Origin: Gammaproteobacteria bacterium | Lineage (GTDB): Bacteria > Pseudomonadota > Gammaproteobacteria > UBA6429 > Thiohalophilaceae | Reading direction: 5' to 3' | Assembly: GCA_024275115.1 (NCBI GenBank) | Contig: JAJRZT010000032.1 | Location: 1 to 64,000, forward strand | DNA length: 64,000 nt | In this document: positions 1 through 64,000 of the stretch, one piece after another | How the letters are laid out: every line of letters starts with the position of its first letter | Numbering within the stretch: the first letter of the stretch is position 1 | Made by a program: the position numbers and the translations under genes | The notes under the pieces: generated by a model | The model's input: only the letters and a program-made list of their open reading frames with translations | The model's database searches: none | What the model was told of the DNA's origin: nothing

Positions 1-53
1 CGTTCAACGCGGGGATCGGGTATGGTATTGAAATGGCTCATGAAATCACTCAT
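1..53 (-). CDS. Transposase N-terminus, ISAs1/H-repeat-like (truncated by window edge)
   Basis: Seventeen codons are visible, reading MSDFMSHFNTIPDPRVE, preceded at nine bases by a good AAGGAG ribosome binding site (63-68). A short helix followed by an IPDPR motif near the N-terminus is typical of ISAs1-family (H-repeat-associated) DDE transposases. The rest of the protein is off the window, so completeness and the catalytic residues cannot be judged. An Rhs gene lies at the other end of the window, and H-repeats often travel with Rhs loci, but the two are 57 kb apart here. Confidence 0.5.
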   Translation of the reverse strand, partial: MSDFMSHFNTIPDPRVE

Positions 54-131
54 TGGGTCAAGCTCCTTGGTGGGTTTGGAGATCTGATCCGTGATTTCGT
101 GTTTAGTTCAATTTATAATGATCTTGCCCTG
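1..131 (-). mobile_element. 5' end of an ISAs1-like insertion sequence (partial)
   Basis: The minus strand carries the start of a transposase-like ORF that leaves the window at position 1. A non-coding lead of about 78 bases lies upstream of it. The outer boundary is placed at about 131, where the minus strand reads CAGGGCAAGATC, a plausible terminal sequence. This boundary is inference: the opposite end lies outside the window, so neither the inverted repeat pair nor the target duplication can be verified. Confidence 0.4.
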
Positions 132-269
132 GCGTTGCTACATCCAGGCTTGTATCTTTCTCGGTAAGCTGTTTAGCTAATAGCTTATCAGGATGTGTGA
201 TGAACCTGTATCCAGGCTACAGGCATGTGCAATTACAGTACACAACTATGCTCTTAGCCTGATGAAGAA

Positions 270-878
270 CTAGCCTAAGATTTCGAGCACGGCACGAACC
301 GGCTTATAGGAACGCCGATGGATAATGGTCACCCCGAGGTCGATTAAAGCCTGACGGTGCATAGCCGTCGGGTAGCCTTTGTGCTTCGCCAGCCCATAGC
401 CCGGGTATTCAGCATCGAGCTGCACCATTTCAGTGTCACGCGCCACTTTGGCAATAATGGAGGCGGCACTAATAGATTCAACCAGAGAATCCCCTTTGAT
501 AATCGCCTCGACTGGGCATGGTACATCTGGACATTTATTACCATCCACCAAAACTTGCTGAGGAACCATGGTTAACCCAGCAACCGCACGAGACATGGCG
601 ACTAAACTCGCCTGTAAGATATTAATCTGGTCGATTTCTTCGACTTCTGCCCGCCCTAAAGCCCAAGATAAGGCTTTTTCCTTGATTTCGATGGCCAAAG
701 TCTCACGCTTTTTCTCGGTTAATTTCTTAGAATCCATTAAGCCTTTAATGGGATTGTTGGGATCCAGAATCACCGCTGCGGCCACGACCGGCCCGGCTAA
801 TGGCCCCCGACCCACTTCGTCCACCCCTGCAACCTGGTGCTGATTAATGTTAAAATCCCGACTTTCTTTATTATTCAT
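270..878 (-). CDS. rnhB: Ribonuclease HII
   Basis: This enzyme cleaves RNA in RNA-DNA hybrids, including single misincorporated ribonucleotides, in the cytoplasm. The 202-residue protein has the normal length for bacterial RNase HII. The N-terminal motif [13 protein letters not shown] holds the first catalytic Asp-Glu pair and the GRG loop. [12 protein letters not shown] and the C-terminal KHKGYPT element are also typical. In many gammaproteobacteria rnhB directly follows lpxA-lpxB. Here it stands apart, separated from lpxA by a plus-strand operon. It is divergent from the gnnA-like gene, with 98 bases between the two starts. Confidence 0.97.
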
Positions 879-976
879 GGGCGAATCGTGGCTCCGGTAA
901 TATCCCTTATCTTTTCATTAGGTTACAATATCATGAATGTCTTATCTTATCACTCAACATTAAAGCTCATCAGAAT

Positions 977-1912
977 ATGAAAACTCTTAAAACGGCGGTA
1001 ATTGGCGTCGGCTACCTTGGCAAATTTCACGCACAAAAGTACCACGCACTCAAGCACAGTGACCTGATTACCGTATGTGACAACAATGAAGATAACGCAA
1101 AACTGATAGCCGAAGATTTAGAGTGTAAATACACCACCGATTATAAATCCTTGCTTGGTAAAGTCGATGCCGTGAGTATTGTTGTGCCCACCCAGTTACA
1201 TTTTGAAGTGGCAAAAGATTTTTTAGAAAACGGCGCCGATGTTTTAGTTGAAAAACCTATCACCTCCACATTAGAACAAGCACAACAACTTGTTGATATA
1301 GCTAAAGCCAACCAACGTATTTTGCAGGTTGGGCATTTAGAACGGTTTAATCCCGCCATGCTGGCACTCAATGATATTTTAACCACCCCCTTATTTATCG
1401 AATCACACCGGGTCGCACCTTATAACCCGCGCGGTGCCGATGTGAGTGTGATACTGGATTTAATGATTCATGACATTGATATTATTCTGGACATTGTACA
1501 TTCCAAAGTCACTTCCATTTCAGCTAATGGCGTTAAAGCCTTATCCAATGATATTGACATTGCCAATGCGCGGCTTGAATTTGAAAATGGTTGTGTCGCC
1601 AATGTGACCGCCAGCCGTGCCAGCTTAAAGAGTGAACGCAAAATGCGTATCGTTCAGGAAGACACTTACATTAACCTGGACTTCCAGAATAAAACCCTCA
1701 CCACTTACACAAAAAGTAAAGATAAAGAAATGTTCCCAGGCGTTGCCGATATTGAATCAAACACCCAAAACTTTGAACAAGGCGATGCGCTGCTTGCCGA
1801 AATTGAATCTTTTATTAATACTATACAGACCGGCAGTGTACCCGTTGTTTCCGGTGAAGATGGCTTGCGGGCTTTAGACACCGCTAATAAAATTACAGCA
1901 TTACTAAAATAA
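977..1912 (+). CDS. gnnA: Gfo/Idh/MocA oxidoreductase, probable UDP-GlcNAc 3-dehydrogenase
   Basis: The 311-residue protein has an N-terminal Rossmann NAD(P)-binding fold with GVGYLG at residues 10-15. The family EKP motif is at 92-94, and a D-x3-HD-x-D motif near 161-168 would serve the active site. The function is inferred from context. It is followed at 29 bases by a DegT/DnrJ aminotransferase and then lpxB, beside lpxA. This matches GnnA of Acidithiobacillus and Leptospira, which oxidises the 3-OH of UDP-GlcNAc so that GnnB can aminate it. The length fits GnnA. It could instead serve another nucleotide-sugar pathway such as O-antigen synthesis. Confidence 0.7.
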   Translation: MKTLKTAVIGVGYLGKFHAQKYHALKHSDLITVCDNNEDNAKLIAEDLECKYTTDYKSLLGKVDAVSIVVPTQLHFEVAKDFLENGADVLVEKPITSTLEQAQQLVDIAKANQRILQVGHLERFNPAMLALNDILTTPLFIESHRVAPYNPRGADVSVILDLMIHDIDIILDIVHSKVTSISANGVKALSNDIDIANARLEFENGCVANVTASRASLKSERKMRIVQEDTYINLDFQNKTLTTYTKSKDKEMFPGVADIESNTQNFEQGDALLAEIESFINTIQTGSVPVVSGEDGLRALDTANKITALLK

Positions 1913-1941
1913 TTTAAAGATAAAATCCAAAGGTTTAAACT

Positions 1942-3030
1942 ATGATCCCAATGGTCGATTTAAAAACGCAATACGCTTCTTTAAAAGAAGAAATTGATAC
2001 CGAAGTGCTAAATGCTGTTGCCAATGCGCAATATATTCTTGGTCCCAACGTGCAGTACTTTGAAAAAGAAGCTGCAGACTACTTAGGTGCAAAATATGCC
2101 GTTGGCTGTGCTTCTGGTACCGATGCGCTGCACCTTGCGCTGGTTGCGGCCGGTATTAAAGCTGGTGATGAAGTCATTACCAGTGCCTTTACCTTTATCG
2201 CCACTGCCGAAGCCATTTGTTATGTCGGCGCAAAACCCGTGTTTGTGGATATTGACCCTAAAACATTTAACATCGACCCGACTTTAATTGAAGCGGCCAT
2301 TACACCAAAAACAAAAGCGATTATTCCCGTACATATCTTTGGCCAGCCTACCAACATGCCAGCCATTATGAAAATAGCTAACAAGCACAAGTTAAAAGTA
2401 ATAGAAGATTGTGCGCAATCCTTTGGTGCTAAAATAAATAAAACCACAACCGGTTCATTTGCCGAAGCCGGTTGCCATAGTTTTTTCCCAAGTAAAAACC
2501 TGGGCTGCTATGGCGATGGTGGACTGGTTACCACTAACAGTGATGAAATACATACCCAACTTATTGCCTTACGCAATCATGGCAGTTTTGAACGCTATCA
2601 CCACCATGTCATTGGTTTTAATAGCCGACTGGATGAACTGCAAGCCACTATTTTAAGAATTAAATTAAAACACATTGATACTTTTAATGCCGGCCGTTAC
2701 CGCGTTGCGCAAAACTATTCCACCAAACTGCATGAGTCTATACAAACACCATTTGAAGATAATATTGGCAACCATGTTTACCATCAGTATACTGTGTTAA
2801 CGGATAACCGCGATGCCATTCAAGCGGCTTTATCGGCAAAGGAAATTGCTTCGGCGGTTTACTACCCTATTCCGTTGCACAAACAGGATGTATTTAAAGA
2901 AGACTATAGAGATATTCAGTTACCAGTTACTGAATCGGTTTGCGCGCAATGTTTGTCATTCCCTGTTTACCCGGAAATGCCTGAAAATACCCAACAAAAA
3001 ATTATTGATACCATTAATAGCGTTTTTTAA
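1942..3030 (+). CDS. gnnB: DegT/DnrJ/EryC1 sugar aminotransferase, probable GnnB
   Basis: This is a PLP-dependent aminotransferase of the nucleotide-sugar family, 362 residues long. The PLP lysine is K185 in FFPSKNLG, and the upstream SGTDAL (residues 59-64) and EDCAQ (155-159) segments bind PLP phosphate and ring. In the predicted pathway it would transaminate the 3-keto product of the preceding oxidoreductase to UDP-GlcNAc3N, the LpxA substrate that yields amide-linked 3-acyl chains. It lies 29 bases after gnnA and 5 bases before lpxB, so the three are almost certainly one transcript. Family membership is clear; substrate specificity is inferred from neighbours. Confidence 0.72.
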   Translation: MIPMVDLKTQYASLKEEIDTEVLNAVANAQYILGPNVQYFEKEAADYLGAKYAVGCASGTDALHLALVAAGIKAGDEVITSAFTFIATAEAICYVGAKPVFVDIDPKTFNIDPTLIEAAITPKTKAIIPVHIFGQPTNMPAIMKIANKHKLKVIEDCAQSFGAKINKTTTGSFAEAGCHSFFPSKNLGCYGDGGLVTTNSDEIHTQLIALRNHGSFERYHHHVIGFNSRLDELQATILRIKLKHIDTFNAGRYRVAQNYSTKLHESIQTPFEDNIGNHVYHQYTVLTDNRDAIQAALSAKEIASAVYYPIPLHKQDVFKEDYRDIQLPVTESVCAQCLSFPVYPEMPENTQQKIIDTINSVF

Positions 3031-3035
3031 TTCTG

Positions 3036-4175
3036 ATGAAAACCGTTCTTATTGTTGCAGGTGAAGCCTCTGGCGATGCACACGGTGCGCGGCTTGTTAC
3101 GGCGGTACATAAAAAAGAGCCCGCAGTGAAATTTTACGGCGTGGGTGGCAGTAACATGCGCGAAGCCGGTGTTGATATTCATATCGATGCAGCCGAACTG
3201 GCCGTGGTTGGCTTATGGGAAGTAATTGCCCATCGCAAAGTAATTTTTGCCGCGCTAGATAAATTAAAGCAACAATTAAAATCGTCCCCACCTGATTTAT
3301 TATTATTAATCGATTATGCCGAGTTCAATCTAAAACTGGCAGAATATGCCAAAAATATCGGAATAAAGGTGCTGTTTTATATTAGCCCACAAGTATGGGC
3401 CTGGCGACAGGGTCGGGTTAATAAAATAAGAAACTGCGTTGACACCATGGCGGTTATCTTTAATTTCGAAAAAGAATTCTACTTAAAACATAATGTACCG
3501 GCCAAATACGTTGGCCACCCACTTAGCCATAAAGTTAAAGCGACCTGTAAGCGGGACGCATTTCTAAAAGAAAATAATATTCCAGCATCACATCCTGTAC
3601 TTGGGTTATTCCCAGGTAGCCGAAAAAGTGAAATAAAAAGACTGCTGCCTATTATTTTACAAACAGCAGAAATTTTAAAACAGCAAAACCCACAACTTGA
3701 ATTTTTATTACCTCTGGCATCCACATTAACCGAACAGGATCTAACTCCATTTTTATCTGAAAGCAATCTTGATATTCATATTATAAAAGACGATGCCTTT
3801 AATGTAATGAATGCCTGTGATGCCATTGTGACTGTTTCAGGTACGGTCACACTGGAAATTTCTTTAATTGGTACACCACTCATTATTATTAATAAAGTGT
3901 CCTGGTTAACCTACCTGATTGTAAAACGAATGATAAAAATCCCTTATATTGGTTTGTGTAATATTGTCGCCAATAAATTAATTGCCGAAGAATTTATTCA
4001 AAAAGATGCCAGCCCGAAAAAAATGGCAAACGCACTTTCAGAATTACTGAATAATAAAGACAAGAATAAAAAAACAAGGGAACAACTTGGGCTGATACAT
4101 CAGCTATTAATCGATGCGCCTGTTGATATATCAATTAGTGACCTAACGTTAGAAATGTTAGAAAGTAGTCTTTAG
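3036..4175 (+). CDS. lpxB: Lipid-A-disaccharide synthase
   Basis: LpxB is a GT19 glycosyltransferase that condenses UDP-2,3-diacylglucosamine with lipid X to make the lipid A disaccharide at the inner face of the cytoplasmic membrane. The 379-residue protein opens with VAGEASGDAHGA and contains YISPQVWAWRQGR (about residues 109-121) and LFPGSRKSEI (about 190-199), all family signatures. It is the third gene of the gnnA-gnnB-lpxB operon and converges on lpxA with a 4-base overlap. In the usual order lpxB follows lpxA on the same strand, so the gene is inverted or relocated here. Confidence 0.97.
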   Translation: MKTVLIVAGEASGDAHGARLVTAVHKKEPAVKFYGVGGSNMREAGVDIHIDAAELAVVGLWEVIAHRKVIFAALDKLKQQLKSSPPDLLLLIDYAEFNLKLAEYAKNIGIKVLFYISPQVWAWRQGRVNKIRNCVDTMAVIFNFEKEFYLKHNVPAKYVGHPLSHKVKATCKRDAFLKENNIPASHPVLGLFPGSRKSEIKRLLPIILQTAEILKQQNPQLEFLLPLASTLTEQDLTPFLSESNLDIHIIKDDAFNVMNACDAIVTVSGTVTLEISLIGTPLIIINKVSWLTYLIVKRMIKIPYIGLCNIVANKLIAEEFIQKDASPKKMANALSELLNNKDKNKKTREQLGLIHQLLIDAPVDISISDLTLEMLESSL

Positions 4176-4945
4176 CGAACAATCCCACGTTGAGAATTTT
4201 CAATAAACCGAATAAGAGGCCTAACCGCATCCTCAGATTCAGCCAATTTGGTTAGCTTTTCTCTTGCTGCATCCACCGTTAAACTCAAACGATAAATAAT
4301 TTTATAGGCTTCTTTAATGGCTTTGATTGCGTCTTTACTGAAGTTGCTGCGTTTTAAACCTTCCGAATTGATTCCATGTGGATGCGCCGGGTTGCCATTA
4401 ATCATCATATACGGTGGTACATCTTTACTGATGGCACTGCCCATACCACAAAATGCATATTCTCCAATATGGCAAAATTGATGCACTAAGGTAAAGCCAC
4501 CCAGGATAGCATAATCATCAACAATGGCATGCCCTGCTAATGATGCACCATTTGAAAAAATAGTATTATTCCCAACCTGACAATCATGCGCAATATGAAT
4601 ATAGGCCATTAACCAATTATCATTACCAATGTTGGTTACACCGCCGCCTTCACCGGTACCACGGTTAATGGTGACAAATTCACGGATCGTATTGCCATTA
4701 CCAATAACAAGCTTGGACTCTTCACCATGGAATTTTTTATCCTGCGGCACTTCACCAACAGAAGCAAACTGGAAAATGGTATTATTTTTTCCGATGTGTG
4801 TCGGACCATTAATAACAACATGCGGCCCAATTTTTGAGCCTGACTCAATGGTAACACCAGAGCCAATAACCGTGTACGCACCAATTGTTACATCGGAGTC
4901 GATGTTTGCTTTCGAATCAATACGCGCCGTTGAATCAATCGTCAT
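4172..4945 (-). CDS. lpxA: UDP-GlcNAc (or GlcNAc3N) O/N-acyltransferase LpxA
   Basis: This enzyme performs the first step of lipid A synthesis, transferring a 3-hydroxyacyl chain from ACP to position 3 of UDP-GlcNAc or its 3-amino analogue. The 257-residue left-handed beta-helix is built of hexapeptide repeats, with the catalytic HIAHD segment at residues 117-121 (H120 matches E. coli H125). The E. coli chain-length residue G173 aligns with Met168 here (CGMGS). A Met at this site goes with shorter acyl chains in characterised enzymes. It overlaps fabZ by 4 bases and is the last gene of the long minus-strand cluster. Confidence 0.97.
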
Positions 4946-5388
4946 CCAACTTCCCGTTCAGCACACATTAAGTCGGCAGAACAAACAATCTCATCATCAA
5001 CCGTTGCAGCACCTTCAAATTTCCAGATGCCTCGCTTTTCTTTGATAAATTTAACGCTTAACTGTAATTGATCACCAGGTTCAACCGGGCGCTTAAAGCG
5101 CGCTTTATCCACGCCAACAAAGTAATACAAAGAATTTTCATCTGGCACACGACCCAGAGTACGGAATGCCAGGATCCCGGTTGCCTGTGCAAGTGCTTCT
5201 AATATAAGTACCCCCGGCATAACCGGCCGTTGCGGAAAGTGCCCCGTAAAATAAGGTTCATTATAAGTAACATTTTTGTAACCAATTAAGCTTTCACCGG
5301 GAATACACTCGGTTACCCGATCAATTAATAAAAAAGGATACCGATGCGGTAAATGTTGTAAGATTTCGTAAATATCAAGTTGTTCCAA
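4942..5388 (-). CDS. fabZ: 3-hydroxyacyl-ACP dehydratase FabZ
   Basis: FabZ dehydrates 3-hydroxyacyl-ACP in type II fatty acid synthesis and competes with LpxA and LpxD for the same acyl-ACP pool. The 148-residue hot-dog fold protein has [11 protein letters not shown] near the N-terminus. The active-site segment [19 protein letters not shown] holds the catalytic His and Glu. It sits between lpxD (28-base gap) and lpxA (4-base overlap), the standard gammaproteobacterial arrangement. Confidence 0.97.
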
Positions 5389-5416
5389 CCTGCTGCCCCT
5401 TGTTTACTTTAGACTA

Positions 5417-6427
5417 TTAACTAAGTTTCTCTAATTGTTTAACTCGCTTAGCCAACTCATCTATTTTTTTCATTTGAATATAATTCTTATGCCACTTGCT
5501 GTTTTCTACTAGCGGCGCACATGATGAATACACACCCGATTCTTTAATCGACTGCAGTACTGTTGTCCGGCCGGTTAAGGTAACACGATCAGCAATGGAT
5601 ATATGCCCCGAAATAGCAACGGTGCCCCCTATCATACAATATTGACCAATGATTGTGCTACCGGCAACCGCTGTCATTGCGGCAATCGCGGTATGATCGC
5701 CTATTTCAACATTATGGGCAATCTGTATTAAATTATCTAACCGAACCCCATTACCAATAATCGTATTTTCAATGGCACCACAGTCAACCGTGGTATTTGC
5801 GCCAATCTCAACATCCATCCCAATGGTCACGGCACCCAATTGTGGAATTTTCACCCATTTACCATGATGATTGGCATTGCCAAAGCCATCTGCGCCGATC
5901 ACAGCACCCGGATGAATAATCGTTCTGTCACCAATATCACAGCGCTGCTGGATGCAGACATTACTGTGCAACTGAACATCTTTACCTAAAGTAACCTGTT
6001 CACCAATAAAACAATGGCTACCAATTTGACAACCTGCAGCAACTTTTGCACCTTCTTCAATCACCGTGTATGCACCAATTGAAACAAGCTTATCCACAGA
6101 GGCATCAGGATGGATCACCGCAGTTGGGTGAATAGACATTTTAAGCGCTGGGCGCGGATTAAGTAATGCGGAAATTTGAGCGTAAGCTAACAGTGGATTA
6201 TCAACCACGATTGCATTTGTCTGGCAAAGCGTTAAATCATCTTTTTGTAATATAACTGCACTAGCTTGCGTGCTATTAATAAATTTACGAAAGGACTTTG
6301 ATGCTAAAAATGTAATTTGCCCATGACCTGCCGTTTTTATTGTTGCAACACGGTTAATCACTGTTGAAGGTTTACCACTCACTTCACCGCCAACCTGTCT
6401 CGCCAGCTCTTCTAGCGTAAATTCCAC
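5417..6427 (-). CDS. lpxD: UDP-3-O-(3-hydroxyacyl)glucosamine N-acyltransferase
   Basis: LpxD adds the second 3-hydroxyacyl chain, to the 2-amino group, in lipid A synthesis. The protein of 336 residues has an N-terminal uridine-binding domain (about 1-100) and then a hexapeptide-repeat beta-helix (about 100-290). The catalytic His lies in [13 protein letters not shown], and the C-terminal helix is rich in Lys and Glu. It follows skp by 26 bases. Confidence 0.97.
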
Positions 6428-6453
6428 GTGTGAGTTACCTTAATTAATGTGTT

Positions 6454-6978
6454 TTATTTTGATTTTGCTTTTTTAAGACTTTTTGCCAACTGCGCTAAAA
6501 CTTTTTTAGTGATATTCGAACGTTTATTGGCATACATCACATTGTCGCCAAAAATAACATCAAAATTTTCTTCTTCGGCAAGTGATTCAATTGCACTATT
6601 AACCACTTTTTGTAGTTTGTTTAGTTCTTCATTTCGACGTATATTCAAGTCTTCTGTAAATTCTTCTTTTGCACGCTTAACATCACGTTTTAAATTTAAA
6701 ATCTTCCGCTCCAGCTGCTTACGTCCGGCTGGGCTCATAATAGTGCCATCTTTAGCCAGTTTGTCACTTTGAGATTTTAATCTTTTCTCCATTGCTATAA
6801 TTTTAGTTTCACGAGGTGCAAATTCCGTTTCCAGTTTTTTGCGCGCTGCCGCGGCCTGTGGTGCATGCTTCAGAACATAGCCTATATTAACAACACCTAA
6901 TTTAACCGTGTCGGCTGACACGGCCGTTCCGGTTACAAAAAAGGCTAAAAAACTGAATATTATCGCTAAATTACGCAA
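6454..6978 (-). CDS. skp: Periplasmic chaperone Skp/OmpH
   Basis: Skp holds unfolded outer membrane proteins in the periplasm on the way to the BAM complex. The 174-residue precursor has a signal peptide ending near TAVSA (about residue 22). It continues with VKLGVVNIGYVLKHAPQ and a long charged coiled-coil region (about 45-120) that forms the tentacles, ending in a Lys-rich tail. It lies 12 bases downstream of bamA, as in most relatives. Confidence 0.95.
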   Translation of the reverse strand: MRNLAIIFSFLAFFVTGTAVSADTVKLGVVNIGYVLKHAPQAAAARKKLETEFAPRETKIIAMEKRLKSQSDKLAKDGTIMSPAGRKQLERKILNLKRDVKRAKEEFTEDLNIRRNEELNKLQKVVNSAIESLAEEENFDVIFGDNVMYANKRSNITKKVLAQLAKSLKKAKSK

Positions 6979-6990
6979 ACTGCATCCTTA

Positions 6991-9258
6991 TTAAAATGTC
7001 GAACCAAGTGTAAACTGAAATGACTTTGTATCATCTCCGGGTTTATCATTCAAGGTATTCGCCCAACTAAAACGCATCAGACCCACCGGCGTTATCCAGA
7101 TAAGCGCCGCGCCCAACGAACTACGTAACTCTCCCACATCAATGCTCTGATTCTCAGCAAAAACATTACCCGCATCTAAAAAGATACTAAAGCGAATCGA
7201 TTTGCTGTTTTCAGCAAAAGGATTCGGCAATATTAACTCTAAATTAGTAACAACGCGCTTATTACCCCCTAAAGGATTGTTAGTGGCAGGGTCGCGTGGC
7301 CCCAGTCTGTTTGAATCATAACCACGCACAGAACGACTACCGCCAGCATAATAATTTTCAAACGGAGGAAGTGATAGAGTTCCACCATATGCCTTGCCGT
7401 AACCTAGTTGAGTATTAAATAGCAATGTCACATTCTCTGCAATCGGGAAATACTGTAAATAGCGTAAACTGAGCTTATAATACTCTAAATCGCTACCCGG
7501 CAATGTAACATCAATCCCTGCTGAAGCAAGATTACCCTGGTTGGCAAAGATGGCTTTATTACGCGTGTCATGAGACCATGAAAGCCGTGCCTTATAGTTA
7601 GCATAAGAACTTCCACTTGCCGCAATAAAATCGAGAAGCTCCTGTGTCGCCGTTGTTCCGGCAATAATTTCTGTATTATCATAAGAGAGTCCCAGCCCAA
7701 GCGAGTCTGACTCACTCATTGGAATACCATAATTAACACCTATGCCAGAACTGTTGGTACTGTAATTGCTAATAGAAGCTTCCAGAGCCGAAAATTTACG
7801 TTTGTAAATATTAAAACCACGACTTATACCATCCTCAGTGTAATAGGGGTTGGTATAACTAAGTGTATTATTTTGAACAACACTACTATTATTAATACTA
7901 ACGCTAACCTTATTACCGGTTCCCACAAAATTATTTTGCGATATAGAGAAATTGATAATCGCACCTTGTGTATCGTTGTAGCCCAAACCCGCCGATAAGC
8001 TGCCTGTTGAGCGTTCACTCACTGTATAATTCACATCAACCTGATCGTTGGTGTTTTCTACCGCAGGAGTTTCAACCGTAATATCATCAAAGAACCCCAA
8101 ACGATTTAAGCGTTTTTTCGATTGAGCAATGCTTTTTGTCGACATCCAGTCGCCTTCCATCTGGCGTATTTCGCGACGAATCACTTCATCTTTTGTTTTA
8201 ATATTGCCGTAAATATTTATTCGGTTTACATAAACGCGGCGTCCCGGATCAACAAAGAATGTAAGATCAACTGTTTTATTTTTTTCATCTATCGTTGGCG
8301 ACAAATTAACATTAGCAAAAGCATAACCATCTTCAGAAAGACGATCATTAATATTTGTCCGACTTAAGCTCGCTGCTTTTCGTGAAAAAATATCCCCTTC
8401 TTTAAAGGTAATTAATTTTCTTAACTCATCTTCTGTCGCAATCAACGTACCCGACAGTGCTATTTTATTTATTTTGTATTTATTACCTTCAGTTACGTTA
8501 ACCGTAATATAAACATCCTGTTTATCCGGTGTTAATGAAACCTGTGTAGAATTAATTCTAAAATTAATATAACCACGATCCTGATAATAGGATTTTAATA
8601 TCTCCAAATCTGCAGCAAAATGTTGTTTAGAGTATTCTTTGCGGCCACCCAATATTCCAGTTCCACCTAGTTCCATAAAGCTCAGCAATTTTTTGTCAGA
8701 GAAAATAGTATTACCGACAATATTAAAGGCGTAAATATTTGCCGACTCACCTTCTGCTATTTTCACTTCCACATTAACGCGGTTACGTTCTAACGGTGTT
8801 ATGGTTGTTTCAATTTTTACGGCATACTTTCCCAGGCTATAATACTGACGTTGTAATTCCTGTTCTATAACTGTAACGACTGATCGATCCAGTACATGAC
8901 CAACTTTTAAGCCAATTTGTTTTAAAGCTTGCTCAAGCTGTTCTGTTGGCAAAGCAGAATTACCACTAATACTCACATCAGCAATAGCAGGTCGTTCAGC
9001 AACAAAAACAACCAGAACATTTCCTTCGCGCTCTATTTTCACATCCTTAAAAAAGCCGGTTGTAAATAACTTTTTAATCGCTTCAGATGTTAAATCATCA
9101 TTTATTTCATCACCTACTTTAATAGGTAGGTAATTAAAAACTGTACCAATGGAAATACGTTGCAGACCTTCGAGTTTAATATCCTGTACAACAAACGGCT
9201 CAAAAGCATACGCTTTAACAGCACATAACGATAAAAATGGAACTAATAATTTACGCAT
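6991..9258 (-). CDS. bamA: Outer membrane protein assembly factor BamA
   Basis: BamA is the core of the complex that inserts beta-barrel proteins into the outer membrane. The 755-residue precursor has a signal peptide cleaved near AYA (about residue 18). Five POTRA domains occupy about 22-420, followed by a 16-stranded barrel ending in the expected C-terminal aromatic (FTLGSTF). The barrel contains GGSRSVRGYDSNRLGPRDP, with the conserved VRGY/F loop-6 motif. It lies between rseP (44-base gap) and skp. Confidence 0.97.
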   Translation of the reverse strand: MRKLLVPFLSLCAVKAYAFEPFVVQDIKLEGLQRISIGTVFNYLPIKVGDEINDDLTSEAIKKLFTTGFFKDVKIEREGNVLVVFVAERPAIADVSISGNSALPTEQLEQALKQIGLKVGHVLDRSVVTVIEQELQRQYYSLGKYAVKIETTITPLERNRVNVEVKIAEGESANIYAFNIVGNTIFSDKKLLSFMELGGTGILGGRKEYSKQHFAADLEILKSYYQDRGYINFRINSTQVSLTPDKQDVYITVNVTEGNKYKINKIALSGTLIATEDELRKLITFKEGDIFSRKAASLSRTNINDRLSEDGYAFANVNLSPTIDEKNKTVDLTFFVDPGRRVYVNRINIYGNIKTKDEVIRREIRQMEGDWMSTKSIAQSKKRLNRLGFFDDITVETPAVENTNDQVDVNYTVSERSTGSLSAGLGYNDTQGAIINFSISQNNFVGTGNKVSVSINNSSVVQNNTLSYTNPYYTEDGISRGFNIYKRKFSALEASISNYSTNSSGIGVNYGIPMSESDSLGLGLSYDNTEIIAGTTATQELLDFIAASGSSYANYKARLSWSHDTRNKAIFANQGNLASAGIDVTLPGSDLEYYKLSLRYLQYFPIAENVTLLFNTQLGYGKAYGGTLSLPPFENYYAGGSRSVRGYDSNRLGPRDPATNNPLGGNKRVVTNLELILPNPFAENSKSIRFSIFLDAGNVFAENQSIDVGELRSSLGAALIWITPVGLMRFSWANTLNDKPGDDTKSFQFTLGSTF

Positions 9259-9302
9259 TATTCAATTACAACCTTTAAAAACTTTACCCATTACCCTGCC
9301 AG

Positions 9303-10661
9303 CTACCCAAATAAACGTAAAAAGTCATTATAAAATGCCAGACTCATTAACATTAAAAGTAACACTATTCCAACTTGTTGGCCTACTGCTTCAAATGAAA
9401 CACTTACCGGGCTGCCCTTTACTATTTCAATCAAATAATAAAACAAATGACCGCCATCTAACATCGGGATCGGCAACAAATTTAAAACACCTAAACTAAT
9501 ACTAACAATCGCAAGAAAACCTAAAAACTTGCTTAAACCTGCATCGGCAGATAAACCCGCATATTTTGCAATCGTAATCGGCCCGCTTATATTCCTGACG
9601 GAAACTTCACCCAGTGCCATTTTATATAAAAAAGTCAACGTTCCTCCAGTTGCAACCCAGGTAGTCTCAACAGCTTTCGGAATACTCTGAAAAACGGAGT
9701 ACTTGTAATTTTTTTTCATATCATCAGGATAAGCTGCGGCATTAGTAATACCAATAATACCAACAACCTTACCATTGCGTGTATCTTCTCTGGTATTCAC
9801 AATAACTTGTTTCACACTGCCGGCCGACTCAACCGTTAAATCAATTGCTGCACTCGGGTAAGCTGAAATTTGCTTCGCCATTTCAAGCCATGTCGATACA
9901 CGAACACCATTAACCTTTAAAATAACATCACCCTTTTGTAAACCTGCTTTTTCTGCAGGGAAATCGGCAATCACTCCGCCTATTTTAGCGGTTGCAACAG
10001 GTCGCCAGGGCTTAAAGCCTAAAATAGTTAAAATATTATCTGACTCCAGATCGGCCGATACTGAAGAAAAATCAAAATTCAATTCTGTATTTGTACCGGA
10101 CTCTGTTTTTACAACAACTCTGGCTGTCGATTTACCGATAATGACCGGCACAAACTCATTCAGAACAACATCCCAGATAGGGGTTTCAGTATCATTAATA
10201 CTAACAATAGTATCACCGCTTCGCATGCCCACAATCGCAGCCGGGCTGTCTTTGACAATATCACCTACTACAGGAACAATACCTGGCGTGCCATTCACAA
10301 ACATTAACCAATAGGCGAAAACGGCAAAAATAAAATTAAAAAATGGCCCTGCAAAAACAATCGCAAAACGTTTGGCAACATGCTGGCGGTTAAAAGCACG
10401 CTCCAGATCAGCTGCCGGTACTTCAGCTTCACGCTCATCCAGCATTTTAACATAACCACCCAGCGGGATAGCCGCAAGCACAAACTCGGTTTTGTCCTTA
10501 CCAAAGGTTTTCTTATATAAAGGCTTACCAAAGCCAATTGAATAGCGAAGAATCTTTACACCTGAAATTTTCGCGACCGAGTAATGCCCATATTCATGAA
10601 TAGCAACAAGAATCGTAATGGCAACGATAAAGGATAACAGACTGTATAAAATATCAAGCAT
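9303..10661 (-). CDS. rseP: Site-2 intramembrane metalloprotease RseP
   Basis: RseP cleaves the anti-sigma factor RseA and remnant signal peptides in the inner membrane. The 452-residue protein has the zinc motif HEYGH (about residues 22-26), two PDZ domains in the middle and the third zinc ligand in NLLPIPMLDGGHL near residue 395. Transmembrane helices are at the N-terminus, near residue 100 and at the C-terminus. It overlaps dxr by 8 bases and precedes bamA, the standard order. Confidence 0.96.
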   Translation of the reverse strand: MLDILYSLLSFIVAITILVAIHEYGHYSVAKISGVKILRYSIGFGKPLYKKTFGKDKTEFVLAAIPLGGYVKMLDEREAEVPAADLERAFNRQHVAKRFAIVFAGPFFNFIFAVFAYWLMFVNGTPGIVPVVGDIVKDSPAAIVGMRSGDTIVSINDTETPIWDVVLNEFVPVIIGKSTARVVVKTESGTNTELNFDFSSVSADLESDNILTILGFKPWRPVATAKIGGVIADFPAEKAGLQKGDVILKVNGVRVSTWLEMAKQISAYPSAAIDLTVESAGSVKQVIVNTREDTRNGKVVGIIGITNAAAYPDDMKKNYKYSVFQSIPKAVETTWVATGGTLTFLYKMALGEVSVRNISGPITIAKYAGLSADAGLSKFLGFLAIVSISLGVLNLLPIPMLDGGHLFYYLIEIVKGSPVSVSFEAVGQQVGIVLLLMLMSLAFYNDFLRLFG

Positions 10662-11865
10662 GATTCTTACTACCTGTCAGGCCAACAGTTGCCATTGATT
10701 TTACAACATCATATGCAAGCAGTCGGGCATCTGAATCTGCATTTACTGCCCTTTTAATATCGTTTACTTCATGGTAAGTCGTTTGTGCCAAAACACGTTC
10801 TACCACTTCTGAAATCGCCATAAATGCAATTTCATTATCAAGAAATGCCTGCACAGCAATTTCATTTGCTGCATTTAATACCGCCGGCATAATACCACCT
10901 TGTCGCATCGCATTTTCAGCAAGCTGGATACAGGGGAAGCGCGCGTGATCAGGTTTTTCAAATTCAAGACTGGACATCGAAAAAAGATCCAGACTTTGCA
11001 CACCCGATTCAATACGTTCTGGCCAGGCCAATGCATAGGCAATGGGTGTTCGCATATCCGGTTGTCCAAGTTGCGCCATGACCGAGCCATCAATAAACTC
11101 AACCATGGAATGAATAATACTTTGCGGGTGAATCGCAATTTGTACGTCATCAACTTTAGCAGCAAACAGCCAGCACGCCTCGATCAACTCCAGTCCTTTA
11201 TTCATCATAGTGGCAGAATCAACTGAAATTTTTCGCCCCATAGACCAGTTAGGGTGTGCGCATGCCTGTTCTGGTGTTACTGAATCCAGTAATTTTAAAT
11301 CCGTTTTTCGGAATGGCCCGCCAGATGCGGTTAGGTATATTTTACGAACTTCATCTGACAACCCCTGGCTGCCATTGAAACTTTGCAGGCATTGATAAAT
11401 GGCATTATGCTCACTATCGACCGGCAAAAGTGTTGCCTTATTTCTCGCAACTTCATCCATAAACAACTGGCCACTCATAACCAGTGTTTCTTTGTTGGCT
11501 AACAAAATACGTTTACTGGCTTTTGCAGCCGCGAGAGAAGATGACAAGCCAGCGGCACCTACAATCGCAGCGACAACATAATCTGTTTCATTTAAACTGG
11601 CCACATAATCCAGGTTTTCAACACCGGATAAAACCTGAATATCAAGAGACACCGATTTTAACTTTACTTTTAATTTATCGGCAGCCTCTGCATTTACAAC
11701 CACTGCATACAAAGGTTTAAACTTTTCACACTGTGAAAAAAGTTTATCGACATTCGAGTTAGCCGTTAAAGCAATAATATTAAACTTATCTTTATTTCGA
11801 CTAAGTACATCAAGCGTACTGGTACCGATTGAACCGGTTGCCCCCAAAATAGTTACGCCAATCAT
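10654..11865 (-). CDS. dxr: 1-deoxy-D-xylulose 5-phosphate reductoisomerase
   Basis: Dxr converts DXP to MEP with NADPH, the committed step of the non-mevalonate isoprenoid pathway. The 403-residue protein starts with the NADPH-binding ILGATGSIGTSTLDV. It has LLPVDSEHNAIYQ with metal ligands and the substrate loop around HPNWSMGRKISVDSATMMNKGLE. It overlaps cdsA by 4 bases and rseP by 8. Its product feeds uppS two genes upstream. Confidence 0.97.
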   Translation of the reverse strand: MIGVTILGATGSIGTSTLDVLSRNKDKFNIIALTANSNVDKLFSQCEKFKPLYAVVVNAEAADKLKVKLKSVSLDIQVLSGVENLDYVASLNETDYVVAAIVGAAGLSSSLAAAKASKRILLANKETLVMSGQLFMDEVARNKATLLPVDSEHNAIYQCLQSFNGSQGLSDEVRKIYLTASGGPFRKTDLKLLDSVTPEQACAHPNWSMGRKISVDSATMMNKGLELIEACWLFAAKVDDVQIAIHPQSIIHSMVEFIDGSVMAQLGQPDMRTPIAYALAWPERIESGVQSLDLFSMSSLEFEKPDHARFPCIQLAENAMRQGGIMPAVLNAANEIAVQAFLDNEIAFMAISEVVERVLAQTTYHEVNDIKRAVNADSDARLLAYDVVKSMATVGLTGSKNHA

Positions 11866-12701
11866 TTTAGAAAACCTAACACGGATAAGCCGGTAACATA
11901 AAAAGGTGCGGCGGCAGATAAGCTGTCTACTCTATCTAACATGCCACCGTGCCCAGGCAACAGATTGCCACTGTCCTTAATTGCGTTTTGACGTTTATAC
12001 AGGCTTTCAGATAAGTCGCCGAAAATTGAAATAACAACAACTAAAAAGCTCAAGGCAAAGAAAATAATACCTTCATTCAAAGTAAAACCAAACGAAAACG
12101 CACCGATAACTGAAGCGAACAAGGTGGCAACCAGTGCACCGTACACACCTTCCCATGTTTTTCCAGGACTCACATGCGGTGCTAATTTATTCTTACCCAA
12201 ATACTTACCAAAGAAATAAGCAAAAACATCCACGCTCCATATAAGCATTACCAGGTAAAATAAATAACCATGAAACGAATAGATATCACGCAAATAAATA
12301 ATGGCATAAAAAGGAATAACCAATGCGACGATGCCACTTAAAGCGGTAGCCAGACTCAACTTGCCAGCAGTAGACACCGCTGACGATATCGGGCTTCTGA
12401 AAACCAATACCCTAACAACACGGTACAACCACCAAAGGATACTAATATATAATAGAATATAAAAGTCATTGTGGTTAATTTCCAAATACCAAACCAACAG
12501 CACCAGAGATGCAACCGCAGCAATGGCATAAATAGTTTTTGAGGGTGCATTCGCAATACCTGATAAATGCGCCCATTCCCAACTCGCCAGACCAACAACA
12601 ATTAAAATCGAAACTGCAAAATAAAATGCAGGCAAGCTAAATACACCCCAGACAACAAGAGGCGCTAAGGCTAGCGAAGTAATAATACGTAGTTTAAGCA
12701 T
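11862..12701 (-). CDS. cdsA: Phosphatidate cytidylyltransferase
   Basis: CdsA makes CDP-diacylglycerol from phosphatidate and CTP in the inner membrane, the branch point for all phospholipids. The 279-residue protein is highly hydrophobic with about eight membrane segments. It carries the family C-terminal signature DSGNLLPGHGGMLDRVDS (about residues 242-259). PGKTWEGVYGA lies just before. It is two bases downstream of uppS and overlaps dxr. Confidence 0.96.
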   Translation of the reverse strand: MLKLRIITSLALAPLVVWGVFSLPAFYFAVSILIVVGLASWEWAHLSGIANAPSKTIYAIAAVASLVLLVWYLEINHNDFYILLYISILWWLYRVVRVLVFRSPISSAVSTAGKLSLATALSGIVALVIPFYAIIYLRDIYSFHGYLFYLVMLIWSVDVFAYFFGKYLGKNKLAPHVSPGKTWEGVYGALVATLFASVIGAFSFGFTLNEGIIFFALSFLVVVISIFGDLSESLYKRQNAIKDSGNLLPGHGGMLDRVDSLSAAAPFYVTGLSVLGFLK

Positions 12702-12703
12702 TG

Positions 12704-13492
12704 CTATTTATTCGTTCCTGTTGCATCGACTTGTATGTCTGTCTCAACTTGCGCACTCGTTTGGCCAAAACGTCGTTGACGATTTGCAAATGTTTTTATC
12801 GCTGCGAATAATTCATTTCGGTTAAAGTCAGGCCAGAGTAAATCGGTAAAATACAGCTCTGTATATGCAAGCTGCCAGATTAAGAAGTTGCTAATACGTT
12901 GCTCACCACCAGTACGAATAAATAAATCTGGTTCCGGTAAGTCACTAAGACAGACATTATGCTTAATAGTTTCGGTTGTGATATCGCTACTGGTTAATTT
13001 ATTATTTTCAATCTGCACAGCTATTTTCTGTACCGCCTGGGTAATATCCCATTGCCCGCCGTAATTAACCGCAATATTTAATGCTAAACCAGTATTATTT
13101 TTTGTTAGAATCTCAGAATCGCTCATGCGTTTTTGAAGCTTGTCATTAAACGCGGATATGTCACCAATAAATTGAATTTTAATATTATTTTCGTGTAGTT
13201 TTTTAACTTCTTTGTTTAAAGCGGTTAAAAACAGCTCCATTAAAAATCCAACTTCTTTTTCTGGCCGCCGCCAGTTTTCGCTCGAAAAAGCAAAAACTGT
13301 CAGTGCTTGTATCTTTAAGCGAGAACAATCCTGCACAACCTTGCGAACCGTTTCAACGCCAGCCCGGTGCCCTACAATACGTGGAGAGTGACGTTGTTCA
13401 GCCCAACGCCCATTACCATCTAAAATAACAACAATGTGCCGTGGATATTTTTCTGGTTCTACACCTTCGATAGTTAATGGCTCAGGCGACAT
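12704..13492 (-). CDS. uppS: Undecaprenyl diphosphate synthase (cis-prenyltransferase)
   Basis: UppS elongates farnesyl diphosphate with eight isopentenyl units to make the C55 lipid carrier for peptidoglycan and O-antigen. The 262-residue protein has the catalytic region HIVVILDGNGRWAEQR (about residues 19-34), with the Asp that binds magnesium diphosphate. It also has FAFSSENWRRP and the C-terminal DLFIRTGGEQRISNFLIWQ. It lies 37 bases after frr and two before cdsA. Confidence 0.97.
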   Translation of the reverse strand: MSPEPLTIEGVEPEKYPRHIVVILDGNGRWAEQRHSPRIVGHRAGVETVRKVVQDCSRLKIQALTVFAFSSENWRRPEKEVGFLMELFLTALNKEVKKLHENNIKIQFIGDISAFNDKLQKRMSDSEILTKNNTGLALNIAVNYGGQWDITQAVQKIAVQIENNKLTSSDITTETIKHNVCLSDLPEPDLFIRTGGEQRISNFLIWQLAYTELYFTDLLWPDFNRNELFAAIKTFANRQRRFGQTSAQVETDIQVDATGTNK

Positions 13493-13529
13493 CTTCGTTA
13501 CTCTTGCACTTTAATTTAAGATTAAGCTT

Positions 13530-14087
13530 CTATATTTCCATTAAATCTTTTTCTTTTTCTTTAAGCGTTTCATCAATTAACGCCACATATTTATCAGTAG
13601 TTTTTTGTATGTCATCCTGAAATTTTCGTTCATCATCTTCCGTTGCATCTTTTTCTTTAACCAGTGACTTTACATCGCCAAGAACATCACGACGAATATT
13701 ACGAATCGCAATTTTTGCCTGTTCACCTTCATGACGCACAACTTTAATTAGATCTTTACGACGCTCTTCTGTTAATGGAGGTAATGGAACACGAATTACA
13801 TCACCCGCTGAAGATGGGTTTAAACCCAAATCTGAAGTCATAATCGCCTTTTCAACCGCTTGCACCATGGTTTTGTCGAACGCAGCCACGTTTAACATTC
13901 TGGAGTCAGCAATAGAAATTGACGCAACCTGATTTAATGGCGTAGGTGCGCCATAGTAATCAACCATCACATGTTCTAAAATGCTGGGATGTGCTCGTCC
14001 TGTACGTATCTTTGTTAATTCACCTTTTAGTGAATCAACACTTTTACCCATTCGTGTATCCGCATCTTTTTTCAGTTCATTTAACAT
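13530..14087 (-). CDS. frr: Ribosome recycling factor
   Basis: RRF splits post-termination ribosomes together with EF-G. The 185-residue length is standard. The sequence shows [13 protein letters not shown] (about residues 26-38), the [13 protein letters not shown] region and the long helices of the three-helix bundle. It is 36 bases downstream of pyrH in the usual pyrH-frr-uppS order. Confidence 0.97.
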
Positions 14088-14123
14088 TGCACACCTATGC
14101 TTTAATAAAAGTTCGTTATTTGA

Positions 14124-14834
14124 TTATTCGACTAATGTTCCAAATGATTCACCAAGTGCTATTTTCAGCATCAGCCCGGGTTTATTCATATTAAAAACCC
14201 TAATTGGAATTTTGTTATCACGACATAACACCATCGCAGTGGTATCCATTACCGCCAGTTTTTCTTCAATAACCTGATCATATCCTAATTTTTCATACAT
14301 TGTTGCGCTGGAATCTTTTTCTGGATCAGCCGTATAAATGCCATCAACACGGGTACCTTTTAATACAATATCGGCATCAATTTCAGTACCACGTAAACTT
14401 GCAGCGGTGTCTGTAGTAAAAAACGGATTACCGGTACCTGCAGCAAAAATCACAACTCGGCCCTTTTCTAAATGGCGCACAGCACGACGGCGAATATAAT
14501 CTTCACAAACCTGGTTAATCGCCAATGCAGACATAACACGCACCTGTAAGCCCTGGTGTTCAATGGCATCCTGTAGTGCCAGCGCATTAATAACCGTCGC
14601 CAGCATGCCCATGTGATCACCCGTAGTACGATTCATACCCGATGCAGCCAGGCTCATACCTCGAAAGATATTGCCGCCACCAATGACTAACGCAACTTCT
14701 ATCTTATGAGCAATCAGCTCTTTAATTTCAGCTCCAACACGGTCAAGAACTTTGGGATCGATGCCAAAGTTCTGTTCACCCATCAGTGCTTCACCACTGA
14801 GTTTTAAAAGTATTCGTTTATATTTTGTTGCCAT
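14124..14834 (-). CDS. pyrH: UMP kinase
   Basis: PyrH phosphorylates UMP to UDP and belongs to the amino acid kinase family. The 236-residue protein opens with [13 protein letters not shown], contains [10 protein letters not shown] (about residues 51-60) and [13 protein letters not shown] (about 132-144). It is 65 bases downstream of tsf. A TATACT element lies in that gap (around 14858-14863), but no convincing -35 partner is seen. Confidence 0.97.
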
Positions 14835-14899
14835 GCTATCTCACTGTTATCATTTAGTATACTCTTGTGCGGAGGCTGAGAAGCTCGAGTACAAGGCAG

Positions 14900-15784
14900 T
14901 TAAGAACCAATTTGGGCTGCCACCTCATCCGCAAAATTCTCAACTTTCTTCTCAATCCCTTCACCCACTTCGTAACGTACAAAGCGATGAATAGTTGCAC
15001 CTTTTGACTTTAATAACTGCTCAATTGTCTGGTCGGGATCTTTTACAAAGGGCTGGCCCATCAGTGTAATTTCTTTTAAATACTTTTTGATACGACCTTC
15101 TACCATTTTCTCAATGATATTTTCGGGCTTGCCGCTTTCTGCTGCCTGTGCAACAAAAATATCACGTTCTTTTTGTAATAAAGCCTGGTCAACATCCTGC
15201 TCTGAAATACAGCTTGGCCGGCTTGCAGCAATGTGCATGGCAATATCTTTACCCAGTGCATCATCACCGTTTTCAATATCCACAACAACCGCAATACGAA
15301 CACCGTGTTTGTAGCTGGAAATACTACCCGTTGCATCAATACGTTCAAAACGACGTACTGACATATTCTCACCAATTTTATTAATCAGTTCGCTGCGTGT
15401 TTCATTAATGCTACTACCGCCATCGATCACAGCCATTGCACTTAAAGCTTCAACACTATCAGGCTTATCAGCTAACACCCGGGCAGCAACATTATCCACA
15501 AATTCAATAAAAGCCGCTTCTTTTGCAACAAAGTCTGTTTCACAGTTCACTTCTGCTATCGCTACTGCTTTTGCATCGTCTGTTGTTTTAATTGCAATTA
15601 AACCTTCTGCTGCAACACGGCCAGCTTTTTTATCTGCTTTAGCCTGACCTGACTTACGCATTAATTCAATTGCTGCTTCAATATCACCATCGGTTTCTAC
15701 CAATGCTTTTTTACATTCCATCATGCCCGCACCCGAGCGTTCACGTAATTCTTTTACCAGTGCTGCTGTAATTGCCATTTTCAT
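14900..15784 (-). CDS. tsf: Elongation factor Ts
   Basis: EF-Ts is the nucleotide exchange factor for EF-Tu. The 294-residue protein has the N-terminal UBA-like domain with LRERSGAGMMECKKAL. The motif EVNCETDFVAKE (about residues 78-89) marks the dimerisation and core domain. It follows rpsB across a 126-base gap that holds a strong intrinsic terminator, so part of its expression depends on readthrough or on a promoter in the gap. Confidence 0.97.
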   Translation of the reverse strand: MKMAITAALVKELRERSGAGMMECKKALVETDGDIEAAIELMRKSGQAKADKKAGRVAAEGLIAIKTTDDAKAVAIAEVNCETDFVAKEAAFIEFVDNVAARVLADKPDSVEALSAMAVIDGGSSINETRSELINKIGENMSVRRFERIDATGSISSYKHGVRIAVVVDIENGDDALGKDIAMHIAASRPSCISEQDVDQALLQKERDIFVAQAAESGKPENIIEKMVEGRIKKYLKEITLMGQPFVKDPDQTIEQLLKSKGATIHRFVRYEVGEGIEKKVENFADEVAAQIGS

Positions 15785-15869
15785 GCCCTCTTAAATTCTT
15801 TGAACTCACGCTTAAAAAATTGCTATTGCTAAACTATATGTAAGTAAATACTCAAACCCGCATATACAG

Positions 15870-15895
15870 AAAAAGGGGGCATCGGCCCCCTTCAA
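15870..15895 (-). terminator. Intrinsic terminator/attenuator between rpsB and tsf
   Basis: The two arms are 873-880 and 885-892, a perfect 8-bp GC-rich stem closed by a 4-base loop. On the minus strand it is followed by TTTTTC. It sits 18 bases after the rpsB stop. A partial terminator here is a known way to make more S2 than EF-Ts message; the readthrough fraction cannot be judged from sequence. Confidence 0.85.
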
Positions 15896-15910
15896 CTTTT
15901 CAGCATAGTT

Positions 15911-16786
15911 TTATTCTGATGCAGCTTTAGACTCTTCAGCTTTCTCTGCTGAGTCTGTTTTTTCTTCAGCTTTATCGTCAGACTTCTCTGCAGATTTTTT
16001 AGTTACTTTCTTTTTCGCAACAACTTTTTTCTTTGCTGCTTTCTTCTTTGCTACTTTTTTGTCGTCAGCTTTGTCTTCCGCAGCTTTGCCTGGATTTTTC
16101 GCTAAAGATTCCTGACCAAGTAAAATAGCGCGAGCAACACCTTGTGCATACAAGGTAATCGCACGGATCGCATCGTCATTACCTGGGATAACATAATCTA
16201 CGCCATCTGGTGAGTTATTTGAATCCACAACACCAATAACAGGAATACCTAATTTTTTAGCTTCAGCAATGGCAATTTTTTCATGGCCAACATCAATAAC
16301 GAATAAAGCATCAGGCAAACCATTCATGTTTTTAATACCGCCTAAACTACGATCGAGTTTAGTCATTTCGCGGGTCATCGTTAGCGTTTCTTTTTTGCTG
16401 AATTTAGCAAAGCGCCCATCCGTTTCCATGGCTTCCAGGTCTTTCAAACGCTTAATAGATTGTTTCACTGTTTTAAAGTTAGTGAGCATGCCACCTAACC
16501 AACGGTGATCAACATAAGGCATGCCACAACGACTAGCCTCTTCACGCACAATTTTTTGTGCCGCGCGCTTCGTTCCAACGAACATAACACGACCACGGTT
16601 GGCAACAAGCTTAGAAATAAAGTTCATTGCATCATCAAACATAGGCAATGATTTTTCTAAATTCAGAATATGGATTTTATTACGATCCCCAAAGATAAAG
16701 GGGGCCATTTTGGGGTTCCAGAAGCGTGTTTGGTGGCCAAAATGGACACCCGCTTCCAGCATTTGACGCATAGAAACATCAGACAT
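15911..16786 (-). CDS. rpsB: 30S ribosomal protein S2 with a long charged C-terminal tail
   Basis: S2 sits at the head-body junction of the 30S subunit. Residues 1-230 are an ordinary S2, including [15 protein letters not shown] and [10 protein letters not shown]. Residues 231-291 are an extra low-complexity tail: a Lys/Ala-rich basic stretch (about 243-264) and then a Glu/Asp/Ala-rich acidic stretch (265-291). E. coli S2 has about 241 residues and no such tail. The gene is first of the long minus-strand cluster and divergent from map. Confidence 0.97.
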
Positions 16787-16870
16787 TTGTATTCTCCTAA
16801 CAGGGTTTAGTCTTCCGTATCACCCATTATCTCAACCCTATTGTGAGGGCACCCGAGACAACGTATTGGC
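16787..16870 (-). promoter_or_regulatory. Probable S2 autoregulatory leader of rpsB
   Basis: The rpsB 5' UTR can form a helix between 16834-16839 and 16802-16807 (AGGGTT with AACCCT on the message). Between them lies GGGTGATACGGAAGACTA, and a GGAG ribosome binding site follows just before the ATG. A conserved S2-binding leader is known for gammaproteobacterial rpsB. I assign this by position and structure only; no covariance model could be run. Confidence 0.4.
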
Positions 16871-16924
16871 GGTACGTGTAAATTTACTCTTAACGAGCAT
16901 TCGTTTTGCTTTAAAAGCACGCGC

Positions 16925-16953
16925 TTTATACCATAATTATCTAACGACAACAA
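16925..16953 (-). promoter_or_regulatory. Sigma70-type promoter for rpsB-tsf
   Basis: On the minus strand TTGTTG (953-948) and TATAAA (930-925) are separated by exactly 17 bases, about 140 bases upstream of the rpsB start. The spacing and near-consensus boxes support a vegetative promoter. The resulting leader of about 130 nt includes the proposed S2-binding structure. Confidence 0.6.
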
Positions 16954-17034
16954 CGAACAACTGGTATATTATTGATTTTCTTACTGAATCAATCAGTTAC
17001 AACCTTACAGAATTTATGGACTTAGACCAAACTT

Positions 17035-17802
17035 ATGGCCGCAATTATTAAAACCCCCGAAGAAATAGAAAAGATGCGCATTGCCGGTAAATTAGCCGCC
17101 GATGTGCTGGAATACATCGAACCACATATAAAACCCGGTATCACCACCAATGAGCTCGATGCGCTATGCCATGACTACATCGTTAATACCCAAAAAGCCA
17201 TCCCCGCCCCACTGGATTACCATGGCTTTCCTAAATCCATTTGCACTTCGGTCAACCATGTTATTTGTCATGGCATCCCAAACGAAAAGCATTTGAAAAA
17301 AGGCGATATGATTAATATTGACATCACCGTAATCAAAGATTTATACCATGGCGACACCAGCAAAATGTTTTTTGTCGGTGAACCCAGCATTATCGCCAAA
17401 CGGCTGGCCAAAGTGGCTTACGAATGCATGTGCATAGGCATTGACTTAGTTAAACCCGGCATCCATCTCGGTGATATTGGCCATGCCATTCAAAACCACG
17501 CAGAATCCAGTAATTATTCTGTTGTACGCGAATATTGTGGCCACGGTATCGGCGCTAAGTTTCACGAAGATCCTCAAGTCTTACACTATGGCAAAGCGGG
17601 TACGGGGATCACGCTGGAACCAGGGATGATTTTTACTATCGAGCCGATGATCAATGTAGGCAAACGTAATGTAAAATTACTAAAAGACGGCTGGACAGTT
17701 GTCACTAAAGACCACTCGCTCTCCGCACAATGGGAGCATACCATTCTTGTAACAGAAACCGGCCATGAAATTTTAACCCAACGCGAAGAGGAAAGTTTTT
17801 AA
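17035..17802 (+). CDS. map: Methionine aminopeptidase type I
   Basis: MetAP removes the initiator methionine from nascent proteins. The 255-residue protein has the type I length. Metal ligands are visible in NIDITVIKDLYHGDTSKMF (two Asp), GHGIGAKFHEDP (His) and the Glu of FTIEPMIN and of WEHT. The substrate His is in VNHVICHGIP. It is divergent from rpsB and abuts glnD, as in Escherichia coli. Confidence 0.97.
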   Translation: MAAIIKTPEEIEKMRIAGKLAADVLEYIEPHIKPGITTNELDALCHDYIVNTQKAIPAPLDYHGFPKSICTSVNHVICHGIPNEKHLKKGDMINIDITVIKDLYHGDTSKMFFVGEPSIIAKRLAKVAYECMCIGIDLVKPGIHLGDIGHAIQNHAESSNYSVVREYCGHGIGAKFHEDPQVLHYGKAGTGITLEPGMIFTIEPMINVGKRNVKLLKDGWTVVTKDHSLSAQWEHTILVTETGHEILTQREEESF

Positions 17803-20454
17803 ATGCAGCATATTCAAATCGAAAAAGATTTATTTGATGAAGCCGCGCTGCAACAGCAATTACAATCAAAAAACAATCCCATTCCGGTTTTCAAACAACA
17901 ACGAAAACACTACCTTAATATTTTAACCGAACGCTTTAACTCAGGGCGTGCAGCAACTGAACTTATCTACTTACATGCTGCATTAACCGATAAATTACTT
18001 TCTCTAACCTGGCCACTTTTTTTTGACGACAAACAACAAGATCTGGCGCTGGTTGCCGTTGGTGGCTATGGCCGTGGTGAATTACACCCAGCATCCGATG
18101 TTGACCTGTTATTACTTATAAAAAAACCAAAAAAAGAACTCAACGAATCTATTAGTCAATTTTTTACTTTTTTATGGGACATTGGCCTTGAGGTCGGCCA
18201 TAGCGTTCGAACTGTAAAAGAGTGTGTAGCTGAAGCAAAAAATGATATTACGGTTGCCACTAATATTCAGGAATCCCGCTTACTCATCGGTTCGAAAAAA
18301 TTATTTGACGAACAAAAAACAAAGTGCTCACCAAAAAAAATATGGCCAAGTGATAAATTTTTTCGCGCCAAACTTGACGAGCAAATAAAAAGACACGAAC
18401 GCTATAACGAATCAGCTTACAACCTCGAACCAAACATAAAAGAAAGCCCCGGTGGATTACGTGACATACAAATGATTGGTTGGGTTGCCAAACGCCATTT
18501 CAATGTCGAAACGCTGGAACAGCTTGTGCAGCATGGCTTTCTTACCCAGGATGAATATAGTGACTTGCATAATGGCCAGGCCTTCTTGTGGCGGGTTCGC
18601 TATGGCCTGCACTTAATCAATAATCGACGCGAAGATCGTTTGCTATTTGACCACCAGCGCAAACTGGCAAAACTGTTTGGCTATACAGACACACGTAACA
18701 ACCTGGCCGTTGAACTGTTTATGAAGCAATACTATCGCACTGTAATGGACTTAAGTCGTCTGAATGAAATGCTATTACAGCTTTTTGAAGAGGAAATATT
18801 ACTTGCAAAAAAAACCAGCAAACCAAAACCTATCAACAACCGCTTTCAATCCATTAAAGGTTATTTAGAAGTCACCTTTGATTCTGTTTTTAAGTCTTAC
18901 CCTTTTGCGCTACTCGAAGTTTTTTTATTGCTGGCACAAAACCCGGAATTAAAAGGCGTGCGGGCAAATACAATTCGGCTGATCCGCTCACACCGCCATC
19001 TTATTAATAGCAATTTTCGTAGTGATATACGTTGCCGCAGTTTATTTATTGAGTTTTTCAAACAAAGCCACGGCATTACTCATGAATTACGCAGAATGAA
19101 TCGCTACGGTGTTCTAGCGGCCTATATTCCAGTCTTTGAAAAAATAGTAGGCCAGATGCAACATGATTTATTTCATGTTTACACTGTCGATGAACACACC
19201 ATCATGCTAATAAGAAATTTAAGACGTTTCACCGTGCCCGAATTTTCTAATGAGTTCCCACTTGCCAGTGAGCTTGTTAGCAGTATTCCCAAACAGGAAC
19301 TGCTTTTGATTGCTGCTTTATTTCATGATATAGCCAAAGGACGCGGGGGCAACCACGCAATACTCGGCGCGGTCGATGCAACCGAGTTTTGTAAACGGCA
19401 TGACTTAAGCGACTATGACACTAAACTGGTTGCATGGATTATTCAGAATCATTTATTGATGTCGTCCACGGCTCAAAAGAAAGATATTAGCGACCCGGAT
19501 ATTATCTATGAATTTGCAAACCAGGTTGGCGACATTATTCATTTAAAATATTTGTACCTGTTAACCGTGGCCGATATCCGTGCCACCAGTGATTCAGTAT
19601 GGAATTCATGGAAAGACTCCTTACTCAAAAATTTATACCACGTAACCCGGGACGTTCTACGTAAAGGGCTGGAAAACCCAACACTGAAAACCGAGCTGGT
19701 AACAGAAAACAAGCGACTTGCACTTGAAAAACTCGGTGAGCAACATAAAACAGATAGCATCGTTAAATTATGGCAACAATTTAACGATGACTATTTTACA
19801 CGCCATACTCCCGCTGAGATTAGTTGGCAAACAAACGCTATTTTAAGCAGTGGGAATAACGAAACGGTCGTTACATTCAGGCATTCCAGCAAACATAACG
19901 TAATCAGCTTATTTATCTATACACCAACCTATACAGGGCTGTTTTCAACCATTACGTCAGTACTTGAACATTTCAGGATTGATGTTATTGATGCACGCAT
20001 TATTGAATCCAGACACGGCTATGCGCTGGACACGTATCATATTCAAAACCCAACTAGCACAACTATCGAAGATGAACTCTGCAGCAAGGTTAAAACCAGT
20101 ATAAAAGAACAAATTGAATTAAAACAACGCAAACAACAAACCACCGAAAGTACCTTTATTGGGCGACGTGAAAAGCAATTTAAATTTGCCACCCGTGTTT
20201 CATTTGATGATAGTGCTACCGTGCAGACAACGATAATGACGGTAAAATCTTATGACCAGACTGGCATACTGTCACGACTGGCAATGATTCTTGATGAATT
20301 TAAAATAAATATAATTTCAGCCAAAATTGCTACGTATGGTGAACGCATAGAGGATGTCTTTAATATTACAAATGCGCATGACAAGAAACTTTCTGAAACT
20401 GAACAACATAAACTGGCTGACAACATATGCAGCCAGCTTGACCCGAAACTTTAA
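17803..20454 (+). CDS. glnD: PII uridylyltransferase/uridylyl-removing enzyme GlnD
   Basis: GlnD senses glutamine and modifies PII proteins to control nitrogen assimilation. The 883-residue protein has all four parts. The nucleotidyltransferase domain shows GGYGRGELHPASDVDLLLL (about residues 87-105). The HD domain shows AALFHDIAKGRGGNH (about 505-519). Two ACT domains lie at about 697-780 and 808-883. The ATG directly follows the map stop codon, so translation is coupled. It converges with the HDOD gene with a 4-base overlap. Confidence 0.97.
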   Translation: MQHIQIEKDLFDEAALQQQLQSKNNPIPVFKQQRKHYLNILTERFNSGRAATELIYLHAALTDKLLSLTWPLFFDDKQQDLALVAVGGYGRGELHPASDVDLLLLIKKPKKELNESISQFFTFLWDIGLEVGHSVRTVKECVAEAKNDITVATNIQESRLLIGSKKLFDEQKTKCSPKKIWPSDKFFRAKLDEQIKRHERYNESAYNLEPNIKESPGGLRDIQMIGWVAKRHFNVETLEQLVQHGFLTQDEYSDLHNGQAFLWRVRYGLHLINNRREDRLLFDHQRKLAKLFGYTDTRNNLAVELFMKQYYRTVMDLSRLNEMLLQLFEEEILLAKKTSKPKPINNRFQSIKGYLEVTFDSVFKSYPFALLEVFLLLAQNPELKGVRANTIRLIRSHRHLINSNFRSDIRCRSLFIEFFKQSHGITHELRRMNRYGVLAAYIPVFEKIVGQMQHDLFHVYTVDEHTIMLIRNLRRFTVPEFSNEFPLASELVSSIPKQELLLIAALFHDIAKGRGGNHAILGAVDATEFCKRHDLSDYDTKLVAWIIQNHLLMSSTAQKKDISDPDIIYEFANQVGDIIHLKYLYLLTVADIRATSDSVWNSWKDSLLKNLYHVTRDVLRKGLENPTLKTELVTENKRLALEKLGEQHKTDSIVKLWQQFNDDYFTRHTPAEISWQTNAILSSGNNETVVTFRHSSKHNVISLFIYTPTYTGLFSTITSVLEHFRIDVIDARIIESRHGYALDTYHIQNPTSTTIEDELCSKVKTSIKEQIELKQRKQQTTESTFIGRREKQFKFATRVSFDDSATVQTTIMTVKSYDQTGILSRLAMILDEFKINIISAKIATYGERIEDVFNITNAHDKKLSETEQHKLADNICSQLDPKL

Positions 20455-21299
20455 AATGAGACCCCTTCCACAACTTCGTCAGCATACGCATCCAGCAGCC
20501 GATCAATATTTACATCCTCCAACCCTATCGTTTTAAACAGAGACAAACAAAGAGAATCTTTTTTAATCAGCTCCCTTTTGGATTCATAAGCGATTAAAAC
20601 CGATGCCAGCTTAAGAATAACCAGTTGCTTGTCTGCTTCTGTTTTGGCTTCAGTTGGAATCTTTCTTTTATAATAACCGTCCAGAACATCCAGCGTAGTT
20701 TGCGGCAAACGCAGCTTTTCCAGCGTTAATGCCGTGACATCTGCGCGCGACAGACCAAAATAATAAAGTTCTTCATCTTCAATCGCTATCCGCTTTTCCT
20801 TTGCCTGCGCAACAACTGTTTCATATTCTTCAGCAAAATTGGTACTTAAAACAAAGCCACCAATTTCAGACATCATTGCCGTTAGTTCAACCTCATCGGC
20901 AAGCTTACGGGAAATCTTTCGCGCCAGCAGCTTTGCCATAATAGATAGGCGCTTTGATTTGTCCCAAAGCATTTCTTTCGCAGGATTAGCTGGCTCGCAA
21001 TACGAGCGCATTGTACAAATTAATATAGCGGATTTAACAATATCCACTCCTAGCAAGTTCATTGCCTGGCGAACATTGGTTGTTTCAATATGCCGACGAT
21101 AGATCGGAGAATTCGCATATTTAATTAAAATCCCCATCAACATGGGATCGGAAGATAAAATTGATTCAAGCTCTTTAAATTTTAAATCTTTTGCATTAAT
21201 AAGCTCTAATGCTTTCATTCCCTGCTGTGAAACAGTGGGAAGTTTTAATGCTTGTAGTGAAACTGACTTACCTGGCGCTTTAACTGCCGACTCGCTCAT
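20451..21299 (-). CDS. HDOD domain signalling protein
   Basis: The 282-residue cytoplasmic protein has an HDOD domain over most of its length. HDOD is a non-catalytic relative of HD phosphohydrolases found in signalling proteins. Typical features are LSSDPMLMGILIKYANSPIYRR (broken here only by the family pattern), AMNLLGVDIVKSAIL and a two-helix C-terminal part. The start MSESAVKAP at 21299 is chosen because a longer reading frame to 21389 would overlap the stop of the upstream VOC gene. The partner and signal are unknown. Confidence 0.85.
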   Translation of the reverse strand: MSESAVKAPGKSVSLQALKLPTVSQQGMKALELINAKDLKFKELESILSSDPMLMGILIKYANSPIYRRHIETTNVRQAMNLLGVDIVKSAILICTMRSYCEPANPAKEMLWDKSKRLSIMAKLLARKISRKLADEVELTAMMSEIGGFVLSTNFAEEYETVVAQAKEKRIAIEDEELYYFGLSRADVTALTLEKLRLPQTTLDVLDGYYKRKIPTEAKTEADKQLVILKLASVLIAYESKRELIKKDSLCLSLFKTIGLEDVNIDRLLDAYADEVVEGVSF

Positions 21300-21339
21300 A
21301 AAATCCAACTTATATTTTAAAGGTTGGCAAGCTGAATTA

Positions 21340-21732
21340 TTAAAACTCGCTTGCTTGAATAAACTCAAGACCATTACCATCCGGATCACGACAAAACAGT
21401 GCCTGCCGTCCTGAACGACTCATTGTAAAGTGAATACCGGAACACTCTAAAAGTTTAGCTAACTTTTCCACCGAATCCACCTCAACGGCAATATGCCGGT
21501 CACGACCGGCATGTTCAGGCCTATCTATTTGAATCGCTTTTAATTTTTCAGGATCAGCTAATTCCATAAGATGGATCTGCTGCGCACCCAGGCTATACCA
21601 CCTACCGGGATAACCCAGTTCAGGACGGGATGCATCTGCAGATAATCCAAGCTGTCCTTCATAAAATTCAATGGCTTGAGACAAATCACTCACCAAAATG
21701 GTGCAATGCAATAAGCGCGTGACGTTAATCAT
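21340..21732 (-). CDS. VOC/glyoxalase-like dioxygenase superfamily protein
   Basis: The 130-residue protein starts MINVTRLLHCTILVSDLSQ and shows the paired beta-alpha-beta modules of the VOC superfamily. Likely metal ligands are His in LLHCTILV, Glu or His in the central HIAVEVDS segment, and the Glu of GNGLEFIQ near the C-terminus. The start at 21732 is preceded by AGGAAGGAAAG and overlaps the stop of the transporter gene by 8 bases, so the two are translationally coupled. Substrate unknown. Confidence 0.88.
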   Translation of the reverse strand: MINVTRLLHCTILVSDLSQAIEFYEGQLGLSADASRPELGYPGRWYSLGAQQIHLMELADPEKLKAIQIDRPEHAGRDRHIAVEVDSVEKLAKLLECSGIHFTMSRSGRQALFCRDPDGNGLEFIQASEF

Positions 21733-22612
21733 CGGCTCTCTTTCCTTCCTCAAGTGACACATATAAACCCGCAGCTAAAATCAAACCACCCCCCAACCAT
21801 TCTCTTGCCACCATGGTTTCCCCAATAATTAAATAAGCCGACACTGCACCCACCGCTACTTCAAACAACAAAATAACAGCCGATTGCTGCACAGGTAAAT
21901 GCGACACGCCAAAAGCAACTAACAACGTCATCACAACAACCATAATGGCACCAATGGCAAAAGCAATAAATAAAGTCTCCACTTCCACTTTACCTAAAGG
22001 CGCCTGCAACACCACAATTAACACCAGAGAAACAGCCAATACCCCATACCAGCCAACAACTGCTTTTGTGCGAGGCGAAATGGCTTGTGCCATTCGCATA
22101 ATCACATTGGTTACAGCAAAGGCCATACCGGAAGAAAGCGCCAACCAGTCCGAAGTTTTAGTGGGCCAGGGGTAATCCATACCGGCCTGCCACAACATAA
22201 TCAGCATACCAGCCAAAGCCACCACCAGAGCCACAAAGTTTTGCCACGCCAAATACTCTTTAAGAATAAAACGTGCCAGTAAAATTGCCCAGATTGGAGA
22301 CATGAAAAAGAGCAGCAACACACGCACCACTTCGCCATCAATCACCGCCAGAAAAAAGGCAATGTTTGTCCAGCCGGCAAAAACAGCCAGTACACACATT
22401 AATAGTGTTTGAGTTCGAATTTCACTAAAGCTTTGTTTAAAATAAGGAATAAAATAAACACAAGTACCGATATAAATAAGCAACGTTGCCCAAAGGCCGC
22501 CAATCCCTTGCGACTCCAGCCAACGTAATGGATACCAGAACACCCCCCATAAGGTTGCGGCAACCAACAAGCTCAATGATGCAGCCAATGCTGTATTTTT
22601 CATTCTAAACAT
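21725..22612 (-). CDS. EamA/DMT family transporter
   Basis: The 295-residue integral membrane protein has about ten hydrophobic helices in two EamA repeats (about residues 13-140 and 155-290), typical of drug/metabolite exporters. SSGMAFAVTNVIMR opens the second repeat. A start three codons further in (MKNTALAA) is equally possible. Neither has a clear ribosome binding site. It is divergent from dapC and coupled to the VOC gene. The substrate cannot be deduced. Confidence 0.9.
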   Translation of the reverse strand: MFRMKNTALAASLSLLVAATLWGVFWYPLRWLESQGIGGLWATLLIYIGTCVYFIPYFKQSFSEIRTQTLLMCVLAVFAGWTNIAFFLAVIDGEVVRVLLLFFMSPIWAILLARFILKEYLAWQNFVALVVALAGMLIMLWQAGMDYPWPTKTSDWLALSSGMAFAVTNVIMRMAQAISPRTKAVVGWYGVLAVSLVLIVVLQAPLGKVEVETLFIAFAIGAIMVVVMTLLVAFGVSHLPVQQSAVILLFEVAVGAVSAYLIIGETMVAREWLGGGLILAAGLYVSLEEGKRADD

Positions 22613-22697
22613 ATTGAATTATTTCTTTTATTTTTTCTATCATCTAAAGATAACACACAATATAATAGTGCTATCTCACTATATAACAAACACAATA

Positions 22698-23906
22698 ATG
22701 AATCCTGACCTTAACTCTCTATTTCCCTATCCTTTTGAAAAACTCAATGCACTAAAAAAAGGGATTACTCCCCCTGCTTCATTAACACACATTGCTTTAT
22801 CGATAGGTGAACCTAAACACCCAGCGCCACGTTTTATTTTTGACGAACTGACCAAGCAGCTTTCGGCGCTTGAGAAATACCCGTTAACAAAAGGGTTACT
22901 GACATTAAGAAAAAGTATCGCAAACTGGTTAACACGTCGCTTTAAACTGATACAAAACGTACTCGACCCAGAACAACACATCTTACCGGTTAATGGAACT
23001 CGTGAAGCCCTGTTTGCTTTTGCACAAGCCGTTATTGATCGCAGTAAAAACCCAGTTGTGATTATGCCCAACCCCTTTTATCAGATATATGAAGGCGCTG
23101 CGTTACTGGCAGGCGCTACACCCTACTATTTAAATACCACGCCAGAAAATAATCACTTACCTGATTTAAACAGTATTCCCGAAGACGTACTAAACCGCTG
23201 CCAGTTGCTCTACTTATGCAACCCGGGCAACCCAACCGGTGCCGTTATGTCAGTCGATTACCTGAAATACGCCGTTAACCTGGCCCAACAATACAATTTT
23301 ATTATTGCCGCCGATGAATGTTATTCAGAAATTTATTTTGACGAAAGCAATCCGCCAGCAGGATTATTACAGGCCGCAGCCGACATGGGGATAAATGATT
23401 TTAAACGCTGCGTGGTGTTTCATAGTTTATCCAAGCGTTCCAACCTGCCCGGTTTGCGTTCCGGCTTTGTGGCTGGAGACGCCGATATTATAGCCGGGTT
23501 TTTAAAATACCGCACCTACCACGGCAGTGCCCAGCCTTATCACCACCAATATGCCAGTATTAAAGCGTGGGATGACGAGCAACACGTTATCGATAACCGT
23601 AAAGAGTATGCGAAAAAATTTGCTGCGGTTATCGAGATTTTATCACCGGTTATTGATGTTTCCTTACCCGATGCCGCCTTTTACCTTTGGTTAAAAATCC
23701 CGACTAAATATAATCTGGATGACACCGCTTTTGCTCGTAACTTATACGAACAGCAAAATGTGACCGTTCTCCCGGGGCAATTTTTGTCCCGCGAAACCGG
23801 CAGCGGTAACCCCGGCGCGCAGCATGTACGCATTGCACTGGTTGCCCCTGTCGAAGAATGCATTGATGCCGCCAACAGAATAAAACATTATTTGCAAACC
23901 TTATAA
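22698..23906 (+). CDS. dapC: N-succinyldiaminopimelate aminotransferase
   Basis: This is a class I/II PLP aminotransferase. The PLP lysine is in VFHSLSKRSNLPGLRSGF. Other signatures are LCNPGNPTGAVMS and AADECYSEIY. It probably converts N-succinyl-2-amino-6-ketopimelate in the lysine and peptidoglycan precursor pathway, because dapD and dapE follow. The start MNPDLNSLFPYPFEKL is chosen: this N-terminus is typical for DapC, while upstream codons encode an unlikely Phe/Tyr-rich leader. Length 402 residues. Confidence 0.93.
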   Translation: MNPDLNSLFPYPFEKLNALKKGITPPASLTHIALSIGEPKHPAPRFIFDELTKQLSALEKYPLTKGLLTLRKSIANWLTRRFKLIQNVLDPEQHILPVNGTREALFAFAQAVIDRSKNPVVIMPNPFYQIYEGAALLAGATPYYLNTTPENNHLPDLNSIPEDVLNRCQLLYLCNPGNPTGAVMSVDYLKYAVNLAQQYNFIIAADECYSEIYFDESNPPAGLLQAAADMGINDFKRCVVFHSLSKRSNLPGLRSGFVAGDADIIAGFLKYRTYHGSAQPYHHQYASIKAWDDEQHVIDNRKEYAKKFAAVIEILSPVIDVSLPDAAFYLWLKIPTKYNLDDTAFARNLYEQQNVTVLPGQFLSRETGSGNPGAQHVRIALVAPVEECIDAANRIKHYLQTL

Positions 23907-23999
23907 CCTTATTTAATTAGCCATAAAGCCTTATATTCAGGTATAATACGTCATCATTTTTCATGGTGTGCGCAAGCAAACCGAATCACGGAGTAAAGA

Positions 24000-24821
24000 A
24001 TGAGCGACATCAAAAGCATTATTGAAAGCGCATTTGAAAACAGAGCCGAAATCACCCCCCGCACCGCCGACACGATTGTAAAAGAAGCCGTTAACGAAGC
24101 GATGAGCATGCTTGACAGTGGCGAAGCCCGTGTTGCTGAGCCTAAAGATGGCGACTGGGTTGTTAATGAGTGGTTAAAAAAGGCTGTTTTACTCTCATTC
24201 CGTATTGAAGATAACGAATTTATGAAGGGTGGCTTTACAAACTACTATGATAAAGTCCCGTCAAAATACGCCGATTTTAATTCCCGTGAATTCCGTGCAA
24301 GCGGTGTACGCGTTGTTCCCCCTGCAACCGTACGCCGCGGTGCCTATATTGCATCTGGCACCGTTTTAATGCCGTCTTACGTCAATATCGGTGCCTATGT
24401 TGATTCCGGCACCATGGTCGATACCTGGGCAACCGTTGGCTCATGTGCTCAAATCGGCAAAAATGTGCATTTATCCGGCGGCGTGGGCATTGGTGGCGTA
24501 CTGGAGCCCTTACAAGCCGCGCCCACCATCATTGAAGACAATTGCTTTATCGGCGCACGTTCTGAAGTGGTCGAAGGCGTGATTGTTGAAAAAGGTTCGG
24601 TTATTTCAATGGGCGTTTACATTGGCCAGAGTACCCGAATTTATAACCGCCTTACCGACGAAGTAACCTATGGCCGCATCCCTGCCGGCTCGGTTGTTGT
24701 GTCTGGCAACCTGCCATCGAGTGATGGCAAATACAGCCTGTATTGCGCTGTTATCGTAAAGCAAGTGGATGAAAAAACACTAAGCAAAGTTGGTATTAAC
24801 GAGTTACTGAGAGGTATTTAA
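24000..24821 (+). CDS. dapD: Tetrahydrodipicolinate N-succinyltransferase
   Basis: DapD succinylates tetrahydrodipicolinate in the DAP/lysine pathway. The 273-residue protein has the short helical N-terminal domain, then a left-handed beta-helix of hexapeptide repeats (about 100-240) with [14 protein letters not shown] and [11 protein letters not shown]. It lies 93 bases after dapC. A TATAAT-like box at 23942-23947 could start its own transcript, though no good -35 is seen. Confidence 0.97.
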
Positions 24822-24824
24822 ATT

Positions 24825-25172
24825 ATGACGACCCTTTATGGCATTAAAAATTGTGACACCGTAGTCGAAGCACGCAAGTGGCTTGAAAAAAATGAAATCA
24901 GTTATGAATTTCATGACTTCACCGATGACGGTGTTCCCGACGAATCGCTCGACCAGTGGGTGAAGTCCATTGGCTGGGAAACTTTACTTAACCGCCGCAG
25001 CACCACCTGGCGGAAACTGCCTGATCACCAAAAAGTGAATCTGGACGCAGAAAAAGCCAAAGATATTATGCAGCAACAGCCATCAATTATAAAAAGACCG
25101 GTTATTGAACATGCCACTAAATGCCATGCCGGTTTTAGTGACGCGTTTTACAAACACTTATTTCAATTATAA
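24825..25172 (+). CDS. ArsC/Spx-like reductase family protein (YffB type)
   Basis: The 115-residue thioredoxin-fold protein starts TTLYGIKNCDTVVEARKWLE, with one N-terminal Cys (C10) followed by the downstream Arg typical of the YffB branch. The arsenate reductase catalytic triad is not complete, so arsenate reduction is unlikely. It sits 3 bases after dapD and 70 before dapE. This dapD-yffB-dapE order is common in gammaproteobacteria. The biochemical role is unknown. Confidence 0.9.
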   Translation: MTTLYGIKNCDTVVEARKWLEKNEISYEFHDFTDDGVPDESLDQWVKSIGWETLLNRRSTTWRKLPDHQKVNLDAEKAKDIMQQQPSIIKRPVIEHATKCHAGFSDAFYKHLFQL

Positions 25173-25242
25173 AACATAAACATCGTCCAGGTTCCCGCAA
25201 CGTGCGGGGATCTCTGTTTAACAAATAGAAGCGATAAAGATA

Positions 25243-26385
25243 ATGTCGTCGACTCTGGAACTTACCAAACAACTTATAGCGCAAGCTTCTGTTACACCTG
25301 ACGATGCCAACTGCCAGACTATTATTGCAGAGCGATTAAAAGCGATTGGTTTTAATATTGAAAACCTTAACTATGGCGACGTTTTAAATCTTTGGGCCGT
25401 AAAAAACGCAACCAAAGGTAAGACTAAACCCCTGTTTGTTTTTGCCGGCCATACCGATGTGGTTCCCACTGGCCCTGAAGAAAACTGGCGCTTTCCACCG
25501 TTTACTCCCACCATTGATAACGGCAAACTCTATGGCCGAGGCACCGCCGATATGAAAGGCTCGGTTGCTGCGATGGTGACCGCCTGTGAGCGTTTTTATA
25601 AAAACCACTCGAGCATTGATGGCAGCGTTGGCTTTTTAATTACCAGCGATGAAGAAGGCCCTGCAACCGATGGCACCGTAAAAGTCATTGAACACTTAAG
25701 CGCGCAGCAAATTAAAATCGACTGGTGTTTAGTGGGCGAACCATCAAGCACAAACCAGATGGGCGATGTGGTTAAAAATGGCCGCCGTGGTTCACTCGGT
25801 GCCGAATTAAAAGTGAAAGGTAAACAAGGCCATGTGGCCTACCCGCATCTGGCCAAAAACCCGATCCATGCCTTTGCCGATGCCATGAGTGAACTCACCC
25901 ATACACAATGGGACAATGGCAACGACCACTTCCCCCCCACCACCTTCCAGATAAGCAATATTAACAGTGGCACTGGCGCAACCAATGTTATTCCAGCCGA
26001 TATTGACGTGGTGTTTAACTTTCGCTTCTCAACCGAAACCACATCAGAAAAACTTCAGCAAAGAGTTGAAGCTATTTTAAATAAATACGATTTTGAATAC
26101 GACTTAAAATGGATTTTATCCGGCCAGCCTTTTTTAACCGCCAAAGGCAAATTATTAGACGCAGCAAGTAACGCCATTAAAAAAGTCGTCGGCATTGAAA
26201 CTCAACTGTCCACCGCAGGCGGCACATCCGATGGCCGTTTTATTGCACCCACCGGTGCGCAGGTTCTTGAACTCGGCCCACTCAATGCCACCATCCATCA
26301 GGTGGATGAGCATGTGGATGTTAAAGAGTTAGAGCAGCTATCAGAAGTTTATGAGCAAATTCTTGTTGAGTTGTTTGTTGATTAG
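25243..26385 (+). CDS. dapE: Succinyl-diaminopimelate desuccinylase
   Basis: DapE is a dinuclear zinc M20 hydrolase that releases LL-DAP and succinate. The 380-residue protein shows GHTDVVPTG (first zinc His and Asp), [10 protein letters not shown] (bridging Asp), [11 protein letters not shown] (catalytic Glu pair) and [10 protein letters not shown]. It is the last gene of the dap cluster. Confidence 0.97.
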
Positions 26386-26806
26386 CCTGAACCCGGGGTA
26401 AAAACACTTACATCACTGCCGCAGGCTTTAGCAGAAATGACGCTATTTCTTAATACCCCTTTATCTTTTTGCTTTTTATTTGTCACCGACCCCTTTATAT
26501 TGTGTATATAGTAAATTTAATTAGCAAAACACGCTAAAAAGATTTAGCATACTTTTAAGGTAAAGTATTTTAAATAACGATAAATATAGGTGTAAGTTAC
26601 TGATAAATAAATATAAATACTGTTCTCGGTCGAAATAATAAATCCAAAAAACAGAAGAACATCGACCATACTGGGGAGTACCTAAGGTATGAAAAAGCAT
26701 TTTCCGCTGTATAAAAACCAAAATATACTCTGCAAATCAAAATCTTACACACTTTTAAATACCATTATTTATAGCCATGTAAATAAAGAGAAGGTTTTAA
26801 TTATTC
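26386..26806. other. Intergenic region between dapE and the transporter gene
   Basis: This AT-rich stretch of 421 bases has no convincing gene. It contains a perfect hairpin ATACTTT/AAAGTAT with a 6-base loop at 26549-26568. A longer-range pair GGTCGA/TCGACC lies at 26627-26632 and 26663-26668. The transporter start has an AAGG ribosome binding site. No T-tract follows either structure, so they are not intrinsic terminators on sight. Confidence 0.5.
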
Positions 26807-28153
26807 ATGACTTCACAAGAAAATTCAGAAAATATAACCACACCAGATATTCAAGATGCAAAGCCCAAAATCAAGACGGGTAGTGCTGCCTTTCAGGCTC
26901 AGTATGCTTTGCGGGATATTTCTGCCGGTTTCATTACAGGTTCGATGGCCATCCCTTTATCGATTGGTATTGCCATCATGTCGGATTACCCAATCAAGGT
27001 CGGCCTGGCAACTGTTGCCTTTGCCTGCCTGGTTGGCTGGATCAATGCCTGGATCAGACCCGGAAACTACATTGGTTCACCCGGCATCGCTGCCGGTTTA
27101 GCACCTGTTTTAGCTTTAGGTGTCGCCTCCTTCGGGGTACAGAACATGGCTTTTTGTATTTTCGTAACATCGATAATGCAGGCAATAATATGGAAATATA
27201 ACTGGCAAAAATACCTGCTTATAGCTGTACCGGTTTATTTGGTTGAGGGGCTGCTAGCCGGTATTGGCTTAAAAATTCTCATAAAATTTTTTGCCTTTAC
27301 CTATGAAGTACCCGAGGCGGCTGCCGCTGCATCCGCTGATTTCTGGAACAGTGCCCGAATACAAATAGTTTTAATATCAGCAATTAGTCTTGCCGGGTTC
27401 TTATATATGTTTTCCAAATTTAAGAACACTAAACCGGCTGTGCCCTATTTTGTTCTCATCGTGGGTGGTGTGGTTCTAGCGCAAATCATAAACGTCCCCA
27501 TGATCTACGTTGAAGATATTGAACTTAGTCTTCGCTTACCACTACCCACCGATGTCACTTTTATGTTATTCGTTTATATGATGCTTTTCTGCCTCATGCT
27601 TGCTGTCATTGATGTGATTGAACAGGTAATGAGTAATGCGGCAATTGAAAAAATAGACCCTTTAAAACGTAAATGTAATAGTAATAATAGTTTGCTCGCT
27701 ATCTGGGTTGCCAACATGGGGGCGAGTTTTTTTGGCGGCATGACCAACCTGGATGGCCTGGCAAAAAGTACCACCAACAAACTGGCCGGTGCTTATACTA
27801 AGTTTTCTGTTTTAATTATCGGTGGTGTTGTTTTGTTTTTTACCTTTAATACCCAATATTTAGACTACCTTCCCAAGTTTGCACTAGCCGTTATTATGAT
27901 ATTTACCGGTTGGAAAATGATTGCTGGCCTTGGACATGTCATTCATCATGGCCCTTATGCATTAATGCTGGCCATTTTATGCGGTGCACTCGTTTATCAA
28001 GTCGGTATTTTTGAAGGCCTGTTAATTGCGATGGCAACCCACGGCATTGTTCACTACCTCATTTATAGCAAACAGGAAAAAATGCCAGGTAAAGCCATTG
28101 TTAAACGCTATATTGATAATATTAAAGAACAGAGCAAGAGTGCAATAGACTAA
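26807..28153 (+). CDS. Multipass membrane protein, SulP-like/DUF3360-type putative permease
   Basis: The 448-residue protein has a soluble N-terminus of about 35 residues and then about twelve hydrophobic segments. The first helix region (ISAGFITGSMAIPLSIGIAI) resembles the start of SulP/SLC26 and uracil-xanthine type permeases. The whole pattern recalls the DUF3360 family. No STAS domain is present at the C-terminus, which ends in a short Lys-rich tail. It stands alone and converges on the DUF302-like gene. The substrate is not predictable. Confidence 0.65.
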   Translation: MTSQENSENITTPDIQDAKPKIKTGSAAFQAQYALRDISAGFITGSMAIPLSIGIAIMSDYPIKVGLATVAFACLVGWINAWIRPGNYIGSPGIAAGLAPVLALGVASFGVQNMAFCIFVTSIMQAIIWKYNWQKYLLIAVPVYLVEGLLAGIGLKILIKFFAFTYEVPEAAAAASADFWNSARIQIVLISAISLAGFLYMFSKFKNTKPAVPYFVLIVGGVVLAQIINVPMIYVEDIELSLRLPLPTDVTFMLFVYMMLFCLMLAVIDVIEQVMSNAAIEKIDPLKRKCNSNNSLLAIWVANMGASFFGGMTNLDGLAKSTTNKLAGAYTKFSVLIIGGVVLFFTFNTQYLDYLPKFALAVIMIFTGWKMIAGLGHVIHHGPYALMLAILCGALVYQVGIFEGLLIAMATHGIVHYLIYSKQEKMPGKAIVKRYIDNIKEQSKSAID

Positions 28154-28192
28154 CAGGGTTCAAAATAAGCAACGCCCTCGGCAGCAGCCCCC

Positions 28193-28786
28193 TTAACGCA
28201 CTGACTCTTTTATAATTCGAATAACATCCTGTTCCAGTTCCAGTGCCACACTATTGGCTGCACTGCCTTGCGATACCTGCCCCGGTTTTATAAATAACAC
28301 ACTGGTATAACCCTGTTTATGAAAAAGGGTGACATGCAGGGGGCATAAGGCCAGCATATTGGGATCTTCATTGCTTATTTTGTTGGCGTACCAGCCATTA
28401 CAAAAAACCATGCTGCGAATCGAGTCGAGTTTGTTTTTGTTATAGTCTTTGCCCCAGCGCTTGGCAAAATGTGCCAGATTGCGGCCTAAGTTGGGTTCAA
28501 AAATAACGTAGTAACCGTTGTTTTCTAATGCGGTAAACAAGCGTTTGTATACTTTGTTCATTTTTCCTTTCACCTTACGAACAAAAACAAGTGACTCGGT
28601 AATAAGCGGTTGTACACTGGCTGGTATTGCTTGTTCAGCTGTGGTGGCAGTGGTGGGGGTTACGGCTGTAGGTATTTCTGCTGTGAGTGCTTCGGGGGCA
28701 GTGGCTTCCAGTTCCGGCGCTGCCATTACATTCAGACTAAAGAATAAAAACAGAATATAAAATACATTTTTTTTAATCATGGTCAC
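28193..28786 (-). CDS. Exported DUF302-like protein
   Basis: The 197-residue precursor has a clear signal peptide ending at VMAA (about residue 23). An Ala/Thr/Pro-rich low-complexity linker follows (about 24-58), then a globular domain. That domain shows LENNGYYVIFEPNLGRNL and LCPLHVTLFHK, matching the DUF302 fold pattern. Two Cys (in VFCNGWY and LCPLH) could form a disulphide. It lies 4 bases downstream of tsaB, so it is probably co-transcribed. The function is unknown. Confidence 0.7.
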   Translation of the reverse strand: MTMIKKNVFYILFLFFSLNVMAAPELEATAPEALTAEIPTAVTPTTATTAEQAIPASVQPLITESLVFVRKVKGKMNKVYKRLFTALENNGYYVIFEPNLGRNLAHFAKRWGKDYNKNKLDSIRSMVFCNGWYANKISNEDPNMLALCPLHVTLFHKQGYTSVLFIKPGQVSQGSAANSVALELEQDVIRIIKESVR

Positions 28787-28790
28787 TTCT

Positions 28791-29507
28791 TTAATAGGTT
28801 ACGTTATTACGCAAATACACTGGCAAAGCCTGTTCAGCCCTAACGGTATTACCGAAACGATATCCTTCTGCCGCAAGCAAAGCAACATCACAGGCATGGG
28901 GATAATTTAAGTTGTCGGCTAGTGAGTCAACAAAAGTAAGCCCAAGTTCCGCAACGGGTTCATTTAAACTCTGGATTAAGTGCGTTGCCGTTCCCACTAC
29001 CTGCAAAGGTGTCGTGGTGGTTTGGATACAAGCCTCAACCGCCTCTCCTACCATTTGCAGTGACGAAACCTGTTCTTCCCCCGACAACTGGGCAAAGCCT
29101 GCTTTAATGGTATAAATACCCCAGAAGACTTCACTCTTTCGTGCGTCCAGACAGGACAGAAAAGCCATATAATTATGATGCCGGTAAGCACCCTGCGCCA
29201 GTGCCGCCAGGCTCGAAACCGGAATAAGGGGTAAATTTAAGCCAAAAGCCAAACCCTGCGCCACCCCAACGGTGATCCGCAAACCGGTAAACGCACCCGG
29301 CCCGCGACAAAAGGCGATTGCGGTTAAGTCACTTTTGGACACACCCTGCTCACGCAACAAGCTGTCGACCATATTCAACAGCCGTTTAGTGTGTTGGCGG
29401 GGTGCTATTTCAAATTGCTCGCTGATTTGCTCATTATTTGGCTTTTTATCATTCAATAGCGCAACCGAGCAGGCTTCTGTGGTTGATTCAAGTGCAAGAA
29501 TAAGCAT
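28791..29507 (-). CDS. tsaB: tRNA threonylcarbamoyladenosine biosynthesis protein TsaB
   Basis: TsaB is the scaffold partner of TsaD in making t6A37 in ANN-decoding tRNAs. The 238-residue ASKHA-fold protein begins MLILALESTTEACSVAL and has HTKRLLNMVDSLL and the GPGAFTGLRITVGVAQGLAF loop. Length and motifs are normal. Confidence 0.95.
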   Translation of the reverse strand: MLILALESTTEACSVALLNDKKPNNEQISEQFEIAPRQHTKRLLNMVDSLLREQGVSKSDLTAIAFCRGPGAFTGLRITVGVAQGLAFGLNLPLIPVSSLAALAQGAYRHHNYMAFLSCLDARKSEVFWGIYTIKAGFAQLSGEEQVSSLQMVGEAVEACIQTTTTPLQVVGTATHLIQSLNEPVAELGLTFVDSLADNLNYPHACDVALLAAEGYRFGNTVRAEQALPVYLRNNVTY

Positions 29508-29578
29508 TAAAGATCCGGGCGTTTAAACATAACAGACGCTATTTTAACGGAAAACAGAGGAATTAACAGGTAAGGGCA

Positions 29579-29596
29579 AACCTTTATATAAAGGTT
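29579..29596. repeat. 18-bp perfect palindrome at the end of the FHA gene
   Basis: AACCTTTATATAAAGGTT is its own reverse complement and overlaps the last codons and stop of the minus-strand FHA gene. It can form a hairpin but has no downstream T-tract, so an intrinsic terminator is doubtful. Confidence 0.5.
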
Positions 29597-30162
29597 AAGC
29601 GACGGCTAAAGCGTTTGTTCTTTTCACCGGGAGTTTCTTCTTTGTCGTCAGCATCAAGCAGGTTTTCAATCTGATGCCGGGTATCGGCCAGATCTTCCAC
29701 TTCATAACCATCCAGAGGCACATCACTAAAGGTGGACTGAGTTACAGGCTGAGCTTTCGCCAGGCGCTCCGTTTTAGCTTGAGCTCGGGCATGCATAAGG
29801 CCGGGTGCTTCATCAGTCGTAAAATGCGGTGTGATAGCTGCATCAAGATGAGAAGCTGCACCAAAAGAAAAGCGGAATTCATTTTGCCCGATATGAATAC
29901 GATCATTTTCTTCTAAACGATGGGCTGAGATTTTTTTGTTATTCACATAGATGTGGTTAGTGCTGTCGTTATCAATCAGAATGCAATCCACTCGGTCGGT
30001 GAGTTCGTCATGCATTAACTGAATAACAGCGTGTTTTTTACTGACAAATTCATCGTCCACGCTAATGTCATTATCCAATGCGCGTCCAATAGTGATTTCT
30101 TCACTATCAAGTGAAAATTTCACGCCAGGAACACCATTAGCATATTGAATTAGTATCGCCAC
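29584..30162 (-). CDS. FHA domain protein
   Basis: The 192-residue cytoplasmic protein has one FHA domain (about residues 5-95), which binds phosphothreonine. The key residues are present: R27 in TIGRALDND, S41 and H44 in SKKHA, and Asn in DSTNHIYVNN. The C-terminal half (about 110-192) is charged and probably disordered. It is monocistronic by appearance. Two Ser/Thr kinases in this window (37559 and 51515) are candidate partners. Confidence 0.85.
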   Translation of the reverse strand: MAILIQYANGVPGVKFSLDSEEITIGRALDNDISVDDEFVSKKHAVIQLMHDELTDRVDCILIDNDSTNHIYVNNKKISAHRLEENDRIHIGQNEFRFSFGAASHLDAAITPHFTTDEAPGLMHARAQAKTERLAKAQPVTQSTFSDVPLDGYEVEDLADTRHQIENLLDADDKEETPGEKNKRFSRRLTFI

Positions 30163-30324
30163 TTCAGCCGTAAACCCTTGTAAACTGAGTAAATGTCATC
30201 TTTGTCCTACAAGCAAATATAGTCTCATATCTGAGTAAAGTGATCCACAAATGTTAAATATATTTAGCATTTAAAGTGTGAACTGGAGCACGCTTTTACT
30301 GGAAATTAATTAAAATACAACAAC

Positions 30325-30353
30325 TTAAAAAACATTACCAAAGGGTAATGTTT
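30325..30353 (-). terminator. Intrinsic terminator of the GNAT gene
   Basis: A 10-bp stem (330-339 with 344-353) with a 4-base loop is followed on the minus strand by six T residues. It begins 7 bases after the stop codon of the acetyltransferase gene. Confidence 0.85.
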
Positions 30354-30359
30354 GAAGCA

Positions 30360-30785
30360 CTATTTGAGCTTTATCGCATAGTGATAACCCGTTTTTGCCA
30401 TTCCGTGCACCGCGTAGAACCTGTGTGCATCCAACCGCTGCACCCCAGAATCGAGGTGTAATTCGCTGCATTGGTGAATTTTGGCTTGCTGTACTAGCCA
30501 GTCCAGCAGTAGTTTTCCATAGCCTTTTGAACGTTGTGCACTGTCGGTAATAAGATCGTCAACATATAAAAATGCACCCCAGGCCAGGCATTCGGAATAG
30601 CGATAACCCGCCAGTGCACAAATATGTCGGCCATCTTTAAGATAAGCCAGATAATAGCCCGTTTGCATCTGCTTTTTTGTTTGGGTTAAAAAAGTCACTT
30701 CAGAATAAGCCGGGCGTAATTGCCGCATAATCGGGTAGCAGGCTTTAATTTCTACATCGGTTGTTGCTAACAGTATTTTAGTCAT
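30360..30785 (-). CDS. GNAT family N-acetyltransferase
   Basis: The 141-residue protein shows the GNAT core. Motif A is in VDDLITDSAQRSKGYGKLLLDWL, where the Q/R-x-x-G-x-G/A pyrophosphate loop is QRSKGYG. A C-terminal segment HLDSGVQRLDAHRFYAVHGM follows. Substrate unknown. It lies 21 bases after the helicase start side and has its own terminator. Confidence 0.88.
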   Translation of the reverse strand: MTKILLATTDVEIKACYPIMRQLRPAYSEVTFLTQTKKQMQTGYYLAYLKDGRHICALAGYRYSECLAWGAFLYVDDLITDSAQRSKGYGKLLLDWLVQQAKIHQCSELHLDSGVQRLDAHRFYAVHGMAKTGYHYAIKLK

Positions 30786-30806
30786 TAAAAAACCTTAGAG
30801 CTGTAA

Positions 30807-32747
30807 TTAAGAGCCCTTTGTTTGTTCAACATTGATTTTTTCGGAAAAAAACATTTCGACAAACTTAAGCTCTTTTGTAATAGGCATAGTGGGTAAACTT
30901 TTAAGAAAAACTTTTCCATACGGTTTGGAGCGCAGCCTTGGGTCGCATAACATCAGCAAGCCGGTATCGAGGTAATCACGGATTAAGCGCCCCGTACCCT
31001 GTTTTAATGTAATAACCGCATTGGGTAATTGAAAGTCAAAAAATGGGTTCAGGCCATTATCACGCATCGCATCGATGCGGGCTTTTAGAATGGGGTCGCC
31101 GGGCGATGCAAACGGTAACTTATCAATAATAACCGTGGTTAGGGCAGCGCCTTTTACGTCAATGCCTTCCCAAAAACTGTAGGTACCTAATAAAACCGCA
31201 TCACCCATTTTTCTAAAATCAGTGATTAAAGCATCGCGTGGTTTTTCACCTTGTACCAGTAACGGGTAGTCAATTTCATTTTTTAATATTTCCAGTGCTT
31301 CATTTAATGCACGGTAACTGGTAAACAGAAAAAAAGTTCGCCCGCCGCTTAAATTAATTACTGGGATGGCTTGTTTAACAACAGCCGAAAGATAATTTGG
31401 GTTTTGTGGTTCAGGTAAACCATCGGGAATATACAGTAAAGCCTGGTCACGGTAATTAAACGGGCTTTCCCAGGACTGGCTGTCAACGTCTTCGATAATG
31501 CCCAGTTGTTTTAAAAAGTGGTCGAACTTATTCCCTACCGTTAAGGTTGCTGAAGTAAAAATCCAGCTCCCCGGCAAACTGTCCATTTGCTGTTTAAATT
31601 CACTGCCTACATCAAAAGGCGTTAAGTTTAATGAAAAGGATCGCTTATAGGTTTCAAACCAGTGTATATGATCGGCAGGTGGTTCAAGGGTGAGTAAATT
31701 AAGCCGCTCAATCATATTGGCACAACGTTTATCGCAGGCATCTAAATCTTTACTGCGTTCGGCCAACGGCGATAACAATTCTTTTAAAGATGCTAGCTGC
31801 GTATTGAGTAAATTTACAATGTCGTTAAATTCGGGCTGATGATTTAACTCAGCCCAACCACCACGCCGGATCGGCAAGCCCATTGCTAAACGAAAGTCAC
31901 TGATTGTTTTCTTGAGCGTATCACATAAATCCAGTATTTCACGCTCTTCGTTAATCTCGGCCAGATACTCTGTTGCAATATCCGCCACCAGTTCATTAAG
32001 TTGATAACCGCTAACACGGGTGCCAAAAAAGTTAGATGCCACATCCGGTAACTGGTGTGCTTCGTCAATAATAAAAGCATCGGCGATGGGCAGCAGCTCA
32101 CCAAAACCATTTTCACGTATCACCATATCAGAAAGCAATAAATAATGGTTAATCACCACCACGTCACTGGCTTGCGCTAAACGCCGCGCATTGACCACAT
32201 AGCAATCGTTATAGTCATCACATTCGGCACCCAGACAATTTTCAGAGGTAGACGTAACTAATGGCCAGATACTATCACCTTCGGGTATTTCTGGAATTTC
32301 GGTAGTATCACCTGCTTTTGTTTTTACCGACCAGTTTCTAATCTGGCGAAGTTTGCGGATATGTATTTTGGATTCACCATGGGTGTCCTGCTCAGCCATT
32401 TTTAAACGGTGTTTACATAAGTAATTAGCACGGCCTTTTAATAACGCCGCAGTCACGGGTATGTCTAATGCTTTACGCACGATAGGTAAATCTTTATGAA
32501 ACAACTGATCCTGAAGATTTTTGGTGCCGGTAGAAATAAGCACTTTACGCCCCGACAATAATGCCGGTACTAAATAGGCAAAGGTTTTACCCGTACCCGT
32601 GCCAGCTTCTGCAACAAAGGTGGTTTCACAATCCAGCGCATGCGCAATGGCATCGGCCATTTCCATTTGCTGTTTTCGTGGCGCAAAGTCAACCACCCTT
32701 TGTGCTAAAGGGCCTTTACTGTCGAGATATTCAGATGGCAATAACAA
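30807..32747 (-). CDS. yoaA: ATP-dependent DNA helicase, YoaA/DinG family
   Basis: This is an XPD-like superfamily 2 helicase with an iron-sulphur cluster. Walker A is in EAGTGTGKTFAYL, the DEAH box in FIIDEAHQLPD, and four clustered Cys (in LCKHRL and the ENCLGAECDDYNDCY region) would bind 4Fe-4S. The tsaB gene lies nearby, as beside yoaA in E. coli. No ATG is found in a sensible place. An ATG at 32846 gives 679 residues but overlaps the upstream gene by 83 bases and adds a basic non-homologous leader. I prefer TTG at 32747 (646 residues), and TTG at 32741 is also possible. Confidence 0.88.
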   Translation of the reverse strand: MLLPSEYLDSKGPLAQRVVDFAPRKQQMEMADAIAHALDCETTFVAEAGTGTGKTFAYLVPALLSGRKVLISTGTKNLQDQLFHKDLPIVRKALDIPVTAALLKGRANYLCKHRLKMAEQDTHGESKIHIRKLRQIRNWSVKTKAGDTTEIPEIPEGDSIWPLVTSTSENCLGAECDDYNDCYVVNARRLAQASDVVVINHYLLLSDMVIRENGFGELLPIADAFIIDEAHQLPDVASNFFGTRVSGYQLNELVADIATEYLAEINEEREILDLCDTLKKTISDFRLAMGLPIRRGGWAELNHQPEFNDIVNLLNTQLASLKELLSPLAERSKDLDACDKRCANMIERLNLLTLEPPADHIHWFETYKRSFSLNLTPFDVGSEFKQQMDSLPGSWIFTSATLTVGNKFDHFLKQLGIIEDVDSQSWESPFNYRDQALLYIPDGLPEPQNPNYLSAVVKQAIPVINLSGGRTFFLFTSYRALNEALEILKNEIDYPLLVQGEKPRDALITDFRKMGDAVLLGTYSFWEGIDVKGAALTTVIIDKLPFASPGDPILKARIDAMRDNGLNPFFDFQLPNAVITLKQGTGRLIRDYLDTGLLMLCDPRLRSKPYGKVFLKSLPTMPITKELKFVEMFFSEKINVEQTKGS

Positions 32748-32763
32748 GATTTTACATTCGCAT

Positions 32764-33243
32764 TTATTGTTGTTGTAATGTGTTAATTTTGTCCTGTGCT
32801 TTTTGCGCAGCTTTAAGATTACCTTGCCGATAACGTGCATGGGCAATGATTCGCCAGTTATCGATAATTAATGTTCTGTTGCTGCGCGCCAGGCTACTCG
32901 ACTTGGCAGCATAGCCAGCCGCCTGTTTATAGTTTTCCTGCTGTAAAAATAACTTGGCCATATAATGCCATACCGCTGCATTCGCGGGCTCTATTCTAAC
33001 TGCTCGCTCCAGTCGCAACATGGCCTTGTCCATTTTACCGGCCATTGCATCGCTACGGGCTTTTTTTATTAAAGCTAAAACGGCAGCCGATGTGGTGTCT
33101 GCAGGTTTTATCTGTTGACTAAAAACACCCGTGGAACCACCTTGCTCAGTCGGCTGTTCAGCTGTTTTTTTTAAATAGGAACCACAAGCTGAAATACTCA
33201 GCATTATTAAAATAACAAGGATATTCTTTAATATATTCAACAT
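32764..33243 (-). CDS. lpoP: TPR outer-membrane lipoprotein, LpoP-like PBP1b activator
   Basis: The 159-residue precursor has a lipoprotein signal with lipobox LSISAC (lipidated C20). Gly at +2 favours sorting to the outer membrane. Residues about 55-155 form tetratricopeptide repeats (MDKAMLRLERAVRIEPANAAVW, then YKQAAGYAAKSSSLA). It is 61 bases downstream of mrcB. In Pseudomonas a TPR lipoprotein next to the PBP1b gene (LpoP) activates that synthase, so the same role is inferred here. The family assignment rests on architecture and position. Confidence 0.75.
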   Translation of the reverse strand: MLNILKNILVILIMLSISACGSYLKKTAEQPTEQGGSTGVFSQQIKPADTTSAAVLALIKKARSDAMAGKMDKAMLRLERAVRIEPANAAVWHYMAKLFLQQENYKQAAGYAAKSSSLARSNRTLIIDNWRIIAHARYRQGNLKAAQKAQDKINTLQQQ

Positions 33244-33304
33244 CTGTTTTCTTTTCTCTATTTACTTTTTTACTTACACGAACCTTAAATACAAGTTAGC
33301 TCGT

Positions 33305-35653
33305 TCAATGACAGCGACTTTGCGACTCTGGAAGCGCATCGCGTGGCACGCCGAGAAAAACAGCATTTGAACAGGAAGCATCAATGTGTTTATTCGTATC
33401 CGGATCAATCGCAATATATTCTACATTATCTGTCGAATTAAATACGATTGGCTGTGTTGGGATATTCTTCATAATATCTATCCAGATTTTCAACGCACCG
33501 CTTGCACCGGTTAAGCCGGTGGGTTTATTTTCATCAACACCTAGCCAGCTAACCATCAAGTGCTGTCCGGTAAAGCCGGCAAACCAGCTATCCCGTAAGT
33601 CATCCGTTGTGCCTGTTTTGCCGGCAGCCACAAAATCAGCTGGAAAGGCTGCTGCCATCCGTTTAGCAGTGCCTTCGATGGTGACATTATTTAATATAGT
33701 ATTAATCATCATCACTGAATCAATATTTAGAGTTTGTTCTACTTTCAACGGAAAGCGTTTAAGTGGCGAACCATCCAGTGCCAGCACTTCCCGAATAGCC
33801 GACAGGGGCATATTAAAACCACCCGAAGCCAGGCTATGGTACATTTGCGTGACTTCATAGGGCGACAGATTTACCGCCCCCAATAACATTGATGGGTAAG
33901 CCGGAATGGATCGCTTTATCCCCATTGCTTGAAGGGTTTGCTGAATATTTTCGAAGCCCACTTTTAACCCCAGATGAACAGTAGCCAGGTTATAGGAATG
34001 ACTGAGTGCCTGATAAAACGGAACAAGGCCATGTGTCCGTTTATCGTAATTACGCGGTGACCAGACATCCCCTGCCGGCCCTTTTAAATGCAATACTTTG
34101 TCGTCGATTAATGTGAGCGGCGTATAACCCTGGCCCACTTCAAGTGCGGTTAAGTAAATGGCGGGCTTGATTAAAGAGCCTACCGGCCGAATGGCATCAA
34201 GTGCACGGTTAAAACCGGATTGCTTTGGTTTGCTATCCCCCACCAGAGCAAGCACTTCGCTATTAGTTGTGTTGGTTATAATGGTGGCCGCCTGCAAGCG
34301 GCCATTTAAACCTTGTTGCCTGTCAAGCTGTCGGGTTTTTCGTTCAATGATCCGCTCTGCTTGTTGTTGAATAAGTGGGTCCAATGTTGTAAATATCTGC
34401 AAGCCTTCAGAGGCCAAATCTTTTTCCCGATAAAAAGTTTTAAGCTGTCGTTTCACTAAATCAAGAAAAGCCGGATGCGAAGACACGCTGGTTGGCTTTG
34501 AAATAATAATTCCCAGGGGTTTACGCTTAGCCGCCGTTGCTTCACTCTGGGTGACAACACCAAACTCAACCAGCATATCGAGAATAAGATTGCGACGCTT
34601 GAGTAAGCGTTGAGGATATCGCCGTGGACTATAATATGAAGGGCCTTTTACCAATGCAACTAGCATTACAATTTGATGTAACTCCAGATCATCCAGAGCT
34701 CGGTCAAAATAAAAATGGCTGGCTAAACCAAAGCCATGTATCGCTCTTGCCTTATCCTGTCCCAGATAAATTTCATTCAGGTAAGCTTCAAAAATATCCT
34801 GTTTATCGTAGTGCCATTCAACCAATAAGGCCATCACAGCTTCATTGGCTTTTCGCCATAAGCTGCGCGTGTTACTTAAGAAAAAGTTCTTTACCAGTTG
34901 TTGCGTTAAAGTACTGCCACCCTGCACCGTTTTTCCGGCACGCAGGTTTGCCCACATTGCACGTGCAATGCCTTTATAGTCCAGGCCATGGTGTAGATAA
35001 AAGTTACGATCTTCCACAATGGTAATCGCTGACTTAAGCAGTTCCGGCACTTCATCAAACTTTACCAGCAACCGATCTTCTTTATGTGCAGGATAAATCC
35101 CGCCGATAATAACCGGCTCTAAACGCATTACATCAATATCTTTATCCTGAGAAAAATTATAAAGTTCAGAAATGCGGTTATTGTCAAAACTAATTTTAAT
35201 CACACTTGAATTTGTTTTTTCATCCCAGAACTGGAAAGACCGTGTTGTTAAAACAATTTCATTACCATCCACATAATAGCTTCCCGGATGTTTAAGGTCG
35301 TCCATATTGCGAAAGCCCAACATTTTTAATTCACGCAACAGGTTATTTTCAGATAAACGTAAACCCGTGTAGAGTTCCAGTGGCCGCGCATACACTTTTG
35401 CCGGCAATGCCCAGCGCTTGCCATCAAATTGCTGTTGCACTCTTAAGTCAAGATAAACACCGTAGCCGATAAAAACTAAAATCAATGTCAGGAATAAATA
35501 CCGCCAGGGAACCATCGTTCGACATTTAGAAAAGATATTTTGCAGCGCGGGCTTTTGTGAACGCTTCGATGGTTTTCTTTTCTTTTTCCCCCGTTGTGCA
35601 GTCGACTTCAATTGCCTGGTTGATTTTAAGGGGCGCGTTTTTCGGCGAGTCAT
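33305..35653 (-). CDS. mrcB: Penicillin-binding protein 1B (bifunctional class A PBP)
   Basis: This enzyme polymerises and crosslinks peptidoglycan. The 782-residue protein has a basic cytoplasmic tail, one membrane helix (about 50-70) and a UB2H-type domain. The GT51 domain shows EDRNFYLHHGLDYKGI and QGGSTLTQQLVKN. The transpeptidase domain has SLIK (catalytic Ser), SYN and KTGT motifs. Length and layout match PBP1b rather than PBP1a. A TPR lipoprotein follows, the expected activator. Confidence 0.95.
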   Translation of the reverse strand: MTRRKTRPLKSTRQLKSTAQRGKKKRKPSKRSQKPALQNIFSKCRTMVPWRYLFLTLILVFIGYGVYLDLRVQQQFDGKRWALPAKVYARPLELYTGLRLSENNLLRELKMLGFRNMDDLKHPGSYYVDGNEIVLTTRSFQFWDEKTNSSVIKISFDNNRISELYNFSQDKDIDVMRLEPVIIGGIYPAHKEDRLLVKFDEVPELLKSAITIVEDRNFYLHHGLDYKGIARAMWANLRAGKTVQGGSTLTQQLVKNFFLSNTRSLWRKANEAVMALLVEWHYDKQDIFEAYLNEIYLGQDKARAIHGFGLASHFYFDRALDDLELHQIVMLVALVKGPSYYSPRRYPQRLLKRRNLILDMLVEFGVVTQSEATAAKRKPLGIIISKPTSVSSHPAFLDLVKRQLKTFYREKDLASEGLQIFTTLDPLIQQQAERIIERKTRQLDRQQGLNGRLQAATIITNTTNSEVLALVGDSKPKQSGFNRALDAIRPVGSLIKPAIYLTALEVGQGYTPLTLIDDKVLHLKGPAGDVWSPRNYDKRTHGLVPFYQALSHSYNLATVHLGLKVGFENIQQTLQAMGIKRSIPAYPSMLLGAVNLSPYEVTQMYHSLASGGFNMPLSAIREVLALDGSPLKRFPLKVEQTLNIDSVMMINTILNNVTIEGTAKRMAAAFPADFVAAGKTGTTDDLRDSWFAGFTGQHLMVSWLGVDENKPTGLTGASGALKIWIDIMKNIPTQPIVFNSTDNVEYIAIDPDTNKHIDASCSNAVFLGVPRDALPESQSRCH

Positions 35654-35798
35654 CGTTAAACTTTCTTTTCGTCAGGGTAAGGGTTGAGCATTGCGCTATT
35701 ATACTTGGATTCAGGCAGGCATACCCGAATAAACATGCCTTTATGTTAGCGGTTGCAAAGAGGTATTTTGAAGTTCGTAAGATCAACAGCCCCGAAAA

Positions 35799-36263
35799 TT
35801 AAACAACAAGGTTGATGGGATCGGGTGGCATTTCCTTGTCCTGATGCGATTCCCTATTTTTGTCTGCCTTTGTTTCCTGAACCTGCTGTTGGCTATCACT
35901 TTGTTGCACCGCCGCATAACTGCCTTTTAGTTTTTGCTTATTGGCTGCCGCCCGCTCTTCAATTTGGCGCTGCAAGCTTAATTCCTGCGCTTTATCCAGT
36001 TGCTGTTGTGCTTTTTCTTTTTCTGCGAGCTGTTGCACCATTTCCTGCTTGCGCTGCTCGACTAAAATACCTGAACGATCTCCCTCAATGGCGGGTTTTG
36101 TATTGCCATGCATCTGCTCATGCTTTGTGGCACTGGCCTTATTTTTTTCCTTGTTTTCTGCTAACGATGCAGCCACAAACCCCTCGTCACGCTGCTTACC
36201 AGTGCGCTGGTTCGGGTTAACTTCCCGATTAACTTGATGTGCAGAAACTTTTAAACTATCCAT
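35799..36263 (-). CDS. Hypothetical charged coiled-coil protein
   Basis: The 154-residue protein is rich in Gln, Lys, Glu and Ala, with no signal peptide, membrane segment or Cys. Residues about 68-110 are a probable coiled coil (QKEMVQQLAEKEKAQQQLDK). The N- and C-terminal thirds look disordered. It ends in DPINLVV. It lies upstream of mrcB on the same strand with a 145-base gap. The family is not recognised. The reading frame is plausible but not proven to be expressed. Confidence 0.55.
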   Translation of the reverse strand: MDSLKVSAHQVNREVNPNQRTGKQRDEGFVAASLAENKEKNKASATKHEQMHGNTKPAIEGDRSGILVEQRKQEMVQQLAEKEKAQQQLDKAQELSLQRQIEERAAANKQKLKGSYAAVQQSDSQQQVQETKADKNRESHQDKEMPPDPINLVV

Positions 36264-36453
36264 ACTGCTTAGTTTAGCTCAGTGGAATTGAACATAAAGT
36301 GACCATCTTCAAAAATTGACTATAAAATTCGCCATAAAATAGTTCGTTACAGTAGACATTACTCAAAAATACACATGGAACTAGCTGTTTTTTATGGAGA
36401 ATTTAGCCAAATATCTGCAAATAAACGAACTTCCGCTATACTTAGCCGTACGT

Positions 36454-36942
36454 ATGAATATTGCTCAAAAAATATACAAAAATAGCCGATATTTCCTTCT
36501 CACTGCGGCATTAAGCTTAGCGCTCACAGGCTGCAGTAGCACGCCACAAAAATCGTATCATGCAAAACCACATAGTCAACATAAAAAAATACTCAAAATA
36601 GCAAAAACACAGCTCGGAAAGCCTTATCGATATGGTGGGAGAAGCCCTAAAACAGGCTTTGATTGCAGTGGTTTAGTCCAGTACAGCTATAAAATGGCGG
36701 GGATATCGGTTCCACGTACCACCAGGCAACTCTACAATGCCGCCCGCCCCATTAAACGCAAGCACTTAAAAGCCGGGGATCTGGTTTTTTTCCGCATCAA
36801 TCGGGGCAAAATTTCACATGTGGGCCTGTACCTTGGCAACAGTAAATTTATCCATGCCCCTTCCAGTGGCAAGCAAGTCAATATTGCAAGCCTGAACAAC
36901 CGTTACTGGCGAAAGCACTTTAGCCGAGGTGGCCGGCTGTAA
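36454..36942 (+). CDS. NlpC/P60 peptidoglycan hydrolase lipoprotein
   Basis: The 162-residue precursor has a lipobox LTGC (C27) and an NlpC/P60 domain, usually a DL-endopeptidase cutting between D-Glu and meso-DAP. The catalytic residues are C71 in FDCSG, H122 in SHVG and H134 in FIHAPSSG. The start at 36454 is chosen because it gives an ordinary lipoprotein signal; an upstream ATG at 36394 would add 20 residues before it. It resembles the E. coli MepS/MepH group. Confidence 0.92.
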   Translation: MNIAQKIYKNSRYFLLTAALSLALTGCSSTPQKSYHAKPHSQHKKILKIAKTQLGKPYRYGGRSPKTGFDCSGLVQYSYKMAGISVPRTTRQLYNAARPIKRKHLKAGDLVFFRINRGKISHVGLYLGNSKFIHAPSSGKQVNIASLNNRYWRKHFSRGGRL

Positions 36943-37067
36943 ACAGTAAAACTCGCAGATTATCAATACTATAGGTATACTCTATTGTAATAAAAATAAT
37001 GGCAAAGGCACTATCAAGCAATATATAAATATAAGCCTGCAAACCCGAAATACACCGAGGAAACCCA

Positions 37068-37187
37068 TTGTCTAAAAACTCGCTAAAATTGCCAACCAAG
37101 CAGAAAAAAGTACAACTATGGGTTCACCCCAGCGGGTTGGTGGTTGGCTCACTTTTTATCCGCCACAATAATGATGGGCAGGACTAA
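37068..37187 (+). pseudogene. 5' part of a split gene, ended by an in-frame TAA
   Basis: A TTG start at 37068 with an upstream AGGA site opens 39 codons that stop at TAA (37185-37187). The next gene continues in the same frame after only two sense codons (Ala-Ile). The visible peptide VQLWVHPSGLVVGSLFI aligns with LYCTIHMMDGTLVEGTI in the second half of the downstream ORF. The TAA therefore lies inside the first copy of a duplicated domain. This may be a nonsense mutation, a readthrough stop or a sequence error. Confidence 0.6.
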
Positions 37188-37193
37188 GCCATA

Positions 37194-37529
37194 TTGGATA
37201 TTCTGAATCGGAGCGAACCTTTTGTTGTTTTTCAGGTTGATACACCGAATGAAATCCGCTTTTATAACCGGCAGTCAATTATACGCATTGAATACAACGA
37301 TAAAGATGCGATTGCAGAATCGGCACAAACGCTTTATTGCACTATCCATATGATGGACGGCACTCTGGTTGAAGGAACAATAAAAGAAGCACTCCCACCC
37401 GAGCATGCGCGGTTATATGACTACTTAAACAAACAGGATAATCGTTTCCTGAAAATTTACGTTAATGATGATGAGATTTGTTTAATCAATAAATCCTATA
37501 TTAACCAGGTGACCTTACCCGACAATTAA
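37194..37529 (+). CDS. Hypothetical duplicated-domain protein, downstream part of the split gene
   Basis: This ORF has 111 codons with only a TTG available as start and a weak AGGA site 10 bases before it. It begins in the middle of domain copy 1 (LDILNRSEPFVVFQV, then IRFYNRQSIIRIEY). It contains all of copy 2 (about residues 45-108, ending in YDYLNKQDNRFLKIYV and EICLINKSYINQV). A free product would lack the first strands of copy 1. It precedes the HEAT-kinase gene by 29 bases and probably belongs to that operon. Function unknown; no catalytic motif is seen. Confidence 0.65.
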   Translation: MDILNRSEPFVVFQVDTPNEIRFYNRQSIIRIEYNDKDAIAESAQTLYCTIHMMDGTLVEGTIKEALPPEHARLYDYLNKQDNRFLKIYVNDDEICLINKSYINQVTLPDN

Positions 37530-37558
37530 ATTGAATTAACCAATAAAAGTTAAAATTA

Positions 37559-39982
37559 ATGAGTTTGCTGCACGGCTACAAAACAAATAAAGCAATAGCA
37601 ACCATACTTTCGTCTAACTCTGCTTCATCACAGACGAAAGAGGCTGTCACTCGCCTGAAAAATATTGGCTCATCGGCCATACCAAAACTGATACAGGCAT
37701 TGGCCGAAACCGATCCACATTCACCGATTGAAAACATACTCATTTCAATGCTAACTAACTCAAGCTTGCCAGCTTATATCGAAGGCCTTGCCGGTGATGA
37801 TAAACGCATTATTTCAAGTGTAATGCGTATTCTAGGCACCACGGATACCTACGATGCTAACCGCCTGTTCGATTTATTCAGTGATCCCAATATACCAAAA
37901 AATGTTTTAGTACAAATACTCATTGCACAAAAGAAACGTTTAAATGCAAAAACGCTGATTGGTATTTTAGGACAAGCCGACAAAAGCGTTCATCAATTAA
38001 TATTTAAGGTATTAAATGAAATCGCCAATGAAAAAATTGTGCCTGACTTAATTCGCTATAGTAATAGTAAAGATTCAACTATTCGTACTTATGTTGCTGT
38101 TACTTTTGGAAAATTCAGTATGCCGGAAGTACGCGATACACTTTTAAAAATGATTGCCGATCCAAATAAAGAAGTTCGCCAGAGCGCATTAGACAGCATT
38201 GCAAAAATGCAAATACCCGTTAATTCCAAGCCCATATGTAACTTATTGAAAGACCCTGACTTAACCGTTCAAAGTAAAGCCATCGACACACTGATAAAAC
38301 TGGACGATGGCAATATTGTAAAATATCTTATTGATATTTTACAGGACGAATCTGAATACGTTCGCCGTGCGGCAGTTGAAGTACTGAATGAAGTCGGTAA
38401 TGTGAATGCCATAAAAGACTTATTAAATGCCCTGCGCGATAAAGACTGGTGGATTAAAGTTCGTGCTGCAGATGCATTAGGTAGTATTGGCGGCCCCAAA
38501 GTAGTTGAAGCCGTATTGCAGCTTATGAAAGATGAAGATGAATTCTTACGTAGAACTGCGGTAGAAATTTTGAATTCAGTTAATGATGACAGAGCCTTTA
38601 AATACCTTGTCGAAGCACTGGAAGACGAAGACTGGTGGGTACGCGAACGCGCTGCAGATGCACTGGCAAGTATGAACGATAAACGCGCCGTTGAACCTCT
38701 GGTTAAATTACTTAATCATAAAGGCGAATCTACCCAGGTTGCCCTTAAGGCTTTAACCCAGCTAAAAGACACCCGAGCAATCAAACCGTTAATCAGCAAA
38801 CTGCAGCAATGTGATGACTCAATAAAACATGACATTATGCATGCACTTGCCGAGTTAACCGATAAGCACCATGCAGAAGAAGTTGAAGGTGCGCTTACCG
38901 AGGTTATGCAACATCCAGATCAGGATGTTAAAACAGCTGCCACCAAAGCCATGCAGGTTATGCAGGCAAATATAAGCACGCAACCATCATCAACCGGACA
39001 GCAAAGTACTGGTAATGCTTCTATCCCGAATACTGAAATGCTGGACATTGATGCAACGGTTGCAAATATTAATCCATCCATACCAACTGCGCCCTCTACC
39101 CCCTCTGTTGGGGCATCAAGTAGCCCGATGAGATCCATTATCGATCCAAACGAACTTTTACCGGGACAGGTGCTGGACGAACGCTATCGAATTATCCGTA
39201 AAATTGGTAAAGGTGCATTTGGTGTTGTGGTTTTAGTAGAAGACCAGATGGTAAGCGAAAACATTGTGCTTAAATTTTTAAATCCACAGATGGCATCAGA
39301 CGAAACGGTTATTCAGCGTTTTATTCATGAACTTCGCTATGCGCGCCGAATTACCCATGAAAATGTGATTCGACTTTATGACTTTATTACCTTTGGGAAA
39401 TCCTATGCGATATCCATGGAGTACTTTGACAGCCATTCATTCTCTTTTGAGTTAAAAAGTACCAAGTCGTTAGACAAGAAACACGGTATCCAGATTTTTT
39501 GTGATATTTGCAGTGGTGTCAATGCAGCCCACAAGGTAGATGTTGTTCACCGCGATTTAAAACCGGCCAACATCCTTGTCGACGATTCCAAGCTCGTTAA
39601 AGTTGTGGACTTCGGACTAGCCGCCGCTGCCAGTACTGCCGACTCACGTATTACAAAAAGCGGCATACTCGTTGGCACGCCAACCTATATGGCACCGGAA
39701 CAAGTGCGGGGGCGCGCCATTGACATACGCACCGATATCTACAGTTTAGGTATCTTATTGTATGAAGCCTTTACCGGCAAACCGCCTTATAAAGGTGAAG
39801 ACCATATGGCAACCTTATTCCTGCATGTTGAAGGCAAGCCCATTCCTGCTATCGAAAAAGACACCGGTATGTCACAACCACTCAATGATATTATTATGCG
39901 AGCAATGCATGTTGACCCTTTAAAACGTTACCAAACCATTAATGAGTTACAGCAAGACTTACAAAGCGTGGTAATTGAATAA
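37559..39982 (+). CDS. HEAT-repeat / Ser-Thr protein kinase fusion
   Basis: The 807-residue cytoplasmic protein has an N-terminal HEAT array (about 20-465), including two near-identical units around DKDWWIKVRAADALGSIG and DEDWWVRERAADALASM. A Ser/Thr/Pro-rich linker (about 470-525) and a complete Hanks kinase domain follow. The kinase has the Gly loop GKGAFGVV (about 549), Lys in IVLKFL (about 571), HRDLKPANI (about 662), DFG (about 683) and GTPTYMAPEQ. No membrane segment is seen. Its stop directly abuts the pilT-like ATG, so the two are translationally coupled. The kinase should be active, with pilus-motor or FHA proteins as likely targets. Confidence 0.93.
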   Translation: MSLLHGYKTNKAIATILSSNSASSQTKEAVTRLKNIGSSAIPKLIQALAETDPHSPIENILISMLTNSSLPAYIEGLAGDDKRIISSVMRILGTTDTYDANRLFDLFSDPNIPKNVLVQILIAQKKRLNAKTLIGILGQADKSVHQLIFKVLNEIANEKIVPDLIRYSNSKDSTIRTYVAVTFGKFSMPEVRDTLLKMIADPNKEVRQSALDSIAKMQIPVNSKPICNLLKDPDLTVQSKAIDTLIKLDDGNIVKYLIDILQDESEYVRRAAVEVLNEVGNVNAIKDLLNALRDKDWWIKVRAADALGSIGGPKVVEAVLQLMKDEDEFLRRTAVEILNSVNDDRAFKYLVEALEDEDWWVRERAADALASMNDKRAVEPLVKLLNHKGESTQVALKALTQLKDTRAIKPLISKLQQCDDSIKHDIMHALAELTDKHHAEEVEGALTEVMQHPDQDVKTAATKAMQVMQANISTQPSSTGQQSTGNASIPNTEMLDIDATVANINPSIPTAPSTPSVGASSSPMRSIIDPNELLPGQVLDERYRIIRKIGKGAFGVVVLVEDQMVSENIVLKFLNPQMASDETVIQRFIHELRYARRITHENVIRLYDFITFGKSYAISMEYFDSHSFSFELKSTKSLDKKHGIQIFCDICSGVNAAHKVDVVHRDLKPANILVDDSKLVKVVDFGLAAAASTADSRITKSGILVGTPTYMAPEQVRGRAIDIRTDIYSLGILLYEAFTGKPPYKGEDHMATLFLHVEGKPIPAIEKDTGMSQPLNDIIMRAMHVDPLKRYQTINELQQDLQSVVIE

Positions 39983-41077
39983 ATGTCCAGAATTAATGCC
40001 TTTCTGAAATTAGGACGAGAGCAAGGTTGTTCCGATATTCATTTATCGGTTGGCCTGCCTCCGCTTATTCGCATGCACGGTGAACTCTCACCCATTAAAT
40101 ATCGGGACTTAACCAGTGATGAACTCGAGTCACTGGTGAATGAAATTCTAGATGATGAACAGCGCGCCTTGTTTAACCAGGGGCATGATGTGGATTTTTC
40201 GTATGAACATGAAGAAGTTGGTCGTTTCCGGGTGAATTTATACCGTAAAATTTCCGGTATTGGTGCTGCATTCAGAATCATTGCACCACGTATTCCAACT
40301 TTTCAGGAATTAGGTCTGCCCGCCATACTCACTAAATTCCTGTTGCATAATCAGGGAATGGTTCTGGTAACCGGCGCCACCGGCACCGGTAAGTCAACCA
40401 CACTCGCCACCATGATTGACTGGCTTAACCACAACCGTCGGCTGAATATTATTACTCTGGAAGACCCCATCGAATATGTGCATAAAAGTGACAAGGCGCT
40501 TGTTATACAACGAAATGTTGGCACACACGTTGATACCTTTGCCAATGGTTTACGCGCTGCACTACGCGAAGATCCCGATGTGATATTAGTCGGCGAGCTG
40601 CGCGACCCCGAAACCATTTCAATGGCAATGACCGCCGCAGAAACCGGCCATCTGGTATTAGGCACACTGCATACAACATCGGCCGTTAAAACCATTGACC
40701 GGATTATTGATGCCATGCCAACCGAACAAAAATCACTAACTGCCAGCTTTCTAGCACAACATTTACTTGGTGTAGTGAGCCAGAAGTTACTGCGCTCTGC
40801 CGATGGAAGAAACCGCAAAGCCATTCTTGAAATTATGTTTAACACATCGGGAATGGCGAACCTTATTTTAAACAGGAAAGTATTCCAAATCCCTTCCATA
40901 CTGCAAACAGGAAGAGAACAGGGAATGCAATTAATGGATCAGGCCTTGCTCGATGCGGTTAAAAATAAAGAGATTGATCCGGATGATGCCTATGTACACG
41001 CAACCGACAAAAAATTATTTCAGCGTTATGTCACCGACCCTGATCTCCTTCCACAAGTTAACCTTGCAATAAGTTAA
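39983..41077 (+). CDS. pilT: PilT-family retraction ATPase (first copy, divergent)
   Basis: The 364-residue hexameric secretion ATPase has Walker A GATGTGKST (residues 131-139), Asp box ITLEDPIEYVH, Walker B DPDVILVGELRD and His box GHLVLGTLHTTSA. The normal PilT C-terminal motif AIRNLIRE, needed for retraction in Pseudomonas, is replaced by GMANLILN. The motor may therefore be specialised or regulated differently. It starts directly after the kinase stop and is followed at 13 bases by a second PilT-like gene. It may not be the main PilT of the cell, which could lie elsewhere. Confidence 0.88.
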   Translation: MSRINAFLKLGREQGCSDIHLSVGLPPLIRMHGELSPIKYRDLTSDELESLVNEILDDEQRALFNQGHDVDFSYEHEEVGRFRVNLYRKISGIGAAFRIIAPRIPTFQELGLPAILTKFLLHNQGMVLVTGATGTGKSTTLATMIDWLNHNRRLNIITLEDPIEYVHKSDKALVIQRNVGTHVDTFANGLRAALREDPDVILVGELRDPETISMAMTAAETGHLVLGTLHTTSAVKTIDRIIDAMPTEQKSLTASFLAQHLLGVVSQKLLRSADGRNRKAILEIMFNTSGMANLILNRKVFQIPSILQTGREQGMQLMDQALLDAVKNKEIDPDDAYVHATDKKLFQRYVTDPDLLPQVNLAIS

Positions 41078-41090
41078 CCGAGAAATTAAT

Positions 41091-42200
41091 ATGAACCGTG
41101 TCGATGCCTTTTTAGATCTTGTTGTAAAACAAAAGGGTTCCGACCTGCATCTTATTGCAGGCAACCCCCCACGGCTGCGCTTACACGGTGAGACGCATAC
41201 GGTTAAATATCGTGAGTTATCTTCAAAAGAAACACGCGAATTATTATTTGAAATAATGACTACCGAACAACGTGAGGAATATACAAAGAAACAGGGGCTG
41301 GATTTTTCCTACGATGTTCCCGGCTTATCACGCTTCAGGGTTAACGCCTTTGAACACTTAAATGGAACCGGTATTGTATTTCGAGTTATCCCAAGCGACA
41401 TACAATCGCTGCAACAGCTTGGGCTGCCCCCCATTCTGAAAAATCTTGCCCGACAGCGAAAAGGGCTTATCCTTGTAACCGGCCCAACCGGTTCTGGTAA
41501 ATCAACAACCCTTGCAGCTATGATTGATTTTATAAACAACCAGCGCAGAGGACACATCCTTACCATTGAAGATCCAGTCGAATTTTTACATACCAATAAA
41601 AAATGTCTGGTAAGTCAGCGGGAAATTGGCAGCCATACCCGAAACTTTGCATCGGCACTGCATTCTGCATTACGCGAAGATCCCGATGTTATTCTTGTTG
41701 GCGAAATGCGCGACCTTGAAACGATTCACCTTGCCTTAACTGCAGCAGAAATGGGTATTCTTGTAATGGCAACATTGCACACATCCAGTGCTGCCAGTTC
41801 TATCGAGCGGATTATTAATGCCTTCCCCCCTGGCGAAGAACCGTATGTTCGTACCATGTTATCAACCTCACTCTGTGGTGTTATTTCACAGCAACTTGTT
41901 CGTACTGCAGATAATCGAAGTCGCATTGCCGCAATCGAAATCATGATAAATAATGCCGCTGTTTCCAATATTATTCGTGAAGGAAAAACCGAACAACTCG
42001 ACAATGTGATTCAGGGTGGTGCCATGCAAGGAATGCAATTAATGGATACCGCACTAAAACGGCTTGTTGAGGCGAAAAAGATAAGTGGTGAACAGGCTTT
42101 CTTGACAGCGCGTAATAAAGATGACTTTATCCTGCTGCGAGATGAAAGTGAAGTCGAGAAAGAAGAACAAAGTATCACTTCAACAGATTCTATTAACTAA
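41091..42200 (+). CDS. pilU: PilT/PilU-family ATPase (second copy)
   Basis: The 369-residue protein has Walker A GPTGSGKST (about 129-137), Walker B DPDVILVGEMRD, and a C-terminal AVSNIIRE segment close to the PilT consensus AIRNLIRE. A Glu/Ser-rich tail follows residue 345, as in PilU. In known systems PilU works on the same pilus as PilT and depends on it. It lies 13 bases after the first ATPase gene and 23 before the FHA gene. Confidence 0.88.
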   Translation: MNRVDAFLDLVVKQKGSDLHLIAGNPPRLRLHGETHTVKYRELSSKETRELLFEIMTTEQREEYTKKQGLDFSYDVPGLSRFRVNAFEHLNGTGIVFRVIPSDIQSLQQLGLPPILKNLARQRKGLILVTGPTGSGKSTTLAAMIDFINNQRRGHILTIEDPVEFLHTNKKCLVSQREIGSHTRNFASALHSALREDPDVILVGEMRDLETIHLALTAAEMGILVMATLHTSSAASSIERIINAFPPGEEPYVRTMLSTSLCGVISQQLVRTADNRSRIAAIEIMINNAAVSNIIREGKTEQLDNVIQGGAMQGMQLMDTALKRLVEAKKISGEQAFLTARNKDDFILLRDESEVEKEEQSITSTDSIN

Positions 42201-42223
42201 CATACTAATGAACAGGTAATAAA

Positions 42224-42883
42224 ATGGCCAAATTAATTTTAACACTGGATGGCGCTGTAATACGGGAATACAGTATCGATAAAGACAGCATTAGCATTGG
42301 TAGAAAACATGGTAATGATATTCAACTTAATGACTTAACCATTAGTGGACGGCATTCTCTTATCACTAAAGTCGGCGATAATGTTTTTATTGATGACCTT
42401 GGCAGCACCAATGGCAGTTTACTGAATGGTGCGCGCGTTGCAAAATCTAAACTCCAGCACAGTGATGTTATCCAGATAGGCAATTACCAGTTCACCTTCT
42501 TTTCTCAGGATGAAGAAGATTATGAGCCTACTATGTTTTTACGTGCAGAAATTGAAGACACTAAAATAATTGATACCAAACAAAAATCAACCACCGATAA
42601 TACCGGCGCCAAACTAGGTGCGGTTAAAGTACTCAGTGGGCCACTGAAAGGGAAAGTTCTGGAGCTGAGAAAGCCATTTAATACATTAGGCTTTAATGGA
42701 TCAAAAATGGCGATTATCGCACGCAACTCAACCAACTACACGATTACTGCAATTAAAAACGAAGACTCAATTAATATTGCCATGGTCAATGGCCGTGATA
42801 TATCAACAGATGCATTAGAACTAAAAGAGCACGATATTATTGAGCTGGCCAATACTCAAATTGAGTTTATTTTTAGAGACTAA
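42224..42883 (+). CDS. Double FHA-domain protein
   Basis: The 219-residue protein has an N-terminal canonical FHA domain with R27 (SIGRKHG), S41 and H44 (SGRHS) and N63 (GSTNGS), all needed for phosphothreonine binding. A second FHA-like fold (about 133-219) has no such residues and may be structural. It is the last gene of the kinase-pilT-pilU operon, so it is a natural reader of the phosphorylation made by the HEAT kinase. It converges on the RND gene 17 bases away. Confidence 0.9.
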   Translation: MAKLILTLDGAVIREYSIDKDSISIGRKHGNDIQLNDLTISGRHSLITKVGDNVFIDDLGSTNGSLLNGARVAKSKLQHSDVIQIGNYQFTFFSQDEEDYEPTMFLRAEIEDTKIIDTKQKSTTDNTGAKLGAVKVLSGPLKGKVLELRKPFNTLGFNGSKMAIIARNSTNYTITAIKNEDSINIAMVNGRDISTDALELKEHDIIELANTQIEFIFRD

Positions 42884-42900
42884 AATTAGCTTAAAATTGG

Positions 42901-45900
42901 CTATTCTTTAACACCAAGGGCAATCGCCATCACCGCAGGGATGGTAATTAAAGTTACAAAGGTTGCGAAGATCAACCCCCATGAAAGTGACAATGCCATA
43001 GGTGAAACAAACGGATCCATTCCTCCCCAGCCATAGGCCGTTGGTAATAACCCAACCACGGTTGTCAATGCGGTTAAAACAACTGCACGTAAGCGCCTTC
43101 TGCCAGCAAGAACAATGGCCTCTTTAGCCGCGATACCCTCTTTAATGGCGCGCTGCACAAATACCAGTAGAATCATTGAACTATTCACAACAACGCCGGT
43201 TAAGGCAACCATGCCCATTAATGCAAAAAATGACAGTGGTAATGGTTTCCAGAAGAGATCATGCATATAAAAGCTTACAATAATCCCCACCGCGCCAAAT
43301 GGAATAGCAAGCATAACCGCTAAAGGATAACCTACATTGTTAAACTGAATGGCCAGTATAAAGAAAATACCCACCATAGCAAAACCAAAGGCAATCACTA
43401 AATCACGTATCGACTCCTGATTCTTTTCCTGTTCACCACCATAATGAATAGAAACCTGGTTAGTATCACCACCCAACCATTGCTGCTCATTTTTCTTTAC
43501 CTGATTATTTAATTCCATACTTTTAATAATAGCCGTGTCAATATTTGCAACTACCCGGATAACCTGCGAACCTTCTGCATGCCGTATCGTTGAAAGTGCG
43601 GGCTGCTCGACAATTTTTGCTATTTTACCTAAAGGAATTAAACCACCCCGGTTATTTGGTATTTCAATTGAGAGCAGGTATTCAATATTATTTTCTTTTG
43701 AATTGGGCAGGCGAATGGTCACATCCACTTCCTCAGTTCCCCGCCGTATTGTTGAAACACGTAAACCACTACCGATTGCACGAATATTCTTTGAAACCGT
43801 CAGTAAGTTAACACCGGCGTAAGTTGCCTTTTTACGATCCAGAATAATGCGCAATTCATTGTCTCCACGTTGCAAATCACTCTCAACGGTCAGCACACCT
43901 TTAATGTTCTTAACATAAGCTTGTAATCTTGTTGCAACATTAACAATAGACTCTTTGTTAGTTCCCGTTATTTCAACCTGCAAGGCGCGACCTGAAGGTG
44001 GCCCGGGCTTTTTCTTTTGCAATGCAATAGTCAGTTCGGGGTGCTGCTGTGTTAATTCAGCCATTATTGATAACATTTCTTCTGCCGCATTATGCTGCGG
44101 GCGTAAAATGCTCGCAATATAAACAACCTGCAACTGGCCAAAGCGACTGCCACGTTGCGAAAGGGGATCGCCCTGATCCATGGCCGTTTTTCCCGTTGTT
44201 ACCAGTATCATATCAATGTTTTTTTCATCAACTCGCTCACTGATATCTACACTCAACTTATTAAGTCTACTTTGCATTTCTTCCAGGTTAGTCCCCGGTT
44301 CAGAAGAAACCTGTACAAAAAACTCCTCAATACCTTCTTCCGGGAAAAGTTCAAACTTCATCACCATTACCGAAAAAGTAAGTGCGCTCACCAGGATTAT
44401 GACTGATACAAAAACAGTCGATTTACGATATAGAATTGCCCTGACAAGAATACGTGCATATATATTTTCCATCGCAACCAGCCATTTACGTTCTATAAAC
44501 TTCTTTTTTGGTCGGGCAAAATGGGCAACATGACTGGGTAAAATAAGAAAAGATTCCAGTAAAGAAAAGATGAGTAACATAATAACAACAATGGGTATTG
44601 AAACAATAAACTTGCCAAGTATCCCTGACATAAACAGCATAGGAATAAAAGCAGCTATAGTCGTCAATATGGTTGTGATAACCGGCCCCATTAGCTCATA
44701 TGAACCAACCACGGCCGCTTTTAAGGGTGGCATGTTCTGTTCCATATGATAGGTAATATTTTCACCTACAATAATGGCATCATCAACCAGCATCCCTAAT
44801 ACCATAATAAAACCTAGCATTGACACAAGGTTTAAAGTAATCCCCATAACACTTAACGTATACAACCCAATAAAAAAGACAATGGGTAAGCCAATGGTGG
44901 TTGTTAAGGCAACCGATGGACGCAAAAATGCAACCAGACAGATAAAAACCAGAAATAAACCAACAATCGCATTTGTTGATAAAACACTTAAACGTAATTT
45001 TGTATTTTTTGAAAAATCACGAAAGGTACTGACTTTAATATCTTTGCCATAAAGATCCGGTATCAATTTAATATAATCTTTAACCCGGTTAACCGTTTTA
45101 ATAATGTCCGCATCAACTTTCTTCATCACTAAAATGGCCATTGCCGGTTTAGCATTAACCTCATAGTATAATGATGCTTTTACCAGTGATTCTTTTACCG
45201 TTGCCACATCGCCCAGCCTTACTCCGATACCGTATTCATTAGCACGAATAATAAGATTTGCCGCATCTTCCGGGCTGGAGAACTGGCCAACAATTCGTAA
45301 TGTTTTTTGGCCATCTTTAGTATCAAGTTCCCCACCCGGTGCATTTATGTTCCATGACTGGAGTAAGGTCTCAATTTCAGTAATCGAAATACGTTGCTGG
45401 TGCAACTTTTGTGGGTCGACAATAATGCTTAATTCGGCTTTCCGGTTACCTTGCATCTGTACCTTGGCGACCCCTTTAATATTAAGCAAATCATCTTTTA
45501 TTTTGTCACCCAGGCGTTTAAGCTCCAGCTTGCTAAGTGGAGCAGCTACGGCTAACTGAATAACAGGCACTATGCGGCCGTCAATTTCTGTGACAACCGG
45601 ATCGAAAGGTAAATCTAAAGGTAATTTTGCCTGATCAATAGCAAGCTGCACATCACTAATCATTCTTGCCCGGTTTATTGAATCTGCAGCCAGTTCCAGA
45701 TTAATATTCCCACTGGAAGGAAAAGCAACTGAGGTCATCTTGTTAATCCCGTCCAGCGACTTTAATTCCTGCTCAATGGGTGTAATAATAAGTTGTTCAA
45801 TCTCCTCCGGTGACGCACCCGGATATGAGAAGCCGATGGCAATATTATCCAGATTAACATTTGGGAACGCTTCCCGGTTAATCGTCAACATTGCATATGT

Positions 45901-45978
45901 GCCCAACAATATAATAAATATTGAAATTAAATTAACGATTAAAGGCCGCTGTACAAAAAATGTAAGTATACTTTTCAT
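42901..45978 (-). CDS. RND efflux permease (AcrB/HAE type)
   Basis: The 1025-residue inner membrane pump has the two-fold RND layout with about twelve helices and two large periplasmic loops. TM4 carries the proton-relay Asp pair in GMLVDDAIIVGEN. GLPIVFFIGLYTLS and the C-terminal ALTTVVGLLPTA are family features. It overlaps the tolC-like gene by 4 bases. No periplasmic adaptor gene is next to it, unlike most RND operons. Confidence 0.93.
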   Translation of the reverse strand: MKSILTFFVQRPLIVNLISIFIILLGTYAMLTINREAFPNVNLDNIAIGFSYPGASPEEIEQLIITPIEQELKSLDGINKMTSVAFPSSGNINLELAADSINRARMISDVQLAIDQAKLPLDLPFDPVVTEIDGRIVPVIQLAVAAPLSKLELKRLGDKIKDDLLNIKGVAKVQMQGNRKAELSIIVDPQKLHQQRISITEIETLLQSWNINAPGGELDTKDGQKTLRIVGQFSSPEDAANLIIRANEYGIGVRLGDVATVKESLVKASLYYEVNAKPAMAILVMKKVDADIIKTVNRVKDYIKLIPDLYGKDIKVSTFRDFSKNTKLRLSVLSTNAIVGLFLVFICLVAFLRPSVALTTTIGLPIVFFIGLYTLSVMGITLNLVSMLGFIMVLGMLVDDAIIVGENITYHMEQNMPPLKAAVVGSYELMGPVITTILTTIAAFIPMLFMSGILGKFIVSIPIVVIMLLIFSLLESFLILPSHVAHFARPKKKFIERKWLVAMENIYARILVRAILYRKSTVFVSVIILVSALTFSVMVMKFELFPEEGIEEFFVQVSSEPGTNLEEMQSRLNKLSVDISERVDEKNIDMILVTTGKTAMDQGDPLSQRGSRFGQLQVVYIASILRPQHNAAEEMLSIMAELTQQHPELTIALQKKKPGPPSGRALQVEITGTNKESIVNVATRLQAYVKNIKGVLTVESDLQRGDNELRIILDRKKATYAGVNLLTVSKNIRAIGSGLRVSTIRRGTEEVDVTIRLPNSKENNIEYLLSIEIPNNRGGLIPLGKIAKIVEQPALSTIRHAEGSQVIRVVANIDTAIIKSMELNNQVKKNEQQWLGGDTNQVSIHYGGEQEKNQESIRDLVIAFGFAMVGIFFILAIQFNNVGYPLAVMLAIPFGAVGIIVSFYMHDLFWKPLPLSFFALMGMVALTGVVVNSSMILLVFVQRAIKEGIAAKEAIVLAGRRRLRAVVLTALTTVVGLLPTAYGWGGMDPFVSPMALSLSWGLIFATFVTLITIPAVMAIALGVKE

Positions 45979-47444
45979 TTTATAGTATTCTCATACGATT
46001 TTTCCTGTTTCAGGAAAAAACCTTGTTTAAGCTTTAATAAAGAAAATCTTTTTGCAAGTTCATACTTTTCAGTTTCTGAATCCAGTTCTGCACGTATCCT
46101 GTCATTATCGAATTGAATAACTGTATTCGTTGTTGAACGGCCAGCACGAAATCGTTTTAATATATCTCGGTATTTTTTTGTTTCATTTAAATAGCGACTT
46201 TCTGTTATTTTAACAATTTCTTTGGAGCGCTCTATCTGTTTTAACAAATCAAATGTTTCATATTTAAGATCTTCGGCAATTGAAACCATTCGCTCATTGT
46301 TAGATTTTTTGTCAATCTGAAGCTGCAATCGTTCTGAGCTAAACGCTCTTTTATCCAGAGCATTCCTGTACTCAATCTTCACCATCCCGGTTGTATCGGT
46401 GTCATTAATAGAATTGTTACCGATATCGCCTCTTCGGTTCTGCACACCTAATGACAAAACAACATCCAGCTTATCTTTTTCACGGTTGCGGCTTAAATTT
46501 AAAGCAGAATCAATCAGTTCTTTTTGCACTTTTAGTTTTTCTATTTCATAATTATTTTCTATCACAACGGCAATCGTTTTATGCACATTCAAGTTATGCT
46601 TGTTCTTATATATATTATCCGTATCAATAATAAATGTACTTACCAGCTCTTTTTCGAGGAAGCGATTAATTAACGCAACTTGCTTCTCTCTTAAATCAGT
46701 AATTTTCTGTTGCTCGAGCTTTAAAGTGTAAATTTGGGAGTCAACCTGTAAAATCTCTCCTTGCTCCAGCAACCCAAGGTTAATATTTTTTTTAATATAC
46801 AAGTGTAACTTTTTAGCACGTTCTAACGATTTGCCTGCTGTTACCAGTCTTGAATCAATCGTAACAACAGCAAAAAACACATCGATTAATTTTAAAATTA
46901 ATTTCTCTTTAACCTGTTTTTTTTCTAAAGCCGAAATTTTTTTCTCTATTGTGGCTTTTCTTACTGCATGTAAATACCCCGGGTTGGTTTCGCCTTCCAA
47001 CAGCGGAATTCGGTAATTAATTTCCAGATTTGCTATATTAGAAGGATTGGGGGCAAAACCAAATAACACCTGCTCTGTTTTAGTGCGTGCGTAACGCCCA
47101 GTTATCGACAACGTGTTTCCGGATTCAAGTAATTTTTGTAAGCCCACGCTAAAATCAACCGTGTCAGACTGCAGACCATAAATAGAAGCATCACGGGAAT
47201 AGCCACCCTGGCTGGTCAGGATCCAGCCAAGCTGACTTTCTGCTTTACCCATTTCATATGCAAGCCGGTTTATATTCAGATCAGCCAGTCTGATTTCTGA
47301 ATATTTATTAATACTTTCATGAATAAACTTATCCAGAGTATAAGCCTGGTTACCCACAGGTAAAGCTTCTGCTGACACCGTTATGCTGTAAGCTGTGTAA
47401 AAAACCACGCATACAAAACTACGTACAAGACCAAGATTTTTCAT
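45975..47444 (-). CDS. TolC-family outer membrane efflux protein
   Basis: The 489-residue precursor has a signal peptide ending near SAEA (about residue 27) and two long coiled-coil-rich repeats separated by short strands, as in TolC/OEP channels. It is divergent in sequence. It overlaps both neighbours by 4 bases, so tetR, this gene and the RND gene form one tightly coupled operon. Confidence 0.85.
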   Translation of the reverse strand: MKNLGLVRSFVCVVFYTAYSITVSAEALPVGNQAYTLDKFIHESINKYSEIRLADLNINRLAYEMGKAESQLGWILTSQGGYSRDASIYGLQSDTVDFSVGLQKLLESGNTLSITGRYARTKTEQVLFGFAPNPSNIANLEINYRIPLLEGETNPGYLHAVRKATIEKKISALEKKQVKEKLILKLIDVFFAVVTIDSRLVTAGKSLERAKKLHLYIKKNINLGLLEQGEILQVDSQIYTLKLEQQKITDLREKQVALINRFLEKELVSTFIIDTDNIYKNKHNLNVHKTIAVVIENNYEIEKLKVQKELIDSALNLSRNREKDKLDVVLSLGVQNRRGDIGNNSINDTDTTGMVKIEYRNALDKRAFSSERLQLQIDKKSNNERMVSIAEDLKYETFDLLKQIERSKEIVKITESRYLNETKKYRDILKRFRAGRSTTNTVIQFDNDRIRAELDSETEKYELAKRFSLLKLKQGFFLKQEKSYENTIK

Positions 47445-48055
47445 TTCGTAATTCCACCCAGTAAAATGGATATTTGCTGTTCAATAAGATCTTCAACATT
47501 CAGGTTTTTATAATCATATTTCTTAAGAGACACATCCCACATTGAAAAATAAACCAATGACGACATAATTACCCTGGCACATAAAATAGGTTCAATATTC
47601 GAAAATTCATTTAATTGCTTTCCATTCTTAAGAATACGAACCAAAATCGATTGAATACGGTGAATGACTTCTTTCATATAATACTGTGTTAATTCCGGAA
47701 ACTTATCTGCCTCGGAAATAATTAATTTTGGCATTCCGGTTAAACCGGACTCTTTGATTGTCTGCCACCAGCGCCTGATTACAAGTTTGAGTAATTCAGC
47801 CTGACTTCCCTGATAAGTGGAAATATACTCTTCCACCTCACTAATCTTTGGTACCATAATTTGATGTACCATTTGCTTAAAAAGCGACTCTTTACTCTCA
47901 AAATATAAATACACCGTCCCTTTCGAAACCTTCGCCTGCCTGGCAATGTCTTCGATTTTAGTCGACGCAAATCCTTTACTAACAAATAAACCAAGTGCAG
48001 CAGTTAAAATTTCCATTGGTCGCAGATCTTTGCGTCTTTGCCATTTTTGCATCAT
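47441..48055 (-). CDS. TetR-family repressor of the efflux operon
   Basis: The 204-residue protein has an N-terminal TetR helix-turn-helix (about residues 12-58) with ILTAALGLFVSKGFASTKIEDIA and SKGTVYLYFESKESLF. The C-terminal ligand domain resembles AcrR-type regulators. It is the first gene of the operon. The TATAAT box at 48067-48062 is only six bases before the ATG, so the message may be nearly leaderless. The ligand is unknown. Confidence 0.93.
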   Translation of the reverse strand: MMQKWQRRKDLRPMEILTAALGLFVSKGFASTKIEDIARQAKVSKGTVYLYFESKESLFKQMVHQIMVPKISEVEEYISTYQGSQAELLKLVIRRWWQTIKESGLTGMPKLIISEADKFPELTQYYMKEVIHRIQSILVRILKNGKQLNEFSNIEPILCARVIMSSLVYFSMWDVSLKKYDYKNLNVEDLIEQQISILLGGITK

Positions 48056-48061
48056 TTACCC

Positions 48062-48091
48062 ATTATATACAATTAACTGACTGGCAGGTCA
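48062..48091 (-). promoter_or_regulatory. Candidate promoter with overlapping TetR operator
   Basis: The minus strand has TATAAT (67-62). An inverted repeat TGAC-6-GTCA (48078-48091) covers the expected -35 region, whose best match is TGACCT with an 18-base spacer. This layout would let the TetR protein repress its own operon. It is inferred from position and symmetry only. Confidence 0.45.
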
Positions 48092-48202
48092 TTTATATTA
48101 TTCTGATTTACAATGAAAAATAACATATGTTTCAATGAGTTAAAAATCATGGCATTTTCCAGATAAACTTTAGAAAATTTAAATTTAACCGATATAAATA
48201 GC

Positions 48203-49426
48203 ATGCCTGATACATCGTCTGAATCCAAAGTTTGCCTTGCCCGACAGCCTATTCTCAATCTCAATGAATCCATTATTGCTTATGAAATGTTGTTTCGACA
48301 AATTAATGCCACAGAAGCAAATGTGATTGATGGCACAGCGGCAACAGCCGATGTCATTATGAACTTATTCAATAATATGGGGTTAAGCAGTGTTATTGGC
48401 AACAAAAAGGCCTTTATCAACTTTAATGAGAACTTTATTCAAACTGACATTATTAATATCCTTCCTAAAGATAGGGTTGTTTTAGAAGTACTTGAAGATG
48501 TCACCGTGGATGCTGAATTATTTAGCCACTTAGAGTCATTGGTGAGCGCAGGGTTTACCTTAGCGATAGATGACTTTATCGATAATGACAGCACCCAAAA
48601 ACTGTTCGAACTCGTTAAAATTATGAAAATTGATATTAGTGACTATTCAGTAGAACAGCTCCTTGAATACGCTAAGCTGGGCGCACAGCATAATCTCACA
48701 CTGCTGGCAGAGCGGGTAGAAACAAAAGAAGAGTTTTTAATGTGTAAAGAAATGGGCTTTGAACTTTATCAAGGGTATTTTTTTGCAAAGCCAGAATACA
48801 TAGAACAGCAAGCAATCCCTTCTAATAAAATAGCCATTATCAATATTTTAAATGATCTTATGGCAGACAAAAATATTGCGGATATTGAAAGAAAAATATC
48901 GCAGGACGTGTCTATCAGCTACAAGTTACTGCGTTATATAAATTCGGCAGGGCTACGGCGTAACACTGAAATTGAAAGTATACAAGCTGTTATACAACTG
49001 CTTGGAGTAAAACCATTATACCGTTGGTTATCGCTATTTTTATTTACTAATGATGATAGTAACAATAATGATTCCAGTTTATTTGCAACAGCGCTCACTC
49101 GTGCATTTTTTCTTGAGCACATCGCTATGCAAACTAATCAGAAAATTGCCAATGACCTCTTTATACTCGGCATTTTCTCTTACCTGGACACACTGTTAAA
49201 AATGCCCTTTTCAGAAGCGCTTAAGGATATATTTATTCCCGAAAACATTAAAACTGCCCTACTTGAGCAAAGCGGCCCCTATAATAACTATTACCAACTC
49301 TCACTGCTGGTCGACACAGAAAATTATAATGATCTTAACCACATTTTAAACAATCTAAAGCTAACAGATGCTCAGGTAACAGAAGCCCATTTATACGCGA
49401 TGCAAATGACCACCAACCTGCTTTAA
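48203..49426 (+). CDS. EAL-HDOD signalling protein (YuxH-like, probably non-catalytic EAL)
   Basis: The 407-residue protein has an EAL domain (about 8-200) and an HDOD domain (about 205-400). The signature EAL is EML (residues 28-30) and the DDFGTGYSS loop is reduced to DDFIDND. The Asn, Glu, Lys and QG positions remain. Such YuxH/CdgJ-type proteins usually bind or sense rather than hydrolyse cyclic di-GMP, and some affect pili and motility. It is divergent from tetR and 62 bases before kdsB. Confidence 0.88.
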   Translation: MPDTSSESKVCLARQPILNLNESIIAYEMLFRQINATEANVIDGTAATADVIMNLFNNMGLSSVIGNKKAFINFNENFIQTDIINILPKDRVVLEVLEDVTVDAELFSHLESLVSAGFTLAIDDFIDNDSTQKLFELVKIMKIDISDYSVEQLLEYAKLGAQHNLTLLAERVETKEEFLMCKEMGFELYQGYFFAKPEYIEQQAIPSNKIAIINILNDLMADKNIADIERKISQDVSISYKLLRYINSAGLRRNTEIESIQAVIQLLGVKPLYRWLSLFLFTNDDSNNNDSSLFATALTRAFFLEHIAMQTNQKIANDLFILGIFSYLDTLLKMPFSEALKDIFIPENIKTALLEQSGPYNNYYQLSLLVDTENYNDLNHILNNLKLTDAQVTEAHLYAMQMTTNLL

Positions 49427-49488
49427 TTAATTATTACCGCCATATGAGTATTTTTGATCTGGCAATTAAAAACATGCATAATTGAACA

Positions 49489-50277
49489 ATGCTACCATTC
49501 AAAATTGTTATTCCCTCACGCTATGCTTCTACCCGCCTGCCGGGCAAGCCATTAATAAAATTAAATGGTAAGCCACTTATTGAACATGTTTACATTGCCG
49601 CATCCAGAACCAAAGCCGATGAAATAATTGTTGCAACGGATAACCACGAAATATTTGAAACTGTCACGTCCTTTGGTGGTAATGCAATAATGACACGGGG
49701 CGACCACCCATCAGGCACCGATCGTATTAATGAAGTTGCTGCACAAAAACAATGGTCAGCCTCCACCATTGTCGTCAACCTGCAAGGGGATGAACCACTG
49801 GTGCAAACCGAGAATGTCCATGCACTTGTTAAACTTCTGGATAAAAATGCCAATGCCGATATGGCAACACTGGCCATTCCCTTTAAAAATATTAGCGATG
49901 TTGTTAACCCGAATAATGTAAAAGTTGTGCTGGACAACCTCAATTTTGCACTTTATTTTAGCCGCGCACCGATTCCCTGGGTACGGGACAGTTTTAGTGT
50001 TAAAACACTAAGCCAGCCAATGGGCAATTTACCCGACTTTCCATTTTATTTGCACATTGGCCTTTACGCTTATCGGGTAAGCACTTTGCAACAATTTTCA
50101 AAGCTGCCACCCAGTATGTTAGAACAGGCAGAGTCACTCGAACAACTGCGGATAATCACAAATGGCATGAAAATAATCGTTGAAACGTCCTCAAACGTCA
50201 TCGGCCATGGTGTTGACACAGATGAAGATCTTCTAGTGGTCGAGAATATCTTAAAAAAACAGGCCAAAAGTAGCTAA
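49489..50277 (+). CDS. kdsB: 3-deoxy-manno-octulosonate cytidylyltransferase
   Basis: KdsB activates Kdo with CTP for the LPS inner core. The 262-residue protein shows IPSRYASTRLPGKPL at the N-terminus, QGDEPL (about 101-106) and PFYLHIGLYAYR near residue 185, all family signatures. Length is slightly above E. coli KdsB. It stands 92 bases before an exported hypothetical gene. Confidence 0.96.
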   Translation: MLPFKIVIPSRYASTRLPGKPLIKLNGKPLIEHVYIAASRTKADEIIVATDNHEIFETVTSFGGNAIMTRGDHPSGTDRINEVAAQKQWSASTIVVNLQGDEPLVQTENVHALVKLLDKNANADMATLAIPFKNISDVVNPNNVKVVLDNLNFALYFSRAPIPWVRDSFSVKTLSQPMGNLPDFPFYLHIGLYAYRVSTLQQFSKLPPSMLEQAESLEQLRIITNGMKIIVETSSNVIGHGVDTDEDLLVVENILKKQAKSS

Positions 50278-50369
50278 AATACGCTAACTTTCAATTTATA
50301 CCTAAAAAAAACTGTCTTCCTACCTGAAAACGCTATAGTGTTGTATAAATATCAACCAGGTAGTAGTCA

Positions 50370-51281
50370 ATGACAATAATAAAATACCTCTTTATCTGCC
50401 TCGGCCTCTTATTCATTAGTAGCAGCAACGCAAACGAAACCCATTACAAACCGTTTATTCTTGCACAACAAACGAATATCGAATTTACAACGCTTGTTCA
50501 AAACACTAAATTACAATTAAGCCAGGCAGGTTACAGCATAGAAGGTGAATACTCTTTGCTACCTGGACACCACGTATTCATTATTTCAAACACCAGATTA
50601 AAGCAACATGCAGGTTTATCCACTAATGGTGCATACGGTGCTAGCATCCGTGTCGCAATTACAAAAACAAAAGAGAATATTCAACTTTCCTTTAATAACC
50701 CCACGTATATGGCACATGCCTACCGCATGCAAGAAGACCTTTCAGATATAACTCAACAGCTCCAGTCTCTGCTCGGGTTTATTCAAAACTTTGGCTCTGA
50801 AAAAGGGCTAACCAAAGATGAATTACGTGACTATCAATATAAAATTTTTATGCCCGACTTTGAAGACCGGCTTGAGCTTGCGGAATACGCAAATTACACC
50901 GTCGCAGTAAAGAAGGTAGAAGCCTCCCTTAAAAAAGGCAATGGAGGAACAAAACTCATTTACAGAATTAACCTGCCCAATAAAAATGAAACCGTCTTTG
51001 GTGTTTCTATATTGGGCAAAGCCGAGCAAACAGAATGTGCGAGTGATCAATTTATTATGGATAAGATTGATTTCCAAAAACTTAAGTCCAGCGCACATTT
51101 ACCTTATGAAATACTTGTCACCGGCCAGCGAGTATTCGCACTGTATGCTGAATTCAGAATAGCCATTAGCTTCCCGGACTTATCCATGGTCGGCGATAAT
51201 AGTTTCTTTTCTATTATGTGCGCACCTTCCGCCATTGAGCATGCGCTCACTTTAGCGGCAGGTAACACCGTGGACAAGTAA
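50370..51281 (+). CDS. Exported hypothetical protein with DUF302-like N-terminal half
   Basis: The 303-residue precursor has a signal peptide (about 1-21, ending SSSNA). Residues about 35-130 show a pattern like DUF302 (LSQAGYSIEGEYSLLPGHHVFIIS, then IRVAITKTKENIQLSFNNPTYMAHAYRM). The rest is not recognised. Two Cys lie near residues 220 and 288. Function unknown. A second protein with a possible DUF302 fold is at 28193. Confidence 0.75.
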   Translation: MTIIKYLFICLGLLFISSSNANETHYKPFILAQQTNIEFTTLVQNTKLQLSQAGYSIEGEYSLLPGHHVFIISNTRLKQHAGLSTNGAYGASIRVAITKTKENIQLSFNNPTYMAHAYRMQEDLSDITQQLQSLLGFIQNFGSEKGLTKDELRDYQYKIFMPDFEDRLELAEYANYTVAVKKVEASLKKGNGGTKLIYRINLPNKNETVFGVSILGKAEQTECASDQFIMDKIDFQKLKSSAHLPYEILVTGQRVFALYAEFRIAISFPDLSMVGDNSFFSIMCAPSAIEHALTLAAGNTVDK

Positions 51282-51312
51282 AGCCCTCTCATTGACGACA
51301 CCATCTACAAGC

Positions 51313-51343
51313 CTGACTGTGCATTGAATCTATGCCCTATAAT
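51313..51343 (+). promoter_or_regulatory. Possible promoter upstream of the membrane kinase gene
   Basis: A perfect TATAAT at 51338-51343 lies 172 bases before the kinase start, with a weak CTGACT -35 (51313-51318) and a 19-base spacer. The gap between the exported protein gene and the kinase (51282-51514) holds no gene. Support is limited to the -10 box. Confidence 0.3.
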
Positions 51344-51514
51344 ACCCAATTTGTAGTTAACGGGCAGATAAAACCATTACACAGAAAGCCCCTCCCGTTA
51401 TACTATACAAACCATTGATTACATTAAGATTAAAAAGCTCTATATCTCGGACACGCTGCCGATATATAAGGAATAATCTAACACCAAAAACAGTACATTA
51501 TAATTAACCTGAAT

Positions 51515-54019
51515 ATGACAGCCAAAAATAAACAAACCACCGCCAGCCACGTTGCATCAGTCATCAGTATACCCGGCTACGAAATAAAGGATTTACTCGG
51601 CCGTGGCGGTATGGCAATGGTATACCTTGCAATACAGGAAAGCATTAGCCGGAAAGTTGCGCTTAAAGTTCTGGCGCCCGACCACACTGATGAAACATTT
51701 TCTGAGCGTTTTCTGCGCGAAGCACGCATTGCAAGTCAGCTTTCTCACCCGAATATTATTACCATCTATGATGCCGGTATTCATAATGGTATTCACTATA
51801 TGTCGATGGAGTACATAAAAGGTAAAAATTTTAATGAAGCACGTGACCTGTTAAGTCGCAAACAAAAAGTTATCATCATTAAACAAATAGCCGATGCGCT
51901 CGACTTTGCAGCAAAAAAGGGTTTTGTACATCGAGATATTAAACCCGAGAATATTTTATTGCATCAGGATGGTCGAGCCATTTTAACCGACTTTGGTATA
52001 GCCCGAACCAATGACGTATCAAAAGGCTTGACCGAAACCGGAAAAATACTCGGCACGCCCTATTTTATGAGCCCGGAACAAACCAAAGGCTTGCAAATCG
52101 ATCACCGTACCGACATATACAGCCTCGGTGTTGTATTATTTCAGGCACTCGCCGGTTATGTTCCCTACGATGGCCCATCACTCGTTGCAATTTGTATTAA
52201 ACATTTGTCCGATCCGATTCCGCAACTACCTAAAGGTCTGGAAATATTTCAACCCATTATTAATATCTGCCTGTCAAAAAAACCAGAGCATCGTTACCAG
52301 CATGCATCTGAACTGGTGAATGCGTTAAACAAAATCACCGATGCGCAGCTCGATGCTATTGATGCAAAGGCTATCGCCTTTAAGAAGGCAGGGCAGGATC
52401 ATTATGCCGCAACGATGGCTGAGCAACAAATAGATCACCAAAAGATAGCTAAACCAAAAAATCGTAAATCCGTAAGCAGGGCTGTCGATACATCACCAAA
52501 ATCTTACAAGCGAAAGGACACTCCGTCTCTTATTGCAGAGTCAGATGATTTTAAAAACCTAAATCGACGAAAAAGCCGACTCCTTATATTATTACTTATT
52601 TTATTTTTTGCCGCCGGTTATTATAAGAAATCGGAATTGCTCATCATATGGAAACAAAAAGCTGAACCGCTTGTAAAAAAATACCTACCGCCTGAAATAA
52701 AAGAATATGTATATCCCACAGTAAAAATACAGCAAGAACCTGAAAAACAAAAACCGATAAAAGCTATTTTAACTACTGAAGAACTTGAAAATAAAAAGAT
52801 ACGACAACTTAAATCTTCACTCGATAAAATACCCGGCAATGCTGTTGAACTCGCAAACATCTACAATGAAAAGCTTATTAAAAACCTGGGAAATGAAGAA
52901 ATCCAGGCGACAATAGTTGAATTAAAACAATGGTATCTAAACAGACTAAAGAGCTTAATCGTAAAAAAAGATTTTGTATCTGCAAATAAAACCATTAATG
53001 AAGTGAAATCACTGTACCCATCCATTAATGAAGATACCAATTTTATTACGCTAACAAAAAAACTAGCTCTAAGTACTCTCAACGAACCTCATTTACAAAA
53101 GTCACGCGTTTATTTTGCGGTTAATGCATTAAATGAACCCGAGGGTGCAAATGCACTCGAAGAACTAAGAATCGTATTAAGCAACGAGCCAGATAACGCC
53201 GAAGCATTGCAAGGGTTAGAACGGATTGCGACTCATTTTAAAAACAAAGCACTAAATGAACTACAGAAGAAAGCCTACTTCAAAGCATTGAAGTCAGCAA
53301 ACTCAGGGCTACAGTCTCGGCACACAGATCCTGAATTACTGCAATTACAGGATAAAATAAAAAGCTTAATCAACAACAAAAATCAAATCAGTAATCTATT
53401 AATAAAGGCCGAGAAAAAAGCACAGAAAGGCTTACTAACAAGCCCCAAAGGAAATAGCGCTTACGACTTATACAAAAGTATTTTATCCATCGAACCTGAT
53501 AACACACAGGCTCAAACAGGATTAGCAAAAATACAAAAACAAATACTACGCAAAGCACATACAGCAACCGTACAAAATAAATTCCGTGAAGCAGCGACTA
53601 TTCTGAATAATGCACAAAGTTTATTCCCAAATAACAAGAAGATAAAAACTGCACAAAGAAACCTGCAAAAGGAAATGGATGCCGTATTGCCCATTGTGCC
53701 AAAGATAAAAGTTAGCAGTACACCTTTTTCTGAAATAACAGATACAACACTGCAAAAAATTAAAATTGGCCAGTTTCTTTATGCTGGCTTCGAATATAAA
53801 AATTTCACACAAAACAATACGGAGCTAACCGTCAATGTTTATAATGGCACAACGCCAAAACTAATAATCCAGAAAAAAATAGTTCTGGTGAATAATAAGG
53901 GGAAACATTTTTTCACCATACAGCTCCCAAAAACAGGCATTACAAATGGCAATTATAGTATTGAATTATTATTTGGAAAATCCAGATTAATAAAATTAAA
54001 TCTGTTTGGTGTGCATTAG
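51515..54019 (+). CDS. Membrane-anchored Ser/Thr protein kinase with TPR-like C-terminal region
   Basis: The 834-residue protein has an N-terminal Hanks kinase domain (about 22-275) and a basic linker. One membrane helix spans about 355-371, and a long probably periplasmic part (about 372-834) has TPR-like helical repeats and a small beta-rich C-terminal domain. Kinase residues are intact: GRGGMAMV (29-36), K51, HRDIKPENI (H139), DFG (D159) and GTPYFMSPEQ. The layout is PknB-like with an external sensor region. It is monocistronic by appearance. Confidence 0.92.
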   Translation: MTAKNKQTTASHVASVISIPGYEIKDLLGRGGMAMVYLAIQESISRKVALKVLAPDHTDETFSERFLREARIASQLSHPNIITIYDAGIHNGIHYMSMEYIKGKNFNEARDLLSRKQKVIIIKQIADALDFAAKKGFVHRDIKPENILLHQDGRAILTDFGIARTNDVSKGLTETGKILGTPYFMSPEQTKGLQIDHRTDIYSLGVVLFQALAGYVPYDGPSLVAICIKHLSDPIPQLPKGLEIFQPIINICLSKKPEHRYQHASELVNALNKITDAQLDAIDAKAIAFKKAGQDHYAATMAEQQIDHQKIAKPKNRKSVSRAVDTSPKSYKRKDTPSLIAESDDFKNLNRRKSRLLILLLILFFAAGYYKKSELLIIWKQKAEPLVKKYLPPEIKEYVYPTVKIQQEPEKQKPIKAILTTEELENKKIRQLKSSLDKIPGNAVELANIYNEKLIKNLGNEEIQATIVELKQWYLNRLKSLIVKKDFVSANKTINEVKSLYPSINEDTNFITLTKKLALSTLNEPHLQKSRVYFAVNALNEPEGANALEELRIVLSNEPDNAEALQGLERIATHFKNKALNELQKKAYFKALKSANSGLQSRHTDPELLQLQDKIKSLINNKNQISNLLIKAEKKAQKGLLTSPKGNSAYDLYKSILSIEPDNTQAQTGLAKIQKQILRKAHTATVQNKFREAATILNNAQSLFPNNKKIKTAQRNLQKEMDAVLPIVPKIKVSSTPFSEITDTTLQKIKIGQFLYAGFEYKNFTQNNTELTVNVYNGTTPKLIIQKKIVLVNNKGKHFFTIQLPKTGITNGNYSIELLFGKSRLIKLNLFGVH

Positions 54020-54048
54020 CTAACATCAGCTTCAGCATGTATCTATGG

Positions 54049-54420
54049 TCACCACTTAGCATCCACAAAATGAATTACTTCCTCTAAATGCCCATCATCA
54101 ATAATGAGCAACAAGGGTACACCCTTTAATGTTTTGCTTTCTGCACGTAGCCAGTGCCGCATTGCAACGGCGTCGCCAGAAAATTGATCACAAAGTACAT
54201 TATAAAATTGGATAAACCGCTGCGCCTGTTGCCAGGCAATAGTTTGAGGTTGTAGTGTTGTTTGCGCGGCGCTGAGCGCAGCAATATCAGCGCATTGCAA
54301 TTTAAGTACCCGGGCTAATTCTGCATTCAGCATGCTAAGCACCTCACTTACCTGCAAAACAGAACAGCTGAGGGGTTTTGGCTCAGTTATTGATGCTATG
54401 ATTTTAAAGGCCTTTTCCAT
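54049..54420 (-). CDS. Orphan Xre/MbcA/ParS-like (DUF2384) antitoxin-type protein
   Basis: The 123-residue protein has a C-terminal segment FSGDAVAMRHWLRAESKT followed by a short PLLLI-type helix and EEVIHFVDAKW. This matches the toxin-binding domain of Xre/MbcA/ParS antitoxins. The N-terminal half is helical but a clear DNA-binding HTH is not obvious. No RES-domain toxin is adjacent. It may be a solitary, repurposed member of the family. The match is by motif only. Confidence 0.6.
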   Translation of the reverse strand: MEKAFKIIASITEPKPLSCSVLQVSEVLSMLNAELARVLKLQCADIAALSAAQTTLQPQTIAWQQAQRFIQFYNVLCDQFSGDAVAMRHWLRAESKTLKGVPLLLIIDDGHLEEVIHFVDAKW

Positions 54421-54483
54421 TCACTTACTATTTAAATGCATTTAATCGCAAATATATTTATCCCCAATATATTATATCCCAGA

Positions 54484-54514
54484 CGAAAAAAACCCCGCTA
54501 AGAAGCGAGGTTCT
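54484..54514 (-). terminator. Intrinsic terminator of the cold-shock gene
   Basis: A 9-bp stem (491-499 with 504-512, one G-T wobble on the message) with a 4-base loop is followed on the minus strand by seven T residues. It lies about 22 bases after the stop codon of the cold-shock gene. Confidence 0.88.
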
Positions 54515-54535
54515 TTTAAAACAACGACTAAATAC

Positions 54536-54742
54536 TTAGCCGTTTAATGTCACTTGTGTTGCCTGAGGGCCCTTAGGACCTGCTTCAACTTCGTAACTTA
54601 CTGAAGCGCCTTCAGCTAAAGTACGGAAACCTTCCGCTGCAATTGCTGAAAAATGTACAAATACATCTGCACTACCGTCTGAAGGAGTAATAAAACCAAA
54701 ACCTTTTGATTCGTTAAACCACTTAACTGTTCCTGTTGCCAT
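54536..54742 (-). CDS. Cold-shock domain protein (CspA family)
   Basis: The 68-residue protein binds single-stranded RNA/DNA. It has both RNP motifs, KGFGFITP (about 15-22) and DVFVHFSAI (about 29-37), and starts [14 protein letters not shown]. The start at 54742 is chosen over one five codons upstream because the former has a GAGG site at normal distance and the usual CspA N-terminus. The upstream region carries an 82-83 bp duplicated element. Confidence 0.95.
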
Positions 54743-54790
54743 AAAAAAATACCTCAAAAATTAAAAATGTATAAACTGCAATTAATATCT

Positions 54791-54873
54791 GGCATTTACA
54801 GGAAAAAACTTCATATTTCTTATAAGTGCTTAATAATTTGCAATATCGCTAATTAGAATCAATTTCCATCTAA
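54791..54873 (-). repeat. Upstream element copy 1 of the cold-shock gene
   Basis: This 83-base copy begins GGCATTTACAGGAAAAAACTT and contains TTATAAGTGCTTA and CATCTAA. It is imperfectly repeated 106 bases further on. It lies about 50 bases upstream of the start codon on the gene strand, so it is probably in the promoter or 5' UTR. It does not contain the E. coli cspA cold box. Confidence 0.8.
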
Positions 54874-54896
54874 AAATCAAATTTTGTTACAATTTT

Positions 54897-54978
54897 GGCA
54901 TTTACAGGAAAAACTTTTTGTTTCTTATAAGCGCTTACAAATCTTGCAATAAAACCATTAGACTCAACTTACATCTAA
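54897..54978 (-). repeat. Upstream element copy 2 of the cold-shock gene
   Basis: This 82-base copy begins GGCATTTACAGGAAAAACTT and contains the perfect 10-base palindrome TAAGCGCTTA at 54928-54937, degenerate in copy 1. The two copies are 23 bases apart and in the same orientation. Confidence 0.8.
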
Positions 54979-55011
54979 GTTACCAATTCTACTACACTTT
55001 TACACAAATTA

Positions 55012-55350
55012 TTAGTTTTCTTCATCAAAAATTAAGTCCATTGTGACTTCTTCACCACTCTCAACCGCTCGAATTTGCTTCAAATCTGGTAATCTTGTGA
55101 TCAAATAGCCGCAGGAGGCCGAAATAAGCCCCTCACTTTGCATTTGAATACCATAAAGCAGGCTCATCGCCACATATTGTGCGCGCTGCATCTTGTCGGG
55201 GTTACTAATAAGCTCACCGTCAATTTCAATCCCTTCATCCATGTCCAGATCCATATTATCGAGAAATTCCCGCTGTTTACCCGGATGGCGCGTACTTCTC
55301 TCATATTCAAAAACTTCTGTTCCATTTAAAACCACCCGTAATTTAGTCAA
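55012..55350 (-). CDS. Conserved-looking hypothetical protein
   Basis: The 112-residue acidic protein reads (M)TKLRVVLNGTEVFEYER from a TTG at 55350 preceded by AAGGATG. An upstream ATG at 55422 would add 24 residues and has poor support. It has no signal peptide or membrane helix. It ends in EEVTMDLIFDEEN. Function not recognised. It is divergent from the site-2 protease gene. Confidence 0.7.
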   Translation of the reverse strand: MTKLRVVLNGTEVFEYERSTRHPGKQREFLDNMDLDMDEGIEIDGELISNPDKMQRAQYVAMSLLYGIQMQSEGLISASCGYLITRLPDLKQIRAVESGEEVTMDLIFDEEN

Positions 55351-55507
55351 AATGCCATCCTTTATGTAAGATATTGAAATATAGATATTTATCCTAATTA
55401 TACAATCATTATTCAGTTGCAATCTGTATGCGCATTATCGCCATATCAGAGACAAACTTAAAGCAAATCCTTTCCCTACCGTTCAAATGAACTGATATGA
55501 TAGCCCG

Positions 55508-56158
55508 ATGTTAGACTCAAACTTAAGCACCGCTCAACTCATCCTTATTTCAATTATTCCGGTACTTTTTGCCATTGTATTGCATGAAGTGGCGCACGGC
55601 TGGGCCGCTTACAAGCTTGGTGACCGCACCGCCATGATGTTAGGACGACTTAGCCTTAATCCCATTAAGCATATCGACCCCATCGGCACAATTTTAGTCC
55701 CAGCAATATTAATTTTAACTGTCAATTTTGCTTTTGGCTGGGCTAAACCCGTTCCTATCGACTGGCGAAACTTTAAAAATCCGAAAAGGGACACCGCCCT
55801 GGTCGCCATCGCCGGGCCCGCGGCCAATTTAGTCATGGCAATCGGCTGGGGGCTTATTGCCGCTATCACCACCATTTTGCCCGATAATTTCGCTCAGCCG
55901 ATGCTTAATATGGCCTTTATTGGTGTGTTTTTTAACGTGCTATTAATGGTTTTTAATCTTATCCCTGTTCCCCCCACCGATGGTGGTCGGATAGCAGTGA
56001 GTCTTTTACCTGCCCCGGCGGGTAACCTGTTGAGCAAAGTTGAACCGTTTGGACTCATCCTGCTTCTGCTGTTAATCTTTACCGGTGTGCTCTGGCAGTT
56101 TATTATCCCTGTTATTCAAATGATCAGCGGGCTTATCTTTTCATTGTTTGGCGTATAG
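55508..56158 (+). CDS. Site-2 protease family membrane protein
   Basis: The 216-residue integral membrane metalloprotease has the zinc motif HEVAHG (about 26-31) and NLIPVPPTDGGRI (about 155-167) with the third ligand. About six hydrophobic segments are present. No PDZ or CBS domain is seen, so it is the short M50 type often found in gammaproteobacteria; substrate unknown. It precedes an exported-protein gene by 15 bases. Confidence 0.9.
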   Translation: MLDSNLSTAQLILISIIPVLFAIVLHEVAHGWAAYKLGDRTAMMLGRLSLNPIKHIDPIGTILVPAILILTVNFAFGWAKPVPIDWRNFKNPKRDTALVAIAGPAANLVMAIGWGLIAAITTILPDNFAQPMLNMAFIGVFFNVLLMVFNLIPVPPTDGGRIAVSLLPAPAGNLLSKVEPFGLILLLLLIFTGVLWQFIIPVIQMISGLIFSLFGV

Positions 56159-56173
56159 GTTTATTTGTCACTT

Positions 56174-56725
56174 ATGAAGCACTTCCAATATCAGATTTTA
56201 TTTATTGCCGTGACTCTCCTGCTAACACCGCATCTATTACACGCTAAAACAACCAACGAAGCACAATATTCCAACGAACAAATTCGAATCAAATTTTCAC
56301 CCAGAACCCCGGAACAAATTGCCGCCTTTTATGAAGGGCGTGGTTTTTCAAAAGCCATGGTAAACAAACTAAAGCAACAATGCTTTATTACCGTAAGAAT
56401 TCTGAACAAGTCGCGGGATATTATCTGGCTGGATTTAAGCAACTGGACTTTTACAAATACTGAAGGTGAATTTAAACGCACTACCCGTGCTAAGTGGAAA
56501 TTGCTCTGGAAAAAAATGGCTATCCCCCTGGCACACCAGTCAACCTTCCGCTGGACTTTGCTCCCCGAAGAACTTGACTTTAGACCCAATGAACATGAAG
56601 GTGGCAATATTACTCTGCCCTTTTCAAGCAAACCCTTTACACTACAGGCAGGCTTTAAAACAAAAGCGGATAAATCCGGCAAAGCCTTTAATATCCAGGT
56701 TAATAATATTAGATGTGCCTATTAA
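56174..56725 (+). CDS. Exported hypothetical protein
   Basis: The 183-residue precursor (ATG at 56174, or TTG at 56165 adding three residues) has a signal peptide ending near LLHAK. The mature part has two Cys (QQCFITV and NIRCAY) that could be oxidised. It is followed by a TlpA-like thioredoxin gene overlapping by one base. The two may act together in the periplasm. The family is not recognised. Confidence 0.75.
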   Translation: MKHFQYQILFIAVTLLLTPHLLHAKTTNEAQYSNEQIRIKFSPRTPEQIAAFYEGRGFSKAMVNKLKQQCFITVRILNKSRDIIWLDLSNWTFTNTEGEFKRTTRAKWKLLWKKMAIPLAHQSTFRWTLLPEELDFRPNEHEGGNITLPFSSKPFTLQAGFKTKADKSGKAFNIQVNNIRCAY

Positions 56726-57261
56726 TGAAAGCTAAAAAGTTTACATTCTTATTCATCCTTCTGCTTGGTTCTCTGGCGTTTACCTCAGTGGCAAAAAACA
56801 CCTTGCCGGAACCACCCAAAGGTATTCTACTATTGGCCCCCTACCCGGCACCTACCATTGAGTTAACTGATATTGATGGCGAAAAATTCAGTCTGACAGA
56901 AACAAAAAAACACTGGGTGTTTGTTCACTTCTGGGCAAGCTGGTGCGGACCCTGCAGAAAAGAAATGCCAGCCATACAAAAAATGTGGCGCGTATTAGAA
57001 AAAGAGGGCCTAAAAATGGCACTTATTAATACCGCAGAAGATGAAGACACCGTTTTTAACTTTCTTGGCATTTACGCACCCGATATTCGGGCACTAATGG
57101 ACAGGGATGGGCAAATCACCGAAAAATGGCGGCCACGTGGCCTACCTGCCACTTACCTTGTCGACCCCAGTGGCCAGGTGCGTTACCAGGTGCTTGGCGG
57201 CCGCCCGTGGGAAACAAAACTATACCTTGAGTTTTTACGCCGTTTGTTGAAACAAAAATAA
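56725..57261 (+). CDS. TlpA/ResA-like periplasmic thioredoxin
   Basis: The 178-residue protein has an N-terminal signal or anchor (about 1-22) and a thioredoxin fold with the active site WASWCGPCRKEMP (CGPC at about 71-74) and the cis-Pro in GLPATYLVDPSG. It is a probable disulphide reductase. The start at 56725 is chosen because it overlaps the upstream stop as TAATG. The exported protein just before it, with two Cys, is a possible substrate. Confidence 0.9.
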   Translation: MKAKKFTFLFILLLGSLAFTSVAKNTLPEPPKGILLLAPYPAPTIELTDIDGEKFSLTETKKHWVFVHFWASWCGPCRKEMPAIQKMWRVLEKEGLKMALINTAEDEDTVFNFLGIYAPDIRALMDRDGQITEKWRPRGLPATYLVDPSGQVRYQVLGGRPWETKLYLEFLRRLLKQK

Positions 57262-57519
57262 TATTATCCTGAAATAAAACCCAACAGTATTCCTCTTAAC
57301 CTTACTTTTAGAGTCTGTTGATCTTTCCGCTGTTAGGCTTATTTTGAGATAATTTTACCCCGCCCTTGAAATTCGGCAGGTGTTACGAAGACTTCGCCAA
57401 AACGTGAACTAAACCACATCAAAATGAGCGGCTCAGCCCTGCCTTTGTCTGGAAATTCAGTTTTTATGTGGTAATATCGTCTCCATCTTCTTCAAACGGA
57501 ATTCTGAGTTAGAACAAAT

Positions 57520-59982
57520 ATGGATATCCTCTTTACCGATAAAACTGGGCAACAATATCAACTCAACCGCAATCCAGCACGCCCATCTAATCTCATTCCT
57601 AAACCTAAAAACCAGCACCAGGCTTTGCAGTTCATCCAGAGGTTAAAAATCACCCAGCCTAAGCACTGGTCTTTGCTACACCGTGTACTTGAGCCCTCAT
57701 CCACTCCTATTACCAGCAAACACGCCATTCAGAAATGGCTTGCCACAGCATTGGTAAACCAACAGTGGTATCTACACCAATATAAAAAAGCGGCGGTTCA
57801 CTCGACCTTTGGCAGCAGCACAAAAACACAAACCGCCGGGCTAGGCCCCATGAATGCAGGCAAACCCATCAGTAGTGTAACGGCACCGGCCACAGAGCAA
57901 TCCGCCGATAATGAAACAGCCATCAGCGATACGAACCCGCCTAAAGTGAGTGATTCGGCCCAAACCGGCGCAGCACCATATAGCCAAACTGAAACGCGCG
58001 GCTGTCCCATCAGCATGGTTTCCGGTGAGGAATTACTGCCCATAGAAGATGCAACGTTGCCGGGGCCTATGCCCTTTGTCTGGAAGCGTGTTTATCGCAC
58101 AGGCCACCAACACGACAATGGCCTGGGCCATGGCTGGACACACAGTGCAGGTGAAAAACTCGAACTCCAGGCACAAACCGTCAATATTATTGACGATGAA
58201 GGCCGCCACCTCAGCTTTAAACGCCCGCAAATAAACCAGCGCAGTAAACTCATTAATGAAGGCATGGATCTAGATTACGTTTCTGCCAACTGTTTTATTC
58301 TCAAAGCTAAAAAAAGCTGGGACAAGGTTTTTATACGACTCGGCGAAACCAACCAGTTTCGTTTAAGCCAGCTACGCCACCGCCTTTATCAACCACAAAA
58401 AAAAGGAATGTACGCACAGGCCGAACAGGGCTTTACGATTAACCTGCATTATGATGCGCATAATGCATTAATGAAGATTGAAGGTAACTGGGGTAAAAGT
58501 TTTTACCTGAAGCGCGATGCCAATGGCCGCATCACTGAGCTGACATTAAAAAATGAACAAACACAGGCAACAAAATGCGTGGCCGAATACGATTACAGCG
58601 AACAAGGTGACCTGATCGCACACCGTAACGCGGCAGCCAGCGGAGAAACCTACCGTTATAGCCATCATCTACTACAACAGCGAACACTGGCAACCGGATT
58701 TAATTACTATTATCAATGGGATTGTAACGACACATCAGCACGTTGTATCCATAACTGGGGGGACGATGGTATCTACGATTACCATTTTAAATGGGACCCA
58801 GATAACAATGCCAGCTGTGCCACCGACAGTCGTGGCTATACCACCACCTTTATCTATAATAACTTTGGCCAAATAGAACAGGAAATTGACCCCGAGGGTG
58901 GCATCCACCGTTACCAATACGATAATGGCCTTAAAGTGGCCTATACCAATCCCGAAGGCAACACAACGCACTATTTTTATGATGCCGACAATCAACCTGC
59001 CGGTTACCGTGATGCACTCGGCCACAGTGAAATCATCGGCTATTTTAAAGGCAAGCCAACGCGGTTTAAAGATAAGAGCGGTATCGGCTGGCAGCGTGAA
59101 TATAATGCGCGCGGCCTGCTAACAAAACATATCGATCCCTACGGCAAACAAACCGACTATCAATACAATACCAATGGTTTAATCAGCCAGCTAACGGATC
59201 CATTCGGGCATAAAACCCGTTATCACTGGAATCAACAAGGCCAGCTAGAAAAAATAATAGACAGCTCCGATAATGTTCAGCAATACAAATACGATGAATG
59301 GGGGCAGATAACCGAACAACATATTTTACTTAAAAAACAAACTCAAGCCAGCATCACAAAATATAGCTACTCAAAAACAGGCCAGCTAACAAAACGAACC
59401 GACCCCAATGGTGAGCAAACCCATTACCAATACAATAACAATAATCAATTAATTGAACATACCGATGCACAGGGGCGTAAAACACAATTTGAATACGATG
59501 GTTTATCACAAGTTGTTAAACGCACCCATGCCAACGGCCACACCTTACACTACCGTTACGACAAAGAACGCAACCTGAAAGAACTCATCAATGAAAACGG
59601 TGAACACTACCGTTTTGAATACGATGGGTGTGAACGGCTGGTAAAAGAAACCGGCTTCGATGGCCACAGCCAGCACTATAAATACAATAAAGCCGGGCAG
59701 CTCATCAAACACCTCGATGCGGGGCAAGTAATCACCGAGTTTGAACGCGATGCCCTTGGGCAAATGCTCACCAAAACCAGCTCGCACCGTATCAACAAAA
59801 CAGACAAACAAAAAAGCCGCTACCTCTACGATGCCAATGGTCGGTTAACCGAAACCTATAACGAACACCAGTACCTCACCTTTAAATACGACAAGTTTGG
59901 TAACCTGCTCAACGAACATCACTGTGACCTTAAAGCAAGCCAAACCCACGCCCCTCGACCGCATCCTGTCCAGCGCGGTTGA
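57520..59982 (+). CDS. rhs: Rhs-family protein, N-terminal and repeat part (frameshifted)
   Basis: The 820-codon frame has a non-PAAR N-terminus. It then has the Rhs entry motif GEELLPIEDATLPGPMPFVW (about 168-187) and many YD repeats such as YNTNGLISQLTDPFG. It ends in junk (THAPRPHPVQRG) because the correct continuation is in the next frame from about 59930. Rhs shells enclose a C-terminal toxin. The break near the end of the repeats would separate shell and toxin unless the ribosome shifts or the base call is wrong. Confidence 0.9.
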   Translation: MDILFTDKTGQQYQLNRNPARPSNLIPKPKNQHQALQFIQRLKITQPKHWSLLHRVLEPSSTPITSKHAIQKWLATALVNQQWYLHQYKKAAVHSTFGSSTKTQTAGLGPMNAGKPISSVTAPATEQSADNETAISDTNPPKVSDSAQTGAAPYSQTETRGCPISMVSGEELLPIEDATLPGPMPFVWKRVYRTGHQHDNGLGHGWTHSAGEKLELQAQTVNIIDDEGRHLSFKRPQINQRSKLINEGMDLDYVSANCFILKAKKSWDKVFIRLGETNQFRLSQLRHRLYQPQKKGMYAQAEQGFTINLHYDAHNALMKIEGNWGKSFYLKRDANGRITELTLKNEQTQATKCVAEYDYSEQGDLIAHRNAAASGETYRYSHHLLQQRTLATGFNYYYQWDCNDTSARCIHNWGDDGIYDYHFKWDPDNNASCATDSRGYTTTFIYNNFGQIEQEIDPEGGIHRYQYDNGLKVAYTNPEGNTTHYFYDADNQPAGYRDALGHSEIIGYFKGKPTRFKDKSGIGWQREYNARGLLTKHIDPYGKQTDYQYNTNGLISQLTDPFGHKTRYHWNQQGQLEKIIDSSDNVQQYKYDEWGQITEQHILLKKQTQASITKYSYSKTGQLTKRTDPNGEQTHYQYNNNNQLIEHTDAQGRKTQFEYDGLSQVVKRTHANGHTLHYRYDKERNLKELINENGEHYRFEYDGCERLVKETGFDGHSQHYKYNKAGQLIKHLDAGQVITEFERDALGQMLTKTSSHRINKTDKQKSRYLYDANGRLTETYNEHQYLTFKYDKFGNLLNEHHCDLKASQTHAPRPHPVQRG

Positions 59983-61504
59983 TATCGGCTACCACACACA
60001 ATGGCCAGGCATACGCACCGCCATTACCTTGCCCGATGGCCAACAAATCGAATACCAATACGACCAACTGCAACTCAAAGAAATTCAAGTCAACGGCAAC
60101 ATCATTACCCAAATTCAGCATGATGTGTTGGGGCGAGAAACCGATCGTCAGCAAGGGCAGCTCAACACCCATAGCGACTACGATCCCATGGGGCGCCTGG
60201 TTAAACAACAAGCGATTAATCAGGCAAGTAAACAATCGACCATTCAACGTGAGTACGGTTACGATCCGTTTAACAATTTAAACTATCTAAAAGACGGCCA
60301 GCACGAAACCCATTACCTCTATGATGAACTCAACCGCCTTAAAAAAGCCGTTCAAGATGGTCAAACCGAACAGTTCGACTTCGACCCTGCTGGTAATATC
60401 GTTGCCATTAGTGAACAAAGCGAGTCCCTCAAAAACAACGCCAACATCAAAGGCAACCGCCTCACCCTACAAGGCGACAAAAAGTTTAGCTACGACGAAC
60501 GCGGCAACTTAATAAAAGAAACACGCGGCAAAGGCGGCAAGCTCGTTACCACCTTTAGCTACAACCTGCAAAACCAGTTAACCGCCGTCACAAAAGAAGG
60601 CCAAACCACCCAGTATAAATACGACCCTCTCGGTCGCCGCTTCGAAAAAAGCGATAGCTTCGGCACCACCCGCTACCTCTGGGCAGAAAACCAGATGGTG
60701 CAGGAAACAAGAAACAACATAAAAAAAACCTACGTCTACGAGCCGAACAGCTTTAAACCCGTCGCGCTGGTACAAGACGAACAAATCTACCACTACCACC
60801 TCGACCACCTCGGCACCCCAAGAGAACTTACCAATAACGCCGGTGATATCGTCTGGAAAGTGCGCTACAAAACTTATGGCAATGTCGCGGTAAAAGAAGT
60901 CGATGAAATCGAAAACAACATTCGCTTTCAAGGCCAATACTTCGACGAAGAAAGTGGTTTACATTACAACCGCCATCGGTATTATAACCCCAGTAGCGGG
61001 CAGTTTATAAGCCAGGATCCGATTGGTTTATTGGGCGGTATCAATAATTACCAGTATGCGCCGAATCCGACGGGGTGGGTGGATCCGTTGGGGTTGAGTT
61101 GTAAGGAGGTAGATTTTTATGTTGGGTCAAATGAACAAGTTATTCCATCAACTGGTTACAGAGCTTTTGGTGGAGAATCTAATGTTAATGAAGCATTAAG
61201 TGGCACTATATCACCAAGAGATCCTACTTATATAACTTTTGATGATATTACGAATATGAATCCCGATGAAGCGAAAAGTTTTATGCAATTACCTCGATCT
61301 CCAACTCATGCAGTTGAGTTTGATACTTTACAGGTGATCGATGATATCAAAACGCCAGATGGAAAATGGAATACTAATGGCATTCCAGAACCTATAACTG
61401 AAACCTTCCCAGAGTGGGGAGCTGGTGGTGCAACGCAAGCAATCACTAATAAGCCTATAAAAATTGATTCATCAAAAATAGTTGAATTAGGGGTGAAAAG
61501 ATGA
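59897..61504 (+). CDS. rhs: Rhs-family protein, C-terminal core and variable toxin tip
   Basis: The 535-codon frame continues the Rhs repeats from about KPTPLDRILSS. The core ends with the hallmark DPIGLLGGINNYQYAPNP and WVDPLGL (about residue 400). The 130 residues after it are AT-rich and unrelated to the core. They start DFYVGSNEQVIPSTGYRAFGG and would be the toxin, autoproteolytically released in typical Rhs proteins. I do not recognise its activity. The ATG at 59897 is unlikely to be a real start, and this is better seen as the 3' part of the 57520 gene. Confidence 0.85.
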   Translation: MVTCSTNITVTLKQAKPTPLDRILSSAVDIGYHTQWPGIRTAITLPDGQQIEYQYDQLQLKEIQVNGNIITQIQHDVLGRETDRQQGQLNTHSDYDPMGRLVKQQAINQASKQSTIQREYGYDPFNNLNYLKDGQHETHYLYDELNRLKKAVQDGQTEQFDFDPAGNIVAISEQSESLKNNANIKGNRLTLQGDKKFSYDERGNLIKETRGKGGKLVTTFSYNLQNQLTAVTKEGQTTQYKYDPLGRRFEKSDSFGTTRYLWAENQMVQETRNNIKKTYVYEPNSFKPVALVQDEQIYHYHLDHLGTPRELTNNAGDIVWKVRYKTYGNVAVKEVDEIENNIRFQGQYFDEESGLHYNRHRYYNPSSGQFISQDPIGLLGGINNYQYAPNPTGWVDPLGLSCKEVDFYVGSNEQVIPSTGYRAFGGESNVNEALSGTISPRDPTYITFDDITNMNPDEAKSFMQLPRSPTHAVEFDTLQVIDDIKTPDGKWNTNGIPEPITETFPEWGAGGATQAITNKPIKIDSSKIVELGVKR

Positions 61505-61707
61505 AGCCTATAGAAAACTATTATAAAGAAATATCTAATTTTTTAGCCAGTGAGAATGCTAGTCTTTCAATTGAATTTGATGAGTTAGTTGATAATAACG
61601 CTACGAAACAAGAGATCTTCTTCTGGTTGCAAAAAAGGTCAAGTGAAAATAAATTTTCTAAAAAACTGGATGATCTAGTTACCGATTTTTATTATTCAAT
61701 TCGTTAA
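61501..61707 (+). CDS. Candidate immunity protein for the Rhs C-terminal toxin
   Basis: The 68-residue acidic, mostly helical protein overlaps the Rhs stop as ATGA and shares its AT-rich composition. A small gene directly after an Rhs tip is normally the cognate immunity gene. It has no recognisable family. The role is inferred from position alone. Confidence 0.6.
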   Translation: MKPIENYYKEISNFLASENASLSIEFDELVDNNATKQEIFFWLQKRSSENKFSKKLDDLVTDFYYSIR

Positions 61708-61937
61708 AATCGTCTTTTTAACTAACCACAAAGGAGAGAAGGACACCGATAACTTAATAACTTAACTCTGCATTGTATTTAAAAGCGTAACTCGTTACAT
61801 CACCATTAATTCTTAGACATTTAATGTAATCTGTAAAAAAACAACTGGATCGGGTTTCGTACATAGAGGCTTAGTGATAGTGCCCTAGGCTTGCCGTTAA
61901 TGCTGTTTGTATATAACCAGCCTGACTTTTAGCAGAA

Positions 61938-63956
61938 CTACTTCGCTAAATAACATGCAACAGCATGCGAGCCTGAAATATTATATGTATCCGGGTAGTT
62001 ACCCGTACAGATATCCATTCGCTCAGGGCATCGAGGATTAAAGTGGCAACCGGATGGTGGTGTTATCGGTGAAGGCAGTTCCCCCTCCAGAACAATCATT
62101 TCTTTTTCAGAACCCTTAACCACACCTTTATCAACAGTTGGAATTGCAGATAAAAGTGCTTTTGTGTAAGGATGCTGTGGTTTTTGCATCACGTCGTCTA
62201 CGCTACCACGTTCAACTATTCGCCCGAGATACATCACTGCAATTTCATCAGCAAGGTATTCGACGACTGATAAATTATGGGTGATAAATAAATAACTCAG
62301 GCCATAATCCTGCTGTAATTGCTTAAACAGATTCAGCATTTGCGCCTGCACTGATACATCAAGCGCACTGGTCGGCTCGTCACAAATTAAGATTTCAGGA
62401 TTAACCGCCAGGGCACGGGCAATGCAGATACGCTGGCGCTGGCCACCCGAAAACTCATGCGGGTACAAACTGATTGCAGTCTCGGACAACCCGACCTGTT
62501 TTAATAATACTTTCACTTTAGTTTTTCTTTCTGCTGCCCCAAGTTCAGGATTTAAAGCAACCATACCTTCTTCAATAATGTCACCTACCCGCTTACGCGG
62601 GTTCATTGCTGAATATGGGTCCTGAAAAATAATTTGAGCCTGATGGCGAAGCGCCTTGAGTTGATTTACATCGGGACAGGATATATCTTCATTATTTAAC
62701 AACAGTTTCCCGGCCGTTAATTCATTCAGGTGCAGCAATGTTTTGCCTACTGTTGTTTTTCCGCAGCCGGACTCACCCACCAACGCCAGGGTTTTTCCTT
62801 TATATAAAGTTAAATTAACCCCATCGACTGCATAAACATAGCCTGCAATCTTTTTAAAAACCCCCTTATAAATAGGAAAATGCACTTTAAGGTTGGCAAC
62901 ACTGAATACTTCTTCATGATTAGTACTTTTAGTCGCCGCTATTTCAGACACGGCATTGTTCGCAACCGGAAAGTCAAAGGTATTATCACTAAACTGTAAA
63001 CAACGCACACTATGATCATTACCTGCATTAACCAGGCTAATTAATTGAGTATTACACTGTGTAATGGCAGAGCCACAACGCTCATAAAAACGGCAGCCAC
63101 AAAACTCGGTAGTTAATGGTGGCACAATACCTTTAATCACATCAAGCGTCTTATTGCGCTTTGATTTGGCAGGCAAAGATGCAAATAATTTTTTTGAATA
63201 GGGGTGTAATGGCGCTGAAAAGAAATCAGGACGACTGGCATACTCGACTATCTCACCCGCATACATCACCGCTATATGGTCAACAAAGTCGGATACAATG
63301 CCAAGATCATGAGTAATTAAAAGAATCGCCATCTCGGTGCGTTTTTGGATATCACGCAACAAGGTCATCACCTGCGCCTGGATAGTGACATCCAGTGCCG
63401 TAGTGGGTTCATCTGCAATCAGTAAGTCTGGTTCAGAAGCCAGTGCCATTGCAATCATGACACGCTGTTTCATTCCGCCGGACAGTTGATGCGGATAATC
63501 TTTCGCACGTTGTTCAGCAACCGGGATCCCCACCGAGTCCAGTAAAGCAATCACCTCTTGCCAGGCAGCCCGTCCTTTTAATCCACGATGTTGCAGTAGC
63601 ACTTCTTCAATTTGCTGCTGTACGGTTAAAACAGGGTTAAGCGAGGTCATCGGCTCCTGAAATATCATTGCAATACGGTTACCACGCACCGAGCGCATCT
63701 CAATTTCAGATTTTTTTAGTAAGTCTTCCCCATTATAGATAATGGTACCTTCGGTTATTTTACCGGCAGGCGACGGCACCAGCTGCATAATTGACAATGC
63801 AGTTATTGACTTACCACAACCGGACTCTCCTAATATCGCAAAGGTTTCACCGCGATTAATTTTAAAGCTCACGCCGTCCACCGCACGTATTGGCTTGTTA
63901 TCAATATCACCAAAACAGGTTTTTAGGTTATTGACTTCGAGTAATGTATCCGTCAT
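61938..63956 (-). CDS. Peptide ABC transporter, fused double ATPase (DppD-DppF type)
   Basis: The 672-residue protein has two full ABC ATPase domains. Walker A is GESGCGKS (about 43-50) and GESGCGKT (about 394-401), with signature motifs LSGGMKQR and FSGGQRQR. Each domain ends with the Cys-containing oligopeptide-type C-terminal motif ([21 protein letters not shown]). This is the YejF/GsiA layout. It overlaps the permease stop by one base as TAATG, so it is the last gene of a peptide import operon that extends beyond the window. Confidence 0.95.
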
Positions 63957-64000
63957 TACTTAACCCCTTGCTGGCGCGGGTCAAAAGCATCACGGATTGC
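63956..64000 (-). CDS. DppC/YejE-type permease C-terminus (partial)
   Basis: Fourteen codons and a stop are visible, reading AIRDAFDPRQQGVK. The pattern G/A-x-RDA-x-DPR is the usual C-terminus of the second permease of dipeptide/oligopeptide ABC systems. The rest is off the right edge. Confidence 0.75.
   Translation of the reverse strand, partial: AIRDAFDPRQQGVK

Follow-up and report, generated by a model that had tools for sequence, protein, structure and literature searches.

A gene module joining a HEAT-repeat/Hanks-type kinase to two PilT-type ATPases was identified in a 64-kb stretch of gammaproteobacterial DNA (the window), and the three genes are co-inherited across phyla, in many environmental gammaproteobacteria and a few members of other phyla. 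Since this association is broadly conserved, the kinase-to-motor link is well supported by sequence comparison as a conserved unit. We propose, with a probability of roughly 0.5, that it supplies the type IV pilus with accessory retraction motors as a stand-alone, kinase-gated unit, in which the FHA protein, if there is one, docks in the manner of PknB/GarA. The features of the locus are as follows:

37068–37529, forward strand: UP, first gene of the operon, DUF6812-like, approximately 155 aa in relatives
37559–39982, forward strand: KIN, 807 aa, a HEAT-repeat/Hanks-type Ser-Thr kinase fusion with no evident membrane segment
38309–38683, forward strand: HEAT patch, KIN residues 251–375
39185–39943, forward strand: protein kinase domain, KIN residues 543–795
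39644–39703, forward strand: activation loop, KIN residues 696–715
39983–41077, forward strand: PT1, a PilT-clade ATPase, 0 nt after KIN
41091–42200, forward strand: PT2, a PilT-clade ATPase, 13 nt after PT1
42224–42883, forward strand: FHA protein, 23 nt after PT2
42524–42538, forward strand: linker motif EPTMF, FHA residues 101–105

The ORFs encoding KIN, PT1, PT2 and the FHA protein follow one another in the same orientation, separated by 0, 13 and 23 nt, as described in the initial annotation; the coordinates given there for these four genes were right, but a fifth gene located upstream, UP, which travels with the operon in relatives, had been left out. UP belongs to the operon, and UP–KIN–PT1–PT2–FHA would be a self-contained module. 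Because a scan for promoter and terminator consensus sequences yielded matches no more numerous than in shuffled sequences, the predicted co-transcription of these genes rests on their spacing.

A neighbourhood survey addressed whether the association is found in one genome only, and it proved to be broadly conserved: KIN, PT1 and PT2 are adjacent at 75 of 80 loci (each of the five exceptions stops at a contig edge), and their order is kept across phyla at protein identity down to 35% (range 35–92%). The KIN stop and the PT1 start touch or overlap in nearly all loci of the window's family. In an even class-wide sample, the module was present in 51 of 369 gammaproteobacterial genomes, a few of which (family f232) are weak partial matches, and it also occurs in Acidobacteria, Eisenbacteria and Latescibacterota. 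An even phylum-wide sample contained a single genome with the module out of 398, the window's own, a count that we take to be swamped by clades without the module. Carriers among isolates (Ectothiorhodospira haloalkaliphila, E. marina, E. shaposhnikovii, E. mobilis and Thioalkalivibrio sp. XN8) make the system experimentally approachable. The module is a single copy at a stable syntenic locus, in housekeeping neighbourhoods (nlpC/pbp1b or apbC/metG/rnf). Its kinase domain is matched by PADLOC PD-T4-6 models, as would suit a mobile defence cassette, but these matches span the kinase domain only, and a defence island was rejected on this ground; retention of the order across phyla, which rules out chance linkage of KIN–PT1–PT2, and the stable single-copy locus make chance or passive linkage, or such a cassette, highly improbable.

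PT1 and PT2 score 428 and 466 bits, respectively, against TIGR01420 (curated cut-off, 319.1), contain intact Walker A, Walker B, Asp box and His box motifs, and have PilT (3jvu/3jvv) as their closest solved structure. In the tree, each holds its own clade across phyla, the two clades are joined with a support of 99, and the joint clade is sister to canonical PilT (support of 98 for the set including PilT), with the PilU sequences in a separate clade (base support, 100). The designation of the pair as PilT–PilU in the initial annotation does not hold, because both ATPases group with PilT and neither falls within the PilU clade; a PilU identity of PT2 is ruled out by its grouping with PT1 and PilT. 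We propose that a duplication of PilT gave rise to PT1 and PT2 as a dedicated pair. They resemble the PilT/PilU of type IVa pili in matching TIGR01420 above its cut-off and in their intact nucleotide-handling motifs, but differ in forming their own clades beside PilT, in being additional to pilT–pilU, and in being encoded in an operon with a kinase. The AIRNLIRE motif of canonical PilT is complete in neither protein, being degenerate in the window PT1 (SGMANLILN) and kept in part in PT2 (AAVSNIIRE, with IRE retained), and the GHLV of PilT reads GILV in PT2.

These altered motifs and the housekeeping surroundings would fit a rather unlikely reading in which PT1 and PT2 are no longer pilus motors and have joined the HEAT-kinase in an ATPase-driven signalling machine serving another envelope process; likewise, no pilin, PilC or PilMNOPQ genes were found beside the module copies among the recurrent neighbours identified. 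The four intact ATPase motifs and the position of the clade as sister to PilT argue against this reading, as does the occurrence of pilus genes in the same genomes. PilQ is found in 47 of the 51 module genomes versus 258 of 318 without the module, an association that is weak, since PilQ is widespread in most of the class, and the four module genomes without a PilQ match carry PilB-family ATPases (two of them scoring higher than the PilB cut-off). A separate canonical pilT and pilU pair is kept in the module genomes, which typically contain at least four TIGR01420 genes, versus two in complete module-less genomes of the family (e.g., G004, G016, G035 and G036). Since complete module-less genomes in the same family retain PilQ, PilT and PilU, the module is not needed for pili. 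In the accessory retraction-motor reading, which we prefer, the module motor may act on type IV pili, and KIN may phosphorylate a motor.

KIN combines HEAT repeats (HEAT_2, E = 9.6e-83) with a kinase domain (Pkinase, E = 1.4e-52) that bears the catalytic Lys, Glu, HRD, DFG and APE elements of a Hanks-type Ser/Thr kinase. The full set of catalytic residues reported earlier was borne out, with K572, E591, HRD 664–666, DFG 684–686 and P713–E714 invariant in 78 of 78 KIN proteins; the first residue of the APE motif varies and was left out of this count. The best conserved part of KIN is the HEAT patch (SEYVRRAAVEVLN, DWWIKVRAADAL, DEFLRRTAVEILN and DWWVRERA), which shows a mean conservation of 63% among the 78 proteins versus 55% in the kinase domain and is likely, from this pattern, to be a partner-binding surface. 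Such conservation would also fit a sensor-type contact, and the kinase is apparently cytosolic with no other sensor domain, as might be expected if signals flowed in reverse, with PT1 and PT2 reading the tension or retraction state of the pilus and passing it via the HEAT repeats to the kinase, which would signal by way of the FHA protein to other targets in surface sensing; we consider this unlikely, as beyond FHA and UP no conserved target gene was found, and FHA is often absent.

The activation loop of KIN (SRITKSGILVGTPTYMAPEQ) carries T699 and S701, which align with T171 and T173 of PknB, so that both positions characteristic of the PknB/GarA pair are occupied. The T171-equivalent Thr is conserved among KIN proteins, and position 701 is S or T in relatives; in PknB, T171 is an autophosphorylation site required for activity (PMC6428115). 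Another residue of the loop, T709, tracks the downstream FHA gene (21 of 21 loci with the gene, 1 of 57 without), an association that is only a lead because the FHA-downstream loci form nearly one clade. One locus within this clade but without the FHA gene (L075) has Q at this position.

The FHA protein contains a canonical N-terminal FHA domain (residues 23–86, E = 8.2e-20) with conserved R27, S41, H44 and N63, and the intact phosphothreonine site noted earlier is thus present. Its description as a double-FHA protein was correct for this domain but not for the C-terminal half, which has no Pfam match and is predicted to be a degenerate beta-rich domain without the G-R/S-x-x-H/N signature. The linker motif EPTMF is invariant, and its T103, shared by every one of the 23 aligned FHA proteins of the module, is a candidate phosphothreonine. 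The gene is located downstream in window-like loci, and in other phyla it lies upstream, preceding KIN; it is absent in Woeseiaceae types, and approximately two thirds of the loci have no adjacent FHA gene. The FHA protein is a recurrent but dispensable part of the module. A kinase–FHA write-and-read pair, as initially suggested, is plausible, but the core must lie elsewhere, given that the majority of relatives consist of kinase–PT1–PT2 with no adjacent FHA gene. A PknB/GarA-type pair would have its FHA partner encoded with the kinase throughout the family, whereas most KIN loci have none alongside.

Among known systems, the PknB–GarA/OdhI pairs of actinobacteria are similar in several respects: the KIN kinase domain is nearest to PrkC/PknB-type kinases, T699 is the equivalent of T171, and the best structural match of the FHA N-terminal domain is GarA, including the PknB–GarA entry 6i2p. 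KIN differs in its fusion to HEAT repeats, with no evident membrane segment and no PASTA, and the candidate Thr motif of the module is C-terminal to the FHA domain. A Hanks kinase plus an FHA protein also occurs in PpkA–PppA–Fha, which exerts post-translational control of type VI secretion (PMC6657622), but the module operon has PilT-type ATPases instead of T6SS genes or a phosphatase; a T6SS reading was rejected, as neither T6SS structural genes nor PppA were found among the recurrent neighbours identified. A CHASE2-kinase/PP2C/FHA–FHA cluster in the same genome (G000:C34) encodes an FHA protein 37% identical to that of the window with the same two-part layout, but differs in having a CHASE2 kinase and PP2C and no ATPases. 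A similar E-x-T linker motif occurs in the FHA of this cluster and is therefore not module-specific. The closest known systems also include the Sulfolobus archaellum regulatory network ArnA–ArnB–ArnC/D, which targets archaellum components, with a vWA partner, and to our knowledge is a unit without retraction-type ATPase genes.

In agreement with the earlier statement that no described system with this gene set was known, the open literature searched yielded no description of the operon, nor any report joining three of the terms PilT, HEAT repeat, FHA domain and Hanks-type. The portions of two reviews consulted here attribute pilus motor control to c-di-GMP, PilZ/FimX and chemotaxis-type response regulators and do not mention a Ser/Thr kinase that acts on PilT (PMC11656802; PMC12288463). 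A kinase inherited together with PilT-type ATPases in several phyla would provide a further, post-translational control route and give a function to some unexplained extra PilT paralogues; the operon suggests that protein phosphorylation can switch pilus pulling and, if so, eukaryote-like kinase control would operate directly at a bacterial pilus motor.

We infer the phosphorylation events, binding partners, pilus target and direction of effect as follows. PT1 and PT2 would supplement ordinary PilT/PilU at the base of a type IV (or MSHA-type) pilus, with the HEAT-kinase KIN as their constant partner and regulator. The HEAT solenoid would grip a partner, most likely an ATPase or the pilus base, via the 251–375 patch, and KIN would be switched on by activation-loop autophosphorylation at T699/S701. 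Active KIN would then phosphorylate itself and its partner, causing the spare motor to engage or disengage. Where present, the FHA protein may dock in the GarA–PknB style on a phosphothreonine, for which the likeliest sites are the KIN activation loop and the EPTMF linker of the FHA protein itself, and would thereby act as an adaptor or brake. A broader claim, which we regard as tentative and somewhat doubtful, is that some type IV pilus systems form a conserved class equipped with a second, phospho-gated retraction motor, in which PT1/PT2 replace or supplement PilT/PilU under a HEAT-repeat Hanks kinase.

The UP gene of the window is interrupted by an in-frame TAA at 37185–37187, where same-genus relatives read GAA. 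The open literature searched contained no mention of DUF6812, the UP sequence had no match in the PDB, and at E ≤ 0.001 the UP model had no structural match either. VIA-align of the model showed a weak, uninformative small-barrel resemblance to YaeO (Z 4.5) and Hfq (Z 3.9) over approximately 50–60 residues.

The initial annotation described a kinase gene, two PilT-family genes and an FHA gene, in that order, as a candidate system for phospho-control of a type IV pilus motor; this order was seen in the window, and the domains of the encoded proteins were borne out by Pfam and NCBIfam.

37559-42883, + strand: putative four-gene operon encoding the Ser/Thr kinase (KIN), the PilT-family ATPases PT1 and PT2 and the FHA protein; successive genes are 0, 13 and 23 nt apart
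KIN: 807 aa, HEAT-repeat part and Hanks kinase

The KIN-PT1-PT2-FHA order is kept in the Thiohalophilaceae, the family of the window, wherever the contig is long enough; of 37 family genomes, 27 have KIN and another one has PT1-PT2-FHA at a contig edge. Eighty loci that encode a KIN relative were taken from the GTDB species set, including Woeseiaceae, Ectothiorhodospira isolates, Thioalkalivibrio and MAGs of Eisenbacteria, Acidobacteria and Latescibacterota, and PT1 and PT2 follow KIN on the same strand in 75 of them, the remaining five stopping at a contig edge. KIN-PT1-PT2 is the invariant core. The module was detected in 51 of 369 genomes (~25 families) of an even, class-wide sample of Gammaproteobacteria, and in 1/149 Acidobacteriota and 2/80 Latescibacterota genomes, the known carrier being counted in each; the association is therefore not confined to one genome. 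A single ATPase follows KIN in Ectothiorhodospira lacustris (L102:12396-13457); PT1-type motifs in its first half give way to PT2-type motifs in the second, which suggests a hybrid formed by recombination between PT1 and PT2, or else a collapsed assembly.

The label PilU did not hold for the second ATPase. In a maximum-likelihood tree of 74 PilT-family proteins, PT1 and PT2 form separate clades that join each other (support 99) as sister to canonical PilT, and PilU falls elsewhere. Eisenbacteria and Latescibacterota form their own branch within both clades, which is what joint inheritance of PT1 and PT2 would produce. Every nucleotide-handling motif is intact, and AIRNLIRE is partly retained in PT2 and lost in the PT1 of the window. 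Module genomes carry this pair besides the canonical pilT-pilU pair, which in the genome of the window (2.5 Mb, 83% complete, 115 contigs) lies apart from the operon on contig C55. PilQ is encoded there on C14, and a second secretin beside a GspE-type ATPase on C74, which we read from its weak PilQ match as MshL/MSHA-like.

Counted from two genome lists of the class sample, PilQ is found in 47/51 module genomes versus 258/318 others; the four module genomes without a match encode ATPases of the PilB family, which in two cases score over the PilB cut-off. This is compatible with, though short of proof for, action on the pilus. The module is accessory, since complete genomes of the family that lack it retain PilQ, PilT and PilU.

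The kinase catalytic residues, all present as first noted, are invariant over 78 KIN proteins, in which HEAT residues 251-375 (RRAAVEVLN, DWW..VRAAD, RRTAVEILN, DWWVRERA) have a mean conservation of 0.63 versus 0.55 for the kinase domain; this patch probably binds some conserved partner. A hydropathy scan of KIN found no membrane segment. In the activation loop, T699 and S701 align with T171 and T173 of PknB, which are autophosphorylated and needed by that kinase (PMC6428115). T709 (GTPT; window 39683-39685), in the same loop, occurs in every locus that has its FHA gene downstream (21/21) and in just one other; L075, nested in the FHA-downstream clade, has neither the FHA gene nor T709.

The FHA gene lies 3′ of PT2 in window-like loci (20/80), sometimes duplicated (in tandem in L076, L078, L079 and L083), and is missing from most Woeseiaceae-type loci, where metG and rnf genes come after the module. 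It lies upstream of KIN in five loci, Eisenbacteria and Latescibacterota among them; the non-proteobacterial upstream proteins (L141, L143, L146 and L148) end in a hydrophobic tail, have a linker motif resembling EGTTVLS, and are possibly a membrane-tethered version. The protein had been called a double-FHA protein with an intact phosphothreonine site: the N-terminal half is an FHA domain that retains R27, S41, H44 and N63, with best structural matches to GarA, FhaA and EmbR, a PknB-GarA entry included, and the second half is not demonstrable as one. E101, T103, M104 and F105 of the linker are invariant. An E-x-T-like motif is shared with the upstream proteins of other phyla (EGTTVLS in 3/4) and with the FHA of a CHASE2-kinase/PP2C cluster, and thus appears to be common to linkers of this kind, not a distinguishing trait; it may be compared with the N-terminal ETT motif of GarA. 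This cluster (C34 of the window's own genome; L064:6145-10545) comprises the CHASE2-kinase, a PP2C phosphatase and two FHA genes, the first product being 37% identical to the window FHA.

Translation upstream of KIN revealed a fifth gene, UP, as a 153-codon frame (37068-37529) broken by a single TAA at 37185. The codon at 37185-37187 is GAA, in an open frame, in same-genus relatives, and the remainder of the frame is well conserved; the TAA may be a recent nonsense mutation (real loss) or an assembly error. UP precedes KIN in all window-family loci but two (L054 and L058). Of 22 window-type loci that were checked, 20 have an intact UP in this place, as does Ectothiorhodospira; in an Acidobacteria locus the gene is found 3′ of PT2. 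Its sequence resembles two repeats of one unit, DUF6812 matches are sub-threshold in most members, and AlphaFold predicts (pLDDT 86) a small protein of mainly beta structure, for which a structure search found no close fold.

In the proposed mechanism, the HEAT patch would hold a motor or base component, and KIN would autophosphorylate and then phosphorylate a partner, so that the motor formed by PT1/PT2 can engage or release. In loci that have it, FHA would dock on phosphothreonine and relay or dampen the kinase effect; UP would be a small accessory protein, and the PP2C of the C34 cluster could act in trans to reverse the phosphorylation. PpkA-Fha in T6SS (PMC6657622), PknB-GarA and the archaellum ArnA/ArnC network work similarly. 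No description of the operon was found in the open literature that was searched; it is provisionally undescribed. To our knowledge, PilT-type ATPases are part of none of these three systems. Passages of reviews on pilus control name c-di-GMP, PilZ/FimX and response regulators (PMC12288463, PMC11656802), and the Ser/Thr kinase SpkA is mentioned as taking part in Synechocystis motility, with no PilT link given there (PMC4390875).

Outside the operon, the window also encodes a second Ser/Thr kinase (51515-54019; kinase N-terminal, then a TPR-like part), a second FHA protein (29584-30162) and an RHS-repeat protein in two overlapping frames (57520-61504).
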